The notes under the pieces: generated by a model
The model's input: the letters and a program-made list of their open reading frames with translations, nothing else
The model's database searches: none
What the model was told of the DNA's origin: nothing
In this document: positions 1-50,144 of the stretch, in pieces
Layout of the letters: every line of letters starts with the position of its first letter
How positions within the stretch are numbered: the stretch's first letter is position 1
From: a virus
Direction: 5' to 3' (one strand)
Length of the DNA: 50,144 nt
Virus record (IMG/VR): IMGVR_UViG_3300046820_000446
Coordinates: 1-50,144 of that record
Translations under genes and position numbers: made by a program

Positions 1-126
1 TTCTTGGGTCATATCGTCTATATCTTGGTGATCTTCACAATGTTCAAATGGATATGTAATCCCATCTACATCATCTCTATAGGTCTTTATATGTATAGCT
101 TCTTTAGTACAGTAGTAGCATTTCAT
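1..126 (-). CDS. Small zinc-finger-like protein, 3' end beyond window
   Basis: Starts at ATG 126 behind a purine-rich ribosome site (GGCGGGAAG) and reads through the left edge, so only the first 42 residues are seen. The protein opens MKCYYCTKEA and later has a Cys-Glu-Asp-His, giving a CxxC...CxxH layout that would bind one zinc. The same layout occurs at 5497-5634 and inside 4685-5497. Function unknown. Confidence 0.6.
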   Translation of the reverse strand, partial: MKCYYCTKEAIHIKTYRDDVDGITYPFEHCEDHQDIDDMTQE

Positions 127-167
127 TTCTTCCCGCCTTTAATTAAATATAAATATATTCTAGTCAA

Positions 168-311
168 CTAACAATTATGCGTATATCCACAATCTGGACA
201 TTTCTCTCCAGGATTTGAATTGCAATCATCGCACCAGTCTGGTGCATCTTTCCAAGCTTTACCTAGATCATCAAACTCAAGATATGCCTCAAGGTTATCT
301 AATATACTCAT
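168..311 (-). CDS. Small two-CxxC zinc-ribbon protein (47 aa)
   Basis: ATG at 311 follows an AAAGAAGAAAG ribosome site. The C-terminal half has C-x2-C followed by C-x2-C (WCDDC and KCPDC), a classic single-zinc ribbon, while the N-terminus is acidic and helical. Hypothetical. It is independently spaced from both neighbours in the small-gene run. Confidence 0.55.
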   Translation of the reverse strand: MSILDNLEAYLEFDDLGKAWKDAPDWCDDCNSNPGEKCPDCGYTHNC

Positions 312-409
312 AATGCTTTCTTCTTTCTAGCAATATGATGCTGTATATTTATATAAGCATTGACCCATACGCCAATAAGGATAAGTAGGTCTATTGTTGT
401 ATGTAGCAA

Positions 410-649
410 TTAGTCTACCTTTGGTTTAAATACACCATTCCAGGAAGTTTCTGGTTCTTCTGGTAGTCCCGTCGCTTTATTGATAGGTACGCAATTAGGG
501 ACTCTTTTGCCACCCTTGTCCTTCATGCCTACTTGCTTATATCCCGCCCAGCAAGCCTTCTCCATATTGTTCCATTTGTCGACATGCTCATCATCTGAGA
601 TGTATGTCTTGGATAGCTCTTCGTCGTTTAGTTCAAATTCATTAGTCAT
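410..649 (-). CDS. Conserved hypothetical with CWAGYKQVGMK...VPNCVP motif (79 aa)
   Basis: An acidic N-terminus (about residues 1-25) leads into a block with CWAGYKQVGMK followed by GGKRVPNCVP. To my recollection this Cys/Gly/Lys block recurs at the ends of several unrelated phage proteins, but its role is unknown to me. The ATG has no ribosome site; instead a -10 box ends exactly six bases before it, so the transcript is probably leaderless. Confidence 0.6.
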   Translation of the reverse strand: MTNEFELNDEELSKTYISDDEHVDKWNNMEKACWAGYKQVGMKDKGGKRVPNCVPINKATGLPEEPETSWNGVFKPKVD

Positions 650-655
650 AGGACA

Positions 656-685
656 ATTGTATCATATCTAGTCACATCGTGACAA
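656..685 (-). promoter_or_regulatory. Leaderless promoter for the 79-aa gene
   Basis: TTGTCA at 685-680, an 18-base spacer, TACAAT at 661-656, then six bases to the ATG. The expected start of transcription is the A of ATG. A GTCAC-N3-GTGAC palindrome (671-683) overlaps the -35 and could be an operator. Confidence 0.6.
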
Positions 686-740
686 TATGGTCTCTACCGC
701 CGCACTTTTTCACTTTTTGCGTTCACTAATTGCGATCAAA

Positions 741-887
741 TTAGTCAATATAGTACAAAGGTACATAGTATTTACATCTATTACAGAAATAGTAAGTTTG
801 CCCTGTATATGACTCATATTGCCAGTTGTTTGGATCTAACTTGTGATCAAACATATTGCATATAAGACTAATAAGCTTATCTATCAT
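741..887 (-). CDS. Hypothetical small protein with CxxC (48 aa)
   Basis: Opens MIDKLISLICNMF and contains a single CNRC pair in an aromatic-rich C-terminal half. Its start lies 11 bases inside the end of the upstream gene (877-1050), suggesting translational coupling. The region 660-740 downstream holds no gene I can support. Confidence 0.5.
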   Translation of the reverse strand: MIDKLISLICNMFDHKLDPNNWQYESYTGQTYYFCNRCKYYVPLYYID

Positions 888-1050
888 TTGTGTCCTTTTC
901 GTGTGGAATTACCCTCTTGATTTCATAATAGCATTCTGGGCATTCACCCCTATATAGCCAATTACCAGAGTCTAGGACTTCCATCTCTGTTAGCCTGCCT
1001 TCTACATTTTTGTTGCATGATACACAAAAAGCATTAAGCTTTATTGTCAT
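877..1050 (-). CDS. Zinc-ribbon protein, DUF5679-like (57 aa)
   Basis: Cysteines fall as C9-x2-C12 and C37-x2-C40 with a beta-rich middle. This resembles the small DUF5679 ribbon (FCVSCxKxVEG...GxCPxC) common in actinophages. It probably binds one zinc and may contact nucleic acid; the role is not established. It overlaps both neighbours (17 and 11 bases), typical of this operon. Confidence 0.55.
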   Translation of the reverse strand: MTIKLNAFCVSCNKNVEGRLTEMEVLDSGNWLYRGECPECYYEIKRVIPHEKDTNDR

Positions 1051-1315
1051 TAGCTTCTTCCCTGGCCCATTGATCTTCCCATAAACCCATTAATGATTCA
1101 TTGCCAATATCATCAAAGTAATAACGTTTAGAATTAGGATTGTAAGTCCATCCATACCATCTATCTCCTTCCGACCATGCTAGATTAGTTGGCCCTTCTT
1201 CTTCATATTCTGCAAGCCTGCGTAACAACTCATCATTTTCATGTACTACTGCCTCAATTGCTTTTCTAAGGCGTTTAGGGCGCATAAGATACTTTTCTAC
1301 AAATTTATAAATCAT
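1034..1315 (-). CDS. Hypothetical protein with coiled-coil N-half (93 aa)
   Basis: Residues about 5-40 are strongly helical and charged (arginine/glutamate heptads), followed by a tryptophan/tyrosine-rich segment (WYGWTYNPNSKRYYFDD). No family recognised. It starts with an ATGA overlap with the upstream gene 1312-1593. Confidence 0.55.
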   Translation of the reverse strand: MIYKFVEKYLMRPKRLRKAIEAVVHENDELLRRLAEYEEEGPTNLAWSEGDRWYGWTYNPNSKRYYFDDIGNESLMGLWEDQWAREEANDNKA

Positions 1316-1593
1316 TTTGGTTCCTCTATTGATTGTCTATCTAAACTAAAATGATTTACATGATAGCCAAACTTCATCTTCTTTAGGCGCTTATCAATAG
1401 CTCTCCACATACCCCAATCAGAATATGATAGACCGCCTTTACAGGCATTTCCCCAGTAGCCATCTTCTGGACCTTTACCCATTTGATACCATTTCTGAAT
1501 ATCCCAGAATCTAGCCCGCTTGCCATATTTCCAGTCACGAGTAACTTTAATGATGTATGCTGGTCTTTCAATTTTATCTTTACTCATCTTCAT
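1312..1593 (-). CDS. Hypothetical protein, aromatic-rich (93 aa)
   Basis: A basic protein rich in Trp and Tyr (RFWDIQKWYQMGKGPEDGYW). No signal peptide or membrane span. It overlaps genes on both sides and so belongs to the same operon. The start could be the second Met (MSKDK), which is nearer a normal ribosome-site distance. Unrecognised. Confidence 0.55.
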   Translation of the reverse strand: MKMSKDKIERPAYIIKVTRDWKYGKRARFWDIQKWYQMGKGPEDGYWGNACKGGLSYSDWGMWRAIDKRLKKMKFGYHVNHFSLDRQSIEEPK

Positions 1594-1831
1594 CCCCCCA
1601 AATTAATTCTTCATGCGGAACATAAACAATACAGGGCAATCGTTTGTCTCCTAGCACTGGAGCCCACGCTTCTGTTGGATAATCCATATATCTATTTAAC
1701 TCTTTTAATAGCTCTTTCCAAGTATAGTTCCAAGATCCGTCTGACCCGCATGAAGACCACCCAACTGGACTTCTTTGCCATGCAGAGCCACACGTATCGA
1801 CAACTACTGAACCCATAGGAGGCTCTATCAT
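1580..1831 (-). CDS. Hypothetical protein (83 aa)
   Basis: The N-terminal part is rich in Gly, Ser and Trp and contains two cysteines (DTCGSAW, SSCGSDG); the C-terminus is acidic. ATGA overlap with the upstream 45-aa gene. No family recognised. Confidence 0.5.
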   Translation of the reverse strand: MIEPPMGSVVVDTCGSAWQRSPVGWSSCGSDGSWNYTWKELLKELNRYMDYPTEAWAPVLGDKRLPCIVYVPHEELIWGDEDE

Positions 1832-1965
1832 AATAACTCCTTTTCAATAAGAAATGAAACTGCCTGATTAAACATTTCTTTTTCCTTTTCTTTATCCCAC
1901 CCATTTTCAAGGGCAGTAGTAGAAACCGCCTCTTTAATCATCATAAGCTCCATAGTTGATATCAT
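1828..1965 (-). CDS. Hypothetical helical microprotein (45 aa)
   Basis: Predicted all-helical (MISTMELMMIKEAVSTTAL...). It was placed because both ends make four-base ATGA overlaps: its ATG with the stop of 1962-2177 and its TGA with the ATG of 1580-1831. This fills an otherwise empty gap in the operon. Function unknown. Confidence 0.5.
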   Translation of the reverse strand: MISTMELMMIKEAVSTTALENGWDKEKEKEMFNQAVSFLIEKELL

Positions 1966-2177
1966 ATATTCATCATAGCATTTATACCCTTGATTACACA
2001 AGTGTCTATGCCATCTCCATATCTATGAGTAAACTCTTTTCCTACCTGCCAAAGCTGATCATCTTCTATAATTAGATACTTATTGATTGAATCAGGATTG
2101 GTATCTCCTTCTAACCGCCCAATATGATAAGTTTTAATTAATCTATCATTAACGTAGATTGGAATATGAATGGGCAT
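1962..2177 (-). CDS. Hypothetical protein (71 aa)
   Basis: Short beta-rich protein opening MPIHIPIYVNDRLIKTY, without cysteines beyond one near the end, and without a signal or membrane segment. It starts on the last base of the upstream gene. Unrecognised. Confidence 0.5.
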   Translation of the reverse strand: MPIHIPIYVNDRLIKTYHIGRLEGDTNPDSINKYLIIEDDQLWQVGKEFTHRYGDGIDTCVIKGINAMMNI

Positions 2178-2398
2178 TATTTAGGCTTACATTCACAATT
2201 ATTTACTGTATACGGAGGTTGTGACCATGTAATGCCAGTATTTGGGCTAGTTGTAGTTGTTGTATTAAACTTAAGCTGATAAAACTCTTTAGCAGTTTCA
2301 TACCCTGCATGATAAGCGTCATCAAGTGCCTGTTTAATTAGTTTAACCTGCTCATCTGTTAACCCGCTTGGATTGAATACGATAATTGGTGAGCTCAT
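2177..2398 (-). CDS. Hypothetical protein with Thr-rich linker (73 aa)
   Basis: A helical segment (LTDEQVKLIKQALDDAYHAGYETAKEF) is followed by a run of five threonines and a C-terminal CxC. The helix could mediate oligomerisation. Stop and next start overlap. No family recognised. Confidence 0.5.
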   Translation of the reverse strand: MSSPIIVFNPSGLTDEQVKLIKQALDDAYHAGYETAKEFYQLKFNTTTTTSPNTGITWSQPPYTVNNCECKPK

Positions 2399-2574
2399 TT
2401 TATTCCCCTTGTATTAAATAGATTTTTCCATGAATGGAATGCCCATCCATTTTTTGTGCGGTAGTAAGTAAGCTCAAATATAGCATACTCAATCCTCACA
2501 TGATCAATAACTGTCTTAGTTATCTCTGAGGTATTATAGAATTTACCTTGCATTGGTCCATTAATTGCGATCAT
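2395..2574 (-). CDS. Hypothetical protein (59 aa)
   Basis: Opens MIAINGPMQGKFYNTSE and looks like a small beta-barrel or strand-rich protein. I chose ATG 2574 rather than the preceding TTG because an AGAAGAG ribosome site lies at normal distance. Its start overlaps the end of the membrane protein 2561-2728. Confidence 0.5.
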   Translation of the reverse strand: MIAINGPMQGKFYNTSEITKTVIDHVRIEYAIFELTYYRTKNGWAFHSWKNLFNTRGIK

Positions 2575-2728
2575 CAAAAAACTCTTCTCTTATTGATACG
2601 CCAATAAGGTATGAAGCAAAAGCTAATCCAAACCCCATAAAAAGTACAACAAAGACTGTTGTATGAAATACTCCAAGGTACAAAAATAAACCTAGTGGTA
2701 CTGCTCCTGTTATAAAATCTTTAATCAT
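2561..2728 (-). CDS. Small membrane protein with two hydrophobic spans (55 aa)
   Basis: Hydrophobic segments at about residues 4-20 and 24-44, with a charged C-terminus (SIREEFFDDRN). The size and topology resemble phage holin/antiholin or inner-membrane accessory proteins, but it lies far from the endolysin, so I leave it as an uncharacterised membrane protein. ATGA overlap with 2725-2844. Confidence 0.5.
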   Translation of the reverse strand: MIKDFITGAVPLGLFLYLGVFHTTVFVVLFMGFGLAFASYLIGVSIREEFFDDRN

Positions 2729-2844
2729 TGCCTATGTCTTTTCTTATTTCCGTAACGAGCCTTTACTTCTGCTTTGGCTTTATCTACAATAGATTGTGTT
2801 AATATTTCTACATTAAATTCATCATCAAATTGTTGTTCGTTCAT
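2725..2844 (-). CDS. Hypothetical microprotein, acidic then basic (39 aa)
   Basis: An acidic N-terminus (NEQQFDDEF) and a very basic tail (ARYGNKKRHRQ) suggest a nucleic-acid or partner-binding peptide, but nothing more can be said. It overlaps the upstream gene by 20 bases and the downstream gene by four. Confidence 0.45.
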   Translation of the reverse strand: MNEQQFDDEFNVEILTQSIVDKAKAEVKARYGNKKRHRQ

Positions 2845-2938
2845 CTGGATCCTTTTCCCATGTAAGTTTGCCATCTTTGTATACTGGCCAGTAACCTAAT
2901 GAACGCCAGTCCATTCGCATAATCTTTGGTTCAGTCAT
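2825..2938 (-). CDS. Hypothetical microprotein (37 aa), leaderless
   Basis: First gene after the enzyme cassette, reading MTEPKIMRMDWRSLGYWPVY. Its ATG lies exactly six bases after a good -10 box, so it seems to begin a new transcription unit that covers the small-gene run to the left edge. Function unknown. Confidence 0.5.
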   Translation of the reverse strand: MTEPKIMRMDWRSLGYWPVYKDGKLTWEKDPDERTTI

Positions 2939-2944
2939 TTGCCT

Positions 2945-2973
2945 AGTATACAATATAGGCAAGGTCTGGTCAA
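2945..2973 (-). promoter_or_regulatory. Strong leaderless promoter for the left-end operon
   Basis: TTGACC at 2973-2968, a 17-base spacer, TATACT at 2950-2945 and six bases to ATG 2938. It sits just after the glycosyltransferase stop. This is a near-consensus sigma70/SigA-type promoter in one of the few intergenic gaps. Confidence 0.7.
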
Positions 2974-2977
2974 TAGG

Positions 2978-3967
2978 CTATAGCATCCTTGATTCAGGTG
3001 GATCGTTTGGGTATCTCTCATCAAGTAATCTAAAATACTCTTTATAGGATAGCTTTGCTGCATGCTCATATGCCGCCAATAATTCCATGTTTGGAGCACC
3101 CCAGTAGCCCGTGTATTCTCCCGTAAATATCTTCCTTGACTTCTTTAATGCCCTGTGATTCTTATCAAAATAATGTTTAGCTAACTCATCAGTCTTAAAG
3201 TATGCAGACCTTCTCATGTACGGGTTAACATTATTATAGCCCTTATTTAAATGCCAGACCACGGGTTCATTTATTGCAAATATTCTATATCCTCTTGTCC
3301 ATAACCTTAAAGCCAGCAGTGATTCTTCTGGACCAAACATGATGGTGGTATCTGGTCTTACTTCATCAAATACGCTTGGATCAGAAAAAATAAAGTGTCC
3401 TGCTATCTGGTGATGCTCAATGTATCCTTCTGGTATTTCTTCCCACTTTGTATAGTCTCCTGTAGGCTTAGGATACTTAGCTCTAAGGCTATCTTCAACA
3501 TCAAACTTCATTCCGCCATTATGGAATGTCTTTATATCTGAAGAATATGCAAAGAATTTTCCATTTTGTTTGACAGCCCACCACGGAACATAGTATGATA
3601 TAACTGGCTTAGGATACTTCAACTTTATCTTTTCAAACTTATTTATTAAGATTGTGTCCCAGTTTTTTTGAAATAGCATATGTGCATCTAATTGAAGATA
3701 ATAGTCTTCCCCATCATAGAACGCATGAGCCATCTCTCTTCCAATACAGCAACCTAGGGCTGCTGGGTAATCAAAGTAGCCTACCTTTAAGTTCTTAGAG
3801 TATGCAGATAGGTCTTCTTTTAAGCCGTGGCTATCGTGCAAGAATAAGCCTATCTTAATTCTGTCAGGAAATTCAGCATTACTTAAACAATTACTTATCA
3901 TTAAGTCTAGATACAACTCGTTGAATGCACCTAGATTTATGAATATAGTCTTGCTATTTAGCTCCAT
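2978..3967 (-). CDS. GT60-type glycosyltransferase (Skp1 GlcNAc-transferase-like, PF11397)
   Basis: A 329-residue GT-A-type glycosyltransferase. The segment GEDYYLQLDAHMLFQKNWD (near residue 87) carries the metal/nucleotide-sugar motif in the DxH form used by the Skp1 hydroxyproline GlcNAc-transferase family. GHFIFSDPSVF, FGPEESLLALRLWTRGY and VVWHL match the later part of the same family. No signal peptide, so it is cytoplasmic. Known family members add GlcNAc to hydroxyproline. It lies three bases after a 2OG-Fe(II) oxygenase gene, which would be the matching hydroxylase. Acceptor and sugar donor are unknown; a surface- or virion-protein target is inference. Confidence 0.75.
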   Translation of the reverse strand: MELNSKTIFINLGAFNELYLDLMISNCLSNAEFPDRIKIGLFLHDSHGLKEDLSAYSKNLKVGYFDYPAALGCCIGREMAHAFYDGEDYYLQLDAHMLFQKNWDTILINKFEKIKLKYPKPVISYYVPWWAVKQNGKFFAYSSDIKTFHNGGMKFDVEDSLRAKYPKPTGDYTKWEEIPEGYIEHHQIAGHFIFSDPSVFDEVRPDTTIMFGPEESLLALRLWTRGYRIFAINEPVVWHLNKGYNNVNPYMRRSAYFKTDELAKHYFDKNHRALKKSRKIFTGEYTGYWGAPNMELLAAYEHAAKLSYKEYFRLLDERYPNDPPESRML

Positions 3968-3970
3968 GAA

Positions 3971-4684
3971 TTAGCAGTCGTCAGCTGTACTCACAGGTAT
4001 ATTGTCTGGATCATTCCATGAAGCACCATATAATGTGTGTCTCCAATTGCCAGAAGTAATTCTAGTAACTCTATGCTCGAAGTCTTTCGTTACTGGTACT
4101 CCTACTAGCATTCCTGCTTTAGGCTTAATCTTGTATGGCTTATGCTTAAACTCAAGGATTCCGCCCTCGTAATCATCATTGAGATATAAAGATAATGAAA
4201 GCTTAAATGGAGGCACTGGGCTTGTTTCGTCCCATTCAGAGTGCCAGTTCATTGCCCAATCTACCTTGCTAGGATCAAGTGGGATAGTACCGCCAAGCGT
4301 GAGCTTTTCTCTATCTCCATCATTTAAATCTCTTGCAATCTCTTCATCTGTGCAATACTTAAATGTCTGAAGCGATGCATGTGGTCGGTATATTGGTGGC
4401 ATAACCTGAAGCAATCTATCAAATACCCCACCTGGGTCGCTTAACATTGGGTAGTAAATTCTTGGGTCATCAGGTGTTGCAACTCCTGTTGTTCCATCTT
4501 CATTTCTTGGAATATCATTTTCAATAAACTTATTTAAAATATTTTTGTATGGTGAACGCATGGTTGTATACCATCCATCATGATCATCCATAAAAGGCTT
4601 AAAGAAATCCAATTCTTCTTGTGTTAAGAAGTTCTCTATGTACCATAGATCACCTTCTATAGTTACTTTTTCCATGTTTGACAT
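3971..4684 (-). CDS. 2OG-Fe(II) oxygenase, prolyl-4-hydroxylase-like
   Basis: A 237-residue double-stranded beta-helix dioxygenase. His148 with Glu150 (WHSEW) would be the first two iron ligands, an HxE rather than the usual HxD. LYLNDDYEGGILEF is the typical strand pair, His204 (FEHRV) is the third ligand and Arg215 (RHTLYG) binds 2-oxoglutarate. Such enzymes hydroxylate proline or other side chains. Being directly upstream of the GT60-type transferase suggests the two act in sequence. A second ATG (MEKVTIE) is an alternative start. Confidence 0.75.
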   Translation of the reverse strand: MSNMEKVTIEGDLWYIENFLTQEELDFFKPFMDDHDGWYTTMRSPYKNILNKFIENDIPRNEDGTTGVATPDDPRIYYPMLSDPGGVFDRLLQVMPPIYRPHASLQTFKYCTDEEIARDLNDGDREKLTLGGTIPLDPSKVDWAMNWHSEWDETSPVPPFKLSLSLYLNDDYEGGILEFKHKPYKIKPKAGMLVGVPVTKDFEHRVTRITSGNWRHTLYGASWNDPDNIPVSTADDC

Positions 4685-5497
4685 TTAAGTCTCCTTTATC
4701 TTATTGATAGTATATTGAAAATTTCTATTTTCGTCTAAAACATCTAGCATTTCATATTGAGCGGCATTATTGCCAGCCACTACGAAGTCATTCTCTGGTA
4801 TCTCATCTATATTATACCTAATCTCTGTTACTCTGCCGTTTCCGATATGATTCTTGCATGAAGTTACCACCCTAGGTGGAGTTAAACTAGTAGCATCAGG
4901 GCTCATAGGTGGCCCTATAATCAACCATGTTGTAGCTGGTGATGAGCAAAAATGGCATTCAATAGTAGATAGCTTATTTAATGTAACCTCCACCTTGTCT
5001 TCAGATACCTTTGCTGGCTCGTTTACCTTGTATGGAGACTCCATCTTGTTATGCTTGCTCATTGCAGTGTTAGGTATTGGAGTAGACTGTAGGGTGTATG
5101 TATAATCAAATAATCCCATACCATCTAGTGGTAAGGCTGGGGCGCACAAATGATCAATTATGATATCTGCATCAGGCATACTGTTATTTAAATAAACATC
5201 TGCCACCACTTTGGCAGGGTACACATCACTTGTTATTCTGATATTGATCCAGCCGTTTGTAAGAACAACATGCCCTTGAATAAAACCATATTGCATACAG
5301 TTTGTAATCATTGGGTCAGATATTCTTTGACCTAGATAGTTCTTATGAATTACTTGATGACCATAATCGCATAGATGCTCTTCTTTATAAGAAGTTAATC
5401 CAGTAAGCACCGCTTTTAATATATATGAATCAGTTATTGGGTTCATTGTAAACCCAGTAATCGTCAGCCTAGATTCAACATTGTGAGGCAAATCCAT
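4685..5497 (-). CDS. Two-domain protein: weak AdoMet-decarboxylase-like N-half plus zinc module
   Basis: 270 residues. The stretch near residues 72-105 (GHVVLTNGWINIRITSD then AKVVADVYLNN) has the strand pattern of the core of S-adenosylmethionine decarboxylase, but the catalytic Ser/His/Cys residues are not apparent. If related it is inactive or repurposed. The C-terminal half has CHFC and later CKNH, the same CxxC...CxxH module as 5497-5634. It abuts the oxygenase with no gap. Function unknown. Confidence 0.5.
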   Translation of the reverse strand: MDLPHNVESRLTITGFTMNPITDSYILKAVLTGLTSYKEEHLCDYGHQVIHKNYLGQRISDPMITNCMQYGFIQGHVVLTNGWINIRITSDVYPAKVVADVYLNNSMPDADIIIDHLCAPALPLDGMGLFDYTYTLQSTPIPNTAMSKHNKMESPYKVNEPAKVSEDKVEVTLNKLSTIECHFCSSPATTWLIIGPPMSPDATSLTPPRVVTSCKNHIGNGRVTEIRYNIDEIPENDFVVAGNNAAQYEMLDVLDENRNFQYTINKIKET

Positions 5498-5634
5498 TAA
5501 GAAACACCTGGGAAAACAAAGTGATCTTTACAGACCTCAACGACCTCTAACTTTTCATTAACTTTTGCAACTTCTAGTGCTAAGTACTCTGCCTTATTAG
5601 TACAATAAAAACATGGAGCCATTATCACATCCAT
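5497..5634 (-). CDS. Small zinc-finger-like protein (45 aa)
   Basis: Reads MDVIMAPCFYCTNKAEYL and ends with VCKDHFVFPG: one CxxC...CxxH zinc module closely resembling the gene at the left edge. The start could be Met5. Its stop overlaps the next ATG (TAATG), so it is coupled to 4685-5497, which carries the same module. Confidence 0.5.
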   Translation of the reverse strand: MDVIMAPCFYCTNKAEYLALEVAKVNEKLEVVEVCKDHFVFPGVS

Positions 5635-5647
5635 AGTGTTACCCTAA

Positions 5648-6232
5648 CTACGCAATAGCCGCTTCATCAGACAAGGTATCAAACTCGATATCTGATGTTA
5701 TTTCAAAGAATGTTCTTAGCTTGGCAGAGATCTGTGGATCATCTAGGTGTACCTTTAAAAAGTTAGGCTTATCTTTGAAGAATTCTTCCACTGCAGCATA
5801 ATGCTCAGCATAGATAGTTCTTAGCTCTTCTTCTGTGAGATCTGAAATCTTAGTTTTTGATGTATCTAAATATGCCTTACAGAAAGCCTCTTCAAACTGA
5901 TATGGCTCAGCGCTTGCATACTTCTGCATAGTCTTACCCCATACATCTAGCCACTTCTCTACGTCTTTTTGGAGACAGATAAACTTTGTATCTGAATCCT
6001 TTTCGTAGGCATGCTTAAATGCTAGGTTAATTGGGAAGTCAATAATAACATCTACTGATCCGTCATCAACAGAATCTAGATATGACTCAATTCCAGATAG
6101 GTTCTCGTAATATGTGCCTACTGGGATTCCGCTGTAATCATAGAAGTATTTTACCTTAAAGCCTGAATCTGTTAAAAATGTGCGTAAGCCTCTTCCGCCG
6201 TTAAGATTTAATCCGATTGATTTAATTTTCAT
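5648..6232 (-). CDS. Sulfotransferase-like protein with variant P-loop
   Basis: 194 residues. The opening MKIKSIGLNLNGGRGLRTFL occupies the place of the PAPS-binding loop of sulfotransferases but lacks the usual G-x-S-G-T. The later pattern (DVIIDFP, then KFICLQKDVEKWLDVW, then AEHYAAVEEFF, then FLKVHLDD) follows the Sulfotransferase_4/Stf0-like fold in order. It may transfer sulfate to a sugar, peptide or lipid, or be a degenerate copy. An AGGGGGAT ribosome site precedes the ATG. Confidence 0.5.
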   Translation of the reverse strand: MKIKSIGLNLNGGRGLRTFLTDSGFKVKYFYDYSGIPVGTYYENLSGIESYLDSVDDGSVDVIIDFPINLAFKHAYEKDSDTKFICLQKDVEKWLDVWGKTMQKYASAEPYQFEEAFCKAYLDTSKTKISDLTEEELRTIYAEHYAAVEEFFKDKPNFLKVHLDDPQISAKLRTFFEITSDIEFDTLSDEAAIA

Positions 6233-6254
6233 TGTCTATCCCCCTATGTTTCAT
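6222..6254 (-). CDS. Putative leaderless upstream ORF (10 aa)
   Basis: TATAAT (6266-6261) is followed by exactly six bases and an ATG that opens MKHRGIDNEN, ending 10 bases inside the next gene in another frame. The ribosome site of 5648-6232 lies within it, so its translation could be coupled to that gene. It is supported only by geometry. Confidence 0.25.
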   Translation of the reverse strand: MKHRGIDNEN

Positions 6255-6260
6255 TATACA

Positions 6261-6266
6261 ATTATA
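6261..6266 (-). promoter_or_regulatory. -10 box upstream of the sulfotransferase-like gene
   Basis: TATAAT overlapping the stop of 6262-6498. No convincing -35. It may drive 5648-6232 and genes beyond it. Confidence 0.4.
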
Positions 6267-6498
6267 GCATGTCCTGGTTGTCTGGAACATACCTGTCTTT
6301 TAGTCTTTTCCACCTGCCATATTTAGTAGGAACATCTGACCCTATGTACTCTTGACCAGTTTCTAAATCGATTAGTAGCCATTTACCTGGCGCCTTTGTG
6401 TGTATTGTTAAATCCACAGCCTTTGGAAACTCTTCCACCATAGCACCTTGATAGACCCTTGGAAGAAATCCATATACATTATTCAGTAGTTTTCTCAA
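6262..6498 (-). CDS. Hypothetical protein, tandem paralogue of the next gene (78 aa)
   Basis: Contains LTIHTKAPGKWLLIDLETGQEYIG, which lines up with ITVYTKAPTKWKLTDMQTGEEYIA of 6479-6724. The two genes are a tandem duplication. The start appears to be TTG 6498, overlapping the upstream gene by 20 bases; ATG 6441 would cut into the conserved part. Function unknown. Confidence 0.5.
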   Translation of the reverse strand: MRKLLNNVYGFLPRVYQGAMVEEFPKAVDLTIHTKAPGKWLLIDLETGQEYIGSDVPTKYGRWKRLKDRYVPDNQDML

Positions 6499-6724
6499 TT
6501 TTAACCCACGTCCCGTATGTATTTTTTTGTATATTCCTGAATCCGCCCATTTTAATCATAGCCAATGCATCAACTTTAGCTGGGCGAAAATCTGCTATAT
6601 ACTCTTCTCCAGTTTGCATATCAGTAAGCTTCCATTTTGTTGGAGCTTTGGTGTAGACTGTTATGGTTACTGGATCGCTGTACTCTTTAGCAATACTGCC
6701 ATCTATTAATTTTCTATCTGGCAT
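6479..6724 (-). CDS. Hypothetical protein, tandem paralogue (81 aa)
   Basis: Small beta-rich protein built around TKAPTKWKLTDMQTGEEYI, paralogous to 6262-6498. The C-terminal parts of the two copies differ (GGFRNIQKNTYGTW versus KYGRWKRLKDRY). It overlaps the end of the PLP-enzyme gene by 11 bases. No enzyme motif seen. Confidence 0.55.
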   Translation of the reverse strand: MPDRKLIDGSIAKEYSDPVTITVYTKAPTKWKLTDMQTGEEYIADFRPAKVDALAMIKMGGFRNIQKNTYGTWVKIEKTTE

Positions 6725-7772
6725 ATTTGCTTAATGATTCTATTATATCATTCCAGATATCTTCGACATCCTCGCATCCAACAGATAATCTAATTAAACT
6801 TTCAGAGACCAAAGGGCTCTCTAGGGCCCAACGCCTTCTTCTTTCCCATATTGATTCCACGCTTCCAAGGCTAGTAGCATTAGCAATAAGCTTTGATCTG
6901 TTGCAAATATCTTCAACTTCTTCTGGTGAAGCGTCTACTTCAAATGAGATCATGGCGCCAAACCCTGGGTAATAAACTTTTGAAATCATTGGGTGATTAC
7001 TAATTAAATTAAAAAGCTGCTTTGCATTTGATTCTGCTTTTTTAAATCTTAATGGAAATGTTCTAATTCCTCTGAGGGCAAGCCATGCTTCAAATGGCTG
7101 TGGTATTGTGCCATTGATTTTTCTTGCAAACTCTACTGAATCATATAGGCCTTGATTATTAAAAGATATAGAGCCCATCAATACATCACTATGTCCAGCT
7201 AAATACTTAGTGACAGAGTTCATAGACATATCTGCACCCAACTCCAGAGGCCTCTGGTTAATGGGAGTTGCAAAAGTATTATCAACTCCAACAATAACTC
7301 CAGTTCTATTACATGCTCTGATAAGTCTGTTTAAATCAGCTATATCAAGTCTTGGATTTGTTGGAGACTCCAGCCATAGCATGTAAGCACCTTCGATGCT
7401 GGCTAAAACTTCTCCAGTATTTGATATGTCAACAAATCTTGCAAATATCTTGCCTTCATCATGAAGTTTTTGCATAGTTGCATTAACTCCAGCATAGCCC
7501 TGATTTGATGAGACAACTACTGATCCAACTGGTATTGTTGAAAACAAAGAGCTTATTGCTGACATTCCTGATGCAAATGCTAATGTCTTTCCGCCCTCTA
7601 ATTGAGATATCGTTTCCTCTAGCGAGATGCATGAATCATTTCCATACCGACCATATCCCCATGATCCACCTGCTGTGTAGGTAGAATTAAGTGATACTGG
7701 TGTGTTTAGCGGTCCATCTGGGTATCGATCTGGCCTTCCGCTGGAAATGGCTCTTGTTTCAAATGAATACAT
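6714..7772 (-). CDS. Cys/Met-metabolism PLP enzyme (cystathionine gamma-synthase/lyase-like)
   Basis: 352 residues of fold-type I, gamma-family PLP enzyme. Landmarks in order: YGRYGNDS substrate/PLP region, ALAFASGM-type loop (TLAFASGMSA), WLESPTNP, VDNTFATP, and SVTKYLAGHSD with the PLP lysine at K189. The ending (SLGSVESIW...LIRLSVGCEDVEDIW) is canonical. Compared with bacterial enzymes (about 380-400 aa) it lacks roughly 20 residues between VYYPG and FGAMISFEV. Family members handle homocysteine, cysteine or sulfides. In phage this gene is rare; here it sits among modification enzymes, so it may feed or remove sulfur or make a novel side chain. Confidence 0.8.
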   Translation of the reverse strand: MYSFETRAISSGRPDRYPDGPLNTPVSLNSTYTAGGSWGYGRYGNDSCISLEETISQLEGGKTLAFASGMSAISSLFSTIPVGSVVVSSNQGYAGVNATMQKLHDEGKIFARFVDISNTGEVLASIEGAYMLWLESPTNPRLDIADLNRLIRACNRTGVIVGVDNTFATPINQRPLELGADMSMNSVTKYLAGHSDVLMGSISFNNQGLYDSVEFARKINGTIPQPFEAWLALRGIRTFPLRFKKAESNAKQLFNLISNHPMISKVYYPGFGAMISFEVDASPEEVEDICNRSKLIANATSLGSVESIWERRRRWALESPLVSESLIRLSVGCEDVEDIWNDIIESLSKYAR

Positions 7773-8416
7773 TATATCTTTTTAGAGTGATCGAAGATAA
7801 ATGCAGGAAGCACATATCTGAATGGGCCATCTATTACATGCTTTACTCCATGCTCGTATTCCTCAGTTGCTGGGAATATCATGATACTACCCTTTGGTGG
7901 TTTAATCTGTATATTTTTGTGTGTAAAGTAAAGTTCTCCGCCATTATAATCATCATTAATATAAGCAACTGATGCCCAGACATGTCTTACATCTGCTCTA
8001 TCATCGTAGTGTGCTTTTAACTCAGTGCCTTTATACATTCTCTGTATAGTTCCAAAGCTTCTGAATTCAAATCCACAATCACTGCTAAAAAATTTTGATA
8101 CCCGCTCTGGCAAATCTTGAACAAGATGCGTCTTACCACTCAATGGTGTAACCTTGTCGTCCCAGTTATCGGTTCTTTCTATGCCTGCAGCATCTATATC
8201 ACGCTTGCCAGTAAGCTCTTCTGCACGATCTTCTAGGTGCTTGGTGTAGTGCAGTTGAAGACCCCAGTCTTCATCTGTAGAATTATTTATAATATCCCAA
8301 AGAATACTGAGGTCTTCATCTGTTAAAAAGTTTTTTATAAGGAGAATGTTCTCATCAAGCTGCTCAAACTGATACCCTTGATTTACAATAGCATCTATAT
8401 TTAAAACGCTCACCAC
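7772..8416 (-). CDS. 2OG-Fe(II) oxygenase, prolyl-4-hydroxylase-like
   Basis: 214 residues. His136 and Asp138 (AHYDD) and His189 (YEHGV) form the iron triad and Arg200 (FRYVLP) is the 2-oxoglutarate anchor; YINDDYNGGELYF is the usual core. The start is one of two tandem GTG codons; GTG 8413 has the better distance from the GGAG ribosome site. It follows the gene block of small Cys-rich and Pro-rich peptides, which are possible substrates. Confidence 0.75.
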   Translation of the reverse strand: MVSVLNIDAIVNQGYQFEQLDENILLIKNFLTDEDLSILWDIINNSTDEDWGLQLHYTKHLEDRAEELTGKRDIDAAGIERTDNWDDKVTPLSGKTHLVQDLPERVSKFFSSDCGFEFRSFGTIQRMYKGTELKAHYDDRADVRHVWASVAYINDDYNGGELYFTHKNIQIKPPKGSIMIFPATEEYEHGVKHVIDGPFRYVLPAFIFDHSKKI

Positions 8417-8427
8417 AACTCCAATAT

Positions 8428-8517
8428 CTAAATGATGGGAGAATCTAGAACCCCATCTATTGCATCATCAATGTTAAATGAATGTTCTTTTGAACAATCA
8501 CCACATGATCTACACAT
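8428..8517 (-). CDS. Cys-rich microprotein MCRSCGDC (29 aa)
   Basis: Starts MCRSCGDCSKEH: three cysteines in the first eight residues, then an acidic tail. Its ATG overlaps the upstream stop (TAATG). It shares the MCxxCGxC opening with 8716-8904 and 9261-9365. Possible metal-binding peptide or modified-peptide precursor. Confidence 0.5.
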   Translation of the reverse strand: MCRSCGDCSKEHSFNIDDAIDGVLDSPII

Positions 8518-8723
8518 TAAACTTTCTTTCTACCGCTTTTTTTAGGTGGCTTAGGTACTAAGCTTGTTTCTCTTCGAATGCCATGCTTATTAGTATCTAT
8601 TCTTACACCCTGCCTTGGATATCTCTTTGGCGTGTTTGTGCTTGTTACAGCACCAGCAGGTGCACCAGCGTTAGCTGGTGGAACCATGCCAGTACCATCT
8701 TCTTTTTTAAAACTATTAGTCAT
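8517..8723 (-). CDS. Pro/Ala-rich basic small protein (68 aa)
   Basis: Low-complexity centre (VPPANAGAPAGAVTSTN), then a basic C-terminus ending PKPPKKSGRKKV. No fold is expected. It lies between two Cys-rich microproteins and one gene away from a prolyl-hydroxylase-like oxygenase, so its prolines are candidate modification sites (inference). Confidence 0.5.
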   Translation of the reverse strand: MTNSFKKEDGTGMVPPANAGAPAGAVTSTNTPKRYPRQGVRIDTNKHGIRRETSLVPKPPKKSGRKKV

Positions 8724-8904
8724 TATCGTCTTCTACTTCTCCGCTTGGGTTATAAGTAGATTCAGAATCTCTGTCTCTAATACCTGACTCTGATAAGTCG
8801 TCTATATCTCCACCAAAAATATCTCCAATTGTAAACATTGGGGCATCTTGTGATTTAATATCTCCGAAATTACTAGAATCTCCGCAACCACACATTATGC
8901 ACAT
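8716..8904 (-). CDS. Cys-rich small protein MCIMCGCGD (62 aa)
   Basis: Opens MCIMCGCGDSSN with a CxxCxC motif, followed by an acidic, disordered body (DDLSESGIRDRDSES). The opening matches MCWLCGC of 9261-9365. Such a motif could hold an iron or zinc, or be the modified core of a ribosomal peptide. Overlaps both neighbours. Confidence 0.5.
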   Translation of the reverse strand: MCIMCGCGDSSNFGDIKSQDAPMFTIGDIFGGDIDDLSESGIRDRDSESTYNPSGEVEDDND

Positions 8905-9053
8905 TAGTTACAGTTCTCGCAATCCTTCACTGCACAAGGAGCATCGCCTCTTGTGTCTCTTGTGCACTCAACCTTAGCCGATGGCTTTATAGCTGCAGCA
9001 ACTGCTGCTGCCTGTGTTGGTGCTACAACTTCTTCTTTATCAAAGATCGACAT
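8904..9053 (-). CDS. Small protein with Cys-rich tail CxxxxCxxC (49 aa)
   Basis: Ala-rich N-terminal helix (about residues 10-22), then CTRDTRGDAPCAVKDCENCN, four cysteines in the last 20 residues. This mirrors a leader-plus-core layout of peptide precursors, though a simple zinc-binding tail is equally possible. TAATG overlap with 8716-8904. Confidence 0.5.
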   Translation of the reverse strand: MSIFDKEEVVAPTQAAAVAAAIKPSAKVECTRDTRGDAPCAVKDCENCN

Positions 9054-9055
9054 TA

Positions 9056-9214
9056 TTACTTTCCGCCCTGGCCTACGCCTGAACCGTCTTGTGTTGACTT
9101 ATCTGTTGCTGGGAATGCTGATCCTGTATTGTCTGAATAGTGTGCATTGATGCTGTTAGTTCCTGCTGGCTTAGCAGCTTCAAAACCACCACCGTTAATT
9201 CCATTTGTTGTCAT
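9056..9214 (-). CDS. Gly/Ser/Thr-rich small protein (52 aa)
   Basis: MTTNGINGGGFEAAKPAG followed by a Gly/Ser/Asp-rich tail (DGSGVGQGGK), predicted disordered. It has a strong TAGGAG ribosome site. Located between Cys-rich peptide genes; could be a modification substrate, but function is unknown. Confidence 0.5.
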   Translation of the reverse strand: MTTNGINGGGFEAAKPAGTNSINAHYSDNTGSAFPATDKSTQDGSGVGQGGK

Positions 9215-9240
9215 TTGGTACTCCTATAGGTTATTTATTT

Positions 9241-9262
9241 AAGCGGGACTAGTATTCCGCTT
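9241..9262 (-). terminator. Hairpin between small-peptide genes
   Basis: AAGCGG (9241-9246) pairs with CCGCTT (9257-9262) with a 10-base loop. The following minus-strand bases are AT-rich but not a clear U-run, so it may be a weak terminator or an mRNA-end stabiliser after 9261-9365. Confidence 0.35.
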
Positions 9263-9365
9263 ATGACTCTATTATAGCATTTAGTTGATTAGGATCAGGC
9301 TTCTCTTCAGGCTCTCTCTCGTTGCCTAGGCCAACATGATCAGCGCACCCACATAACCAGCACAT
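9261..9365 (-). CDS. Cys-rich microprotein MCWLCGCADH (34 aa)
   Basis: First gene after the radical SAM enzyme; its ATG shares a base with that gene's TGA. It opens MCWLCGCADHVGLG, then is acidic and Pro-containing. Same CxxCxC opening as 8716-8904. The one-base coupling to a radical SAM/SPASM gene makes it the best candidate substrate or partner. Confidence 0.5.
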   Translation of the reverse strand: MCWLCGCADHVGLGNEREPEEKPDPNQLNAIIES

Positions 9366-10366
9366 CAGTCGCCCCAAATGGCCGCAGAACAGCTCGTGCA
9401 CATCTTAGAATAGGACTCTTCAACCATGTCAGACCTTGACTTGCTGTGCCATATTTCCTTTATTGACTGGCTAAATGCGTTGCCATATATTGTTTCAAAA
9501 TCATAATCAGCACAGCAAATAAATAAATCTCCATTTGGGTTAATATGTATCCATTCATTAGTTCTACTTCTAACTCCAAGACCACCATTGCATCCAATTA
9601 CACGACTACCATTTACCTTTAAATACTTTTCAATAGCAGGTCCCTGAGTCATAACCTTATGTGTTTCAAGGTGTGCCGCCCTGTCGTATAGGTGATGAGC
9701 TGTGCTTATACTTAAATTAGGGAATATAGATTGAAATCTATCATGCTCCTTTTTTAGATCACCACTCTCTAGGCTTAGATCCATTATTGGAGCATTTTCT
9801 AATAGGTTAAGCCATCCACCATTTTCAGTCAATGATAGCTCATTGATACCATTTATCATTAAATGAATAAATATTGGATTCTCAAGCTTATTATTTTCTT
9901 CTATAAAATGCTTAACATTATTAATTACTTTATCAAACAGGTTTATATTCATACCAACATATTTAGACCAAGTTTCTGGATCAGATGATGGGATGTTTAA
10001 TAGTATTCCCTGTATTGAATCTTTGTGCTTGATAAGTAAATCGGTTTTAGATTTAGTTAGGTTGACTCCGTTGGTTAGTATGTTAGTTTTAAAATTATAC
10101 TTTGCATATAGATCCATCATTGCGTCAAACTCTTTATACAAAAGAACCTCATTGTAATTAGCAGAGTAAACTATAGATAGACCTGGATCTACAAAGTCAC
10201 CTTTGCCTTCAGTCAATTGAATAAATATATCCTCTATCTCTGATAAAGGCATATCTCTTATTGCTGACTTTGGATTACCAGCATAGGCGACTGGGCAAAA
10301 CCAGCAAGAAGAATTGCATAAGCCATTTACATCAAGCTGGACTGCCTTGATTAAATACTTATTCAT
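9365..10366 (-). CDS. Radical SAM protein with SPASM-like C-terminal cluster domain
   Basis: 333 residues. Cys17, Cys21 and Cys24 (CNSSCWFC) form the CxxxCxxC site for the AdoMet-binding 4Fe-4S cluster. The C-terminal part has Cys259, Cys284-285 and Cys323/Cys326 (MCTSC), with the typical NPNGDLFICC and GNAFSQSIKEIWHS stretch of SPASM proteins. SPASM enzymes usually modify peptides or proteins using extra Fe-S clusters. Neighbouring tiny Cys-rich ORFs support a peptide-modifying role, but the substrate is not proven. Confidence 0.8.
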   Translation of the reverse strand: MNKYLIKAVQLDVNGLCNSSCWFCPVAYAGNPKSAIRDMPLSEIEDIFIQLTEGKGDFVDPGLSIVYSANYNEVLLYKEFDAMMDLYAKYNFKTNILTNGVNLTKSKTDLLIKHKDSIQGILLNIPSSDPETWSKYVGMNINLFDKVINNVKHFIEENNKLENPIFIHLMINGINELSLTENGGWLNLLENAPIMDLSLESGDLKKEHDRFQSIFPNLSISTAHHLYDRAAHLETHKVMTQGPAIEKYLKVNGSRVIGCNGGLGVRSRTNEWIHINPNGDLFICCADYDFETIYGNAFSQSIKEIWHSKSRSDMVEESYSKMCTSCSAAIWGD

Positions 10367-10368
10367 TA

Positions 10369-10491
10369 TTATGACCTATATAATCTGTGGTAACAATCTG
10401 CACACATATCAATAATACCAGTCTCAGGCAATGAGCCTATGTGCTTGGCTGGCTTATTACAATCTTTTATTTCACACTTATCGCTGAGCAT
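10369..10491 (-). CDS. Small zinc-binding protein (40 aa)
   Basis: Cysteines C6-x4-C11 and C30-x2-C33 followed by YHR, a treble-clef-like zinc site. It is coupled to the radical SAM gene (two-base gap). Resembles the other CxxC...CxxH microproteins of this genome. Function unknown. Confidence 0.5.
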   Translation of the reverse strand: MLSDKCEIKDCNKPAKHIGSLPETGIIDMCADCYHRLYRS

Positions 10492-10494
10492 TAA

Positions 10495-10638
10495 TTACTT
10501 AGGACCCTTTGCTACTTGTCCTCTATAGCCTGTTTTCTTCTTATTCATTGATCCAGGCTTCTTGTATCCCGCCCCATTTGGTGTTGCAGCAATTCTTTGC
10601 TCTAAAGCTTTTTTAATTTTATCGTTATGCTTTCCCAT
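10495..10638 (-). CDS. Very basic small protein (47 aa)
   Basis: Rich in Lys and Gly (KKPGSMNKKKTGYRGQ), no cysteines, probably unstructured and nucleic-acid binding. Its ATG overlaps the last base of the DUF2061-like gene. Unrecognised. Confidence 0.45.
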   Translation of the reverse strand: MGKHNDKIKKALEQRIAATPNGAGYKKPGSMNKKKTGYRGQVAKGPK

Positions 10639-10856
10639 TATTTAACCTTACTTCCAAACTTTGACCACGCTCTTTCGTGCAAAAAGTATCCGACCATCTC
10701 ACATAAAGTATAAATTATTGCAAATGCACCAGCATACTCCCAGTGGGCTTCGCCAGTAATAGCCTTCTCAAAAAAGTAGACTAATGTGCCAACAAATCCT
10801 ATATGAACTGCTGGCCAAGTAAACGACTTATATAAACTTCTTTTGTTTGATTCCAT
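10638..10856 (-). CDS. DUF2061-like inner-membrane protein (72 aa)
   Basis: Two hydrophobic spans (about residues 15-30 and 41-58) with the family hallmarks: an N-terminal SLYKSFTWP and a C-terminal YFLHERAW. DUF2061 proteins are small membrane proteins of unknown function, usually bacterial. It starts a leaderless transcript leading into the radical SAM/peptide block. Confidence 0.65.
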   Translation of the reverse strand: MESNKRSLYKSFTWPAVHIGFVGTLVYFFEKAITGEAHWEYAGAFAIIYTLCEMVGYFLHERAWSKFGSKVK

Positions 10857-10862
10857 ATCTCA

Positions 10863-10891
10863 ATTCTATCATTTAAATATTAAAGGGGCAA
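10863..10891 (-). promoter_or_regulatory. Leaderless promoter for the modification block
   Basis: TTGCCC (10891-10886), 17-base spacer, TAGAAT (10868-10863), six bases to ATG 10856. The -35 lies inside the second arm of the terminator hairpin 10881-10912, so termination of one unit and initiation of the next share DNA. Confidence 0.6.
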
Positions 10892-10912
10892 GACCTGAGT
10901 CCTGCCCCTTTA
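10881..10912 (-). terminator. Strong hairpin terminator after the Ig-like secreted protein gene
   Basis: A 14-base-pair stem with one mismatch and a four-base loop, with a GGGGCA/TGCCCC core flanked by AAA/TTT. It follows 10924-12012 by 11 bases and is the clearest intrinsic terminator in this half of the window. It would also work in the other direction. Confidence 0.75.
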
Positions 10913-10923
10913 ATCGAAGTTAA

Positions 10924-12012
10924 TTACTTCTTAAGTGCAACCTTAGCCTTTGGATTCTTAGCGTTCCACTTCTTAGCAAGAGCGTTGTACTCTGCAACAT
11001 ATGTTGCACGAGCAAGATCTGCTGCTGCCTTTGCTGTTGCTGTTGCTGAATCAGATGCTGCCTTTGCGTCCGCAAGTGCCTTATCTGCTGCAACCTTATC
11101 TGCTGCACGTCCAGCCTTCTCTGCTGCGAGAACATTTGCTGCTGCCTGTGCATCAAGTGCACGTCCAGCCTTCTCTGCTGCGAGCTGTGCAGTAAGTGTT
11201 GCTACTGTACCATTAAGATCAGATACAGTAAATGCTGCCTGTGCTGCCTTTGTTGGTGCTGTCAAGCCAGCAACTGTTGCTGCTGATGTTGCACCTGTAA
11301 CTACAACTGTAACTGTTCCAGCAACGCCAACTGCAAGTGATGCAGTCTTTGAGCCAGCAACTAGAGTTGTGTCTGCTGTTGCTTCTGCTGTTGTAGAAGT
11401 AACGAGTGTCTTTGTGATGGTCCCATCTGAGAATGTTGAACCGAGAACTGTTGCAGTGATTGTTTCACCTGTAAGAATTGGGTTACCAAACACGTCTGTA
11501 GCAGATACAGTTACTGTTGGAATTGTTCCAACTGCTGATGCTGCTGGGACTGCGACTGCAACATTTGATGCTGCTCCTGCTGTTCCCTTGATGTAAACAA
11601 CAGTTGAATAACCGCCGTTTGTAATTGTTACTGTTCCAACCTTAACGCTTGTTGTATAAGCGTAAACAGTAAGCGCTGATCCTGCTGATGTTAGTGATAG
11701 TGTAGATACTCCAGAAGCAATTGTCTTTGGTGCATCTGTTGTGTGCAAAGCAGTTACAAGCTTAATTGTATCTGATGCTACAAAAGACACTACTGTATTT
11801 GTGTCAGCAGTTGCTGCTAAAGCTACTGATGTACCAGATGTGATCTGGTTTGCTGCTGGTACTGCAACTGATGCAGGTGCTGCAGATGTTGTTGCGTTTG
11901 TTACTGTTGCAACCGTAACGGCTAGTGGTGCTGCCGAAGATGTTGCTACAGAAACAGTTGTAATTGCTAGAGCTGCAGCAGTAGCAATCGATAGTTTCTT
12001 AAATGACTTCAT
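10924..12012 (-). CDS. Secreted Ig-like-domain protein with Ala-rich coiled coil
   Basis: 362 residues with a signal peptide (MKSFKKLSIATAAALAITTV, cleavage near SSA-AP at about 28). Two Ala/Val/Thr-rich beta domains follow; residues about 160-240 (VTVSATDVFGNPILTGETIT) look like a bacterial Big/invasin-type Ig domain. Residues about 265-345 form an Ala/Lys/Glu coiled coil and the tail is Lys-rich. There is a strong AAGGAG ribosome site and a strong terminator behind it, so it is likely highly expressed. Codon use is more GC-rich than its neighbours. Likely a cell-surface protein made in the infected host; the role is unknown. Confidence 0.6.
   Translation of the reverse strand: MKSFKKLSIATAAALAITTVSVATSSAAPLAVTVATVTNATTSAAPASVAVPAANQITSGTSVALAATADTNTVVSFVASDTIKLVTALHTTDAPKTIASGVSTLSLTSAGSALTVYAYTTSVKVGTVTITNGGYSTVVYIKGTAGAASNVAVAVPAASAVGTIPTVTVSATDVFGNPILTGETITATVLGSTFSDGTITKTLVTSTTAEATADTTLVAGSKTASLAVGVAGTVTVVVTGATSAATVAGLTAPTKAAQAAFTVSDLNGTVATLTAQLAAEKAGRALDAQAAANVLAAEKAGRAADKVAADKALADAKAASDSATATAKAAADLARATYVAEYNALAKKWNAKNPKAKVALKK
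11105..11184. repeat. Two 26-base direct repeats in the coiled-coil part
   Basis: Identical 26-base blocks at 11105-11130 and 11159-11184 encode LAAEKAGRA twice. This suggests that the coiled coil grew by internal duplication. Confidence 0.7.
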
Positions 12013-12058
12013 TTATTTTTTCTCCTTAATTAATCTGCCTCTAGATGAGCGCAGAAAG

Positions 12059-12253
12059 TTAGTTTAGTGGTAATACCTTTACCTGAAACGAACACGGGTC
12101 TCCGCCTTCATCCCATTCTTGCATTTCTTCTTCTGTCATAGGTGAACCATCGTGTGTATTACAAAATACATCAGTAATCCATCCTCTGTCATATCCGCTC
12201 TTCAACCATATCTCAAACTCTAAATGATCTGAGTCTATATTTTCTAGATCCAT
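12059..12253 (-). CDS. Conserved actinophage-type hypothetical (64 aa)
   Basis: Carries FCNTHDGSPMTEEEMQEWDEGGDPC, a Cys/His/acidic block I recall from many actinobacteriophage small proteins. The pair FCNTHDG and GGDPC could bind metal. Overlaps the thioredoxin gene by 10 bases. Function not established. Confidence 0.6.
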   Translation of the reverse strand: MDLENIDSDHLEFEIWLKSGYDRGWITDVFCNTHDGSPMTEEEMQEWDEGGDPCSFQVKVLPLN

Positions 12254-12546
12254 TCCGAAAGCTCCTCAAGCATTACATGCTTTGGCTTTGCGCCCGTAAT
12301 GGTCTTTACTGGTTGACCAGACTTAAATAGTACCATATATGGGATAGTAGCAACAGAGTATTCAGCAGTTTTTACTGGATTCTCATCAACATTTAACTTT
12401 CCAACCCATAAACCACGCTCATCTGAGATTTCATCTAAGATTGGTGATATCTTTTTACATGGTCCACACCAAGGTGCCCAAAAATCTATGAGCACTAAAT
12501 CATGAGCAGATAGTGTTGATTCAAATGTCTCATCTGTGACAATCAT
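12244..12546 (-). CDS. Thioredoxin
   Basis: 100-residue classic thioredoxin: LIDFWAPWCGPCKK with redox cysteines 27 and 30, and the cis-proline at 69 (ATIPYM). It reduces disulfides in the cytoplasm; in phages it can serve ribonucleotide reductase or a polymerase. Here its neighbours are secreted proteins and Cys-rich peptides. ATGA overlap with the upstream gene. Confidence 0.9.
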   Translation of the reverse strand: MIVTDETFESTLSAHDLVLIDFWAPWCGPCKKISPILDEISDERGLWVGKLNVDENPVKTAEYSVATIPYMVLFKSGQPVKTITGAKPKHVMLEELSEWI

Positions 12547-12749
12547 TGATCCTTTAACTCCTCCGCTGCTGCATTAAATCTATTCATAAAATCTTGAATT
12601 ACAAATAGAGTTGTTTCATGTGCATTTTTTGACATTGCACTAAATGCTTGTTGATTCTTTTCATCATCAGGCATTGCTGAAATCCATTTTTTATATAGAC
12701 CCTCAGCAACTTCGCCAATGATTTCATCCATTACTGTTAATTCAGCCAT
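12543..12749 (-). CDS. Hypothetical helical protein (68 aa)
   Basis: The start MAELTVMDEIIGEV at 12749 is preferred because an upstream in-frame Met would reach far into the subtilase gene. Predicted all-alpha. ATGA overlap with thioredoxin. No family recognised. Confidence 0.5.
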   Translation of the reverse strand: MAELTVMDEIIGEVAEGLYKKWISAMPDDEKNQQAFSAMSKNAHETTLFVIQDFMNRFNAAAEELKDQ

Positions 12750-13863
12750 TGAGTTTTGCCAACCATGTCGCCTTTGTTGCAGCAAGCTTATCTTGTGCAG
12801 CCTTTAATTCAATTTGATACTGTGCTTCTGCTGCTGCAATTGCAGCATTCACTTGTGTTTGTAAGGCAGCTTTTGCTGCTGCCTGCGCTGCTGCTTCTGC
12901 TGCTGCAAGTTCCGCTGCACTTGGTGCAGAGGGCTTGGCTGAAGTATATGATAATGCTTTATTTAAGTCAACAAGCTTATTAAACTTTCCTTGACGGCCA
13001 ACGGTAGAAACTGCAGTACTTCTGAATGCATCTAAAGTTTCTTGATATGTAGCAGTTGGCTTTGCAGTTTTATATGCAATCCAGTTTGCTGCCATTACCT
13101 GTGTAGCAGAAGATGAGCCTGAGATATTCTTTAGAACATTACCTGGACCTGCGCTTGTAAAAAATCCTAGTGCAAAGAAGTCAAGCTTTGTTGCATCGTT
13201 ATTGCTAGAAGAAGAAATTTCTCCCTGCTGATCTGTATATCCTACAGAAACTGAAACATCTAGGCATGCTGGCCAATCAATACGTGAGTAATCACGACCA
13301 TTTCCAGAAGGAAAGAACACTGGAATTTGCATTGCCGTAAGGTCTTTTACTGCCTGCTCAGTTACTGGAGTCTTTGGACAATAATCTGTTCCCGCTGCAC
13401 CAATATTATGGTGGCCTTGCGACATACTTACTGCCTGAATGTTATACTTTAATGCATTTGCTTTTACCCAGTTAAGAGCGTTATATACTGTTGGCTCCCC
13501 TGCTGGCTGACGAACTCCTGCCTTATCTCCAATAATTCTAATGAATACAATATTGGCATTTGGATTTGTTTTAACAAATACAGATGCCATTTGAGTACCA
13601 TGATCAAATCCGTTCATAGTGATTGTGTTAGCAGACATTGCTGCTGCTCCTGGGCCTTCCATAAATGACTGATTATTTGGGCATAGGCCGAACTGAAGAA
13701 TGCAAACTTCTTGAATTACCTTGCCCTGAAATGCTGGTAGCGATGAGTCCAGAGCTGTGTCTAGGATAGCAATCGTTGGGGCTGCTGGAGCAGCGTTAGC
13801 ATGTACCGCCATAGGCACAATAAATGATAGTGATAGTAATACAGTTATTAGTTTTTTATTCAT
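12742..13863 (-). CDS. Secreted subtilisin-like serine protease (S8)
   Basis: 373 residues. Signal peptide at 1-24 (LLSLSFIVPMAVHANA-A). Catalytic Asp35 (AILDTALDS), His88 (FDHGTQMAS), oxyanion Asn188 (PSGNG) and Ser251 (SGSSSATQV, in place of GTSMA). After the domain, residues about 315-370 form an Ala-rich coiled coil. No propeptide is evident. Probably cleaves proteins outside the host cell or on its surface. The -10 box lies six bases before the ATG, so it is probably leaderless, perhaps aided by AAGG. Confidence 0.8.
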   Translation of the reverse strand: MNKKLITVLLSLSFIVPMAVHANAAPAAPTIAILDTALDSSLPAFQGKVIQEVCILQFGLCPNNQSFMEGPGAAAMSANTITMNGFDHGTQMASVFVKTNPNANIVFIRIIGDKAGVRQPAGEPTVYNALNWVKANALKYNIQAVSMSQGHHNIGAAGTDYCPKTPVTEQAVKDLTAMQIPVFFPSGNGRDYSRIDWPACLDVSVSVGYTDQQGEISSSSNNDATKLDFFALGFFTSAGPGNVLKNISGSSSATQVMAANWIAYKTAKPTATYQETLDAFRSTAVSTVGRQGKFNKLVDLNKALSYTSAKPSAPSAAELAAAEAAAQAAAKAALQTQVNAAIAAAEAQYQIELKAAQDKLAATKATWLAKLNG

Positions 13864-13869
13864 GCCTTA

Positions 13870-13897
13870 ATTCTACTAAATAATAGTAGATTGTCAA
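13870..13897 (-). promoter_or_regulatory. Leaderless promoter for the subtilase operon
   Basis: TTGACA (13897-13892), 16-base spacer, TAGAAT (13875-13870), then six bases to ATG 13863. The -35 is a perfect consensus. Confidence 0.7.
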
Positions 13898-13904
13898 TAG
13901 TATT

Positions 13905-14042
13905 CTAGTACCATTTTTCTGCGTCGAGATCTAGATTTTGGCTTATAATAAGACTATTTAGCTGTAACTCCATAATAGCCAGCCTAGCCTCTAACTCGAA
14001 TATCTTTTTATCTAATTCTTTAATCTTTTTATTTTTAATCAT
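13905..14042 (-). CDS. Coiled-coil microprotein (45 aa)
   Basis: MIKNKKIKELDKKIFELEAR continues as regular heptads over about residues 5-38. ATGA overlap with the upstream gene. Likely a dimerising helix; no family. Confidence 0.5.
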   Translation of the reverse strand: MIKNKKIKELDKKIFELEARLAIMELQLNSLIISQNLDLDAEKWY

Positions 14043-14395
14043 TCCATCTTTTCTTTATCTAATAGTGTTGGTGCTGTCGCCATTGTCCCACAATTAGCGC
14101 ATTCCATATCCAGGAAGTATGTTGCAACCTCAAAGTCTTCAAATATAACCTTGACATTCCATATGTTGCAACCGCATGGGCAAAGATGTGTTGGGGTGCC
14201 TCTGACATCCATAGCGTTGTCATAGTTTTCTGGCTTAAGATCATTTATATCAAATGGGCCAGTGGCCTTTCTGATCTGCTCTTGAACCTCTTCAAGCTTG
14301 TCAATATAATAAATGCCTACAGCATATCTTGATCTAAATGATTTGAATGCAGAAAATAAACCAAGTGCTGACAATGCTGCTATGAAAGTTTTCAT
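14039..14395 (-). CDS. Membrane-anchored zinc-binding hypothetical (118 aa)
   Basis: An N-terminal hydrophobic stretch (IAALSALGLFSAF) may be an anchor. Later CPCGC (about residue 72) and CANC (about residue 99) make a four-cysteine zinc site. Leaderless start: TATAAT is six bases upstream. Function unknown. Confidence 0.5.
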   Translation of the reverse strand: MKTFIAALSALGLFSAFKSFRSRYAVGIYYIDKLEEVQEQIRKATGPFDINDLKPENYDNAMDVRGTPTHLCPCGCNIWNVKVIFEDFEVATYFLDMECANCGTMATAPTLLDKEKME

Positions 14396-14401
14396 AACTC
14401 A

Positions 14402-14407
14402 ATTATA
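14402..14407 (-). promoter_or_regulatory. -10 box of a leaderless promoter (gene 14039-14395)
   Basis: TATAAT followed by six bases and ATG 14395. It lies just before the upstream stop; no good -35 is seen. Confidence 0.5.
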
Positions 14408-14409
14408 CA

Positions 14410-14967
14410 CTAAACTTGAATGTATGTATATGGGGCTGCTACGCTCATGTTAAACTCTGTAGCAGCTTCTAGGGCAGCCTTTAGCCTTAGCTTAGGGTTC
14501 TTTTGATTCTTTGTTGCGTATAAGGCTCCTAGTGCTATCTGACCACCACTGCCTTCCGCCATGTAGTTAACAACATTTTCTCCAACATGAAAGTCTTCGT
14601 CGATTGTAAAGATTCTTCCTTCAACTCCAACAATAAAGATTCCTCCAGTGTCTTCATCGGATGATGACCCTATGCTTCCATAACCGCCGTCTTTGAATGC
14701 TTGCTTGACTGAATCAATAAACTTTGTTCTCATAAACTTATCTAATCCAGAGTTTGTTTTTGTAGGAGTGTACTTTGGTGGGACCCATGAGTACTGTAAG
14801 ATTTGTCCCATTCTAAATGAATCTGTAAACGCAACGCCATACTGTCCAACTTTAAAACATTTTGGCTCTTTGCGTGAAAGTATCCATCCAGTCTTATCAT
14901 CTGATGCTGCGTGATCTGATCCCATATAAACTACCCCATTTTGGGCAATGGCTACTATACATGTCAT
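14410..14967 (-). CDS. Proteasome beta/HslV-like Ntn hydrolase
   Basis: 185 residues. MTCIVAIAQNGVVYMGSD has the N-terminal fold of proteasome-type proteases, with Thr2 (or Cys3) as the expected nucleophile after Met removal. GSGGQIALGALYA near residue 138 matches the GSG-x2-AL motif of HslV/20S beta subunits. No separate ATPase or alpha subunit is visible. Leaderless ATG. It may cleave host or phage proteins, or mimic and poison the host proteasome; that role is inference. Related proteins occur in some actinophages. Confidence 0.7.
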   Translation of the reverse strand: MTCIVAIAQNGVVYMGSDHAASDDKTGWILSRKEPKCFKVGQYGVAFTDSFRMGQILQYSWVPPKYTPTKTNSGLDKFMRTKFIDSVKQAFKDGGYGSIGSSSDEDTGGIFIVGVEGRIFTIDEDFHVGENVVNYMAEGSGGQIALGALYATKNQKNPKLRLKAALEAATEFNMSVAAPYTYIQV

Positions 14968-14973
14968 GATTCT

Positions 14974-14979
14974 AGTATA
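14974..14979 (-). promoter_or_regulatory. -10 box of a leaderless promoter (Ntn hydrolase)
   Basis: TATACT, six bases, then ATG 14967. The gap 14968-14999 holds only this. Confidence 0.5.
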
Positions 14980-14999
14980 CTAAATATAAATTCGAAGTG

Positions 15000-15314
15000 C
15001 TAGATATCGTTTAATTCTTCCTCATGTATTTCTACATGGCTGAGCCTAATCATAGTCTTTTCTAGCTCGCCTTTGACTTTAATTAATTCTTGAAGGGCCT
15101 CAAAATACTTTTCCTTCCATTCGGTCAAGTCTTTTTCTAATTTATATAGCTTAATCTGAAGATCTTTTACCTCAAGTAAAAGCTGGTCATGGGCTTTATC
15201 TGCAGCCTGAATAGCTTTTTCTTTTTTTAATCTTCTAGAATTTACTTGCGCTGTGAGCAAGCCGCTTATAGAAGCGGCAAATAAGGTTATAATTATTTGC
15301 GTAGTAATATTCAT
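15000..15314 (-). CDS. Membrane-anchored coiled-coil protein (104 aa)
   Basis: One N-terminal membrane span (about residues 5-22, IIITLFAASISGLLTAQV), then a long charged coiled coil (about 28-95). It resembles spanin-like or membrane-tether proteins in plan only. No enzyme motif. A putative promoter lies upstream. Confidence 0.55.
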   Translation of the reverse strand: MNITTQIIITLFAASISGLLTAQVNSRRLKKEKAIQAADKAHDQLLLEVKDLQIKLYKLEKDLTEWKEKYFEALQELIKVKGELEKTMIRLSHVEIHEEELNDI

Positions 15315-15323
15315 TATATGAAT

Positions 15324-15352
15324 ATTATACCGTAATATCTATATTAGATTAA
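15324..15352 (-). promoter_or_regulatory. Promoter before the coiled-coil gene
   Basis: TTAATC (15352-15347), 17-base spacer, TATAAT (15329-15324). Here nine rather than six bases separate the -10 from the ATG, giving a three-base leader at most. Confidence 0.4.
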
Positions 15353-15580
15353 TAATTCAGATGCAGTTATGTCTAAGCCAACATATCGCTTTTTAGCAAT
15401 AAACTCTTTAACATGATCTGCGCCATATTGTCTTCCAGCCAGGATAACTATCCAGCGGGGCTCAAGCTTATTCTCTGTGCATGTCTTGCATAGCAACAGG
15501 TTGATTGCTAATAGCGAAGATTTCTTGGCAGTTAGCTCATTTTTACTCTTATTGCATGAGTAGCATAATACCTTATCCAT
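15344..15580 (-). CDS. Conserved actinophage zinc protein (78 aa)
   Basis: Starts MDKVLCYSCNKSKNEL after a strong AGGAGG site; an earlier in-frame Met would lie deep in the upstream gene. CYSC and CKTC form a four-Cys zinc site, followed by PRWIVILAGRQYG. I recall this combination from other actinophage proteins. Function unknown. Confidence 0.65.
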   Translation of the reverse strand: MDKVLCYSCNKSKNELTAKKSSLLAINLLLCKTCTENKLEPRWIVILAGRQYGADHVKEFIAKKRYVGLDITASELLI

Positions 15581-15893
15581 TGTTCTTTCCTCCTGGCTTT
15601 CCTTCAAGCTCAACTCTTACTCCATATGATTCCAAGATATTTTTTACCATTTCTACATATTCTATTACTCTGACTCTCATTGAGCCATCAAATTGTGCAA
15701 AGTTATCTTCATATAACCTTATAGCTAAAAACTCTGGATACTTGACTATATCCATCTGCAAAGCACTTGTTGGCTTTGCTAACTCTCTTATCTTTAGAGC
15801 CATTGCTTTATTATAGAATACTGGTTTATTTGGCTCACCAGTCCATTCATTAATTCCATATTTAAAATGATTCTTGTTCTTATCAATAAACAT
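15573..15893 (-). CDS. Conserved hypothetical (106 aa)
   Basis: Mixed alpha/beta protein with FAQFDGSMRVRVIEYVEMV. Immediately upstream of, and overlapping, the CYSC zinc protein, a pairing I associate with actinophages. No catalytic motif seen. Confidence 0.55.
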   Translation of the reverse strand: MFIDKNKNHFKYGINEWTGEPNKPVFYNKAMALKIRELAKPTSALQMDIVKYPEFLAIRLYEDNFAQFDGSMRVRVIEYVEMVKNILESYGVRVELEGKPGGKNNG

Positions 15894-16194
15894 GTTTTTC
15901 CTTTATTCTTCTCCACACATCTTTAGTCTTATGTGCATTTCTAGATTTATCAACTGATCCAGAGCTTAGGAATACTCCACCCCATACCCCATAATCTGCA
16001 TTTTCAATCCCGCTATCATGGCATATCTTTATTACTGGACAAGACAAGCATGCCTCATCAATGCTTTTTGCGATGTTGATATCTGATTCATATTTATCAA
16101 AAAATAGATTGGTATCCATGCCTTTACATAGCGCAAGGTCCCACCATTTTGGATCTTCTTTTTCTATACCTAAATTATTTAAAATACTTGACAT
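15883..16194 (-). CDS. whiB: WhiB-family Fe-S transcription factor
   Basis: From Met at 16194 (103 aa): Cys23, Cys49, Cys52, Cys58 (ACLSCPVIKIC) are the four ligands of the 4Fe-4S cluster and DYGVWGG (67-73) is the family turn; a basic tail follows for DNA binding. WhiB proteins are restricted to actinobacteria and their phages and act with the primary sigma factor. A longer ORF reaches 16281 but would overlap the upstream gene by 107 bases. Likely redirects host or phage transcription. Confidence 0.85.
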   Translation of the reverse strand: MSSILNNLGIEKEDPKWWDLALCKGMDTNLFFDKYESDINIAKSIDEACLSCPVIKICHDSGIENADYGVWGGVFLSSGSVDKSRNAHKTKDVWRRIKEKHVY

Positions 16195-16408
16195 ATTTTT
16201 TTGGCAGCTTCCAAATTCCTTCACGGCTGACAGAAATTTTTTCTGACTTGCCCCAAGCATCTTTTCTATACATTCCGTCAACAGAACTATAGCCGCCGTT
16301 ATCTTTTTTCCAAATCACAAGGTCATAGTTATTCCAAAATGAATCTTGTGTTTTTGATTGAGACCTTTTGATAAAAATCTCAACACCTTTCTCCGTTAAA
16401 TGTAACAA
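16175..16408 (-). CDS. Hypothetical protein (77 aa), TTG start
   Basis: Reads from TTG 16408 just after tRNA-Leu; an AAAAGG site is about 10 bases upstream. Contains DLVIWKKDNGGYSSVDGMYR and a basic end. It overlaps the WhiB start by 20 bases, so the two may be coupled. Confidence 0.45.
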   Translation of the reverse strand: MLHLTEKGVEIFIKRSQSKTQDSFWNNYDLVIWKKDNGGYSSVDGMYRKDAWGKSEKISVSREGIWKLPKKYVKYFK

Positions 16409-16427
16409 ATTACTTTACCTTTTCTAG

Positions 16428-16509
16428 TACCCGAAGTCGGACTTGAACCGACATGCTGTGAAGCAACAAATTTTAAGTCTGTCGTGTATACCGATTCCAC
16501 CATTCGGGC
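16428..16509 (-). tRNA. tRNA-Leu(TAA)
   Basis: 82 bases with a full cloverleaf and a class II long variable arm. Acceptor GCCCGAA/TTCGGGT, anticodon loop CTTAAAA, T-loop TTCAAGT. No encoded CCA. Reads UUA, a codon favoured in AT-rich phage genes. Confidence 0.9.
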
Positions 16510-16514
16510 ATATG

Positions 16515-16587
16515 CTGGTCCACCAGGTCTCGATCCTGGGACATCCAAATTAACAGTTTGGCGCTCTACCAACTGAGCTATGGACCA
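16515..16587 (-). tRNA. tRNA-Asn(GTT)
   Basis: 73 bases; acceptor TGGTCCA/TGGACCA, anticodon loop CTGTTAA, T-loop ATCGAGA. First gene after a strong promoter; tRNA-Leu follows five bases later. Confidence 0.9.
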
Positions 16588-16599
16588 ATATGCACAAAA

Positions 16600-16644
16600 C
16601 CACTGTACTGTATAATTATACACTCTGTACAGTGGCCTTGTCAA
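16600..16644 (-). promoter_or_regulatory. tRNA promoter with flanking operator palindrome
   Basis: TTGACA (16644-16639), 18-base spacer, TATAAT (16620-16615), both perfect consensus. A nine-base inverted repeat, CCACTGTAC (16600-16608) and GTACAGTGG (16627-16635), brackets the -10. A dimeric repressor bound there would block the promoter. The -35 overlaps the stop of 16641-16790. Confidence 0.7.
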
Positions 16645-16790
16645 TGATTTAATGGTGATATTTTTACGATATTAATCTTTTTAATTTCGTCATCTATATT
16701 AAATATATCATGAATATATTCGCTTGCATCTTCAGCATTAAAGGCTTCTACTTCTACCTCTACATCTAATTTTATGCGATATTTATTCAT
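16641..16790 (-). CDS. Hypothetical small protein (49 aa), leaderless
   Basis: Begins MNKYRIKLDVEVEVEAFNAE: two strands and a helix, acidic. TATAAT is six bases before the ATG. No family recognised. Confidence 0.5.
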   Translation of the reverse strand: MNKYRIKLDVEVEVEAFNAEDASEYIHDIFNIDDEIKKINIVKISPLNH

Positions 16791-16796
16791 GCTCTA

Positions 16797-16802
16797 ATTA
16801 TA
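16797..16802 (-). promoter_or_regulatory. -10 box of a leaderless promoter (49-aa gene)
   Basis: TATAAT, six bases, ATG 16790. Short gap after the holin-like gene; no clear -35. Confidence 0.45.
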
Positions 16803-16805
16803 TCA

Positions 16806-17096
16806 TTACTTAGCAGATTTTTTGTCTACTGCTGAGAATGCTGCATTAATCTCATCTACAGTTAATTTGCCATCATCTAGAAATCCACGAGCAAGCTTTT
16901 CAACTACTGTTGCTACTCCTAAAGTTCCTGCTAAAATTACTGCTTTAGCTGTGCTAATTCCAACTACTGCACCTGCTCCAATTACTGAAAGTCCAGAAGC
17001 TGCAAATACAGCTACAATTCTAGCAATAATATTATTTATGCTTGCAATTGCTCCTCCGCCTACATGCTGCGGTTCTTCAATATACGCTTTTGCCAT
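16806..17096 (-). CDS. Holin-like membrane protein (96 aa)
   Basis: Two hydrophobic Ala/Val/Gly-rich spans (about residues 22-48 and 50-68) and a charged C-terminus with DDGKLTVDEINAAF. Size, topology and pairing with a second small membrane gene suit a holin pair. The endolysin is at 20878-21495 in the same direction. Not proven. Confidence 0.5.
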   Translation of the reverse strand: MAKAYIEEPQHVGGGAIASINNIIARIVAVFAASGLSVIGAGAVVGISTAKAVILAGTLGVATVVEKLARGFLDDGKLTVDEINAAFSAVDKKSAK

Positions 17097-17098
17097 TT

Positions 17099-17278
17099 TT
17101 ATTCCTCTCTATTTCTGATCGGGCTTGTAATAATCCAAAGGGCAGTTGTAGCTATAATTCCATATCCAACAATTGTCTTTGCACTTCCGTCCAGAACTAC
17201 CCAAGCAATAAACATACCGAGAAGCGTCCATGCTTGGTCTACCATATCCTTTAGGATATTCTTTATTATTCTTACCAT
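17099..17278 (-). CDS. Holin-like membrane protein (59 aa)
   Basis: Reads MVRIIKNILKDMVDQAW, then two hydrophobic segments (about 17-29 and 35-52) and a charged tail (SPIRNREE). Its ATG lies seven bases inside the end of the PA14 gene. With 16806-17096 it could form a holin/antiholin pair. Confidence 0.5.
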   Translation of the reverse strand: MVRIIKNILKDMVDQAWTLLGMFIAWVVLDGSAKTIVGYGIIATTALWIITSPIRNREE

Positions 17279-19620
17279 CTTCTTCCTCCTCGTGAACCTG
17301 GTGAATTTGCTCCTGAGCCTCCACCAGAACTTCCTCCGCCTCCTGTGCCACCTCCAGTGGCTCCTCCTGTAGCAACTGCTGCTGCGTTAATTGCTGCACC
17401 TGCTGCTACAACTGTAGCAACAACCATGTCTGTTGCTTCTTCTCTTTCTTCATCTGACATATCTGCACCTATACTTCCAAATGCAGCTAATGCTGCCGCT
17501 GGATTTGTAAATAATTCTTCTACAAGAGCTCCTGGGTTTTGTAGTAATTCTACTTGAGCAGCAACTGCTGCGGTAATTACAACCGCATTTCCATTTTCAT
17601 CAGTACGAACATCTACTGGTGTTGTTGGTGGTAAATCGGAATAAGATACGCCTGCTGCTTTTATATCTGCAGATGAAACTGTTTTTCCAGGCTCAATTGA
17701 TTCAAGTAGTTTTTCTACAACAACTTCCTTTTGCTCTTCACTTAACTTTCCTTCCGCTGCTGCTTTCTTTAATTTTTCTGCTTCTTTTTTTGCCGTTTCT
17801 AGCTCTGCAGCTTTTGCTTCAGCTTCTGCTTTTGCATCTGCTGCTTCTTGTGCTTTAGCCTCCGCTTCTGCTTTAGCGTTTGCTTCTTCTTGAGCTTTTG
17901 CCTCTGCTTCAGCCTTAGCATCTGCTTCTGCCTGAGCTGCCGCTTTTGCCTCTGCTTCTAATCTATCTGCTTCAGCCTTAGCATCTGCTTCTGCTTGTTC
18001 TTTTGCTTCAACTTCAGCCTTTGCTGCAGCTTCTTCTGCTGCTACACGATCAGCCTCTGCTTTAGCAGCGGCTTCCTCTGCGGCTACACGATCTGCTTCT
18101 GCCTTTGCTGCAGCTTCCGCTGCTGCTTTGGCTTCTACTTCTGCCTTTGCTGCAGCTTCCGCTGCTGCTTTGGCGGCAGCTTCCGTTGCTGCTACTTGTG
18201 CAGCTGCTCTTTGCGCTGCAGCTTCCGCTGCTGCATTTGCAGCGGCCTGTGCTGCTGCTTGTTGCTCTGCATAATAATTAACTGTAACCTGTGCCGCATT
18301 TGTCATTGCAGTTACTGCTTCATTTACTTTTGTTGTTGCTGTATTTGCAAAAGAATCTGCTGTCTGAATAGCAATTGTTAGGTTTTGATTTGCTATTGTG
18401 AGGTTTTGTTGTTCTGTTGTTAGGTTTGTTTCAGCAGATGTTAGGTTTGATTGAGCGTTTGTTAGATTTGTTTCAGCCTCTGTTTTTTCTGCTGTGAGGG
18501 TTGTTAGTACTGCCGTATCACTAGCAAGAATGTTCTGAGCAGCTTGTAGTGCCGCTAACTGTTCTGGGCTGGCAGATGATTGAGAAAACTCAGAACCAGG
18601 TGCTATTATCCAGCCTGTTAATGAGTTATAACGGTAGAACCAAACACCAGCACCACCACCGTTTTCGTAGTACCACAACTCAAAAGCTTTGCTAGTTCCA
18701 GCGGATACAGAAACCTGATTAACGCTTCCTCCTCCGCCTTTATCATACCAGTCGTTAATAACAATCTGACCATCAAGATAAAGTTTTACACCATCATCTG
18801 CTGGAGCAAGAACATGAGTTACATCAACTGAAGGCGTCCAAGTTCCTGTGTATTTAACAATTACATCCTCACTACGGTTAGAACCAGCGACGTTTCCGCC
18901 ACCCCATTGCTCATTAATCCCGTTAGTGTCAACAGTTGTATGAATAGGAACAGCATTGTCTGGAAGTACTGGAGCGTTGTTCTGACCCTGTACATTGTAA
19001 ACTTCTACTTTTAATCCAGGACTGGTGAATTCTTGTACAGTAGATTGTGCTTCTGCTACAGCCAGCGTATCTAATTGTACTACAGCTGTTTGAGATTCTA
19101 CAGCTGCTGTTGCCAATACTACATTCTCTGTTGCAGTAGCAACTACTGCTGTGGCTGACTCTACTGTTGTAATTGCTGTAGCAACCACAGCAGTTTGTGA
19201 TTCAACCGCTGCTTGGGCAGTTACTGCAACTGTTACTGCTGTCTCAGCAGATTGAATTACATTATTAGCCTCTTGAACCTTGACTGTAGCCTCTGCAACC
19301 GCAGTTGCAATCGGCTCTTGAGTTGTAGCAATTTGAGTAGCAGTCTGAGTGTCTGTATTTGGAACATTTGCCTGAATTGCAGATATGATCGCATTGCTTT
19401 GTGTTTGTGCTGCTGCCTGTAGTGTTGTTTCTGCTGCTTCTACTTTATTTGCAACTATCTCAACTGTAATAGGAGTGGTTGCTGTGGCGGTATCTGAAGA
19501 AGGATTTACTGGTGTTACTTGAACAGTAACTTCATCAGCACTTGCTATGCTAGGTCCAAAAAGGAAAAGCCAGCCGATTATAAAAAGGCTGGTTAGATAA
19601 TACTTAATCTTTCTAGTCAA
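17272..19620 (-). CDS. Secreted PA14-domain protein with long Ala/Glu coiled coil
   Basis: 782 residues from TTG 19620, with AGGGG eight bases upstream. Signal peptide about 1-28 (FIIGWLFLFGPSIASA-DE). Ala/Thr/Val-rich helices to about 195, then a PA14 domain (about 203-343; LAPADDGVKLYLDGQIVINDW is diagnostic), then a coiled coil of AAAKAEADRVAAEE-type repeats (about 355-640) and a Gly-rich end. PA14 domains bind carbohydrates. It looks like a rod on the cell surface or exported during infection. It resembles no virion protein known to me; its composition differs from neighbouring genes. Confidence 0.65.
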   Translation of the reverse strand: MTRKIKYYLTSLFIIGWLFLFGPSIASADEVTVQVTPVNPSSDTATATTPITVEIVANKVEAAETTLQAAAQTQSNAIISAIQANVPNTDTQTATQIATTQEPIATAVAEATVKVQEANNVIQSAETAVTVAVTAQAAVESQTAVVATAITTVESATAVVATATENVVLATAAVESQTAVVQLDTLAVAEAQSTVQEFTSPGLKVEVYNVQGQNNAPVLPDNAVPIHTTVDTNGINEQWGGGNVAGSNRSEDVIVKYTGTWTPSVDVTHVLAPADDGVKLYLDGQIVINDWYDKGGGGSVNQVSVSAGTSKAFELWYYENGGGAGVWFYRYNSLTGWIIAPGSEFSQSSASPEQLAALQAAQNILASDTAVLTTLTAEKTEAETNLTNAQSNLTSAETNLTTEQQNLTIANQNLTIAIQTADSFANTATTKVNEAVTAMTNAAQVTVNYYAEQQAAAQAAANAAAEAAAQRAAAQVAATEAAAKAAAEAAAKAEVEAKAAAEAAAKAEADRVAAEEAAAKAEADRVAAEEAAAKAEVEAKEQAEADAKAEADRLEAEAKAAAQAEADAKAEAEAKAQEEANAKAEAEAKAQEAADAKAEAEAKAAELETAKKEAEKLKKAAAEGKLSEEQKEVVVEKLLESIEPGKTVSSADIKAAGVSYSDLPPTTPVDVRTDENGNAVVITAAVAAQVELLQNPGALVEELFTNPAAALAAFGSIGADMSDEEREEATDMVVATVVAAGAAINAAAVATGGATGGGTGGGGSSGGGSGANSPGSRGGRRW
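18096..18174. repeat. Two adjacent 37-base direct repeats
   Basis: Nearly continuous copies at 18096-18132 and 18138-18174 inside the coiled-coil region, encoding alternating Ala/Lys/Glu. They may allow length variation by slippage or recombination. Confidence 0.6.
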
Positions 19621-19631
19621 CTAAGGATCCC

Positions 19632-19661
19632 CTAAGTAATGCAATATTTTTGATTACTTAG
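19632..19661 (-). promoter_or_regulatory. Leader hairpin/operator of the PA14 gene
   Basis: CTAAGTAAT (19632-19640) and ATTACTTAG (19653-19661) are a perfect nine-base inverted repeat between a TATAAT at about 19671-19666 and the TTG start. In RNA its 3' arm ends next to the AGGGG ribosome site. A further 13-base palindrome ATTACTTAGTAAT covers 19653-19665. Either protein binding or RNA folding could control this gene. Confidence 0.5.
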
Positions 19662-19687
19662 TAATTATAGCAGAATGTTAGTTTAAA

Positions 19688-19870
19688 CTACTTAGGATTA
19701 TCTGTTTTGTAGAAGCCATTACCTTTAAACTGAATTCCTGTTGGCGTGTAATGTCTTTGCATATCTTTACCACAATCAACACAGGTTTGATTAGGCTGAT
19801 AGTCTTTAATTGACATGTTGAATGGAACAACCTTATCATTGCATTCACACTTATATTCGTATACTGGCAT
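19688..19870 (-). CDS. FmdB-like zinc-ribbon protein (60 aa)
   Basis: MPVYEYKCECNDKVVPFNMS with CxC at 8-10 and CVDCGK at about 30, then RHYTP, matches the FmdB/CxxC_CxxC_SSSS family of putative regulatory zinc ribbons. Strong AAGGGAAG ribosome site. Exact role unknown. Confidence 0.7.
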   Translation of the reverse strand: MPVYEYKCECNDKVVPFNMSIKDYQPNQTCVDCGKDMQRHYTPTGIQFKGNGFYKTDNPK

Positions 19871-19919
19871 TGCTTCCCTTTTCTATAGTGAGCCTTTTAA
19901 ACACATGCTCAGGTGTACG

Positions 19920-19960
19920 CTGTACGCTTCCTACATATCCCGATGTCCACCGACGTACAG
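19920..19960 (-). other. Hairpin-forming intergenic segment
   Basis: CTGTACG (19920-19926) and CGTACAG (19954-19960) can close a 41-base stem-loop in the 94-base gap between hsp20 and the FmdB-like gene. No U-run follows. It could be a terminator-like or processing element. Confidence 0.35.
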
Positions 19961-19964
19961 AATG

Positions 19965-20381
19965 TTATTTAATTTTTAGGACTTTTGGTTGCTTTTCCTT
20001 TGGGATGTTTCGTACCACATTGATATGTAGCATTCCATCCTTTAGCTCAACATTGGATACTTCCATGTATTCACTAAGCTCAAAGATTCTTGTAAACTTA
20101 CGTGCAGCTATTCCTTTATGAACAACTTCTGCATCTAAGACCTCTTTGATTTCACCTGTAATCCAAAGACTTCCGTCCTCAATCGATACAGTTAGATCAT
20201 CTCTTGTGAATCCAGCAACTGCCAAAGACAATTGATAGTTATCCTCATCAAGCTTTAGCAAATCATACGGCGGAAACGCTGTATTGTTTACTTTGCTTAG
20301 ACTGTTAAAACGTTCCAACTCTCGGTTGAAACCAATAAAAAATGGATCCTTGAAAAGATCCATGGCGAAATTTGTTACCAT
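19965..20381 (-). CDS. Small heat-shock protein Hsp20/IbpA family
   Basis: 138 residues with an alpha-crystallin domain at about 37-130 (YQLSLAVAGFTRDDLTVSIEDGSL, then GIAARKFTRIFEL) and a C-terminal extension. Prevents aggregation of unfolded proteins; phages use such chaperones for capsid or host-protein stability. Strong AAAAGGAGC site. Preceded by a promoter and an inverted repeat. Confidence 0.9.
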   Translation of the reverse strand: MVTNFAMDLFKDPFFIGFNRELERFNSLSKVNNTAFPPYDLLKLDEDNYQLSLAVAGFTRDDLTVSIEDGSLWITGEIKEVLDAEVVHKGIAARKFTRIFELSEYMEVSNVELKDGMLHINVVRNIPKEKQPKVLKIK

Positions 20382-20408
20382 TTTTTTTGCTCCTTTTAAG
20401 CGAGTTAA

Positions 20409-20470
20409 ATTAGTACCCCCATTTCGGCAGGTACTAATCTATTATATCATTTTGTAGGTGCAGATTGCAA
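20409..20470 (-). promoter_or_regulatory. hsp20 promoter and downstream inverted repeat
   Basis: TTGCAA (20470-20465), 18-base spacer, TATAAT (20446-20441). A perfect nine-base inverted repeat, ATTAGTACC (20409-20417) and GGTACTAAT (20430-20438), follows at once. It could be an operator over the start site or a leader hairpin. Confidence 0.6.
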
Positions 20471-20878
20471 CTACTTTTTAGAGTTTGCTCTCGCTTTTGC
20501 TAGGGCTTCAAAATCTTTAACTTTTGTGTCCCCAAGGTATCCCCAAGCATATCCATCTGAAATCATCTGCTCATTTATAGATACAGTCTGATCGTCTACA
20601 AATATCCAGCCCAGTATTCTTCCATATTTTTCTGACGAATCCATTTTTTCAGTCTTAATCTTTACAGACTTAGCATCCTTTAATTTATATTTAAGATACT
20701 CTTTAGCTTCTAGCCCAAGCTTCTTTTCTGCCAAATCTTTTGTTCTTGACTCTGGTGTGTCTATGCCAGCCAGTCTAACTCTAGAAGCAAACAATATATC
20801 AAAGCCAAGGTCGATGAGGACATCTATTGTGTCCCCATCGACTACACCTTCAACTTTTCTAACGTAGTATTCGTACAT
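20471..20878 (-). CDS. Thermonuclease (SNase/TNase family)
   Basis: 135 residues. VDGDTIDV, RLAGIDTPES and KYGRILG give Arg35, Asp40, Glu43 and Arg87, the same numbers as in staphylococcal nuclease, so catalysis is expected to be intact. No signal peptide, so it acts in the cytoplasm, perhaps on host DNA or RNA. Shares a base with the endolysin stop. Confidence 0.9.
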   Translation of the reverse strand: MYEYYVRKVEGVVDGDTIDVLIDLGFDILFASRVRLAGIDTPESRTKDLAEKKLGLEAKEYLKYKLKDAKSVKIKTEKMDSSEKYGRILGWIFVDDQTVSINEQMISDGYAWGYLGDTKVKDFEALAKARANSKK

Positions 20879-21495
20879 TATTTAGTCTTTTTTGGTGCTA
20901 CTTTTTTAGCTGCTGGCTTAGCAGGTGCTGCTTTCTTTGCGGGTGCTGGTGCCAACTTGTTTAGAAGTGGGGCATCTTCTTCTCCAGCATAAACTGGTCG
21001 TCCCCAGCCAACAACTGCATTGAGCAGCTTCTTCTTGTTGTCCTTGACATATCCACGAGTTTTCTCTACGCACATTCCGCCATTGCGCTGATCTCCCTTA
21101 GCAGTTCCTGAAGTGTTTCCTTCAATAACCTGGATTGTTCCATCGCCATTGTTCTTAATACAAAGTCCTACATGTGAAATGCGATTGACACCATCATCTG
21201 GGAAATCAAAATAGATCCAGTCTCCTGCCTGTGGATCATCATTACGAGCATCAGACCATCTTTCATTCTTCTTGAACCAGTCAGATGCTGCTACTGTTGC
21301 TGCGCTCTTAGGATACTTCTTTGGATCTAAGCCTGCAGTAAATGCACACCATGAAACAAATGACTGGCACCATGGTAGAAAGTTTGCACCTGTCCACTTA
21401 CCATACTTTGTTTCGTTATCTTTTGGACCTTCAATTGTCCCAATTTCTTTCTTTGCAACCTCAATGATTGCTTCAAGGCTTCCTTTTGCTGCCAT
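20878..21495 (-). CDS. CHAP-domain endolysin
   Basis: 205 residues. CHAP cysteine peptidase/amidase domain at about 1-165: Cys43 (WCQSFVSWC), His108 (ISHVGL) and Glu125/Asn127 (IEGN). The C-terminus (about 178-205) is a Lys/Ala/Pro tail like histone H1, which may bind the wall or teichoic polymers. No signal peptide, so release needs a holin (candidates at 16806 and 17099). AAAGGAG ribosome site. Confidence 0.85.
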   Translation of the reverse strand: MAAKGSLEAIIEVAKKEIGTIEGPKDNETKYGKWTGANFLPWCQSFVSWCAFTAGLDPKKYPKSAATVAASDWFKKNERWSDARNDDPQAGDWIYFDFPDDGVNRISHVGLCIKNNGDGTIQVIEGNTSGTAKGDQRNGGMCVEKTRGYVKDNKKKLLNAVVGWGRPVYAGEEDAPLLNKLAPAPAKKAAPAKPAAKKVAPKKTK

Positions 21496-21506
21496 TTTTT
21501 TCTCCT

Positions 21507-22568
21507 TTATATTCTGTTCCCAGACTCTTTAAGAGACTGAGCTGAAACTATTATGTAACTTGATTGTTCTCTAAATGTTTTTAAGTTTTCACACCCAGAG
21601 TAAGACATACCACTTTTGCAGTTGTTAATCATTTGATTAATTGTATCAGATACTGGGCCACGATTTTCTATGTAGCCTGATACACCTTCAACGTGAAACC
21701 TGTTTGCTGGAGGCTTTGTTCCAGTCACTGGGTCCATCTGGATTCCTGCAGATGCTAAACCTCTGAATAAGAACTTGCCATCTTCTTGGCCCTCACACTC
21801 TTCATGTCCAGCAAATCTACTTCCCATCATTACTGCACTTGCGCCAGCAGCTAGTGCCTTAACTATATCTCCATTTGAAACGATTCCACCATCTGAAACA
21901 ATACCATTTACTTGGTTTGGGTCTACCTTACTATACACATCAATTAAAGATCCTAGAACTGGTACGCCAAAACCAGTTACAACTCTTGTGGTACAAGCAG
22001 CTCCTCCACCAATACCTACTCTTACTGAGTCCGCCCCTGCCTCCATGAGGTCACGATAAGCTTCATAAGAAGAGACGTTTCCTGTCATGATATGTACATG
22101 GTTTGGAACAAGCTCCCTAAGTCTTTTAACTGAATCTATAGAGTATTGTAGGTGTCCAAAGGCTGTATCGATTAACAAAAGCTTTCCGCCTGCAGAAACA
22201 AACTCCTTTATGAGTGGTTCGTCAGCAAATATATCATGGTTACTTATGGTAAACCCAAGTCTATTCTTATGCTGTGTTTCAAATAACAGATTTTTAAACT
22301 TAGATATTCTTTCTTCTCTTGGCTTAAATCTATTAGTAAATGCAACTCCACCAAACCCAAGTAGAGCGTGTATCATTTGATCACTTGTGATGAACTCCAT
22401 GGGAGCCATTACAAATGGCGTCCACATTTCTAGCCAAGCCTCTGGATTATTTGGGTTGCCAATTACAGTATCTATCTTGATATCATATCTTGTTTCAACT
22501 TTAGAATGCTTAGGCACTAAAAGTATGTCATCAAAGCATAAATTACTTGTAGATGTATCTGGTTTCAA
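21507..22568 (-). CDS. IMP dehydrogenase/GMP reductase family enzyme
   Basis: 353 residues, TIM barrel with [10 protein letters not shown] at the start, [14 protein letters not shown] carrying catalytic Cys192, and [18 protein letters not shown] then MMGS for phosphate binding. There are no CBS domains; the length fits GMP reductase or a minimal IMPDH. The loop is GIGGGAAC rather than GIGPGSIC. It would alter guanine nucleotide pools during replication. The start is TTG 22568 with AAGGA upstream. Confidence 0.8.
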
Positions 22569-22570
22569 TT

Positions 22571-23041
22571 TTAGTCCTTAAGAGATTTCCATGGATTAGG
22601 AGGAAGCTTTAAGCTAGACTCCAAGAACCAATTCCACTCCTGATGCTTTTTCAACAGCTCTGATAGATGCTGAACCAATGCCCACTCTTTGCTTGCTATT
22701 GCTTGATCTGTAAATATCTTAATGTCTTCAATCATTCTCTTGTTAATTGGAACAAGATGGACTGCCATTTCAACACCACAGTAGGTATCTGGCTTTACGT
22801 TGCCTAATGTTTGGCTGTCAGAAATCTCTTCAATTGTGTATAAAGCTTCTCCACCAAGTCTACGTAACCACAGGGATGTCTCTAGTAGAAGTCTTTCAGA
22901 CTCTAAATAGATTTCCTTATATACTGTTTGTGACTGTCTCATTAAAACTGATTCAGTGTTTAGCCAAAACCCTTTGACCAAGTTAGTGTATACGAATGAA
23001 TTTGATTGTAATTCCTGTAGAGAGTTAATTAGTTGTTTCAT
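22571..23041 (-). CDS. Dps/ferritin-like protein
   Basis: 156 residues from ATG 23041. A four-helix protein: VKGFWLNTES corresponds to the first-helix iron site region, YLESERLLLETSLWLRRLGG to the second-helix DExxER...LG region, and KKHQEWNWFLES to the C-terminal EKxxWFLR. Ferroxidase residues are only partly kept. It may protect DNA or bind iron. A longer ORF begins at 23077, but the -10 box exactly six bases before 23041 fixes the start. Confidence 0.6.
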   Translation of the reverse strand: MKQLINSLQELQSNSFVYTNLVKGFWLNTESVLMRQSQTVYKEIYLESERLLLETSLWLRRLGGEALYTIEEISDSQTLGNVKPDTYCGVEMAVHLVPINKRMIEDIKIFTDQAIASKEWALVQHLSELLKKHQEWNWFLESSLKLPPNPWKSLKD

Positions 23042-23045
23042 AATC

Positions 23046-23714
23046 TCAGTATACCATTTTCGGCATTGTTGCGTCATTGGGATTTATCTTGCCTTCTTGC
23101 CAATGTATCTTTAATTCTTCTTTAGCTGCCTCTTCTTTTAATTTCTCCTGCTCTAAATCCACATCATATTGGGAATCTATATAGTCAAAAGAATTTAGCA
23201 TGGTATATCTAACTCCATCTGTGACCTCTGTTACAGCATGAACATTATTTATTCCTACATCAAATACAATCAGGGTGCCCGTCTTTGGCTTGATGGATAT
23301 GTCATGATCTCTAAATGTAAGATACCCGCCCTCGTAGTTGTCATTTAAATATAAAATTGTTACTAATTTATTTGCAGCCCACCCATTAGGTGTTCCATCT
23401 AGATCTGCATTGTCAGCATGATCTGCTGCATATGCCCCTACCGTCCACTTATGAGCACTTTGAGAAAGAGGCTTAAGTTGAATCCCAAAAGACTCCTCAG
23501 CTATTTTATGAAACCTGTCATACATCTGGTGTATTTTAATTTTAAATTCATCTTTAATGTCTTTTTTACCAGATATGACGTATGCATTATAGAAGCACGT
23601 TAGATCCCAGTCGTCCTGTGCATTCCAGCCATCAATTAGGTATTTGCATTCTTCTTCTGAGAGAAAAGATTCATATTCAAATATATCTTTGGTGTGCTCT
23701 ATTTTATTGATCAT
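23046..23714 (-). CDS. 2OG-Fe(II) oxygenase, prolyl-4-hydroxylase-like
   Basis: 222 residues. His99 and Asp101 (ADHADNAD), His159 (NNVHAV) and Arg169 (VRYTML) form the active site; LYLNDNYEGGYLTF is the core. A charged helical tail (about 185-215) is extra. It follows the tRNA cluster. TATAAT is six bases before the ATG, while the intervening GGAGTA also resembles a ribosome site. Confidence 0.75.
   Translation of the reverse strand: MINKIEHTKDIFEYESFLSEEECKYLIDGWNAQDDWDLTCFYNAYVISGKKDIKDEFKIKIHQMYDRFHKIAEESFGIQLKPLSQSAHKWTVGAYAADHADNADLDGTPNGWAANKLVTILYLNDNYEGGYLTFRDHDISIKPKTGTLIVFDVGINNVHAVTEVTDGVRYTMLNSFDYIDSQYDVDLEQEKLKEEAAKEELKIHWQEGKINPNDATMPKMVY
23048..23053 (-). promoter_or_regulatory. 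-10 box of a leaderless promoter (Dps-like gene)
   Basis: TATACT, six bases, ATG 23041. With an 18-base spacer ATGACG stands at the -35 (four of six matches). It overlaps the end of the oxygenase gene. Confidence 0.5.
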
Positions 23715-23720
23715 TACTCC

Positions 23721-23726
23721 ATTATA
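23721..23726 (-). promoter_or_regulatory. -10 box before the oxygenase gene
   Basis: TATAAT, six bases, ATG 23714. It lies 11 bases beyond the 3' end of tRNA-Lys. No -35 seen. Confidence 0.45.
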
Positions 23727-23736
23727 CTATTTATTG

Positions 23737-23809
23737 TGCCTCCAGATGGTCTCGAACCATCGACCCGCAGATTAAAAGTCTGCTGCTCTACCAACTGAGC
23801 TATAGAAGC
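23737..23809 (-). tRNA. tRNA-Lys(TTT)
   Basis: 73 bases; acceptor GCTTCTA/TGGAGGC, anticodon loop CTTTTAA, T-loop TTCGAGA. Last tRNA of the cluster. Reads AAA/AAG, abundant in this genome. Confidence 0.9.
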
Positions 23810-23813
23810 ATTG

Positions 23814-23884
23814 CTCTTTCCCCTGGATTCGAACCAAGATTGCCTGTGCCAAAAACAGGAGTCCTACCTTTGGACGAAGAAAGA
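23814..23884 (-). tRNA. tRNA-Gln(TTG)
   Basis: 71 bases; acceptor TCTTTCT/GGAAAGA with the U1-A72 pair usual for tRNA-Gln, anticodon loop TTTTGGC, T-loop TTCGAAT. Confidence 0.85.
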
Positions 23885-23888
23885 AAAG

Positions 23889-23971
23889 CGGAAACAATAG
23901 GATTCGAACCTATGGATCTTTCGATCTACGATTTAGCAAACCGTTGCATTCGACCACTCTGCCATATTTCC
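23889..23971 (-). tRNA. tRNA-Ser(GCT)
   Basis: 83 bases with a long variable arm (GATCGAAAGATC hairpin). Acceptor GGAAATA/TGTTTCC, anticodon loop TTGCTAA, T-loop TTCGAAT. Reads AGU/AGC. Confidence 0.9.
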
Positions 23972-24132
23972 TTATGTCGGGTCAGTTTATAGATTCCACA
24001 CTGTAAGGCCTTTAACCGCATCCCCCGACGAGATGGTACAGTAGACTCCTAGTTGCCCCTGTAGTTTGCGGAAGCAAAAAGCCAACTTTTCGTAGCTAAT
24101 GAAAGTTCCTATTGCCATACAAACGTTTCCTG
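23972..24132 (-). ncRNA. Structured spacer between tRNA-Trp and tRNA-Ser
   Basis: 161 bases without an ORF. GTCGGG (23976-23981) pairs with CCCGAC (24024-24029), closing a 54-base domain; other short helices are possible upstream. No T-loop motif, so not an ordinary tRNA. Might be a processed small RNA or just a processing spacer. Confidence 0.3.
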
Positions 24133-24203
24133 CACCGTCTCTAGGAGTCGAACCTAGGCTTGCCGCTTTGGAGACGGCAGTGCTTCCGTAACACTTAGAC
24201 GAT
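24133..24203 (-). tRNA. tRNA-Trp(CCA)
   Basis: 71 bases; acceptor ATCGTCT/AGACGGT, anticodon loop CTCCAAA, T-loop TTCGACT. The first pair A1-U72 is unusual for bacteria. Reads UGG. Confidence 0.8.
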
Positions 24204-24332
24204 ATGTGATTAGTAAGTCTACGAGCAAACTAACTTACTAATCTGATATATGAGGCTTTACATAAGCTCGTTGGCCTCCAGTTGTCCCAGTCGGGAGTCA
24301 GTCTATACACCTGCCACTCAACCTTAATATCG
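24204..24332 (-). ncRNA. Structured spacer with two hairpins and complementary loops
   Basis: 129 bases. Hairpin A: GAGGC/GCCTC (24252-24256, 24274-24278). Hairpin B: a perfect 10-base-pair stem (24209-24218 with 24233-24242). ACGAGC in one loop and GCTCGT in the other (24221-24226 and 24266-24271) are exact complements, allowing a kissing-loop or pseudoknot. No tRNA features. Candidate structured RNA. Confidence 0.4.
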
Positions 24333-24406
24333 TGCATCAAGTAGGACTCGAACCTACAACAATCAGTTCCTAAGACTGACGCCTCTACCATTTGGGCTAT
24401 TGACGC
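24333..24406 (-). tRNA. tRNA with anticodon TAG (Leu by code) but class I form
   Basis: 74 bases; acceptor GCGTCAA/TTGATGC, anticodon stem TCAGT/ACTGA around loop CTTAGGA, T-loop TTCGAGT. Anticodon UAG reads CUA (Leu). Yet the variable region has only five bases, whereas bacterial Leu tRNAs have a long arm. The aminoacylation identity is therefore uncertain. Confidence 0.75.
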
Positions 24407-24529
24407 TGGCGGACCTAGTACTAGCTTTTCACAGCTTTGGACACTGCTTCCAGATTTTCCCACTCTTTCGAGTCGTCCCACGTAACCGCTGTAGGTTGGT
24501 CTTGTGGACTCTACAGTTAAGGGCCTTAG
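24407..24529 (-). ncRNA. Structured spacer between tRNA-Met and the TAG tRNA
   Basis: 123 bases. CTGTAG/CTACAG encloses an inner GTC/GAC helix; then ACTC-GAAA-GAGT is a GNRA-type tetraloop hairpin, followed by CTAGTACTAG. No ORF with a start codon. A possible small RNA or processing signal. Confidence 0.3.
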
Positions 24530-24604
24530 TTGCGGAGGAGGGATTTGAACCCACGACCTAAAGCTTATGAGGCTTCCGAGCTAACCTAACTGCTCTACTC
24601 CGCA
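24530..24604 (-). tRNA. tRNA-Met or tRNA-Ile2 (CAT)
   Basis: 75 bases; acceptor TGCGGAG/CTCCGCA, anticodon loop CTCATAA, T-loop TTCAAAT. The U1-A72 pair excludes a normal initiator. One of two CAT tRNAs; one may be lysidine-modified to read AUA. Confidence 0.85.
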
Positions 24605-24756
24605 ATGTGTCAGCCGTGGGAATTCCCGCTGACTGTAACTACCTATTTACTTCCGCAGAGCAATCTCCATCGTGCTGAATCACTTCGTATGATGCGGGTA
24701 AAAACATTTATCAGTAATCACTATCTTAGCACAAATTATTCAGATTTGCACTTTGA
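24605..24756 (-). ncRNA. Spacer with palindromic hairpin between tRNA-Arg and tRNA-Met
   Basis: 152 bases without a gene. GTCAGC (24609-24614) and GCTGAC (24628-24633) bracket the palindrome GGGAATTCCC; the remainder is AT-rich. Nothing else is recognisable. Confidence 0.3.
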
Positions 24757-24830
24757 GCACCCCTGGCTGGAATCGAACCAGCGACCAACAGATTAGAAGT
24801 CTGTTGCTCTTCCGCTGAGCTACAGAGGTG
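24757..24830 (-). tRNA. tRNA-Arg(TCT)
   Basis: 74 bases; acceptor CACCTCT/AGGGGTG, anticodon loop CTTCTAA, T-loop TTCGATT. Reads AGA/AGG, codons common in AT-rich phages. Confidence 0.9.
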
Positions 24831-24904
24831 TGCGGCAGGTAGGACTCGAACCTACGATTACCGAATTATGAGTTCGGGGCTTTAACCAACTAAGCTACTG
24901 CCGC
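24831..24904 (-). tRNA. tRNA-Met or tRNA-Ile2 (CAT)
   Basis: 74 bases; acceptor GCGGCAG/CTGCCGC, anticodon loop CTCATAA, T-loop TTCGAGT. Its first 23 bases overlap the end of the carbamoyltransferase ORF, so the message and tRNA must be separated by processing. First tRNA of the eight-gene cluster. Confidence 0.85.
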
Positions 24905-26327
24905 TAGTTAGTATATTATATCCGTAATGCGCCTGCCAGTCAATAGCATCTTGATGATCATTTAATAGTGGTTGGCCTTTTATATTTAAACTTGTATTTA
25001 ATAATATTGGAACGCCCGTATGAATATAGAATTTATTTATTGCTCTCCATAATCCTCTATGCTGTTCTCTATTTACAGTTTGAACTCTAGATGTTCCGTC
25101 TACATGCACAACAGATGGAATTTTTTCTGGCTGTAAACACTTAACCGTGTATTGCATGTATGGGCTTGTAAACTTCATGTCAAACCATTTTGAAGCACAT
25201 TCTTCTAAAACAACTGGTGCAAATGGTCGGAACTGCTCTCTTTGCTTAATTAAGTTGACTTTATCTTTAATGTTTGGATCTCTAGGATCTGCAAGTATGC
25301 TTCTATTCCCTAAAGCTCTTGGGCCATATTCAGCTCTTCCGCTTGCAACTGCAACTATTCCATCTTTAAGTATTGCATCAACTATATCTTTTACTGGATA
25401 CTCTCCGCCCATATCGTATCCAAGATATGGAGTTTTCCAGTCAACATGCTTTCCATATAAAGCTAGTGCAGCTCCTAAAGAACTGCCAGCGTCGCCAGGA
25501 TTTGGCATAATCCAGATATCTTTAAATATGTTCCATAGCAATGTGTTGGCTTTGCTATTTAGGGCACAGCCACCCATGAATACAAGATTTTTCTTTCCAG
25601 TCAGTCTCTTAGCCATACTCATGAAGTCTAGGAGTCTTTGCTCATATACTACTTGAACTGCCGCTGCTATATCAAACTTATCTTTTTCTTCAATATCAAA
25701 TCCCCAGTCTGTTATACCCTTATGGAAATTGTATGTTTGAGTATGATATTTAGGGAAATAGGCATCTACTTCTTTATAATATCTTTTCCAGTCTCCGTAT
25801 GCAGCCATGCCCATCATTATGTATTCTTCTTGGTTGGGCATCAGGCCAATCAGATCCGTGAATGCTGAATAAAATAATCCAAAGCTTACTGGGTAGTCTT
25901 GCTTATACTTTAACTTAATTGACTCGCCTTCTCCCACCCATATGGTAGAAGTGTTATATTCTCCCATTGCGTCAAGTACTACTATTGCAGCATCTGTAAA
26001 TTTGCTTGTATAGTATCCTGCACATGCATGTGAGTAATGATGCTTAAATGATTTCCTAGGCACACCTTCAATATTAAACTTTGGCTTCCAATCCCCTGCA
26101 CCACCCCTTAGAAATAGCCTGGAGGCCTTTAGAAGCGGTTTCTCATAGTAGGCTATAGCATCAGGTGCACCGTATGATAAAGCATCATTAATTAATTCAT
26201 TATTGATATACCAATCATTTTTTTGTTTACTATATCTTTCAGCATGCCCAGCAAAAAGGATCTCTCCATCTTTAATTAAAGATGCTGATGCATCATGAGA
26301 AGTTTCATTAATACCCAATATAATCAT
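24882..26327 (-). CDS. Carbamoyltransferase (NodU/CmcH/TobZ family)
   Basis: 481 residues. N-terminal Kae1-like domain: MIILGINETSHDASASLI, and HHYSHA at 96-101 for metal binding. C-terminal domain: GRAEYGPRALGNRSILADPR and REQFRPFAPVVLEE. These enzymes make carbamoyl-AMP from carbamoyl phosphate and ATP and transfer the carbamoyl group to a sugar or other hydroxyl. It is somewhat shorter than the usual 550-570. Next to two SGNH-type genes, so a glycan or modified base could be the acceptor. Stop lies inside a tRNA. Confidence 0.85.
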   Translation of the reverse strand: MIILGINETSHDASASLIKDGEILFAGHAERYSKQKNDWYINNELINDALSYGAPDAIAYYEKPLLKASRLFLRGGAGDWKPKFNIEGVPRKSFKHHYSHACAGYYTSKFTDAAIVVLDAMGEYNTSTIWVGEGESIKLKYKQDYPVSFGLFYSAFTDLIGLMPNQEEYIMMGMAAYGDWKRYYKEVDAYFPKYHTQTYNFHKGITDWGFDIEEKDKFDIAAAVQVVYEQRLLDFMSMAKRLTGKKNLVFMGGCALNSKANTLLWNIFKDIWIMPNPGDAGSSLGAALALYGKHVDWKTPYLGYDMGGEYPVKDIVDAILKDGIVAVASGRAEYGPRALGNRSILADPRDPNIKDKVNLIKQREQFRPFAPVVLEECASKWFDMKFTSPYMQYTVKCLQPEKIPSVVHVDGTSRVQTVNREQHRGLWRAINKFYIHTGVPILLNTSLNIKGQPLLNDHQDAIDWQAHYGYNILTSGSSLVG

Positions 26328-27262
26328 TATTCAAACCATCTCTTTTCAATTTCATCAATAAACTTTTTTGAAACTGTTCTTGACCATAGAAGTCCTGGGT
26401 GTGATCCATCACGGGCATAATCCCAATATGGTAGTCCGTCTGCATTATCTTCTAGCCCATCTGGTTTTTCCTCACCCGTTATAGGCGAGTACCAAGTTCT
26501 TATGTTGTAATCTTCTGTCTTTAAGTAATTTGCAAACTTTAGGCTGTCCCAATCGTCAGCCTGCTGCCTTACCCAAGATGTCCATACTAGCTTAATTCCT
26601 GCTGATTTGCAATACGACTCAAGCATAAACATTATATCTGCACATAGCAGCCAATTGTTTGCAGTGTTGATGGATGACAAAGCATAAATTAATTGCTTAG
26701 ACATTTTCTGAGTCAAATTAAATTCAGAAGGAATTATTTGCTTAAACTTTTCATCAGAATTATCAAAGCTAATTGATCTTTCAATGTCAGATACAGAGAT
26801 GAATAAGTAGTCTGGATTACCATACTTCTCAAAGAATATAAAACAGTTTCTAACTATCTCATGTATGCTAGCACCAGGTGAGGCAACGTTAAAAGATTCT
26901 ACTTCAGGATGAAGCCTTTCTTTAATTAAAGATGTTAAAAGTGAATGCCATGTGTACTCTTCAGGTAGGCCCACTCCATAAGTCATCGAGCATCCAGCAT
27001 ATAATATATTTGTAGAGTCTTTATCTAAGGTCTTAAAATGTTGTGACCTAAATCCCTCCGCATTTATTTTATACTGAAACTTATGTTGATCTTCATAGAT
27101 TGGCTCAGTAATACTATCAACTACGCAGTATCCATCATCAGTTAGAACTTCATCTGGCAAAGACCTTTTTTCTCCTGTGTCCATAAACTGAACTTTTCTA
27201 GGAGTGTCATGATCAATAAACTTTTTAACAGAATACTTGAGTCCGCTTGGGTAGTTGTCCAT
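26327..27262 (-). CDS. SGNH/GDSL-like hydrolase, paralogue 1
   Basis: 311 residues. ILYAGCSMTYGVGLPEEYTW is the block I nucleophile region (GCSMT, Ser in place of GDS), followed by NVASPGASIHE (block II-III) and ARDGSHPG (D-x2-HP, block V). Such enzymes remove or add acyl groups on glycans. It clearly resembles 27347-28288 over its whole length. Cytoplasmic. Stop overlaps the carbamoyltransferase start. Confidence 0.7.
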   Translation of the reverse strand: MDNYPSGLKYSVKKFIDHDTPRKVQFMDTGEKRSLPDEVLTDDGYCVVDSITEPIYEDQHKFQYKINAEGFRSQHFKTLDKDSTNILYAGCSMTYGVGLPEEYTWHSLLTSLIKERLHPEVESFNVASPGASIHEIVRNCFIFFEKYGNPDYLFISVSDIERSISFDNSDEKFKQIIPSEFNLTQKMSKQLIYALSSINTANNWLLCADIMFMLESYCKSAGIKLVWTSWVRQQADDWDSLKFANYLKTEDYNIRTWYSPITGEEKPDGLEDNADGLPYWDYARDGSHPGLLWSRTVSKKFIDEIEKRWFE

Positions 27263-27360
27263 TAGTATATAAAGTCCTTTTTGTTCTTAATCTTTTTATA
27301 TAGATCTGGATAAAATATTCTGTAGTATATTTTGTAAAATATTTTTTTAGCCTTTTTCAT
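27262..27360 (-). CDS. Basic aromatic microprotein (32 aa)
   Basis: MKKAKKIFYKIYYRIFYPDL followed by a Lys-rich end. It has a strong AAGGAGA site and overlaps the genes on both sides (14 bases and TAATG). An amphipathic basic helix is likely; possibly membrane- or enzyme-associated. Confidence 0.5.
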   Translation of the reverse strand: MKKAKKIFYKIYYRIFYPDLYKKIKNKKDFIY

Positions 27361-28288
27361 TTTTTCTCCTTTGTAGGTTTTCGTAGTACGATTCAGACTG
27401 ATAAACTGTCCAGCATGTTCCTGGGTGGCCACCGTCACGGGCACACTCCCAATATGGCAATGCATTTAAATTTTCTGGGAATACTCCAACCTGATGTCGC
27501 TTTGAATATTCTGTACGTATCAATGGAGTATCTATTGTTTTTCTAATTATCCTATTGCCGTAGTTAAGGTCTGGCCATATTGCAGCATCATGCCAGCCAT
27601 CCCATAATAGGGTTATCCCAGCTGCTTCGCAATACTGCTCCATAATGTGCATCAGATCTGAAGCAAGTAGCCAAAAATTCTCTGCTATAACTGACTGAAA
27701 ATACTTCTTGTAGAAAGGGCCAGCCTCAATATTATTTATGTCTGGAATTAAAGTCTCATACATGCTTCTATGATCTACCCAAGATATGCCTCTCATAACA
27801 TCAGGAAGCATTAGAAATAAATAGTCTGGGTTTCCATATTTTTTAAAGTAGTCAAAGCAAACTCTAATTACTTGATGGACGCCAGCTCCAGGTTGTGACA
27901 AATTAAAGTATTCAACATTTTTACCTGGATGATCTTTTTCTATTTTCTTTGTTAGGAGATGAGGCCATGTGTACTCCTCTGGCAGTCCTTCACCATATGT
28001 GAATGAACAGCCTGCATAAACTATATTGATGCTGCCTGTATCCAGCTCCTTAAAGTGTTGACTTCTATATCCGCTTGAATTTATCTTATAGTCAAAATAC
28101 AACTCTTCATTTTTAATTTCTTCATTTTTAGCTTTATGAACAATAAGATAGCCATCTTTATCTACCTCATGAGGTATATCATTCTTATCAAGATCTTTAA
28201 ATCTTAAAGCATGTATATCAATTGGGCTTTGGTTAAGAGTGTCTATTGTTTTGAGTTTATCATTTAGATCAAATGTTTTTGAATTCAT
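27347..28288 (-). CDS. SGNH/GDSL-like hydrolase, paralogue 2
   Basis: 313 residues from ATG 28288 (a TTG lies two codons earlier). Same motifs as its neighbour: IVYAGCSFTYGEGLPEEYTW, NLSQPGAGVHQ, ARDGGHPG. Shared phrases such as SGYRSQHFKELD and KYGNPDYLF show tandem duplication. Probably acts on the same glycan pathway. Confidence 0.7.
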   Translation of the reverse strand: MNSKTFDLNDKLKTIDTLNQSPIDIHALRFKDLDKNDIPHEVDKDGYLIVHKAKNEEIKNEELYFDYKINSSGYRSQHFKELDTGSINIVYAGCSFTYGEGLPEEYTWPHLLTKKIEKDHPGKNVEYFNLSQPGAGVHQVIRVCFDYFKKYGNPDYLFLMLPDVMRGISWVDHRSMYETLIPDINNIEAGPFYKKYFQSVIAENFWLLASDLMHIMEQYCEAAGITLLWDGWHDAAIWPDLNYGNRIIRKTIDTPLIRTEYSKRHQVGVFPENLNALPYWECARDGGHPGTCWTVYQSESYYENLQRRKNEKG

Positions 28289-28502
28289 CTTCAACTATAT
28301 CCTGCACATATTCAGAAAAATGTTTTCTTATGCTGCCCATTGGTCTACTGCCAAATGACTCCCATATTCTTTTATACTCTATTATATTTTGCAGCGTTGT
28401 TGGGCATACCACAATACCGTTATAAGACTTCATAACTATTGGTAGTGGAACATGCTTACTGCAGCACTTGCATTGCTTTGCTAGCTCTTGATACTCGCTC
28501 AT
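28269..28502 (-). CDS. Small Cys-containing hypothetical (77 aa)
   Basis: CKCC near the start (residues 11-14) and another Cys at about 33 suggest a metal site; the rest is helical with VEDEF at the end. Overlaps terminase by four bases. Unrecognised. Confidence 0.5.
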   Translation of the reverse strand: MSEYQELAKQCKCCSKHVPLPIVMKSYNGIVVCPTTLQNIIEYKRIWESFGSRPMGSIRKHFSEYVQDIVEDEFKNI

Positions 28503-30301
28503 ATTATTTGCATCCTGTCCATTGCTTCTCTCAAATACTCAGGCATCCTGGGGGCCCTGATCATATTATACGATGATGTTTCCCCATCGCTCTCTGTTCC
28601 AAAATCATTGTCGTAGCTCATTGATTCATATGTATGTACATCTATTTGATTATTTATGTCTGGTCTAGTTCTGCTAATTGCATTAAATATTGATCCGCAA
28701 ACAGCATCGGCTAAGTCTTTAGATCCCTTTCTAGGGTGATCTACTTTATCTCTCATAATCTTTAACTGCAAAAGTTCATCAATCAGCAACTCTATATGTG
28801 GGCCATTTAGTCTTTCTTCCAGTACGACCATCGCCATATCGTCGTAGTGCTTCTTGGCAACAGACAAAATTTCAGTATTGATTCCATATGCTTTAAGCTG
28901 CTGCATCATATCATGGGAGTTCCATCTATCGAATGTACAGACTCCAATATCAAATCCACGAGTTTTTAAAGAAAGAATATAGTCTTTAACTTCAGTAAAA
29001 TCAACTGACTTGTCTGGTGTTGGTGTCCAGTACCTTACTGCATCTACTGTAACTATTGGGGCAGGCTGTGAGTATTCATTTGTAACCTTCACATTAACCC
29101 ACCTGTCAACATGGGCTAACGATACAGCACAATGGTCATGCTTTTGAGCTAAGTCTACGTGAATAAAATATTTTCTGTCGGCTTCTGGCTTAAACCATTC
29201 TTCTAATCTTCCAAACTTATCTACAGCAAGGTGCGCTATACTAAATGCTTTTTCAACTTTCTCTCTTGACTTAAAGAACGCATCAACCATCTCTGGTGGC
29301 ATACATGCAAATCTTCCAAGTGCGTCTAAGGAGTTCTTGTAAAAGTCTACCTTAAAGTCTTCAATCTTTTTTGTTGGGTTCACTTCCCATGTTGGTCTTT
29401 TTAAAGCATATGTCTTGGGATAAAGATATGAAATGATATGGTCTTCTTCCCACTCTACAGTTATTTCATTGCCCTCTATGCCATCTGGCAAGTCGTCATC
29501 CATCTTCAAAGTCTTGCTTCTAATTACAGTTTCTTTTTCACCAATGACTGACTCATAAAATTTTTGAATAGGATCATTTTTAAATCTTGGGAAAGAAAGC
29601 AAAATAACTTTGCCAAAGTCTGGGAAACGGGACATTACAGAGGCACGGTACATGTCATATATAGCGTCAGCTGTTTTAGCCTGATCATGTCCTGTAGTAT
29701 TTTCTTGTGCAAAACCTGATATCTCATCAAGGATAACTGCAATAACGTTATATCCTTCCCAGGCTTCTCTTTGAGAGTGACCAGAGTGGACTGTGATTGC
29801 TTTATCAAACTTCATTTCGGAAGCTTTGGCTTCATACTTTCCAACAAACCATGGGGATCTATCTACTCTTGTCTTGAATCCCTTAAAGAAAACATTGCTT
29901 GCCTGCTGTGCGTTAATAGCAATGTTAAGGATATCAATTGAGTCTCCTGGTGGTTTGCCATAGTAAGATGCTGGATCCTTTAAGCATAGCAATAAGTAAA
30001 CCATGTACGACACAGAAATAGTTGATGAGTAGTCTTTTCCAGATCCCTTGCCAAGCTGAGCTATAACTTCGTTGCAAGTCTGCTTAAATCTTTTCTTTCC
30101 TTCTTCTTCTCCATACAACTTTATAAGAGTAGACTCTTTATAAACCTGAGAAGATTTTTCAATAAGCTCATATTGATATTGGGACAAAGGAGGAAGACCC
30201 AAGTACTCTGGGCTAGTTACAAACGTTTGTAAATCTACTGGCTTTTCTTCAAACTCTTCGCCATCTAGAATATCTATTAAGTCTGAAAAATCAAATGACA
30301 T
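28499..30301 (-). CDS. Terminase large subunit
   Basis: 600 residues. ATPase: a Walker A variant GKGSGKD (84-90), Walker B VILDE (189-193) and a coupling region. Nuclease: HVDLAQKHDH with Asp383, CTFDRWNS, and KDLADAVCG near the end supply the RNase H-like acidic triad. It cuts concatemers and pumps DNA into proheads. Preceded by a DNA-binding protein gene (11-base overlap) that is probably the small subunit. Confidence 0.9.
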   Translation of the reverse strand: MSFDFSDLIDILDGEEFEEKPVDLQTFVTSPEYLGLPPLSQYQYELIEKSSQVYKESTLIKLYGEEEGKKRFKQTCNEVIAQLGKGSGKDYSSTISVSYMVYLLLCLKDPASYYGKPPGDSIDILNIAINAQQASNVFFKGFKTRVDRSPWFVGKYEAKASEMKFDKAITVHSGHSQREAWEGYNVIAVILDEISGFAQENTTGHDQAKTADAIYDMYRASVMSRFPDFGKVILLSFPRFKNDPIQKFYESVIGEKETVIRSKTLKMDDDLPDGIEGNEITVEWEEDHIISYLYPKTYALKRPTWEVNPTKKIEDFKVDFYKNSLDALGRFACMPPEMVDAFFKSREKVEKAFSIAHLAVDKFGRLEEWFKPEADRKYFIHVDLAQKHDHCAVSLAHVDRWVNVKVTNEYSQPAPIVTVDAVRYWTPTPDKSVDFTEVKDYILSLKTRGFDIGVCTFDRWNSHDMMQQLKAYGINTEILSVAKKHYDDMAMVVLEERLNGPHIELLIDELLQLKIMRDKVDHPRKGSKDLADAVCGSIFNAISRTRPDINNQIDVHTYESMSYDNDFGTESDGETSSYNMIRAPRMPEYLREAMDRMQII

Positions 30302-30827
30302 CTTCTGTTTCGATTACTATTGACTCCACTATCCCAGTTATTTGAGACAATCTTTTTGCAACATCCATCTTGCATTTAGGGCAGGTAGCAGTAACCTCTT
30401 TTAAAATGCCAACAAGTATGTCTTGCTTTCTTTCTGTTTCGGCAAGCTGTGAAGCAATCTCTGTATTCTCTAGGACACCTACAGACTGAAGCATAGCTAT
30501 TCTTTTTGTTTCAATATCTGCAATAAGCTTTAGAGCTCCTGACTTTACAGCCAAAGCTCCCTGCTGATCTGCATCTTCTACAGTTCTCCATGCCTCTTTG
30601 ATAAGCATTGCGTAATGTTGATCTGCTCCTGAGATAGCCTCTCTAGCACGATCACGTATATTGTTGTCATTATGTACAACAGACTTCCATTCATCAAGGT
30701 ACTCTAGGACCTCTTTTCGGGAGTAGCCCGTCAGAGTTGCTATCTGGGTTGCTGAATTGCCCTTTAAAAGCTCTTCTACGACCTTATTCATACGGTCAAA
30801 ATGGACTGCTGGCTCTAATTCGCTCAT
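30291..30827 (-). CDS. Probable terminase small subunit
   Basis: 178 residues. N-terminal helix-turn-helix (LLKGNSATQIATLTGYSRKEVLEYL), a helical oligomerisation region, and CPKC near residue 148. The position directly before the large subunit is the main argument. Leaderless ATG: TATAAT is six bases upstream. It could instead be another DNA-binding protein. Confidence 0.65.
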   Translation of the reverse strand: MSELEPAVHFDRMNKVVEELLKGNSATQIATLTGYSRKEVLEYLDEWKSVVHNDNNIRDRAREAISGADQHYAMLIKEAWRTVEDADQQGALAVKSGALKLIADIETKRIAMLQSVGVLENTEIASQLAETERKQDILVGILKEVTATCPKCKMDVAKRLSQITGIVESIVIETEDVI

Positions 30828-30833
30828 ATCTAA

Positions 30834-30839
30834 ATTATA
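30834..30839 (-). promoter_or_regulatory. -10 box of a leaderless promoter for the terminase genes
   Basis: TATAAT, six bases, ATG 30827. Sits in a 27-base gap. No clear -35. Confidence 0.5.
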
Positions 30840-30854
30840 CCACGTTTTAGTTGA

Positions 30855-31181
30855 CTAGGACTTGTTGGCTATTTTAAGCAAGATCAAGTACCCAATTAAA
30901 TCATCAATGTCATTATCTCCAGGGAAGGCTTGGTCATTTTGAATTCTATTTAGCTTGTCATCAATACGGACACGAATCTGCTCTGTTGAATCCGCCTTTG
31001 AAAATATTCTAATTGGATCAAGGGCAGAGTTGCCGTAGGAGATATTCTTTTTAATTAGCATCTCTGCTGTCTCTAAACACTCTCTAATAATAGGGTGTCC
31101 TGAAGGAGCATCTGTTGCAATTAATTGAAGGTCTGTAATCCAAGCCTGATATCCGCCGTCTTTATTTGGGTAACCCGTCAT
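30855..31181 (-). CDS. DUF1599 / nucleotide-modification-associated domain 1 protein
   Basis: 108 residues from MTGYPNKDGG (ATGA overlap with the HTH gene). KKNISYGNSALDPIRIFSK, then RVRIDDKLNRI and DIDDLIGYLILLKIA match DUF1599, a MazG-like all-helical fold associated with base-modification loci. May act on modified nucleotides. Confidence 0.7.
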   Translation of the reverse strand: MTGYPNKDGGYQAWITDLQLIATDAPSGHPIIRECLETAEMLIKKNISYGNSALDPIRIFSKADSTEQIRVRIDDKLNRIQNDQAFPGDNDIDDLIGYLILLKIANKS

Positions 31182-31324
31182 TTTTTTCTTAACAATCCAA
31201 ACTCTTGTAAATATCTCTGTATAGTCATAGCAGAGACACCGCACTCTTTACCGATTTCAGTAACTGTTTTCTTTTGCACTACATATCTTCTGTAAAGCCA
31301 ATCTTTACTCTGGTATAGTTTCAT
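31178..31324 (-). CDS. Small helix-turn-helix protein (48 aa)
   Basis: MKLYQSKDWLYRRYVVQKKT, then TEIGKECGVSAMTIQRYLQEF, a textbook HTH. Homologues in phages are near nucleases. ATGA overlaps at both ends. Probably binds DNA. Confidence 0.65.
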   Translation of the reverse strand: MKLYQSKDWLYRRYVVQKKTVTEIGKECGVSAMTIQRYLQEFGLLRKK

Positions 31325-31887
31325 CGCTTAGTAAGCACCTGGTTACTATAATGTGCAATACCAAAGCTGTCTGCAACATCAAAATCCACAATTTGTAAAC
31401 CATATTTCTTATTAAAATAATCAGCAGTTCTTTGCTTTCTCATATTACGCAATTGATTCTTATACCATGAATCTGCATATCCTGGGTTAGCCAGTCTTAT
31501 TGCAGACTTCTCTTCCTTTGTAGGATTCTTGTTACCAATATATGATTGCCAAGCGGATGGGCTAATGGTAATAACTTTAGCGCCAGTAGACATGAGCTCA
31601 GCAATAACAACTCCATATACATATGATAATTTTATCACAGCATCTGGTGATCTGACAAGTACTGCTCCTTCTACAACTATGTAATCACTCTTTAGTTCTT
31701 CTAACATCATAGACATTTTGTTTTTAGCATCATATATCTTTTCATAGATATCTTCGCCTACAAGATTGATCTTGCCCCATTTCAGCGGCACATCATCTTC
31801 CATCAAGCAAAAAGCTATAGAGTTTGTTGAGGCATCTATGCCTAAAACTCTATTTGCTTTTGTCTTAACAAGGCTAGCTAATTTCAT
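31321..31887 (-). CDS. RuvC-like Holliday-junction resolvase
   Basis: 188 residues with the RNase H-like fold: Asp18 (LGIDAS), Glu73 (VVEGAV), Asp170 and Asp173 (DFDVADS) are the catalytic acids. Resolves branched DNA before packaging. It lies between recombination and terminase genes. Confidence 0.8.
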   Translation of the reverse strand: MKLASLVKTKANRVLGIDASTNSIAFCLMEDDVPLKWGKINLVGEDIYEKIYDAKNKMSMMLEELKSDYIVVEGAVLVRSPDAVIKLSYVYGVVIAELMSTGAKVITISPSAWQSYIGNKNPTKEEKSAIRLANPGYADSWYKNQLRNMRKQRTADYFNKKYGLQIVDFDVADSFGIAHYSNQVLTKR

Positions 31888-32152
31888 CTATAATCTCCGA
31901 CAATAAGTTTTTTGTTTTCTTGTAGTTAGTCTTTTGACAAGATGAACATACATTTTCAGAATTGTATCTACTTAGAACAGATTTGCATTTCTTGCAATGT
32001 CTGATTGCGCCTTTCTTAATGGCTTTCTTCTCATAGTACTTTTCCATAATTCTTTTATTGGTTGCCACACGACAGCACTCATCTGAACAATACTTTTGGT
32101 TGTGTGTCTTTGCCTCAAAATCTTTTTGGCACTCAGAATTAATGCATATCAT
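31874..32152 (-). CDS. Double zinc-finger protein (92 aa)
   Basis: First finger: CINSEC and YCSDECC (the F...KYCS-x2-C type found beside nucleases). Second finger: CKKC and CSSC. Basic helix between. Probably nucleic-acid binding. Overlaps RuvC by 14 bases. Confidence 0.6.
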   Translation of the reverse strand: MICINSECQKDFEAKTHNQKYCSDECCRVATNKRIMEKYYEKKAIKKGAIRHCKKCKSVLSRYNSENVCSSCQKTNYKKTKNLLSEIIDEIS

Positions 32153-32940
32153 ATTCCAGCCACCTCAAATAATTCAATCTGAACAGTCCCTACTGGAGTA
32201 TCTTTACTATAACATTCTTTTTTAATTGGACAATATGTGCATGGCATTTTAGACTTAGTGGCCCCAGCAGGTCGCATAGGGATATCTCCATCTTTAAAAT
32301 TGTCATATACTTCTTGCATCCAGAGGAATGTGTCTTCAATTATTTTCTTGTTCTTGTCATTCATAGAAATAGGAATAATAAGGATCTCTTGCGTATTCTT
32401 GTTTTCATACAAAAAGAATCCCTCTTTAGCATTCTTTAACTTCATGTATGTAAGTAGCTGTAGCATGTGGTTGGCAGATGACTTCATCTCTGATTGTCTT
32501 GTATCCCACACTTCTTGCTTAGCCGTCTTAATTTCACCAATCACGGTCTCGCCATCGTATTCCATAATTAAATCAATGAAGCCACGAATTGGTGGGTACT
32601 CATTTACAATCTCTTCTTCTTCAGCTCTCCACTCTGGCATTGTAGATATAAGCTTCTGAAGTCTTTCGTGAGCCTGAGTTCCCTGTGCCATATTAGCCAC
32701 TGCTACTGCATCGTTATCATCAATGAATACTGCACCAGAAAATGCCATGTACCAATATCTTGGGCATTTGCCGTGTCCATATCCAAGCGAGCTAGGACTA
32801 AATGACTTCTTTGTCATTGATCCATCTGCTCTTTTTGTATTTCTATAAGCCTCATCAAGAAGATCAGCAAATCTTTCTGGGTCAAAAAATTTTCCAGTAT
32901 GCTTCTTAAATTTAAGGTTCTTTACTATATCTCTGCCCAT
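32149..32940 (-). CDS. Cas4/RecB-like Fe-S exonuclease
   Basis: 263 residues. PD-(D/E)xK core: His91 (GTQAHERL), Asp123 (GFIDLI), Glu136 and Lys138 (GEIKTAK), then a QLLTYM motif. Cys59 with Cys234, Cys237 and Cys243 would hold a 4Fe-4S cluster. There are no other CRISPR genes. Likely acts in phage recombination or end processing. Confidence 0.85.
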   Translation of the reverse strand: MGRDIVKNLKFKKHTGKFFDPERFADLLDEAYRNTKRADGSMTKKSFSPSSLGYGHGKCPRYWYMAFSGAVFIDDNDAVAVANMAQGTQAHERLQKLISTMPEWRAEEEEIVNEYPPIRGFIDLIMEYDGETVIGEIKTAKQEVWDTRQSEMKSSANHMLQLLTYMKLKNAKEGFFLYENKNTQEILIIPISMNDKNKKIIEDTFLWMQEVYDNFKDGDIPMRPAGATKSKMPCTYCPIKKECYSKDTPVGTVQIELFEVAGI

Positions 32941-33278
32941 TATGAGTTGTACCTAACGACATACTTAAGTGCATCTACAAGTTTGTCTATGGACTCCTTT
33001 ACTGAATAATAAACGTTCTTCTTATTGTTATTTACTGTTCCCGCTTTATCCTTTGCAATGGTTGAATAGACTGAAGCCATTACGCCAAACTTAGTAGACA
33101 TAGCCTGAAGCTCCATAATAAGAACTGGGGCTTTAGCAGAAGGCACTTCTGGGTTCATCAAAATCTTAACTACAATAGCAAGAGCTCTATCTAGATGCTC
33201 ATCCTTCATGTACTCATGAAGATCATTGAACTCTGTAATATCACTAATTAATTGAAGTGTGTTTTTATCTTCTGTCAT
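32940..33278 (-). CDS. Hypothetical helical protein (112 aa)
   Basis: All-helical, no cysteines. Located between the membrane microprotein and the nuclease; AAAGGAT site. I cannot assign a family; a structural or recombination-accessory role is possible. Confidence 0.55.
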   Translation of the reverse strand: MTEDKNTLQLISDITEFNDLHEYMKDEHLDRALAIVVKILMNPEVPSAKAPVLIMELQAMSTKFGVMASVYSTIAKDKAGTVNNNKKNVYYSVKESIDKLVDALKYVVRYNS

Positions 33279-33387
33279 TTTTTATCCTTTTGTCTAATTT
33301 GTCTATAAATAATCCAAGCGGGTATCCTAGAGAGAATCCTATCATAATACCTAAAAGAAAGATAGTCATTAAAAGCATAGCCTCCAT
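33265..33387 (-). CDS. Single-span membrane microprotein (40 aa)
   Basis: MEAMLLMTIFLLGIMIGFSL is one membrane span, then a basic tail (DKLDKRIKNDRR). Overlaps both neighbours. Unknown role. Confidence 0.5.
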   Translation of the reverse strand: MEAMLLMTIFLLGIMIGFSLGYPLGLFIDKLDKRIKNDRR

Positions 33388-34172
33388 ACCCCGTCACATT
33401 TTTTACCAAACCCTTGTAAGGTAATTCTTCTATCGTTACTCATTGGCTTTTGCGTATGACCAACAGCATGATATATTGCACCTTCTTGAAAAAATATTTG
33501 TCCTGGCTTATGCTGTACAATATCTGGAATCTTATTTTTGATATTATTTTCAAGCATATATACATTGTCTGGGTATGATGTGTAGTCTATAGACTTAGCC
33601 CATTTAGCATACTCTGTATTAGAAAACAGCCCTTTGTCTTCCTGATCCCACAGAGCAATACTTGCTCCAAATTCAGGAACATCAATTGCAAATGTAAAAG
33701 ACATTGTTGTTGTGTTGTCAACATCAGAGTATCTATTCCATAAGTAATTAAGTCTATCTACTTGAACATCTCTATGTATTGCACTTACTGTCTCTGTACG
33801 CTCCAGCTCGATTGGCTCTTTGCGTGACTTAGGCTCTCCATATATGTAGAATCCAGGTAGGGGTCCATCAGATATTAGCTCACATTCTCCTAGCTTAGTT
33901 GATATTTCTTTAACAGCCTTGTCGTAAAGTGGATGAAAGTATTTTAATAGCATTGCATTGCTTTCACGACATCTTGCAATGTATTCTTCACTAGCATCTT
34001 CTTCGTGCGTTGGCCCATCTAAATGAGTGGCAAGGCCTAAAGTATAATAGTGTCCTCCGTTAAACTTACGAATAGACCATCTGTCATATAGGGAATCAAT
34101 TAGGTTTGAATAATGTATTGTTTCCGCTTCAGTTAGGAGCTGTGACACATAATACTGTCCAACATTACTCAT
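33369..34172 (-). CDS. 2OG-Fe(II) oxygenase-like protein
   Basis: 267 residues. His133 and Asp135 (AIHRDVQ), a later His in GAIYHAVGHT, and Arg in RRITLQGFG fit the dioxygenase active site. Larger and different from the other three. It sits in the replication block, so it might act on DNA or a DNA-binding protein rather than proline. Strong GGGAGGAG site. Confidence 0.6.
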   Translation of the reverse strand: MSNVGQYYVSQLLTEAETIHYSNLIDSLYDRWSIRKFNGGHYYTLGLATHLDGPTHEEDASEEYIARCRESNAMLLKYFHPLYDKAVKEISTKLGECELISDGPLPGFYIYGEPKSRKEPIELERTETVSAIHRDVQVDRLNYLWNRYSDVDNTTTMSFTFAIDVPEFGASIALWDQEDKGLFSNTEYAKWAKSIDYTSYPDNVYMLENNIKNKIPDIVQHKPGQIFFQEGAIYHAVGHTQKPMSNDRRITLQGFGKKCDGVWRLCF

Positions 34173-34470
34173 GATTCTCCTCCCAGAACTGTATTAGCTC
34201 TTCTAATACAGCCCACTCTATTATGCCAAGTCTAACCTTGGCTTCCTTGCCTATAATAATTTTTAAGGCTGGATACATATCTCTGTTTACCTTAAATGTA
34301 TCAGTACAGATCTTGGCCCAGTTGTCTTTGTTTAGTGTAAAAGAAGATCCTGCCTCTTTATAATCTACAAGAAACTGCTTCCATTGAGCATCACCCTTTT
34401 GATAGTCGCCACGACCAGAGTTTTTCTGGGCTTTAGCCCCATCTCTTTTAACTTCTGCTCTCTCTGACAT
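34165..34470 (-). CDS. Conserved hypothetical (101 aa)
   Basis: Basic N-terminus, then FTLNKDNWAKICTDTFKVNRDMY and KEAKVRLGIIEWAVLEEL. It sits between RecA-side and oxygenase genes. No motif recognised. Confidence 0.55.
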   Translation of the reverse strand: MSERAEVKRDGAKAQKNSGRGDYQKGDAQWKQFLVDYKEAGSSFTLNKDNWAKICTDTFKVNRDMYPALKIIIGKEAKVRLGIIEWAVLEELIQFWEENHE

Positions 34471-34676
34471 TAACCTACCTGATATCTTGTTTCGTGACCG
34501 TCTTTACATCTCCAGTACATTTCCATAGTTTGATTATTAAACATGTAAGAGTCAACATAAAGATCGCACTTAGAGCAAGGTCTCATCTGCTCAATGACCT
34601 CAACTCTTTCATCAAGTGGAACAGTATCTATTGTAGATTTATTTAAAAACTCATTAAGATTTGGCACTGATATCAC
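34470..34676 (-). CDS. Zinc-binding hypothetical, GTG start
   Basis: CSKCDLY and a later C-x-D-x-H (RCKDGHE) suggest a zinc site. The gene begins with a GTG (34676 or 34667) within the end of recA; an earlier in-frame Met is implausible. Confidence 0.5.
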   Translation of the reverse strand: MISVPNLNEFLNKSTIDTVPLDERVEVIEQMRPCSKCDLYVDSYMFNNQTMEMYWRCKDGHETRYQVG

Positions 34677-35658
34677 CAACAAGCTTTTCAACAACATCTG
34701 GATTTTCTCTTAAGTATGCAACAGCTTTAGCACGACCTTGTAGTCTCTCACCATTAACTGTATACCAAGCGCCACCCTTTTCTACTGCGCCAACCATCTC
34801 CGCAACATCAAGAGTTTCGCCAACGCCATCTACTCCTAGGGTTTCTCCTTGGTAATAGAAATCGTATTGTCCTGAAAGGTTAGGGGGGCCGAGCTTGTTG
34901 TAATCAATAATCCAATTGACTGGTCTGCCAACTCGCTGTTCAATGATTTTGTCACCAACTTGAACGCCCGCTTTAATCGCATTTGCTTCAGCTTCAGAAG
35001 ACCATAGCTTAATGACTGTTGAAGAAAAGAACTTGACCGCCATTCCCCCCGTTGGGATATGGGAAGCATGCATAGATCCAAATTGATTTCTTTGCTGTGA
35101 GATGAGAACCAGTAGTGTATTTTTGTTTGCATAGTTTAACATCTTGACTGCGTGAGTCATATCCTTTGCTTCTGCGCCGATTTGCTTTGTGTCTTGCAAA
35201 TCCTTCATTTCATTTCCGTCTTTTTCAAAATAGATTGCAGGTAGAAGTGCTGAGATTGAATCTACAACGATAATGTCTACTCCAGCATCCATTAGCTTTG
35301 TGGCAACATCAACCATATCATTTACTGTTTTCGCTGGTGAGTAAATAAGGGAAGCAGAATCTACTCCTAAAGCTTCAGCCCAAGACTGATCATATGATGC
35401 CTCTGCATCAATCCATGCACAAGTCTTTCCGTCTTTCTGTGCAAGAGCAATCATCTGCAAACAGAAAGAAGACTTTCCTGCAGACTTGTTACCCCAAACA
35501 AGAACTTGTCGTCCATAACCAAGGCCACCCTTGAGCGCCATGTTCAATCCTATGCTTGGTGTCTTTTGCTTTTCAACTTTTACATCTTGTGCTGCTTTTA
35601 CTCTTGCTCTTGTTTTTGGATCTAATCCTGCTAGGATATCATCAATCGCTATAGTCAT
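34654..35658 (-). CDS. recA: RecA recombinase
   Basis: 334 residues. Walker A GNKSAGKS (56-63), Walker B DIIVVDSISAL, QQRNQFG (L1 region) and the MAVKFFSS strand are all present. The end is slightly shorter than bacterial RecA (about 350) and lacks a long acidic tail. Drives strand exchange in phage recombination and repair. Confidence 0.9.
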   Translation of the reverse strand: MTIAIDDILAGLDPKTRARVKAAQDVKVEKQKTPSIGLNMALKGGLGYGRQVLVWGNKSAGKSSFCLQMIALAQKDGKTCAWIDAEASYDQSWAEALGVDSASLIYSPAKTVNDMVDVATKLMDAGVDIIVVDSISALLPAIYFEKDGNEMKDLQDTKQIGAEAKDMTHAVKMLNYANKNTLLVLISQQRNQFGSMHASHIPTGGMAVKFFSSTVIKLWSSEAEANAIKAGVQVGDKIIEQRVGRPVNWIIDYNKLGPPNLSGQYDFYYQGETLGVDGVGETLDVAEMVGAVEKGGAWYTVNGERLQGRAKAVAYLRENPDVVEKLVGDISAKS

Positions 35659-35682
35659 TTATTATCTTTTCTCTTTGATACA

Positions 35683-35711
35683 ATTATATCATTAAAATAA
35701 ATTGCCGTGAA
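35683..35711 (-). promoter_or_regulatory. recA promoter
   Basis: TTCACG (35711-35706), 17-base spacer, TATAAT (35688-35683). Unlike many here, it gives a leader (about 18 bases) with an AGAGAAAAG ribosome site before ATG 35658. Confidence 0.5.
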
Positions 35712-36045
35712 GCTTTGGGCGAGCTTTATTTACTTCCATCTTTTTAAATAAAATTTCATCTAGACTGTGATCTATGAATCCGCCATTACGCATTGATGCA
35801 TACAGATCAAGAGTTCTAATTAGGATGTCTGCCATTTCTTCGACAATTTCTTCTGAACCTTTATTCTTTCTGATTGCCTCAAGAACTTCTGTAACCTCAG
35901 AATGCACTAGTGCAAGTTTATTTCCAAACACATCAAAGTTTTTTGGGTTATCCCAGAAACCTTTTTCAATTGCTGTTTCATGTAAGATTGCAGCAAGCAC
36001 ATCTAGTCCGTAGTCTGTTGGAAGCTCTACATCTTTATTCGACAT
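35692..36045 (-). CDS. MazG-like NTP pyrophosphohydrolase
   Basis: 117 residues, helical. Glu50, Glu53 (SEVTEVLEAIRK) and Glu69-Glu70, Asp73 (EEMADILIRTLD) are the ExxE/ExxD magnesium ligands. Cleaves (d)NTPs to monophosphates; phage versions can lower (p)ppGpp or recycle nucleotides. Confidence 0.8.
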   Translation of the reverse strand: MSNKDVELPTDYGLDVLAAILHETAIEKGFWDNPKNFDVFGNKLALVHSEVTEVLEAIRKNKGSEEIVEEMADILIRTLDLYASMRNGGFIDHSLDEILFKKMEVNKARPKLHGNLF

Positions 36046-36250
36046 CTTTTACCTTTAGCTTAAATGTAAATGTTTGATTATCTGAATTGTAATCAACCTG
36101 TAATTCCTGATCTTCTGTTCCAGCATTAATGAATGCGTCTGTTGGTACGGTAATTTCACCTAGCGTTTGAATTGTAGCAATCAATATCTTTGGTACACTC
36201 AGTGTTCCAAAAATGTCTTCAGCGCTAGATGACTCAATTTCTTCTGTCAT
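36035..36250 (-). CDS. Small beta-rich hypothetical (71 aa)
   Basis: An acidic start and a strand-rich body (ATIQTLGEITVPTDAF, TFTFKLKV). It sits directly after the DNA polymerase gene with AAGGAG. No family recognised; possibly a clamp or polymerase accessory. Confidence 0.5.
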   Translation of the reverse strand: MTEEIESSSAEDIFGTLSVPKILIATIQTLGEITVPTDAFINAGTEDQELQVDYNSDNQTFTFKLKVKDVE

Positions 36251-39200
36251 TTTATCTCCTTGATACTTAATGTTCCATCATCCAGCTTAGATAATGTAAC
36301 CTTGCACTTCATTCCTTCACGCATTTTAGCCAATGTCATCTTGTACATCGCTGGGAATGCAATAGCTCTTGTTAGCTCCTTGTCCCTATTAGATAGGATT
36401 AGGTGGCTCATTTGTTTACCCGCCTTAGTTGTATAAGGCGTAAAGTTTACTACAATGTATTCATCTTCCTCAAGATCATATTCTTTTCTGTATAGATAGT
36501 CTACAAATAAGTCATCTGATTTTGGATCAATGTCTGAGACCTTAATGTATCTAGCAATACGGTTATCTCCTACAAGAATAAAGTACATCTGGTTTGTTTC
36601 AATTTGAGTTTGCTCTGTATGGAATAGTCCAACTGTTCCGCTTTCATCAACAAGCTCAACTCTAGCCCAGCCATTACCTCGCTTAATTGATTTAACCATT
36701 CCAAACATAATGAAAGAACCTAGGTCATCAAACTCATTGATTGGTCTAGCTTGCGCTTTAATTCTTGGAGGAATGCCTTCAAGATTAAATGTTGGAATAC
36801 CTAGATATTCGTAGTAATTGTCTTTTTCATTTCCTTGCCTTTTGTTATCAGGGAACGCAGCACCGCCGATGGCGTTAAGAGCAGTAACAGCACGGCTATT
36901 AATGCCAGAGCCTTTCTTTGATGCCTTCTCAATAAAGTCAGCATAATCACTGTATGGTCTTCTTTCTATAATTTTATTTGCAATACTGTCTGAAATAAAT
37001 TTTATCTCAGCTAAACCAAATCTAATTGAATCTTTCTGCAAAGAGAAATAAAGATCAGATTCATTGATGTGTGGAAGTAAAACCTTAAGGCCTAATCTTT
37101 TAGCCTCGATCAGATACTCTGTTCTGGCGTCTTTGTCATTTTCGTTCTTAAGAATCGAGAACATGAATTCCAAAGGATAATAAGTTTTGAGCCAAGCAGT
37201 ATAGTAAGATAGCATAGAGTAAGCAACAGCATGGGAACGGTTAAAAGAATAACCTGCGTGAGCTTCAAAGTCATGCCATAGCGCTTCCGCTTTTTTCTTA
37301 GAAATGTGTTCTGAAGCCCCAGTAATAAACTTATCCTTGAACTGGTCGAACTCTTTTGCATCCTTTTTCTTTCCAATAATCTTGCGGACCTTATCAGCCT
37401 CTGCCCAAGTCATACCACCAAGGTGTACGCATGCCTGCATAACCTGCTCCTGATATATAATAACACCATAAGTGTTTTCTGTAAAAGGCTTCATGATTGT
37501 ATGGCTATAGTCTACTGCCTCATTGCCATTTTTTCTATTGATATAAGATGCACCTACAGTATTCATAGCGCCTGGTCTGACCAATGCGTTAGATGCTGCT
37601 AGGTCTTCAAACTTATCTACACCCATTTTGATGAGAAGGTTTGTATATGGTGTTGCTTCTGCCTGGAACACACCCTTAGTATATCCATCATTCAACATCT
37701 GATAAACCTTTGGATCATCAAGAGAAAGTTTGGAAAGATCAATATCTTTTCCAGATCTTTCTTTGATTGACTTAAGAGTATCGGATATAACAGAAAGTGT
37801 CTTTAGGCCCAGAGCATCTAGCTTAATAAGCCCAATGTCCGCAACTGTATCCATATCATATGCAACAACAGGGATTCTTCCAGACACCTTGTCTTGTGAA
37901 TCTTCACGAGACTCTACTGGTGCAAACTTTCTTAGATCATCTTTAGCAACCACAACACCTGCGGCATGGACTCCTACTGAACGAATTCTTCCACGTAATC
38001 TGTCTGCAAGCCACACAACCTCTGGGTACTTCATTCTAAATTCTTTTGTATTTGGAGAATCAATAAAATCTTCAAATGTATCAACAGTCTTTAGTGCACG
38101 GTTTACTTCTTGAAGTGGCACCATAAATACACGAGCAGCATCACGAACAACACCCTTATCTTTAAAATAAGTATATGTTGAGATTGATGCTACGTGCTTA
38201 AACTTTTTCTTTAAATAATCTTTAACTTCTTTACGGCGACGGTCTTCAAAGTCTGTATCGATATCTGGAAAGTCATTACGCTCTTCATTGATAAATCTAA
38301 AGAACAGCAAGTTATATTCAATTGGATCTACATCTGTAATTCCAAGAGCGTAGCAGACCAATGAGCCTGCAGCAGAGCCACGACCTGGACCTACACGAAT
38401 ATCATTTTCTTTAGCCCAATTAATCATATCTCCTACTACCAAGAAATACGAAGCAAAGTTCTTCTTAGCAATAATTGCTAGCTCTTCGTTAAGTCTGTCG
38501 ATGTATGCAGGGTCAGAAGCCTTCTGAAGCCTCTCTAAGCCACTTTCAGCCAACTCCCGTAGTCTTTCATCGGCATCAGTCTTCGGCACTGGCAAAAGAT
38601 CAAGGCCTTGATGAAAGTCATAGTCTTCTACCTTATCAGCAATCTCCATTGTATTTTCATAAATGTCTGTTCGATTAATTCCAGACTTATTGAAGTCTGC
38701 TTCAATTTCGGAACGGCTTTGAATAAACAGGTTCATATCTTGAAATGAGATTCTACGATCAGGATAAAGATAGTTAAATCTATCTAACATGTCTTTGATG
38801 TTTCTAGACATTTCAAAATCTGAATCCTTCTCTGCCTTTGGAGATGTAGACAAAATAAGAAGTGCTTCTTCTAGGATTCTATCTTCTTCTTTAGCGAAGT
38901 GTGCATCTCCTGTTGCTACCGCTTTGATTTTGAGTTCATCTGCAAATTCAAGTAGCTTTTCATTAATTTCTTTTGGGTTGTGAGATTGAACCTCAATATA
39001 AAAATCTTCACCGAAATTCTTTTTAAAATCCTTGAGAATAAGTGTAGCCTCAGAGAACTCATTCCTTTCGATAGCCTTAGAAATAAGGCCGTTGAGACAT
39101 CCAGAAAGAACAATAATGCCTTCCTTATATTCATTTAACACCTCTCTATCAATACGTGGCTTATGGTAAAAGCCTTCATTCCAAGCAAGCTCTTGCAGAG

Positions 39201-39516
39201 CATTAATATTCTCCAACCCCTTCTTATTTTTTGCTAGTAAAATAATATGGTTATAGGCCTGAATAGATTTATCTGTTTTAGATGATCTATCAAATCTATC
39301 TGTTGGAGAAATATACGCCTCAACACCAAGAATCGGCTTAATGCCAATTTCCTTTGCGGCAATCTGCATATCTCTGTGTGACGAGAGAGTACCATGGTCT
39401 GTGATTGCAATCGCAGTTTGTCCAGCATCTAGCGCTGCTTGACATAATTCTTTAGGTGAATTTAGTCCATCCATTAATGAATAATAGGAGTGAACATGTA
39501 GGTGTGTAAAGCTCAT
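36247..39516 (-). CDS. dnaE: DNA polymerase III alpha subunit (DnaE-like)
   Basis: 1089 residues from ATG 39516 (TAATG overlap, GGCGG site). PHP domain at the start (HLHVHS; AITDHGTL), polymerase core with VGPGRGSAAGSLV and PDIDTDF (about 417-423) carrying the catalytic aspartates, then finger and helix-hairpin regions (GYSFNRSHAVAYS) and an OB-fold region near the end. The replicative enzyme of the phage, an unusual choice versus family A/B. No clamp gene seen in this window. Confidence 0.9.
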   Translation of the reverse strand: MSFTHLHVHSYYSLMDGLNSPKELCQAALDAGQTAIAITDHGTLSSHRDMQIAAKEIGIKPILGVEAYISPTDRFDRSSKTDKSIQAYNHIILLAKNKKGLENINALQELAWNEGFYHKPRIDREVLNEYKEGIIVLSGCLNGLISKAIERNEFSEATLILKDFKKNFGEDFYIEVQSHNPKEINEKLLEFADELKIKAVATGDAHFAKEEDRILEEALLILSTSPKAEKDSDFEMSRNIKDMLDRFNYLYPDRRISFQDMNLFIQSRSEIEADFNKSGINRTDIYENTMEIADKVEDYDFHQGLDLLPVPKTDADERLRELAESGLERLQKASDPAYIDRLNEELAIIAKKNFASYFLVVGDMINWAKENDIRVGPGRGSAAGSLVCYALGITDVDPIEYNLLFFRFINEERNDFPDIDTDFEDRRRKEVKDYLKKKFKHVASISTYTYFKDKGVVRDAARVFMVPLQEVNRALKTVDTFEDFIDSPNTKEFRMKYPEVVWLADRLRGRIRSVGVHAAGVVVAKDDLRKFAPVESREDSQDKVSGRIPVVAYDMDTVADIGLIKLDALGLKTLSVISDTLKSIKERSGKDIDLSKLSLDDPKVYQMLNDGYTKGVFQAEATPYTNLLIKMGVDKFEDLAASNALVRPGAMNTVGASYINRKNGNEAVDYSHTIMKPFTENTYGVIIYQEQVMQACVHLGGMTWAEADKVRKIIGKKKDAKEFDQFKDKFITGASEHISKKKAEALWHDFEAHAGYSFNRSHAVAYSMLSYYTAWLKTYYPLEFMFSILKNENDKDARTEYLIEAKRLGLKVLLPHINESDLYFSLQKDSIRFGLAEIKFISDSIANKIIERRPYSDYADFIEKASKKGSGINSRAVTALNAIGGAAFPDNKRQGNEKDNYYEYLGIPTFNLEGIPPRIKAQARPINEFDDLGSFIMFGMVKSIKRGNGWARVELVDESGTVGLFHTEQTQIETNQMYFILVGDNRIARYIKVSDIDPKSDDLFVDYLYRKEYDLEEDEYIVVNFTPYTTKAGKQMSHLILSNRDKELTRAIAFPAMYKMTLAKMREGMKCKVTLSKLDDGTLSIKEIK

Positions 39517-39722
39517 TAGTATCCGCCCAAGCATTCGTTTCTAGTATGATAAAGTCTAATCTTAGTCATTGTCTTTTTATTTGGTGCATATAATTCTTCG
39601 CCACAACAGGCGGCCTTCATATGCCATTCTCTGGCAAAGAAATCATAAAGCATTCCCTTGTAATCTTTGTATTTGTTTTCAACAAATGTATCAAATGGAT
39701 CTGGTATCTCGTATGAAATCAT
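39516..39722 (-). CDS. Small hypothetical upstream of polymerase (68 aa)
   Basis: Aromatic and acidic start (YEIPDPFDTFVENKYKDY), KAACCGEELY with a Cys pair, and a late Cys. Possibly a zinc site. Leaderless: TAGAAT ends six bases before the ATG. First gene of the polymerase operon. Confidence 0.5.
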   Translation of the reverse strand: MISYEIPDPFDTFVENKYKDYKGMLYDFFAREWHMKAACCGEELYAPNKKTMTKIRLYHTRNECLGGY

Positions 39723-39728
39723 GATGTC

Positions 39729-39757
39729 ATTCTACTAAATAATACAGGGGCAGTCAA
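39729..39757 (-). promoter_or_regulatory. Leaderless promoter of the polymerase operon
   Basis: TTGACT (39757-39752), 17-base spacer, TAGAAT (39734-39729), six bases, ATG 39722. The -35 forms part of the terminator stem/loop just upstream, as at 10863-10912. Confidence 0.65.
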
Positions 39758-39770
39758 TAGACTGCCCCTG
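39745..39770 (-). terminator. Perfect hairpin terminator after the SSB-like gene
   Basis: An 11-base-pair perfect stem, CAGGGGCAGTC with its complement, and a four-base loop, flanked by AT-rich sequence. It ends the SSB-like transcript before the polymerase promoter. Confidence 0.75.
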
Positions 39771-39782
39771 CTATTTAGTTAT

Positions 39783-40454
39783 TTACCAATCTACGCTGCT
39801 GCTAGAAGCAGAAGGCTCTTCTGCTTGTCCGCCCTCACCAGCAAAGAAAGCTTCTTGCTCTGTGTATGGCAAGTCACGAACTGCTGTTGTTTCAAGATCG
39901 TACAGTTCGAGTGAAGATGAATCAAATGCTTCTTCATCTTTTGCGAGTGGAATAATTGTATAGCTTGTGTCAGTCTTTGTACCTGAACGCTTAATACGCC
40001 ACATGAGATTTGTAATCGATCCCATTTCTCCAGCGTATTCGATGAGTGTTGGTGTGATTGTCTTTCCGCTTGAGCCTTGAGAAAGAATCGCTACATATGG
40101 ATCTTCCTTGCCGTCGTCAATAAGAACATTGATGTAAAGTCGTGAGCGACCCTTCCATCCTGCCTTATAATCTTTGCGGTGTTGTTCACAGCCATAGCAC
40201 TTACCTTGGTCTTCCATTGAACAAAGCGCCTTGCGACGATAGTCTTTTGGATTTGTGTGCTCTACGGCAATAAAGCCTAGGCCTGCTTTTTCGTTGTATG
40301 TTGGTGAATCTGGATCAAGCTCTTGAAGAAAACGAACTTTAACGCTTTCTGCATCTTCAAGCTTTGCCCAACGTGCTTTTACTCCATCACCGCTTGAGTG
40401 TTGCGGTGCATCCATAACCTTATTTAGGTCTTTTAGTCCTTTAACGATACCCAT
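39783..40454 (-). CDS. Single-stranded-DNA-binding-like protein
   Basis: 223 residues. Basic/OB-like core with a zinc cluster Cys78, Cys86, Cys89, His92 (CSMEDQGKCYGCEQH), followed by YINVLIDDG and strands. The tail is acidic and ends SSVDW, like SSB C-termini that recruit replication proteins. In plan it recalls T4 gp32. Located between primase and polymerase. Strong AAGGAG. Confidence 0.65.
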   Translation of the reverse strand: MGIVKGLKDLNKVMDAPQHSSGDGVKARWAKLEDAESVKVRFLQELDPDSPTYNEKAGLGFIAVEHTNPKDYRRKALCSMEDQGKCYGCEQHRKDYKAGWKGRSRLYINVLIDDGKEDPYVAILSQGSSGKTITPTLIEYAGEMGSITNLMWRIKRSGTKTDTSYTIIPLAKDEEAFDSSSLELYDLETTAVRDLPYTEQEAFFAGEGGQAEEPSASSSSVDW

Positions 40455-40502
40455 TGTATCTCCTTAGTTTGTAGTTGATGGTATAGATCCATCTGTGTTA
40501 CT

Positions 40503-40531
40503 AGTATATCATTACCAGCTGACATATTCAA
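40503..40531 (-). promoter_or_regulatory. Promoter of the SSB-like gene
   Basis: TTGAAT (40531-40526), 17-base spacer, TATACT (40508-40503). Produces a leader of about 40 bases with AAGGAGAT before ATG 40454. The -35 is within the end of the primase gene. Confidence 0.55.
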
Positions 40532-41504
40532 TATGGGAAACTGAGTTTTTTATGCACTGCTTTATCTCTTCTTCCGTCATATCGCCCACATCTTTGGCTT
40601 CATGAGGGTATATCTTACCATAATCGTATGATGCCCACAAGATATCTTTTGTATTCAATCTATTTGCAATACTTAGACCAAGCTCACGCCCAGCCTCATC
40701 AGCATCAGTCATTACAATGATTGTGCTGAAATACTTATTTAGGAGTCTTTGCTGCTCTGATGACAAAGATCCCCCAAGGGTTGCTACAACGTTTGGGAAT
40801 CCAGCCTGATGAACTCTTATTGCATCGAAGTTAGACTCTACAACTATTACGTTGCTTCCAATTTTCTTAGCACGATGAATATTAAATAGCGTTTTGCTCT
40901 TTGGCAGGTTGGTACTGTTCTTAAAAGACTTTCCCTCAATTGATCTGCCTACAATACCAATCGGTAGCCCGTCTGGACTATGAACTGGAGTAACAACCAT
41001 CTTCATTGCTGGAGAGTATCCTAGAGTAAAGTGTTCTGCAGACTCTTTTGTAATAAGTCTTGAACCTAAGTAATCTCTTGCCGCTTTATTTCCAGCTAGA
41101 TCGGCATGTAGTCTATCTATTGTCTCTTGTGGAAACTCCTCAAACTCTGGCTTTTCTTCCATTAAGTTTTCAAGTAGTTCATCAAAATTCTCTAAGGCTT
41201 CATTTTGCTTAGAGCTAATAAAGCGTAGGGCTTCAAAATCATTTTTATGTAGCACTCTTTTAACAAGCTCAATTAAGCTTCCTGACTCGCCACATGCTGG
41301 GTTATAGCAAAGCCAAGCGCCGTTCTCACAGCTAATACTAAAGCTTGCGGTATGTCTATTTGAATGAAACGGACAGTACATAAGTAAATTATTGTTTGCC
41401 TCTGATGTTTCATGAAGACCTAGAGCCTTTACAATTGCTTTTACTTGCGAGACAGCGTACTGCGTGGAATCAGCTTTCCTTGCGTAATTGCTTCTGATTG
41501 CCAT
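40512..41504 (-). CDS. DnaG-like primase
   Basis: 330 residues from MAIRSNYARK (a longer ORF starts at 41555). CHC2-type zinc domain: Cys44, His47, Cys66, Cys71 (YCPFHSNRHTASF; LCYNPACG). TOPRIM domain: Glu223 (VVESNFDAI) and Asp267/Asp269 (VMTDADEAG). No helicase-binding C-terminal domain. Makes RNA primers with the DnaB-like helicase two genes upstream. Confidence 0.85.
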   Translation of the reverse strand: MAIRSNYARKADSTQYAVSQVKAIVKALGLHETSEANNNLLMYCPFHSNRHTASFSISCENGAWLCYNPACGESGSLIELVKRVLHKNDFEALRFISSKQNEALENFDELLENLMEEKPEFEEFPQETIDRLHADLAGNKAARDYLGSRLITKESAEHFTLGYSPAMKMVVTPVHSPDGLPIGIVGRSIEGKSFKNSTNLPKSKTLFNIHRAKKIGSNVIVVESNFDAIRVHQAGFPNVVATLGGSLSSEQQRLLNKYFSTIIVMTDADEAGRELGLSIANRLNTKDILWASYDYGKIYPHEAKDVGDMTEEEIKQCIKNSVSHIEYVSW

Positions 41505-41731
41505 GCCTTCTTCTTTCCTACATATACTCCATAGAGTGTCATTAAGAACACCCATGTTTGTCCGTCAAATTCTACCGAAAAGTTAGTGTCTATGTCAAGT
41601 ACCCTGACATAACCCTTGTCTCTCATCTGATGTGTCAGCATACTTTCATATTGATGCTTGACACGAATCATATCAGAGTCATCTAGAAATTCAACTTTAA
41701 CCTGAAATCTTTTTATTTGTTTGTGATTCAT
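41441..41731 (-). CDS. Conserved phage hypothetical between primase and helicase (96 aa)
   Basis: KVEFLDDSDMIRVKHQYE, GYVRVLDIDTNFSVEF and GVYVGKKKAW form a compact strand/helix protein I recall from replication loci of actinophages. ATG 41731 chosen; 41752 is possible. Overlaps both neighbours (34 and 64 bases). Perhaps a primase/helicase partner. Confidence 0.55.
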   Translation of the reverse strand: MNHKQIKRFQVKVEFLDDSDMIRVKHQYESMLTHQMRDKGYVRVLDIDTNFSVEFDGQTWVFLMTLYGVYVGKKKAWQSEAITQGKLIPRSTLSRK

Positions 41732-42959
41732 TATTCTGGAATGGATTCTCATAAATCTCTTTGACGATACCTCTATTGATATCCCAATCTAAGTATAAAC
41801 CAAACTCATGTCCATGTCGGTTCTTTCTAGAAACAACCTCGATCATGTTAGTTCCTGGATATCTATGGACAGCCATAGCCATGTCAGCATCGTACTCAAT
41901 TGCCTTAGACCAAGCAACCTGCGACATCATCGGAGGATTGTCTTGATCTGATACATCGTCTGCGGTTGCTGCGGTAATGTCGATAATTGGGATGTTGTTT
42001 GATACTGCAAGCATCTTGAACTCACGAGAAACATTTCGGTTACGCTCAACTTCAGAGTTGCTACGCTTGTTATCATTAAATAGCTGGTGGTAATCTAGAA
42101 TAACTAGGTCTGGTTTATGCTGGTCAATCTTACCCTGAATAGTTGCAGGAGTAACTTCAGTATTTCCCTCATTTGAAATCAGAATAAAGCTATTCTTATT
42201 CTCAAACTTCTTTTGTGACCATGAACGGAAGTCATCAATATTGATATCTCCCTTTGAAAAATCAGAAGCCTTAAACAGACCAGACCCTAACATGGTATAA
42301 ATACGGTCACGCATATTTTCTGGAGACATTTCAAGTGACACGATCATTGGCTTGAACCCTTGCTCCCAAGCCTTGCAAGCAAGATAAGATGTGAACCATG
42401 TCTTACCACGGCCTGGCCAGCCGATAGCGACGATTAGGTGTCCTGGAGCCATACCTGTTGGGTATGCAAGATCTATCGCCTCAAAACCTGTCTTGATGCC
42501 TGGAGAGCCACCCATTTCGGCAGACCTTACACGCAACAACTCCATGTGTCTAATTGCTGCATCAGCATCGGTGATATCTAAATCTCGTACATTGTTTGTA
42601 AAACGGCTTAGCCCTGCTAACTGACTCTGCATTTGCTCAAGAACTCTAGATGCAGCATCTTCTTTTAGAGCAGAACCACTCTTCAAAAGAATTGTCTTTA
42701 GCTTAGCAGACAAGAACTCATTCTTTAATGTATCTAAATAGTAGCCTGTCTCAGCCTTTGTTTCTACTGGCTCAAAATCTTTAAACTTCTCCTGAAGAAT
42801 ACCAACTTCTGGTACAGCCTTAAACTTATAGTAGTATGACTTTAACCCTTCCCAAATATCTTTATGGGAAGTAAATAGATCGTCCACGTTATCTGCTAGC
42901 AGTGTGCTGATGTCTTTATTCTTACATACTGCAGAAATTAATGTTGCTTCTGTATTCAC
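41697..42959 (-). CDS. DnaB-like replicative helicase
   Basis: 420 residues. N-terminal helical domain, then a RecA-like motor: Walker A GWPGRGKT (180-187), VSLEMSPENM, VILDYHQL (Walker B), an arginine-finger region and SRKNRHG. 5'-3' unwinding at the fork. Coupled by ATGA to the gene before it. Confidence 0.85.
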   Translation of the reverse strand: MNTEATLISAVCKNKDISTLLADNVDDLFTSHKDIWEGLKSYYYKFKAVPEVGILQEKFKDFEPVETKAETGYYLDTLKNEFLSAKLKTILLKSGSALKEDAASRVLEQMQSQLAGLSRFTNNVRDLDITDADAAIRHMELLRVRSAEMGGSPGIKTGFEAIDLAYPTGMAPGHLIVAIGWPGRGKTWFTSYLACKAWEQGFKPMIVSLEMSPENMRDRIYTMLGSGLFKASDFSKGDINIDDFRSWSQKKFENKNSFILISNEGNTEVTPATIQGKIDQHKPDLVILDYHQLFNDNKRSNSEVERNRNVSREFKMLAVSNNIPIIDITAATADDVSDQDNPPMMSQVAWSKAIEYDADMAMAVHRYPGTNMIEVVSRKNRHGHEFGLYLDWDINRGIVKEIYENPFQNNESQTNKKISG

Positions 42960-43279
42960 TCTATTCCGCCTTGCTCTACCATTTTCTTCGTTTCTTCCAG
43001 TAACAAACGACGCTTCTCTTTATCTTTTTCAATCTCAATCTTTAGTGCATCCATCTTATCAAAGTTATAGAAAAAGAATTGAAGTGGGTGACCATTCTTG
43101 GTAAGACCAAAGTAGTACTCTAACAATTCTTTTGCACGGTCATATCCTACACTATCAATGACATCTTGCATAGCCCATTTTTCACGGAACTTATTAATAG
43201 TTGGAACACGACCATACTTCTCTTTAAATAAAGATTGGTACAGGCTTAAAAGAATATAAGGTCCTTTATCACTTGCCAC
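42956..43279 (-). CDS. Probable helicase-loader-like protein (107 aa), GTG start
   Basis: Helical; KYGRVPTINKFREKWAMQDVIDSVGYDRA resembles phage proteins before DnaB genes. No ATPase motif, so a small adapter rather than a DnaC-type loader. The charged coiled coil at the end could bind helicase. Assignment by position. Confidence 0.45.
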   Translation of the reverse strand: MASDKGPYILLSLYQSLFKEKYGRVPTINKFREKWAMQDVIDSVGYDRAKELLEYYFGLTKNGHPLQFFFYNFDKMDALKIEIEKDKEKRRLLLEETKKMVEQGGIE

Positions 43280-43472
43280 GCTTGAGCTCTTCTTCTACTT
43301 CTTGTGTCTTCTCAATAAGCTTGTTCTCAACAAAGGCATATACTCTTTCGGTTGCAGCATCAACTGTCTCACCTTGGCGGACATCATCCTCAATGCCTAT
43401 GCCAATCTTAATGCTCTCATAGTTACCAAGATTTCTAGTAAATGATAAATCTACTTTTACCTTTGTTGTCAT
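43269..43472 (-). CDS. Hypothetical (67 aa)
   Basis: KVKVDLSFTRNLGNYESIKIGIGIEDDV then an acidic helix; AAGGAGC site. Small strand-helix protein, conserved in some actinophages as far as I recall. Function unknown. Confidence 0.5.
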   Translation of the reverse strand: MTTKVKVDLSFTRNLGNYESIKIGIGIEDDVRQGETVDAATERVYAFVENKLIEKTQEVEEELKRGK

Positions 43473-43579
43473 CTGTGCTCCTTTTTAATATGATTAGATA
43501 ATGTCATGTATGCAAAATCAGATCTTACTTCAAGCTCTTTATTGCATTCAGGGCATATAACTATACGACTGCTTGCCAT
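43469..43579 (-). CDS. C2H2-type zinc-finger microprotein (36 aa)
   Basis: VICPECNKELEVRSDF then LSNHIKKEHR: C-x2-C...H-x4-H, a single finger. ATGA overlap with the next gene. Too short for automatic ORF calling. May bind DNA. Confidence 0.6.
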   Translation of the reverse strand: MASSRIVICPECNKELEVRSDFAYMTLSNHIKKEHR

Positions 43580-44064
43580 TATTCCGCCTTCCATACTGGG
43601 ACGAACTTTCCCTCATCTGTTTTAGTATACAATATAAAGTTGTTTTTGAGAAGACCCAAAAGCTCTGTTCGTGATGGAACTTCAGATGAATGTCCTGAAT
43701 CTAATATATGTTGATGTATATCAAGAATGTTTTTCTGATTAAACATATACTGAGACCATGATGTACTATCTGGCTCACCTATAGGATATATCTTAGTAGG
43801 AGTCATAACTTTGCCCTCTAAGATATAATCCTGTATTGTAACTCTGTGTTTATTAAGCATAGAAGAAACTTGAACTATTGTGTATGCCGTCTCCATATTC
43901 TTTTTTACTTGAGAGTATGAATACAGCATTCTCTTTTTATCTGGATAGCACCAGGCAATAAGCTCATCCTTTGATCTAGATGCGCTTAGTACTTTATGTA
44001 CTTTATCGTTTAAGAAGAAATACCGTAAAACTTTTGATTTGCTGTCTCTTTTTGATCTAGCCAT
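43579..44064 (-). CDS. Helix-turn-helix protein (161 aa)
   Basis: Basic N-terminus; YTIVQVSSMLNKHRVTIQDYI is a MerR/excisionase-like HTH at about 62-84. C-terminal helices. Overlaps the upstream zinc gene by 55 bases, unusual here, so a later start cannot be excluded. Probably a DNA-binding regulator or replication-origin protein. Confidence 0.6.
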   Translation of the reverse strand: MARSKRDSKSKVLRYFFLNDKVHKVLSASRSKDELIAWCYPDKKRMLYSYSQVKKNMETAYTIVQVSSMLNKHRVTIQDYILEGKVMTPTKIYPIGEPDSTSWSQYMFNQKNILDIHQHILDSGHSSEVPSRTELLGLLKNNFILYTKTDEGKFVPVWKAE

Positions 44065-44195
44065 TTACCGAAAGCACTCGTTTCCTTATTAATCATCCAG
44101 CGTTTCCCGCACATGATGCAAAACAGTTCCATATGTAGTTTCTGTGAAAATACTCTATCTACAAAAACTCTACCCTTGCATTTACCGCACCACAT
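44010..44195 (-). CDS. Zinc-ribbon protein (61 aa)
   Basis: MWCGKCKGRVFVDRVF...CIMCGKRW: two CxxC pairs, a typical ribbon. ATG 44195 in a TAATG overlap with the metallophosphoesterase stop. Confidence 0.6.
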   Translation of the reverse strand: MWCGKCKGRVFVDRVFSQKLHMELFCIMCGKRWMINKETSAFGKWLDQKETANQKFYGISS

Positions 44196-44995
44196 TATAG
44201 AGTAAACAACTTTCCATCCACTACGCATGAATAATCTGGAGCCACATGAATCATCTGAATATGTGGGTAATCATTTACAATATGAGCAATTGCAAAACCC
44301 TTCTGCCAGTCGTGGTGTTGCATATACTTCATGCCGTCAGACTTTTCATCACACATGTGCCCTAGCTCATAGCCTCTAAGAGTTTCTCCCTCGCCATTAT
44401 TTCTAAGTTCATATGTAACCAGATGGGAAGCAATTCTATGTGAGTGACCTCGAATAAGAGAGATCTGCAAGTCTTCCATGTCCTTGCGAACAGAACCAGT
44501 TGCAGCAATTGATAGTCCATGATGAACATGGATATCTCCAAAACGGCGCTTTGGCAATTCATTGTAATAGATGTACTCGTATCCCAATGAGTCTAAGCTC
44601 CATAAAGCCTCTGGTGTAACCTCTGAGATGTAGTCTGGAAGCTTTGCATCTACATAATTAAATACTCTAATATCGTGATTGCCTAGAGCAGAGAACAGCT
44701 GAGCATCTGGTAGCATATCTCTTGTCTTTGCATAAAAGTCTCTAGCGCCTTTTGCTTCATGGCGCATCATTGGAACAATCAAGTCCTTGCTATCATTCTT
44801 GTGATAATTTAAAAACTCTGCTGAGCGTCCCTCTGTATACTTGCTGTAGCAAGCCTGATCATCTGTATCGCCAAGGTAGTCAACGACATCTGGCTTAAAC
44901 CACTTCATGACCTTAAACCAAAGTGCGATCATCTTGTCATCCTGATATGGGAACTGCTGGTCGGATGAAATCATCCACTTTAAATCGTTACTCAT
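44195..44995 (-). CDS. Calcineurin-like metallophosphoesterase
   Basis: 266 residues. Motifs in order: Asp12 (SSDQQ), LGDTDD (Asp43), GNHDIR (Asn106-His107), HHG (158-160) and RGHSHR (His184, His186). Binds two metals; substrate could be DNA ends or nucleotides. First gene of the replication operon, preceded by an attenuator-like leader and AAGG ribosome site. Confidence 0.85.
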   Translation of the reverse strand: MSNDLKWMISSDQQFPYQDDKMIALWFKVMKWFKPDVVDYLGDTDDQACYSKYTEGRSAEFLNYHKNDSKDLIVPMMRHEAKGARDFYAKTRDMLPDAQLFSALGNHDIRVFNYVDAKLPDYISEVTPEALWSLDSLGYEYIYYNELPKRRFGDIHVHHGLSIAATGSVRKDMEDLQISLIRGHSHRIASHLVTYELRNNGEGETLRGYELGHMCDEKSDGMKYMQHHDWQKGFAIAHIVNDYPHIQMIHVAPDYSCVVDGKLFTL

Positions 44996-45015
44996 TATCT
45001 ACCTTAATATGTAAA

Positions 45016-45037
45016 AAAGTCACGGGTACGTGACTTT
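45016..45037 (-). terminator. Terminator/attenuator in the leader of the replication operon
   Basis: Nine-base-pair perfect stem (AAAGTCACG/CGTGACTTT, loop of four) followed on the minus strand by six T. It lies downstream of the promoter at 45050-45077 and 21 bases before ATG 44995, so it either ends upstream transcripts or attenuates this one. Confidence 0.7.
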
Positions 45038-45038
45038 A

Positions 45039-45077
45039 ATGTTACGCTAAGTGTAACATATTGATTTAGCTTGTCAA
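45039..45077 (-). promoter_or_regulatory. Replication-operon promoter with operator palindrome
   Basis: TTGACA (45077-45072), 16-base spacer, TACACT (45055-45050). The inverted repeat ATGTTAC (45039-45045)/GTAACAT (45053-45059) covers the -10 and start site. A repressor or activator site is likely. Confidence 0.65.
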
Positions 45078-45081
45078 TAGC

Positions 45082-45522
45082 TTATTTGCTAGCTATTTCT
45101 CCTGCAGCAAACAATGTATATTTAACTGTGGTGTTTGCTGTATTTGTTCTGAATCTAATTACTGCATCTGTTGCAGTTATGCTTTCAATCTGTGGAAATA
45201 CCTGGCAGTTAGCCCATGATGGAGAAGATTGCCCAATAGTATTTATTTGTACCCAGACGTGTGGTGTTCCATTAAATGTTTGACCAAATTTAACTGTAGC
45301 CTTTGACCCGCCTTTATCTGATGACTTAACTGCCTTGCTTCCTTCTTTTGCAAGAACAGTTGAAGATACAGTTGCCGCTGGCTGCTTTGCACCAGCGTTT
45401 TCTATATTTATGTTTGTAGTAGCTGCTGGAGTTGACAACGTATTAATATTCTTAATAATTGTAGCAATTAGATCCGATGTCACTGGATCTCCTGCAGCTA
45501 TTTTCATTGGGTCAATTGCCAT
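45082..45522 (-). CDS. Putative tail-fibre/minor virion protein (146 aa)
   Basis: N-terminal helix, a Lys/Ser linker, then a beta-sandwich-like end (KFGQTFNGTPHVWVQINTIGQ, VIRFRTNT, YTLFAAG) as in small receptor-binding or lectin-like fibre ends. Located after the long fibre gene. Last gene of the virion block. Confidence 0.5.
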   Translation of the reverse strand: MAIDPMKIAAGDPVTSDLIATIIKNINTLSTPAATTNINIENAGAKQPAATVSSTVLAKEGSKAVKSSDKGGSKATVKFGQTFNGTPHVWVQINTIGQSSPSWANCQVFPQIESITATDAVIRFRTNTANTTVKYTLFAAGEIASK

Positions 45523-45525
45523 TTT

Positions 45526-45687
45526 TTACTCCTTTGGTTGTTCCGCTGGAACTTCCTGTGATTTAATTTGTTCTGTTAATTGTGTTATTTCAGCACGAAG
45601 CAATGCAACATGAGTCTCATATTGTGAGACAATCTCGCCTACACGTTGCTGTAAAGCCTGTGCTACTAGTTCTAGTTTGTTATCCAT
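45526..45687 (-). CDS. Coiled-coil microprotein (53 aa)
   Basis: MDNKLELVAQALQQRVGEIV continues as one long helix to about residue 43; Pro/Glu tail. AAGGAGAT site. Perhaps a fibre chaperone or tail-associated peptide. Confidence 0.5.
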   Translation of the reverse strand: MDNKLELVAQALQQRVGEIVSQYETHVALLRAEITQLTEQIKSQEVPAEQPKE

Positions 45688-45709
45688 TATATCTCCTTGA
45701 TAGATTTAC

Positions 45710-45738
45710 AGTATACCATTATGGCGTATTGTTGTCTA
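45710..45738 (-). promoter_or_regulatory. Promoter before the coiled-coil/fibre genes
   Basis: TAGACA (45738-45733), 17-base spacer, TATACT (45715-45710); leader of about 16 bases with a ribosome site before ATG 45687. Confidence 0.55.
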
Positions 45739-45922
45739 GCCCATGCAGTAATCTATAAGATTCAGTAGTCATCTCTTCATCTGTTATTCCGCTATGCCTT
45801 GAAAATGGTTCTTTTAAAGAAGTTCCACAATCTGGGCAGTTTGCATAGCCCCAGCCATTATCTATTGATTCAGCATACATCTCTTTATCGTCTATGCATA
45901 TGGAGCACCAAAACTTAAACAC
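45719..45922 (-). CDS. Zinc-ribbon protein (67 aa), GTG start
   Basis: FWCSICIDDKEMY and NCPDCG give two CxxC pairs. GTG 45922 overlaps the fibre stop (TAGTG) after GGAGAG. Function unknown. Confidence 0.55.
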   Translation of the reverse strand: MFKFWCSICIDDKEMYAESIDNGWGYANCPDCGTSLKEPFSRHSGITDEEMTTESYRLLHGLDNNTP

Positions 45923-48567
45923 TATCTACTCTCCAGTTCTAATATCTTTGCTTCCATCTCTTCAATTTTTAATTTTAAATCACGCACTATTGGTATTAAC
46001 AAGAAAGGATACTTTTGTTCATTTTTAAATGAAGTTATTTTCCCATCAAGATCTCTTTGAATAAAGTATCCTAGGCCAGAGGAATCGATATCCTCTGCTA
46101 TTGGGCCAAAGCTGTGTGTGCCCCACATCTCTTCTGGTATTTCATTGTTATCATACTTATATGTATAAAAATTGATTGGTACATCTAAAATTCTTTCATA
46201 GTATCTTTTGGGAACCTCTGTTATATTTTCTTTATATCTAGCAGATGAATCTGAAACAAATCCATCTCCCATATGCCTGAAGCCAACCGCTCTTACAATA
46301 TTTCTAATTTCTGCAGCATAAACTTTATCAGCACTGTCTACAGTAATTCTATTTACGTTATCTGCAGTATTTACTCTAAATGATTGCCCAGCTGTTCCAT
46401 AAGGGTTGCCAATTCTTAATCCAAAGTCTGCACCTAGATCAATTGATCCTAATAAAACCTTATTTCCAAATATGATTCTAGGGTAAGTATTTGTTGCTGC
46501 TGTCATGTCGGCAGCTCCTAGTGCAAAGCCTCCCACATTTCCTGAAGTAGCAAAAATATTACCTCTTACTGAAAGAGAGCCTGTTGAAGATAGGCTGAAT
46601 GTATTTACAGACCCAGAGTATCCTCTAATTCCATTATTGTCAATAAATAACCCATTTGTAGTATTTCCAACAACCTTTAATGTATTAAGCTCAATTGTTC
46701 CAGTAGTTATCTTAGCGCCATTAATTGTTGTTGTATTATTGTTTATAGCATCTGCTACTGCTGTGGCAGAAACTTTTAATGCTATAGCATTCTCGGCATT
46801 AGTAGTTCTGTTTTGTAATGCAGTCAGACCAGACTCATTGGCAACAGCTTTATCATACGCCGACTGTGCTTTTGTGCCAATTGGTGTGACGGTTGCAGTT
46901 GTAGCATAATTTCCCAATGCAGCCGTAGTAGCATAACCATCAATTGAAGAAGATGTAAATACTGCACCTGTTGCATAAAGCTTACCATTTGCATCTACTC
47001 TAAATGGAGCATTTGATGATGATGTTGATCCTACCCAAATTCTATATGTAGGATCAGTTGCACTAAGTCTAACTGCAGAACCTACAGTTCCAGTTTTATC
47101 TCCGACTGTAATATTTCCATTGCTATCAAGAATTGTGTTATTTCTAGATATTGTTCCTGATGTTTGAGATGTAGCAGCAATAGTCCAGCCACCGATATAT
47201 CCCTTACGGGCATCAATGGTTCCATCTTTTGTAATTGAAACTGTAGCATCTGTAGCTAATCCATCGTATGCAAATAAACCTTGATCATTAAGCCTTAGTC
47301 TGGCCCCAGATGTTGCTGATGCTCCAGCATACAGGGATCCGCTTGTTGTTCCACCAGTAGGTACGGCTAGCTGTACGTTTCCAGTGAACTTACCACCTGT
47401 AGCATTAATGTTTCCAGTAAGATTTAAATCTGTACCGTTCCAATACATAAACTCTGTTGAGTTTCCAACTCTGAATTGCCCAGTTGTTAGCCAAAAATTG
47501 TTACCAACATTTGTTGTTGATTTATTTAATATGATACCGTGATATGTACCTGCGGTTAATGTTGGGCTTGCTAAAGGCTCTGTATTAAGATTAATACTTT
47601 GTGCAATTCCCGTTCCTATTTTAAACAGATCCTGTGAAACTCCGCCAATCGCTATAAAGGATTTAAGTCTTGCTAAAGCTCCTGCTGCTGTTCCATCTGC
47701 ATCTGATGCTATAAATGTTCTTGTCTCTACGCCTGTCCAGTTTGGCACGTCGTATGGAGTAACTGAGGTTACTTGGTAATAATAAGTTGTATTTGGGATT
47801 AGCCCTGTTGCTGTATAGGTGTTTGTAGTTCTTCCTGCAACTGATGCATACTCCCACAATGGTGTTCCTGTTGATGGATTTGTTGTAGACCATCTAATTG
47901 AATATCCTGCAGCTCTTGTATCAGCTGATACCGCCCAGTTAATTGTTGATACAACGCTAAATCCGCTCAAATCTTTTGGATCAATTGATGCTGAAGCGGT
48001 AGCTGTTGTTGGATTTGCAACCGTAAAGGTTGTGTCTGGGTCTGGATTTAATGGAGTAACTTCAACAATAGCAGATGAAGATCTGTTGGTGTCTAGCCAC
48101 TTGTCTCTTACAACAACTTTAACCCATCTCTTAGCTGTGCTGCCCGTCTGAATTGTTACGTTTGTAGAGTTTCCAACATAAACGATATATTCTTCTCCAG
48201 CAAATAAACCTGTTAGGCTTTCATATATAATAACATCTTCTTGAACGCTAGTGGGGTCAAAATCAAACTTAACTCCGTATGCTCTATATGACGCAGTTAC
48301 TGTTAGGTTTAGTACTGGTTTTGTTAGGTTTGGAATATCAAAAGCAGATTCAACTATTGGAGATCTTGGTCCCTCTGTTATTTTCTTGGTTTCTGCATCT
48401 TCGTACAGGTATGTAAACCAAAACTTATATTTTTTATTCTTTACAAGAGGAAGTCTAATTATCTTGTCATATGAGCCAGCAGTAGTTGTGCCCGCAGCTG
48501 TAGCGGCATCGCCTTCTGTTTTTTGTAAGTCTGGAGCTGGCCCTTTATACCAAGATGAGGTTGTCAT
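45922..48567 (-). CDS. Tail fibre/spike with Fn3-like region and S74 chaperone end
   Basis: 881 residues. About 205-285 resembles a fibronectin type III domain (TINWAVSADTRAAGYSIRW; TYTATGLIPNTTYYYQVT). The centre has repeated beta-strand fibre motifs (GNINATGGKFTGNVQ; IDARKGYIGGWTI). About 745-881 is a peptidase S74 intramolecular chaperone with SDSSARYKENI (Ser-Lys dyad) and GPIAEDI, which trims itself after trimer folding. Likely the receptor-binding fibre. Confidence 0.8.
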   Translation of the reverse strand: MTTSSWYKGPAPDLQKTEGDAATAAGTTTAGSYDKIIRLPLVKNKKYKFWFTYLYEDAETKKITEGPRSPIVESAFDIPNLTKPVLNLTVTASYRAYGVKFDFDPTSVQEDVIIYESLTGLFAGEEYIVYVGNSTNVTIQTGSTAKRWVKVVVRDKWLDTNRSSSAIVEVTPLNPDPDTTFTVANPTTATASASIDPKDLSGFSVVSTINWAVSADTRAAGYSIRWSTTNPSTGTPLWEYASVAGRTTNTYTATGLIPNTTYYYQVTSVTPYDVPNWTGVETRTFIASDADGTAAGALARLKSFIAIGGVSQDLFKIGTGIAQSINLNTEPLASPTLTAGTYHGIILNKSTTNVGNNFWLTTGQFRVGNSTEFMYWNGTDLNLTGNINATGGKFTGNVQLAVPTGGTTSGSLYAGASATSGARLRLNDQGLFAYDGLATDATVSITKDGTIDARKGYIGGWTIAATSQTSGTISRNNTILDSNGNITVGDKTGTVGSAVRLSATDPTYRIWVGSTSSSNAPFRVDANGKLYATGAVFTSSSIDGYATTAALGNYATTATVTPIGTKAQSAYDKAVANESGLTALQNRTTNAENAIALKVSATAVADAINNNTTTINGAKITTGTIELNTLKVVGNTTNGLFIDNNGIRGYSGSVNTFSLSSTGSLSVRGNIFATSGNVGGFALGAADMTAATNTYPRIIFGNKVLLGSIDLGADFGLRIGNPYGTAGQSFRVNTADNVNRITVDSADKVYAAEIRNIVRAVGFRHMGDGFVSDSSARYKENITEVPKRYYERILDVPINFYTYKYDNNEIPEEMWGTHSFGPIAEDIDSSGLGYFIQRDLDGKITSFKNEQKYPFLLIPIVRDLKLKIEEMEAKILELESR

Positions 48568-48568
48568 T

Positions 48569-49531
48569 TTAGAATGATAGTCCTAGTCTGTATTCGATAT
48601 CCATTTGTCTACCAATTGATTTTGTAATTGGGTTGGTCAGCTTTGATCTACTTATTAAACCATAGTCTGATCTAAATGAATCTTCATCGTTAATTCTTAC
48701 GCCATCTAAGAGCACTGTTGTTGCTCCTGATGACTTTGCTCTTGCTCCTATTGATATCTTAATTATCGAGGAGCTGTCTGGTGTTCCGCTTCCGTATCCG
48801 CTTGAATATAAATTGTTTAATGTCAATGAGGATATCTTGTCTCCAATTGATGTTTCTCCTGGGTATCTTATTTCATAATAGTCTGTAGATGAACTATATA
48901 GCCTTACAAATGTATAGTCTAGGTTAAGATCATTTTGTACGTAAGCAATAGTTAAGCTGTCATTTGGACTATAACCAGTTATGTCTAACTCTATATTTGC
49001 TGAGTACTGATTGATAGATGCTGAAGCTGCAGTTAATGATAAATGATTAGAGCCGTTTCTTGGTGTTGGAGTAGTAACTAATATTGAGTATTCCCCGTCA
49101 TCATCAGTCCACTGCTGGTAGTCAGAAAAATTAGATATTGACTTGCTTGCATAATCTGTAGCCCCTAAAGTCACGCTAGGGAACAGGCCTATCTCTGAAA
49201 TTATTCCTGCAAGCTCCACTGGAAGAGTTGTCTTATATACAACGCCATAGGTACTCAACCCAGTTGTAGCACTTGTCTGAATATCAACGCTGGAAAGATT
49301 TACTTGAGATCTATAGAACTCAAAATCTAGCCCTGTGTTATTTTCTGAAGGTGTGCTTGAACCAATGCCAACTGCAATATCTTTAGCGTTAGTGGTAGCT
49401 TTACCAGCAAGGTATTGAGTTAAGTATCTTTTGCCAAACTTTGTAAGAATGTTTTTAGATCTATAAATTTCTTTACCGTCTTCATAGAAGCGATACTCTC
49501 CAGCTAATGAAAGATTATTGTCCATATCCAT
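48569..49531 (-). CDS. Tail/baseplate protein (320 aa)
   Basis: Beta-rich, with LTKFGKRYLTQYLAG and AVGIGSSTPS early, as in phage baseplate or fibre-attachment proteins, and a carbohydrate-module-like middle. TAGGAG site; overlaps 49515-49877 by 17 bases. Position between tail genes supports the call. Confidence 0.55.
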   Translation of the reverse strand: MDMDNNLSLAGEYRFYEDGKEIYRSKNILTKFGKRYLTQYLAGKATTNAKDIAVGIGSSTPSENNTGLDFEFYRSQVNLSSVDIQTSATTGLSTYGVVYKTTLPVELAGIISEIGLFPSVTLGATDYASKSISNFSDYQQWTDDDGEYSILVTTPTPRNGSNHLSLTAASASINQYSANIELDITGYSPNDSLTIAYVQNDLNLDYTFVRLYSSSTDYYEIRYPGETSIGDKISSLTLNNLYSSGYGSGTPDSSSIIKISIGARAKSSGATTVLLDGVRINDEDSFRSDYGLISRSKLTNPITKSIGRQMDIEYRLGLSF

Positions 49532-49877
49532 TTACTCCTATTACTTCTTCTCCAACGTGATTTTTAATATTAAACTTAAATTCTACATATTGATTTTTAT
49601 TTCCATCTGTAACCAATGTTTTGCTAATTAATTTAATGTCCTCAAGGTTTGGGGCATCTAAATTTGAGGCATCTTCAACTTCAGTTTCTGTCTCGTCATC
49701 ATCAATAAAATCATCAATGTCATCCTGAATGCCTTGAATCTCCGCCTGGGTAAGAGTTGAAGGATCAACAATTATATAAAGGTCTGGGTTCAATACGTTA
49801 ATAAGCTTATCGCCTGGGAATAGCAATAGCTTTTTGGATTTAGGTAGCTTGGATGCTTGTTGTTTTTGATTGCTCAT
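49515..49877 (-). CDS. Hypothetical virion-block protein (120 aa), leaderless
   Basis: Basic start, then an acidic stretch (DDIDDFIDDDETETEVED) and a strand-rich end. Possibly a tail connector; not recognised. -10 box six bases before ATG. Confidence 0.5.
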   Translation of the reverse strand: MSNQKQQASKLPKSKKLLLFPGDKLINVLNPDLYIIVDPSTLTQAEIQGIQDDIDDFIDDDETETEVEDASNLDAPNLEDIKLISKTLVTDGNKNQYVEFKFNIKNHVGEEVIGVNGYGQ

Positions 49878-49883
49878 ATTAAC

Positions 49884-49889
49884 ATTATA
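49884..49889 (-). promoter_or_regulatory. Leaderless -10 box with upstream palindrome
   Basis: TATAAT includes the upstream stop codon; six bases to ATG 49877. A perfect 16-base palindrome (TGTAGAT-N2-ATCTACA, 49899-49914) overlaps the -35 position and could be an operator. Confidence 0.5.
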
Positions 49890-50144
49890 CCATTTCAGTG
49901 TAGATTGATCTACACATTAAATTAGTAACTGGAGCACTTGAATCGTCATAGTTATTCTCTACAGTTAAGACTATATATTTACCCACAGCGTATGGTGGAT
50001 TTATATCTTCAGACGAATATAGCTGGCTTGAAGGATATGATATTTCAACTACATCGCCAATCTGAATTAATGGGTTTATGAATGTTTCTACGCTTACTAC
50101 CTTCTGCTGCTTAGACCATTGTCCAGTAATCCATTTTGATAGGC
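49885..50144 (-). CDS. 3' end of a tail protein, truncated by the window
   Basis: The last 85 codons: SKWITGQWSKQQKVVSVETF, then DVVEISYPSSQLYS and VGKYIVLTVENNYDD, all beta-strand like. The full gene continues beyond the right edge. By position a minor tail or baseplate protein. Confidence 0.5.
   Translation of the reverse strand, partial: LSKWITGQWSKQQKVVSVETFINPLIQIGDVVEISYPSSQLYSSEDINPPYAVGKYIVLTVENNYDDSSAPVTNLMCRSIYTEMV

Follow-up and report, generated by a model that had tools for sequence, protein, structure and literature searches.

A GT60-type glycosyltransferase gene adjoining a prolyl-hydroxylase-like oxygenase gene in a phage, and recurrence of the pair in viral relatives

A stretch of viral DNA of 50,144 bases (the window) carries a gene for a glycosyltransferase of the GT60 type beside a gene for a 2OG-Fe(II) oxygenase. 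Do the two enzymes hydroxylate proline and then glycosylate the new hydroxyl, and if so, on which protein? The adjacency was confirmed at 2978-4684: the oxygenase ORF ends 3 bases 5' of the GT60 ORF, with both on the minus strand and the oxygenase upstream (Table 1). A sequence-only reading had proposed a phage version of Skp1 hydroxyproline glycosylation, and as a whole this interpretation is partly supported by the analysis below.

Table 1. Positions in the window of the gene pair, its predicted functional residues and other genes discussed in the text
Feature	Position	Strand	Observation
GT60-type glycosyltransferase, 329 aa	2978..3967	(-)	PF11397; ppGalNAc-T-like GT-A fold (predicted)
E214-E215 of transferase	3323..3328	(-)	E214 in 39/43, E215 in 41/43 aligned viral GT60
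H239 of transferase, candidate metal-binding His	3251..3253	(-)	His 30/43, Thr 11/43 aligned
D94-A95-H96, DxH motif of transferase	3680..3688	(-)	D94 and H96 invariant, 43/43 aligned viral GT60
2OG-Fe(II) oxygenase, 237 aa, prolyl-4-hydroxylase-like core	3971..4684	(-)	PF13640
R215, predicted basic 2OG-binding residue of oxygenase	4040..4042	(-)	Arg 31, Lys 19 of 50 aligned
H204, predicted third iron ligand of oxygenase	4073..4075	(-)	Invariant, 50/50 aligned
H148-x-E150, predicted iron ligands of oxygenase	4235..4243	(-)	H148 in 50/50; position 150 Asp in 49/50, Glu here alone
Sulfotransferase-like gene, same cluster	5648..6232	(-)	PF17784 E 1.6e-8, 35.1 bits, cut-off 22.8
Second PF13640 oxygenase of cluster	7772..8416	(-)	43.9 bits, cut-off 27
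Carbamoyltransferase	24882..26327	(-)	PF16861 E 8.7e-56, PF02543 E 2.3e-36

The two enzymes

Assignment of the transferase to PF11397/GT60 was borne out by HMM search (E 1.1e-30, 107.8 bits versus a cut-off of 21, profile positions 88-275 of 352), PF11397 being the sole Pfam family matched at E up to 1, and the two motifs quoted in its favour, D94-A95-H96 and F211-G-P-E214-E215, are both present. Against PHROGs the protein matched phrog_24687 (glycosyltransferase) at 2.1e-22 and phrog_9633 weakly. Its predicted structure (pLDDT 90.4) was superimposed on GalNAc-T2 with a VIA Z of 22.8 (rmsd 3.3, 277 aligned), and among the matches listed ranks 1-29 were all ppGalNAc-Ts (Z 22.8-19.4), the next fold being LARGE1 (Z 17.2). 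By the example of the ppGalNAc-Ts, the DxH motif presumably binds metal and the sugar nucleotide, and we take the candidate metal-binding role of H239 from the same enzymes. A search of PDB sequences with the transferase gave no match, one with a 43-sequence profile gave two weak, partial matches (best E 0.2), and the profile search recovered no GT27 sequence. Among solved structures the transferase was placed by fold search alone, and the link between GT60 and GT27 holds by predicted fold only. Inference of function across GT60 has been called speculative, similarity being low (PMC3797821). The view of GT60 as a hydroxyproline family stood for the Skp1 route but not for the family at large: pp-alphaGlcNAcTs of GT60 are also described as initiating mucin-type O-glycans (PMC8724618), and many phage GT60 genes lie beside (PT)n repeats without an oxygenase. 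In our judgement the window transferase very probably O-glycosylates polypeptides. By tblastn against annotated phages it matched three records (one Xanthomonas and two Stenotrophomonas phages), the transferase of locus L003 matched none of the annotated phages, and a single scan across genomes of bacteria and archaea yielded 2 weak relatives of the window transferase.

The gene three bases upstream does encode a 2OG-Fe(II) oxygenase, with a marginal PF13640 score (29.2 bits versus a cut-off of 27). It had been credited with a full set of ligands; H148, H204 and R215 are present, but the expected Asp is replaced by Glu150, alone among the 50 aligned sequences. Active HxE oxygenases are known. 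A PDB search with the oxygenase sequence alone returned one chance-level chain (E 0.46), and a profile of the oxygenase and 49 phage relatives reached solved prolyl 4-hydroxylases (P4Hs) first (E 6e-14) and then prolyl 3-hydroxylase; the same 50-sequence profile also reached TET-like dioxygenases (E 7e-7). The structural model (pLDDT 70.2, with low-confidence stretches outside the core) matched an algal P4H (VIA Z 16.2, rmsd 3.3, 167 aligned) that had been co-crystallized with a Ser-Pro peptide, and rows 1-15 of the fold list, among the matches listed, were P4Hs only, although this preference is partly a database effect because solved 2OG structures abound in prolyl hydroxylases. Bacterial P4H, collagen P4H and the viral P4H of PBCV-1 (5c5t, 5c5u) were matched as well. 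Structure prediction thus agreed with the proposed enzyme pair, giving a polypeptide-glycosyltransferase fold for one protein and a prolyl-hydroxylase-like core for the other, and we consider the window oxygenase to be probably a protein prolyl hydroxylase. Its tblastn matches in annotated phages were part-length and came from 66 records, all of Synechococcus phages.

Linkage of the two families in viral relatives

A longer contig of 120,465 bases (G001) covers the full 50,144 bases of the window at 99.97% identity. It contains ten PF13640 genes, and with 12 oxygenase models among its 152 gene models the chance of an oxygenase neighbour is about 15%. Adjacency of the pair alone therefore proves little in this virus, and the linkage owes its significance entirely to the recurrence of the pairing in relatives. 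Among 108 dereplicated viral GT60 genes an oxygenase was the next gene in 20, a figure raised because the A2 query came mostly from oxygenase-bearing loci, versus 0 of 236 random viral genes (Fisher p 2e-11), and an oxygenase lay within four genes in 23 of 108 versus 0 of 236 (Fisher p 5e-13). For the random control, 617 kb in 66 loci were picked with a single 15-base pattern; in the longer records of this control PF11397 occurred in 0/25 and PF13640 in 1/25. Gene models were the longest non-overlapping ORFs rather than gene-caller output, and the GT60 start in L016 is over-extended. Adjacent GT60-oxygenase pairs were co-oriented in 24/26 cases, and in 21/26 the genes overlapped or were separated by 30 bp or less (two oxygenases counted twice in both figures). 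In a first, less biased GT60 set, PF13640 was found anywhere in 6/80 records, and in 4 of these 6 the oxygenase adjoins GT60 (both among the matches listed).

These relatives reject chance adjacency of the two families, and the suggestion of an operon-like arrangement is supported: the linkage is recurrent. It is also confined to part of the family. No oxygenase lay within four genes for 85/108 GT60 representatives, and one clade of 46 rows in the GT60 tree had no oxygenase neighbour (the tree held 107 of the 108 representatives plus the window, one of under 240 aa having been dropped).

Proline-rich repeat proteins and oxygenase arrays

A Pro-rich gene was present within four genes on the same strand for 28/108 GT60 representatives versus 9/236 controls (p 5e-9), with a slight excess among GT60 genes accompanied by an oxygenase (8/23, compared with 20/85 for those without). 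Ser plus Thr content of the repeats was lower in GT60 loci with an oxygenase (8 rows, compared with 20 rows lacking one; p 0.005, one-sided), in a small test whose rows are not phylogenetically independent and in which two loci were entered twice. In L244/L245, which encode identical proteins and count as one case, a protein containing 53 consecutive prolines is followed 0.7 kb downstream by mutually overlapping oxygenase and GT60 genes.

Oxygenases were also associated with repeats irrespective of GT60. When genes with PFFPPFF repeats were picked by DNA pattern alone, 52/64 had an oxygenase within 3 kb (26/34 after dereplication) and 12/64 had none, whereas only 3/54 (PT)n-repeat genes had one (dereplicated 2/37), all among the matches listed. 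For these scans 116/120 PPFF and 120/120 PT stretches were used, of which 20 and 16 were without a repeat ORF; from the remaining 96 and 104, those with less than 3 kb downstream were omitted, leaving 64 and 54, and the PPFF loci partly overlap the oxygenase-locus sample. Viewed from the oxygenases, of the dereplicated loci for which 4 kb or more of upstream sequence was available, 23/28 had a repeat gene in that stretch among the matches listed, a count that omits 10 loci with shorter upstream sequence (5 of them with a repeat gene). In these samples oxygenases thus associate much more often with Pro-aromatic than with Pro-Thr repeats. FN3 domains occur in the repeat proteins of G001, L015, L236, L260, L288 and L299, and an S74 domain in that of L210. 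In cyanophage S-SCSM1, seven annotated 2OG genes flank tail-fibre genes, three of which seven were recognized by our oxygenase model, and the 22 kb examined had no ORF above the Pro threshold. We think it likely, with good confidence, that the arrays of oxygenases in phages act on the PPFF-type repeat proteins encoded beside them.

Searching 80 oxygenase loci for GT60 at E 1e-8 found none among the matches listed, and of 20 records from which such loci came (all of them fragments, 34-101 kb long, three having no more than two oxygenases at the locus) 17 had no PF11397 match, again among the matches listed; hydroxylation would then mostly proceed without GT60.

In the window virus itself, the Pro-rich ORF at 8517-8723 had been put forward as a substrate, for which the case is weak. 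Better candidates lie in G001 outside the window, namely an FN3-(PPFF)n protein, which is followed by seven PF13640-type oxygenases and has genes encoding Mtd_N and S74 domains around it, and a second, impure repeat protein. The pair is at 51,583 in G001, whereas the impure repeat protein (80,016) lies 28 kb away and the PPFF protein (88,104) 36 kb away, and at such distances its substrate may be another protein. Against annotated phages, megablast with the first 25 kb of the window and tblastn with the FN3-PPFF protein (low-complexity filter on) gave no match.

Interpretation and comparison with known systems

We favour, with a probability of roughly 0.47, the reading that the pair modifies Pro-rich virion proteins: phages would hydroxylate the prolines of such proteins and, in some lineages, then O-glycosylate them by means of GT60. 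The oxygenase would hydroxylate proline side chains in the Pro-rich, unfolded repeat of a virion protein (fibre or adhesin), and the GT60 enzyme would then move a HexNAc-type sugar from a UDP-sugar onto the new hydroxyl, a transfer that may be likened to that of Gnt1 on Skp1 hydroxyproline and to GT60 mucin-type O-glycosylation. On Thr-rich (PT)n repeats the transferase would need no hydroxylase, and on Pro-aromatic or Pro-only repeats the hydroxyls would come from oxygenases. From the evidence above we infer proline as the hydroxylated residue and as the site of transfer, a GlcNAc-like sugar and a virion protein as carrier. Successive action of both window enzymes on one residue is conceivable at slightly less than even odds. 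Still more tentatively, one widespread group of tailed phages might build hydroxyproline-rich, partly Hyp-O-glycosylated, extensin-like fibres, where the 2OG arrays would not be auxiliary metabolic genes but would serve virion maturation by acting on (PPFF)n-type proteins, with GT60 as the glycosylation arm, acting on Hyp in Pro-aromatic or polyproline repeats and on Thr in (PT)n.

The pair could instead comprise two independent modifiers brought together via a shared pool of protein-modifying genes, the GT60 enzyme acting in mucin fashion on Ser/Thr of a virion or secreted protein and the oxygenase on another residue or protein. Inclusion of mucin-type O-glycosylation enzymes in GT60 (PMC8724618), the many GT60 genes beside (PT)n without an oxygenase, the 46-row clade, the ten PF13640 genes of the window virus and the 17/20 records lacking PF11397 (among the matches listed) are all in line with this, yet the tight co-oriented coupling in relatives, the lower Ser and Thr in repeats of oxygenase-bearing loci and the polyproline protein close to an overlapping oxygenase-GT60 pair make it rather unlikely. 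Auxiliary metabolism, put forward for cyanophages in PMC3037559 and repeated in PMC9602691, would have phage 2OG oxygenases deplete 2-oxoglutarate or take part in DNA repair, with the transferase a neighbour by chance; it has a slim chance, as it leaves unexplained both the oxygenases beside PPFF genes (52/64 versus 3/54 for (PT)n, among the matches listed) and those touching GT60 genes.

Tailoring of the host envelope, a phage exopolysaccharide or a lipid, where the transferase would extend a glycan by one sugar and the oxygenase, sulfotransferase and carbamoyltransferase would modify that glycan, is suggested by the gene content of the window, which also includes PLP-enzyme and radical-SAM genes. 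Glycan tailoring is a possible role of the sulfotransferase-like gene, and possibly of the carbamoyltransferase, because close homologues of the latter (68-69% identity; blastp, Pfam) lie a few genes from GT60 in L014 and L015; in Xanthomonas phage XacN1 a carbamoyltransferase gene directly follows the GT60 gene. A sulfotransferase match, below cut-off, was likewise obtained for a GT60 protein of L400. The fold list of the window transferase includes TarS and TarP, transferases of wall teichoic acid, at Z about 16, but the best ppGalNAc-T reached 22.8 versus 16.9 or less for polysaccharide and teichoic-acid enzymes (more than 5 Z apart, among the matches listed), GT60 members described in PMC8724618 act on proteins, and Pro-rich repeat genes recur beside GT60, so that we consider such tailoring improbable. 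Least credible is DNA hypermodification, with a TET/JBP-like oxygenase yielding a hydroxymethyl base that the transferase glycosylates. Phage base-hypermodification systems with an oxygenase and a glycosyltransferase do exist, TET-like dioxygenases are within reach of the oxygenase profile, and a different oxygenase of the window matches Tet_JBP below the cut-off; however, prolyl hydroxylases fit the profile far better (E 6e-14 versus 7e-7), and the transferase has a predicted polypeptide-transferase fold. DNA hypermodification, envelope glycan tailoring and 2OG drawdown were set aside as the main reading.

If hydroxylation and glycosylation of Pro-rich virion proteins is correct, bacterial viruses have hydroxylation-dependent protein glycosylation, a fibre chemistry by which stability and host binding may be controlled, and the small P4H/GT60 pairs of such viruses would be useful tools. 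The recurrence of oxygenase arrays with Pro-aromatic repeat proteins offers a concrete, testable substrate for phage oxygenase genes. Among the open-access papers listed in our searches (preprints and most subscription journals lying outside), none by its title and abstract opening reported phage hydroxyproline glycosylation or phage PPFF-repeat proteins with oxygenase arrays. Viral use of prolyl 4-hydroxylase has been called cryptic, with collagen in viral tail fibres mentioned (PMC9301287), and bacteria and viruses have been said to lack the prolyl hydroxylases required for collagen (PMC3368898).

Among known systems, the PhyA/Gnt1 pathway of Dictyostelium and relatives, in which cytosolic enzymes, a prolyl 4-hydroxylase and then a GT60-kind pp-alphaGlcNAcT acting on hydroxyproline, modify Skp1 (PMC8724618), is alike in its P4H-type and GT60-type enzymes. 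The likeness is one of chemistry only, and nothing points to Skp1 or oxygen sensing in the phage: that pathway has Skp1 as substrate and oxygen sensing as output, whereas the proposed phage substrates are repeat-rich virion proteins. Skp1 is a eukaryotic protein. Mucin-type pp-alphaGlcNAcTs (GT60) and ppGalNAc-Ts (GT27), which are not known to need a hydroxylase partner, share the transferase fold and the DxH motif, and Pro/Thr-rich repeats like those of mucin-type systems lie beside many phage GT60 genes; at 329 aa the window transferase is too short to include the C-terminal lectin domain that animal GT27 enzymes carry. The P4H of PBCV-1 is virus-encoded like the phage oxygenase, PBCV-1 and mimivirus being giant viruses of eukaryotes. 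In mimivirus a viral glycosyltransferase works on hydroxylated collagen (PMC9546862), the target being collagen hydroxylysine. Phage glycosyltransferases are thought to glycosylate the capsid protein of mycobacteriophage virions, the opening of that abstract mentioning no hydroxylase (PMC11256854). Extensins and other hydroxyproline-rich glycoproteins of plants and algae, which carry Hyp-O-glycans (PMC8724618), have Pro-rich repeats in common with the phage proteins, and we claim no evolutionary link. Among the matches listed for the window oxygenase, the algal P4H scored highest by VIA Z of all solved structures. Plant Hyp glycosyltransferases belong to other families, and if our reading is true, phage fibres may be decorated somewhat like plant cell-wall ones.

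The gene pair, its virus and the predicted enzymes

Both ORFs of the sequence-only reading were found where it had placed them, adjacent on the minus strand with the oxygenase upstream and 3 bases between the genes. The oxygenase matched PF13640 marginally in Pfam (29.2 bits against a cut-off of 27). All 50,144 bases of the window aligned at 99.97% identity with one strand of G001, a 120,465-base contig which, judged by sequence, is the wider genome of the window's virus; its ends seem to overlap, as the 45 N-terminal residues of ORF 808-1269 recur at 116,526. A WhiB gene hints at an actinobacterial host. Immediately upstream of the oxygenase, an ORF of 270 aa (4685-5497) had no match in Pfam or PHROG, and ORF 33369-34172 matched WelO5, a 2OG halogenase family, below the cut-off.

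Features of the window, of its wider genome G001 and of related loci (L numbers; L097 is part of the same virus)
Feature	Position	Strand	Match or remark
GT60-type transferase	2978-3967	-	PF11397
2OG oxygenase	3971-4684	-	PF13640; upstream of transferase
WhiB transcription factor	15883-16281		PF02467, 43.4 bits
Second repeat protein	G001 80,016-82,898		impure repeat
FN3-(PPFF)n protein	G001 88,104-89,411 (L097:8104-9411)		two FN3 matches, (PPFF)n repeat, Hint-like end (Hint below cut-off)
Nine genes after the FN3-(PPFF)n protein	up to G001 95,989 (L097:8104-15989 in all)		seven PF13640, one DUF6065
GT60-O-fucosyltransferase fusion	L226:2434-6450		directly behind oxygenase
GT60-GT7 fusion	L235:7983-10382
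GT60 protein with sulfotransferase match	L400:4255-7152		match below cut-off; Acidimicrobiales MAG contig
Polyproline protein, two small ORFs, overlapping oxygenase and GT60 genes	L244:5751-8437 and L245:6163-8849

As to whether the transferase might score best to an unrelated glycosyltransferase family, PF11397 was the only family matched in Pfam (1.1e-30, 107.8 bits), and the predicted model (pLDDT 90.4) was closest in fold to GalNAc-T2 (Z 22.8, rmsd 3.3 Å over 277 residues). Polypeptide GalNAc-transferases occupied ranks 1-29 of the fold list (lowest Z 19.4), followed by LARGE1 (17.2) and by bacterial polysaccharide and teichoic-acid enzymes (16.9 or less). Residues D94 and H96 were invariant in 43/43 aligned sequences, and sequence-profile search from the transferase did not reach GT27. 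According to excerpts of PMC8724618, GT60 comprises the pp-alphaGlcNAcTs that act in mucin-type O-glycosylation, together with a related enzyme that acts on hydroxyproline of Skp1; an excerpt of PMC3797821 cautions that inferring function across the family is difficult. Our best inference is that the acceptor is a peptide, modified at hydroxyproline (Hyp) or Ser/Thr.

A profile of the oxygenase and 49 phage relatives, searched against solved structures, matched prolyl 4-hydroxylases (P4Hs) first (E 6e-14), then prolyl 3-hydroxylase (1.5e-12) and PKHD-type hydroxylases (from 1.6e-11), and more weakly TET-like dioxygenases (7e-7) and PHD2 (from 6e-6). The model was uneven (pLDDT 70.2); its core scored Z 16.2 against algal P4H and Z 14-16 against the bacterial, collagen and PBCV-1 enzymes. 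The full set of ligands claimed earlier held for H148 and H204, but position 150 of the H-x-E...H motif is Glu where the other 49 sequences have Asp, a real caution for this copy as judged from the alignment.

Oxygenase and GT60 genes are linked in viral relatives

Since G001 encodes ten PF13640 genes by Pfam and twelve oxygenases by our own model, an oxygenase beside GT60 is not a rare event in this virus; the pairing exceeds chance not in the window's virus alone but among relatives. GT60 genes abound in viruses, with matches in at least 555 stretches. PF13640 occurred anywhere in 6 of the first 80 records and adjoined GT60 in four of the six (L014, L015, L016 and L057), on both flanks in L016 and L057. 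These 80 records and a second, clade-centred set gave 164 genes, reduced to 108 representatives at 80% identity, of which 20 had an oxygenase as next gene (an upper figure, because the clade-centred query was made mostly from loci with oxygenases) and 23 within four genes. The control, 236 genes encoding 250 aa or more in 66 viral loci drawn at random (617 kb), gave none at either distance (Fisher p = 2e-11 and 5e-13, respectively); oxygenase and GT60 matches were absent from all 617 kb. Adjacent pairs lay on the same strand in 24/26 cases and were overlapping or at most 30 bp apart in 21/26. On the GT60 tree of 108 rows, the oxygenase-neighbour labels took 12 changes, compared to a mean of 22.3 when shuffled; the wider clade of the window's GT60 had an oxygenase neighbour in 17/31 rows, and another clade in 0/46.

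Pro-aromatic and Pro-Thr repeats divide between loci

Genes with at least 15 Pro within some 60 residues, on the same strand and within four genes, accompanied 28/108 GT60 representatives and 9/236 control genes (8/23 GT60 representatives with an oxygenase, 20/85 without). Repeats of (PT)n type adjoin GT60 genes without oxygenase, which suggests, by sequence, mucin-like glycosylation of Thr in these phage proteins; such ORFs stand next to GT60 in L035, L051, L059, L066, L067, L072, L075, L084 and L090. Pro-aromatic repeats (PPFF, PPTF, SPPSFFGPP) or polyproline occur in certain GT60 loci with an oxygenase (L015/L200, L016, L201, L210, L236, L244/L245 and, farther off, L217). Exceptions were L226 and L251, with an oxygenase and Thr in the repeat, and L088, L206 and L215, whose loci lack an oxygenase although the repeat is nearly devoid of Thr/Ser. 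Ser+Thr content of the repeat was lower with an oxygenase near (one-sided p = 0.005 in a small test of 8 versus 20 related rows, two loci counted twice). The cleanest system for bench work is that of L244 and L245, whose genes are identical: a protein with a 53-proline run and no Pfam domain found lies 0.7 kb from the downstream oxygenase and GT60 genes, and its 61 prolines use mixed codons (CCT 40, CCA 18, CCG 3).

Four array-type oxygenases, used as queries, found at least 543 relatives, from which 80 loci were taken; 71/80 had four or more oxygenases and 61/80 a plus-strand Pro-rich gene. Of the 28 dereplicated loci that extended 4 kb or more upstream, 23 had a repeat gene within those 4 kb, and the repeat windows consisted of Phe (45%), Pro (43%) and Ser+Thr (3%). 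In the converse test, genes were picked by DNA repeat alone and kept if 3 kb or more of sequence followed them; among the matches listed, an oxygenase lay within 3 kb of 52/64 PFFPPFFPPFF genes versus 3/54 (PT)5 genes (Fisher p = 5e-18; dereplicated 26/34 versus 2/37), and GT60 of 3/64 and 7/54, respectively; these loci overlap in part with the 80 arrays. Similar PPFF-oxygenase arrangements recur in many viral contigs. In G001, the PPFF array is surrounded by genes with Mtd_N and S74 domains. Hint- or intein-like C-terminal parts, each below the Pfam cut-off, follow the PPFF repeat in the FN3-(PPFF)n protein of L097, in L299:6556-7878 and in L260:2550-3959.

A possible hydroxylation-glycosylation route and known systems

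We propose that P4H-like phage oxygenases would hydroxylate prolines of the extended repeats; in certain lineages, including the window's, a GT60 enzyme would then cap the new hydroxyls with sugar. The gene families, the folds, the linkage and the division between Pro-aromatic and Pro-Thr repeats are shown by the data; the residue modified, the sugar, the order of steps and the carrier protein are what we infer here. We speculate that both modifications could render the very hydrophobic (PPFF)n rod stiff and soluble. Against this model, GT60 was found in 0/80 array loci and PF11397 was absent from 17/20 records behind such loci (records that may be fragments); PF11397 occurred in 0/25 random long records. 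In the window's virus, 28 kb separate the pair from the impure repeat and 36 kb from the PPFF protein, 12/64 PPFF genes among the matches listed had no oxygenase within 3 kb, and the window's oxygenase carries HxE; all these likewise count against it.

Further glycan tailoring is hinted at by the three GT60 fusions and composite proteins in the table and by the window's sulfotransferase and carbamoyltransferase; the L400 contig also encodes an oxygenase and an Ala-Pro-rich ORF. A carbamoyltransferase gene directly follows GT60 in Xanthomonas phage XacN1 (L004:7998-11715), and such genes lie a few genes away in L014 and L015.

In excerpts of the literature, phage 2OG oxygenases count as auxiliary metabolic genes, being read as genes for 2OG drawdown or DNA repair (PMC3037559), and viral P4HA is called 'cryptic' (PMC9301287); an oxygenase-repeat-GT60 association in phages was not reported in the titles and abstract openings of the open-access literature searched. 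Cyanophage S-SCSM1 has 24 oxygenase copies according to an excerpt of PMC9602691; in this isolate, seven annotated 2OG oxygenase genes flank tail-fibre genes (L402:3885-12907), and one stretch of the short tail fibre is rich in Arg, Gln and Pro. If shown, the association would answer an open question on phage 2OG oxygenases. Each half is known from eukaryotes and giant viruses, as the Skp1 pathway and the PBCV-1 P4H, and collagen modification is known in mimivirus (PMC9546862, in excerpt).
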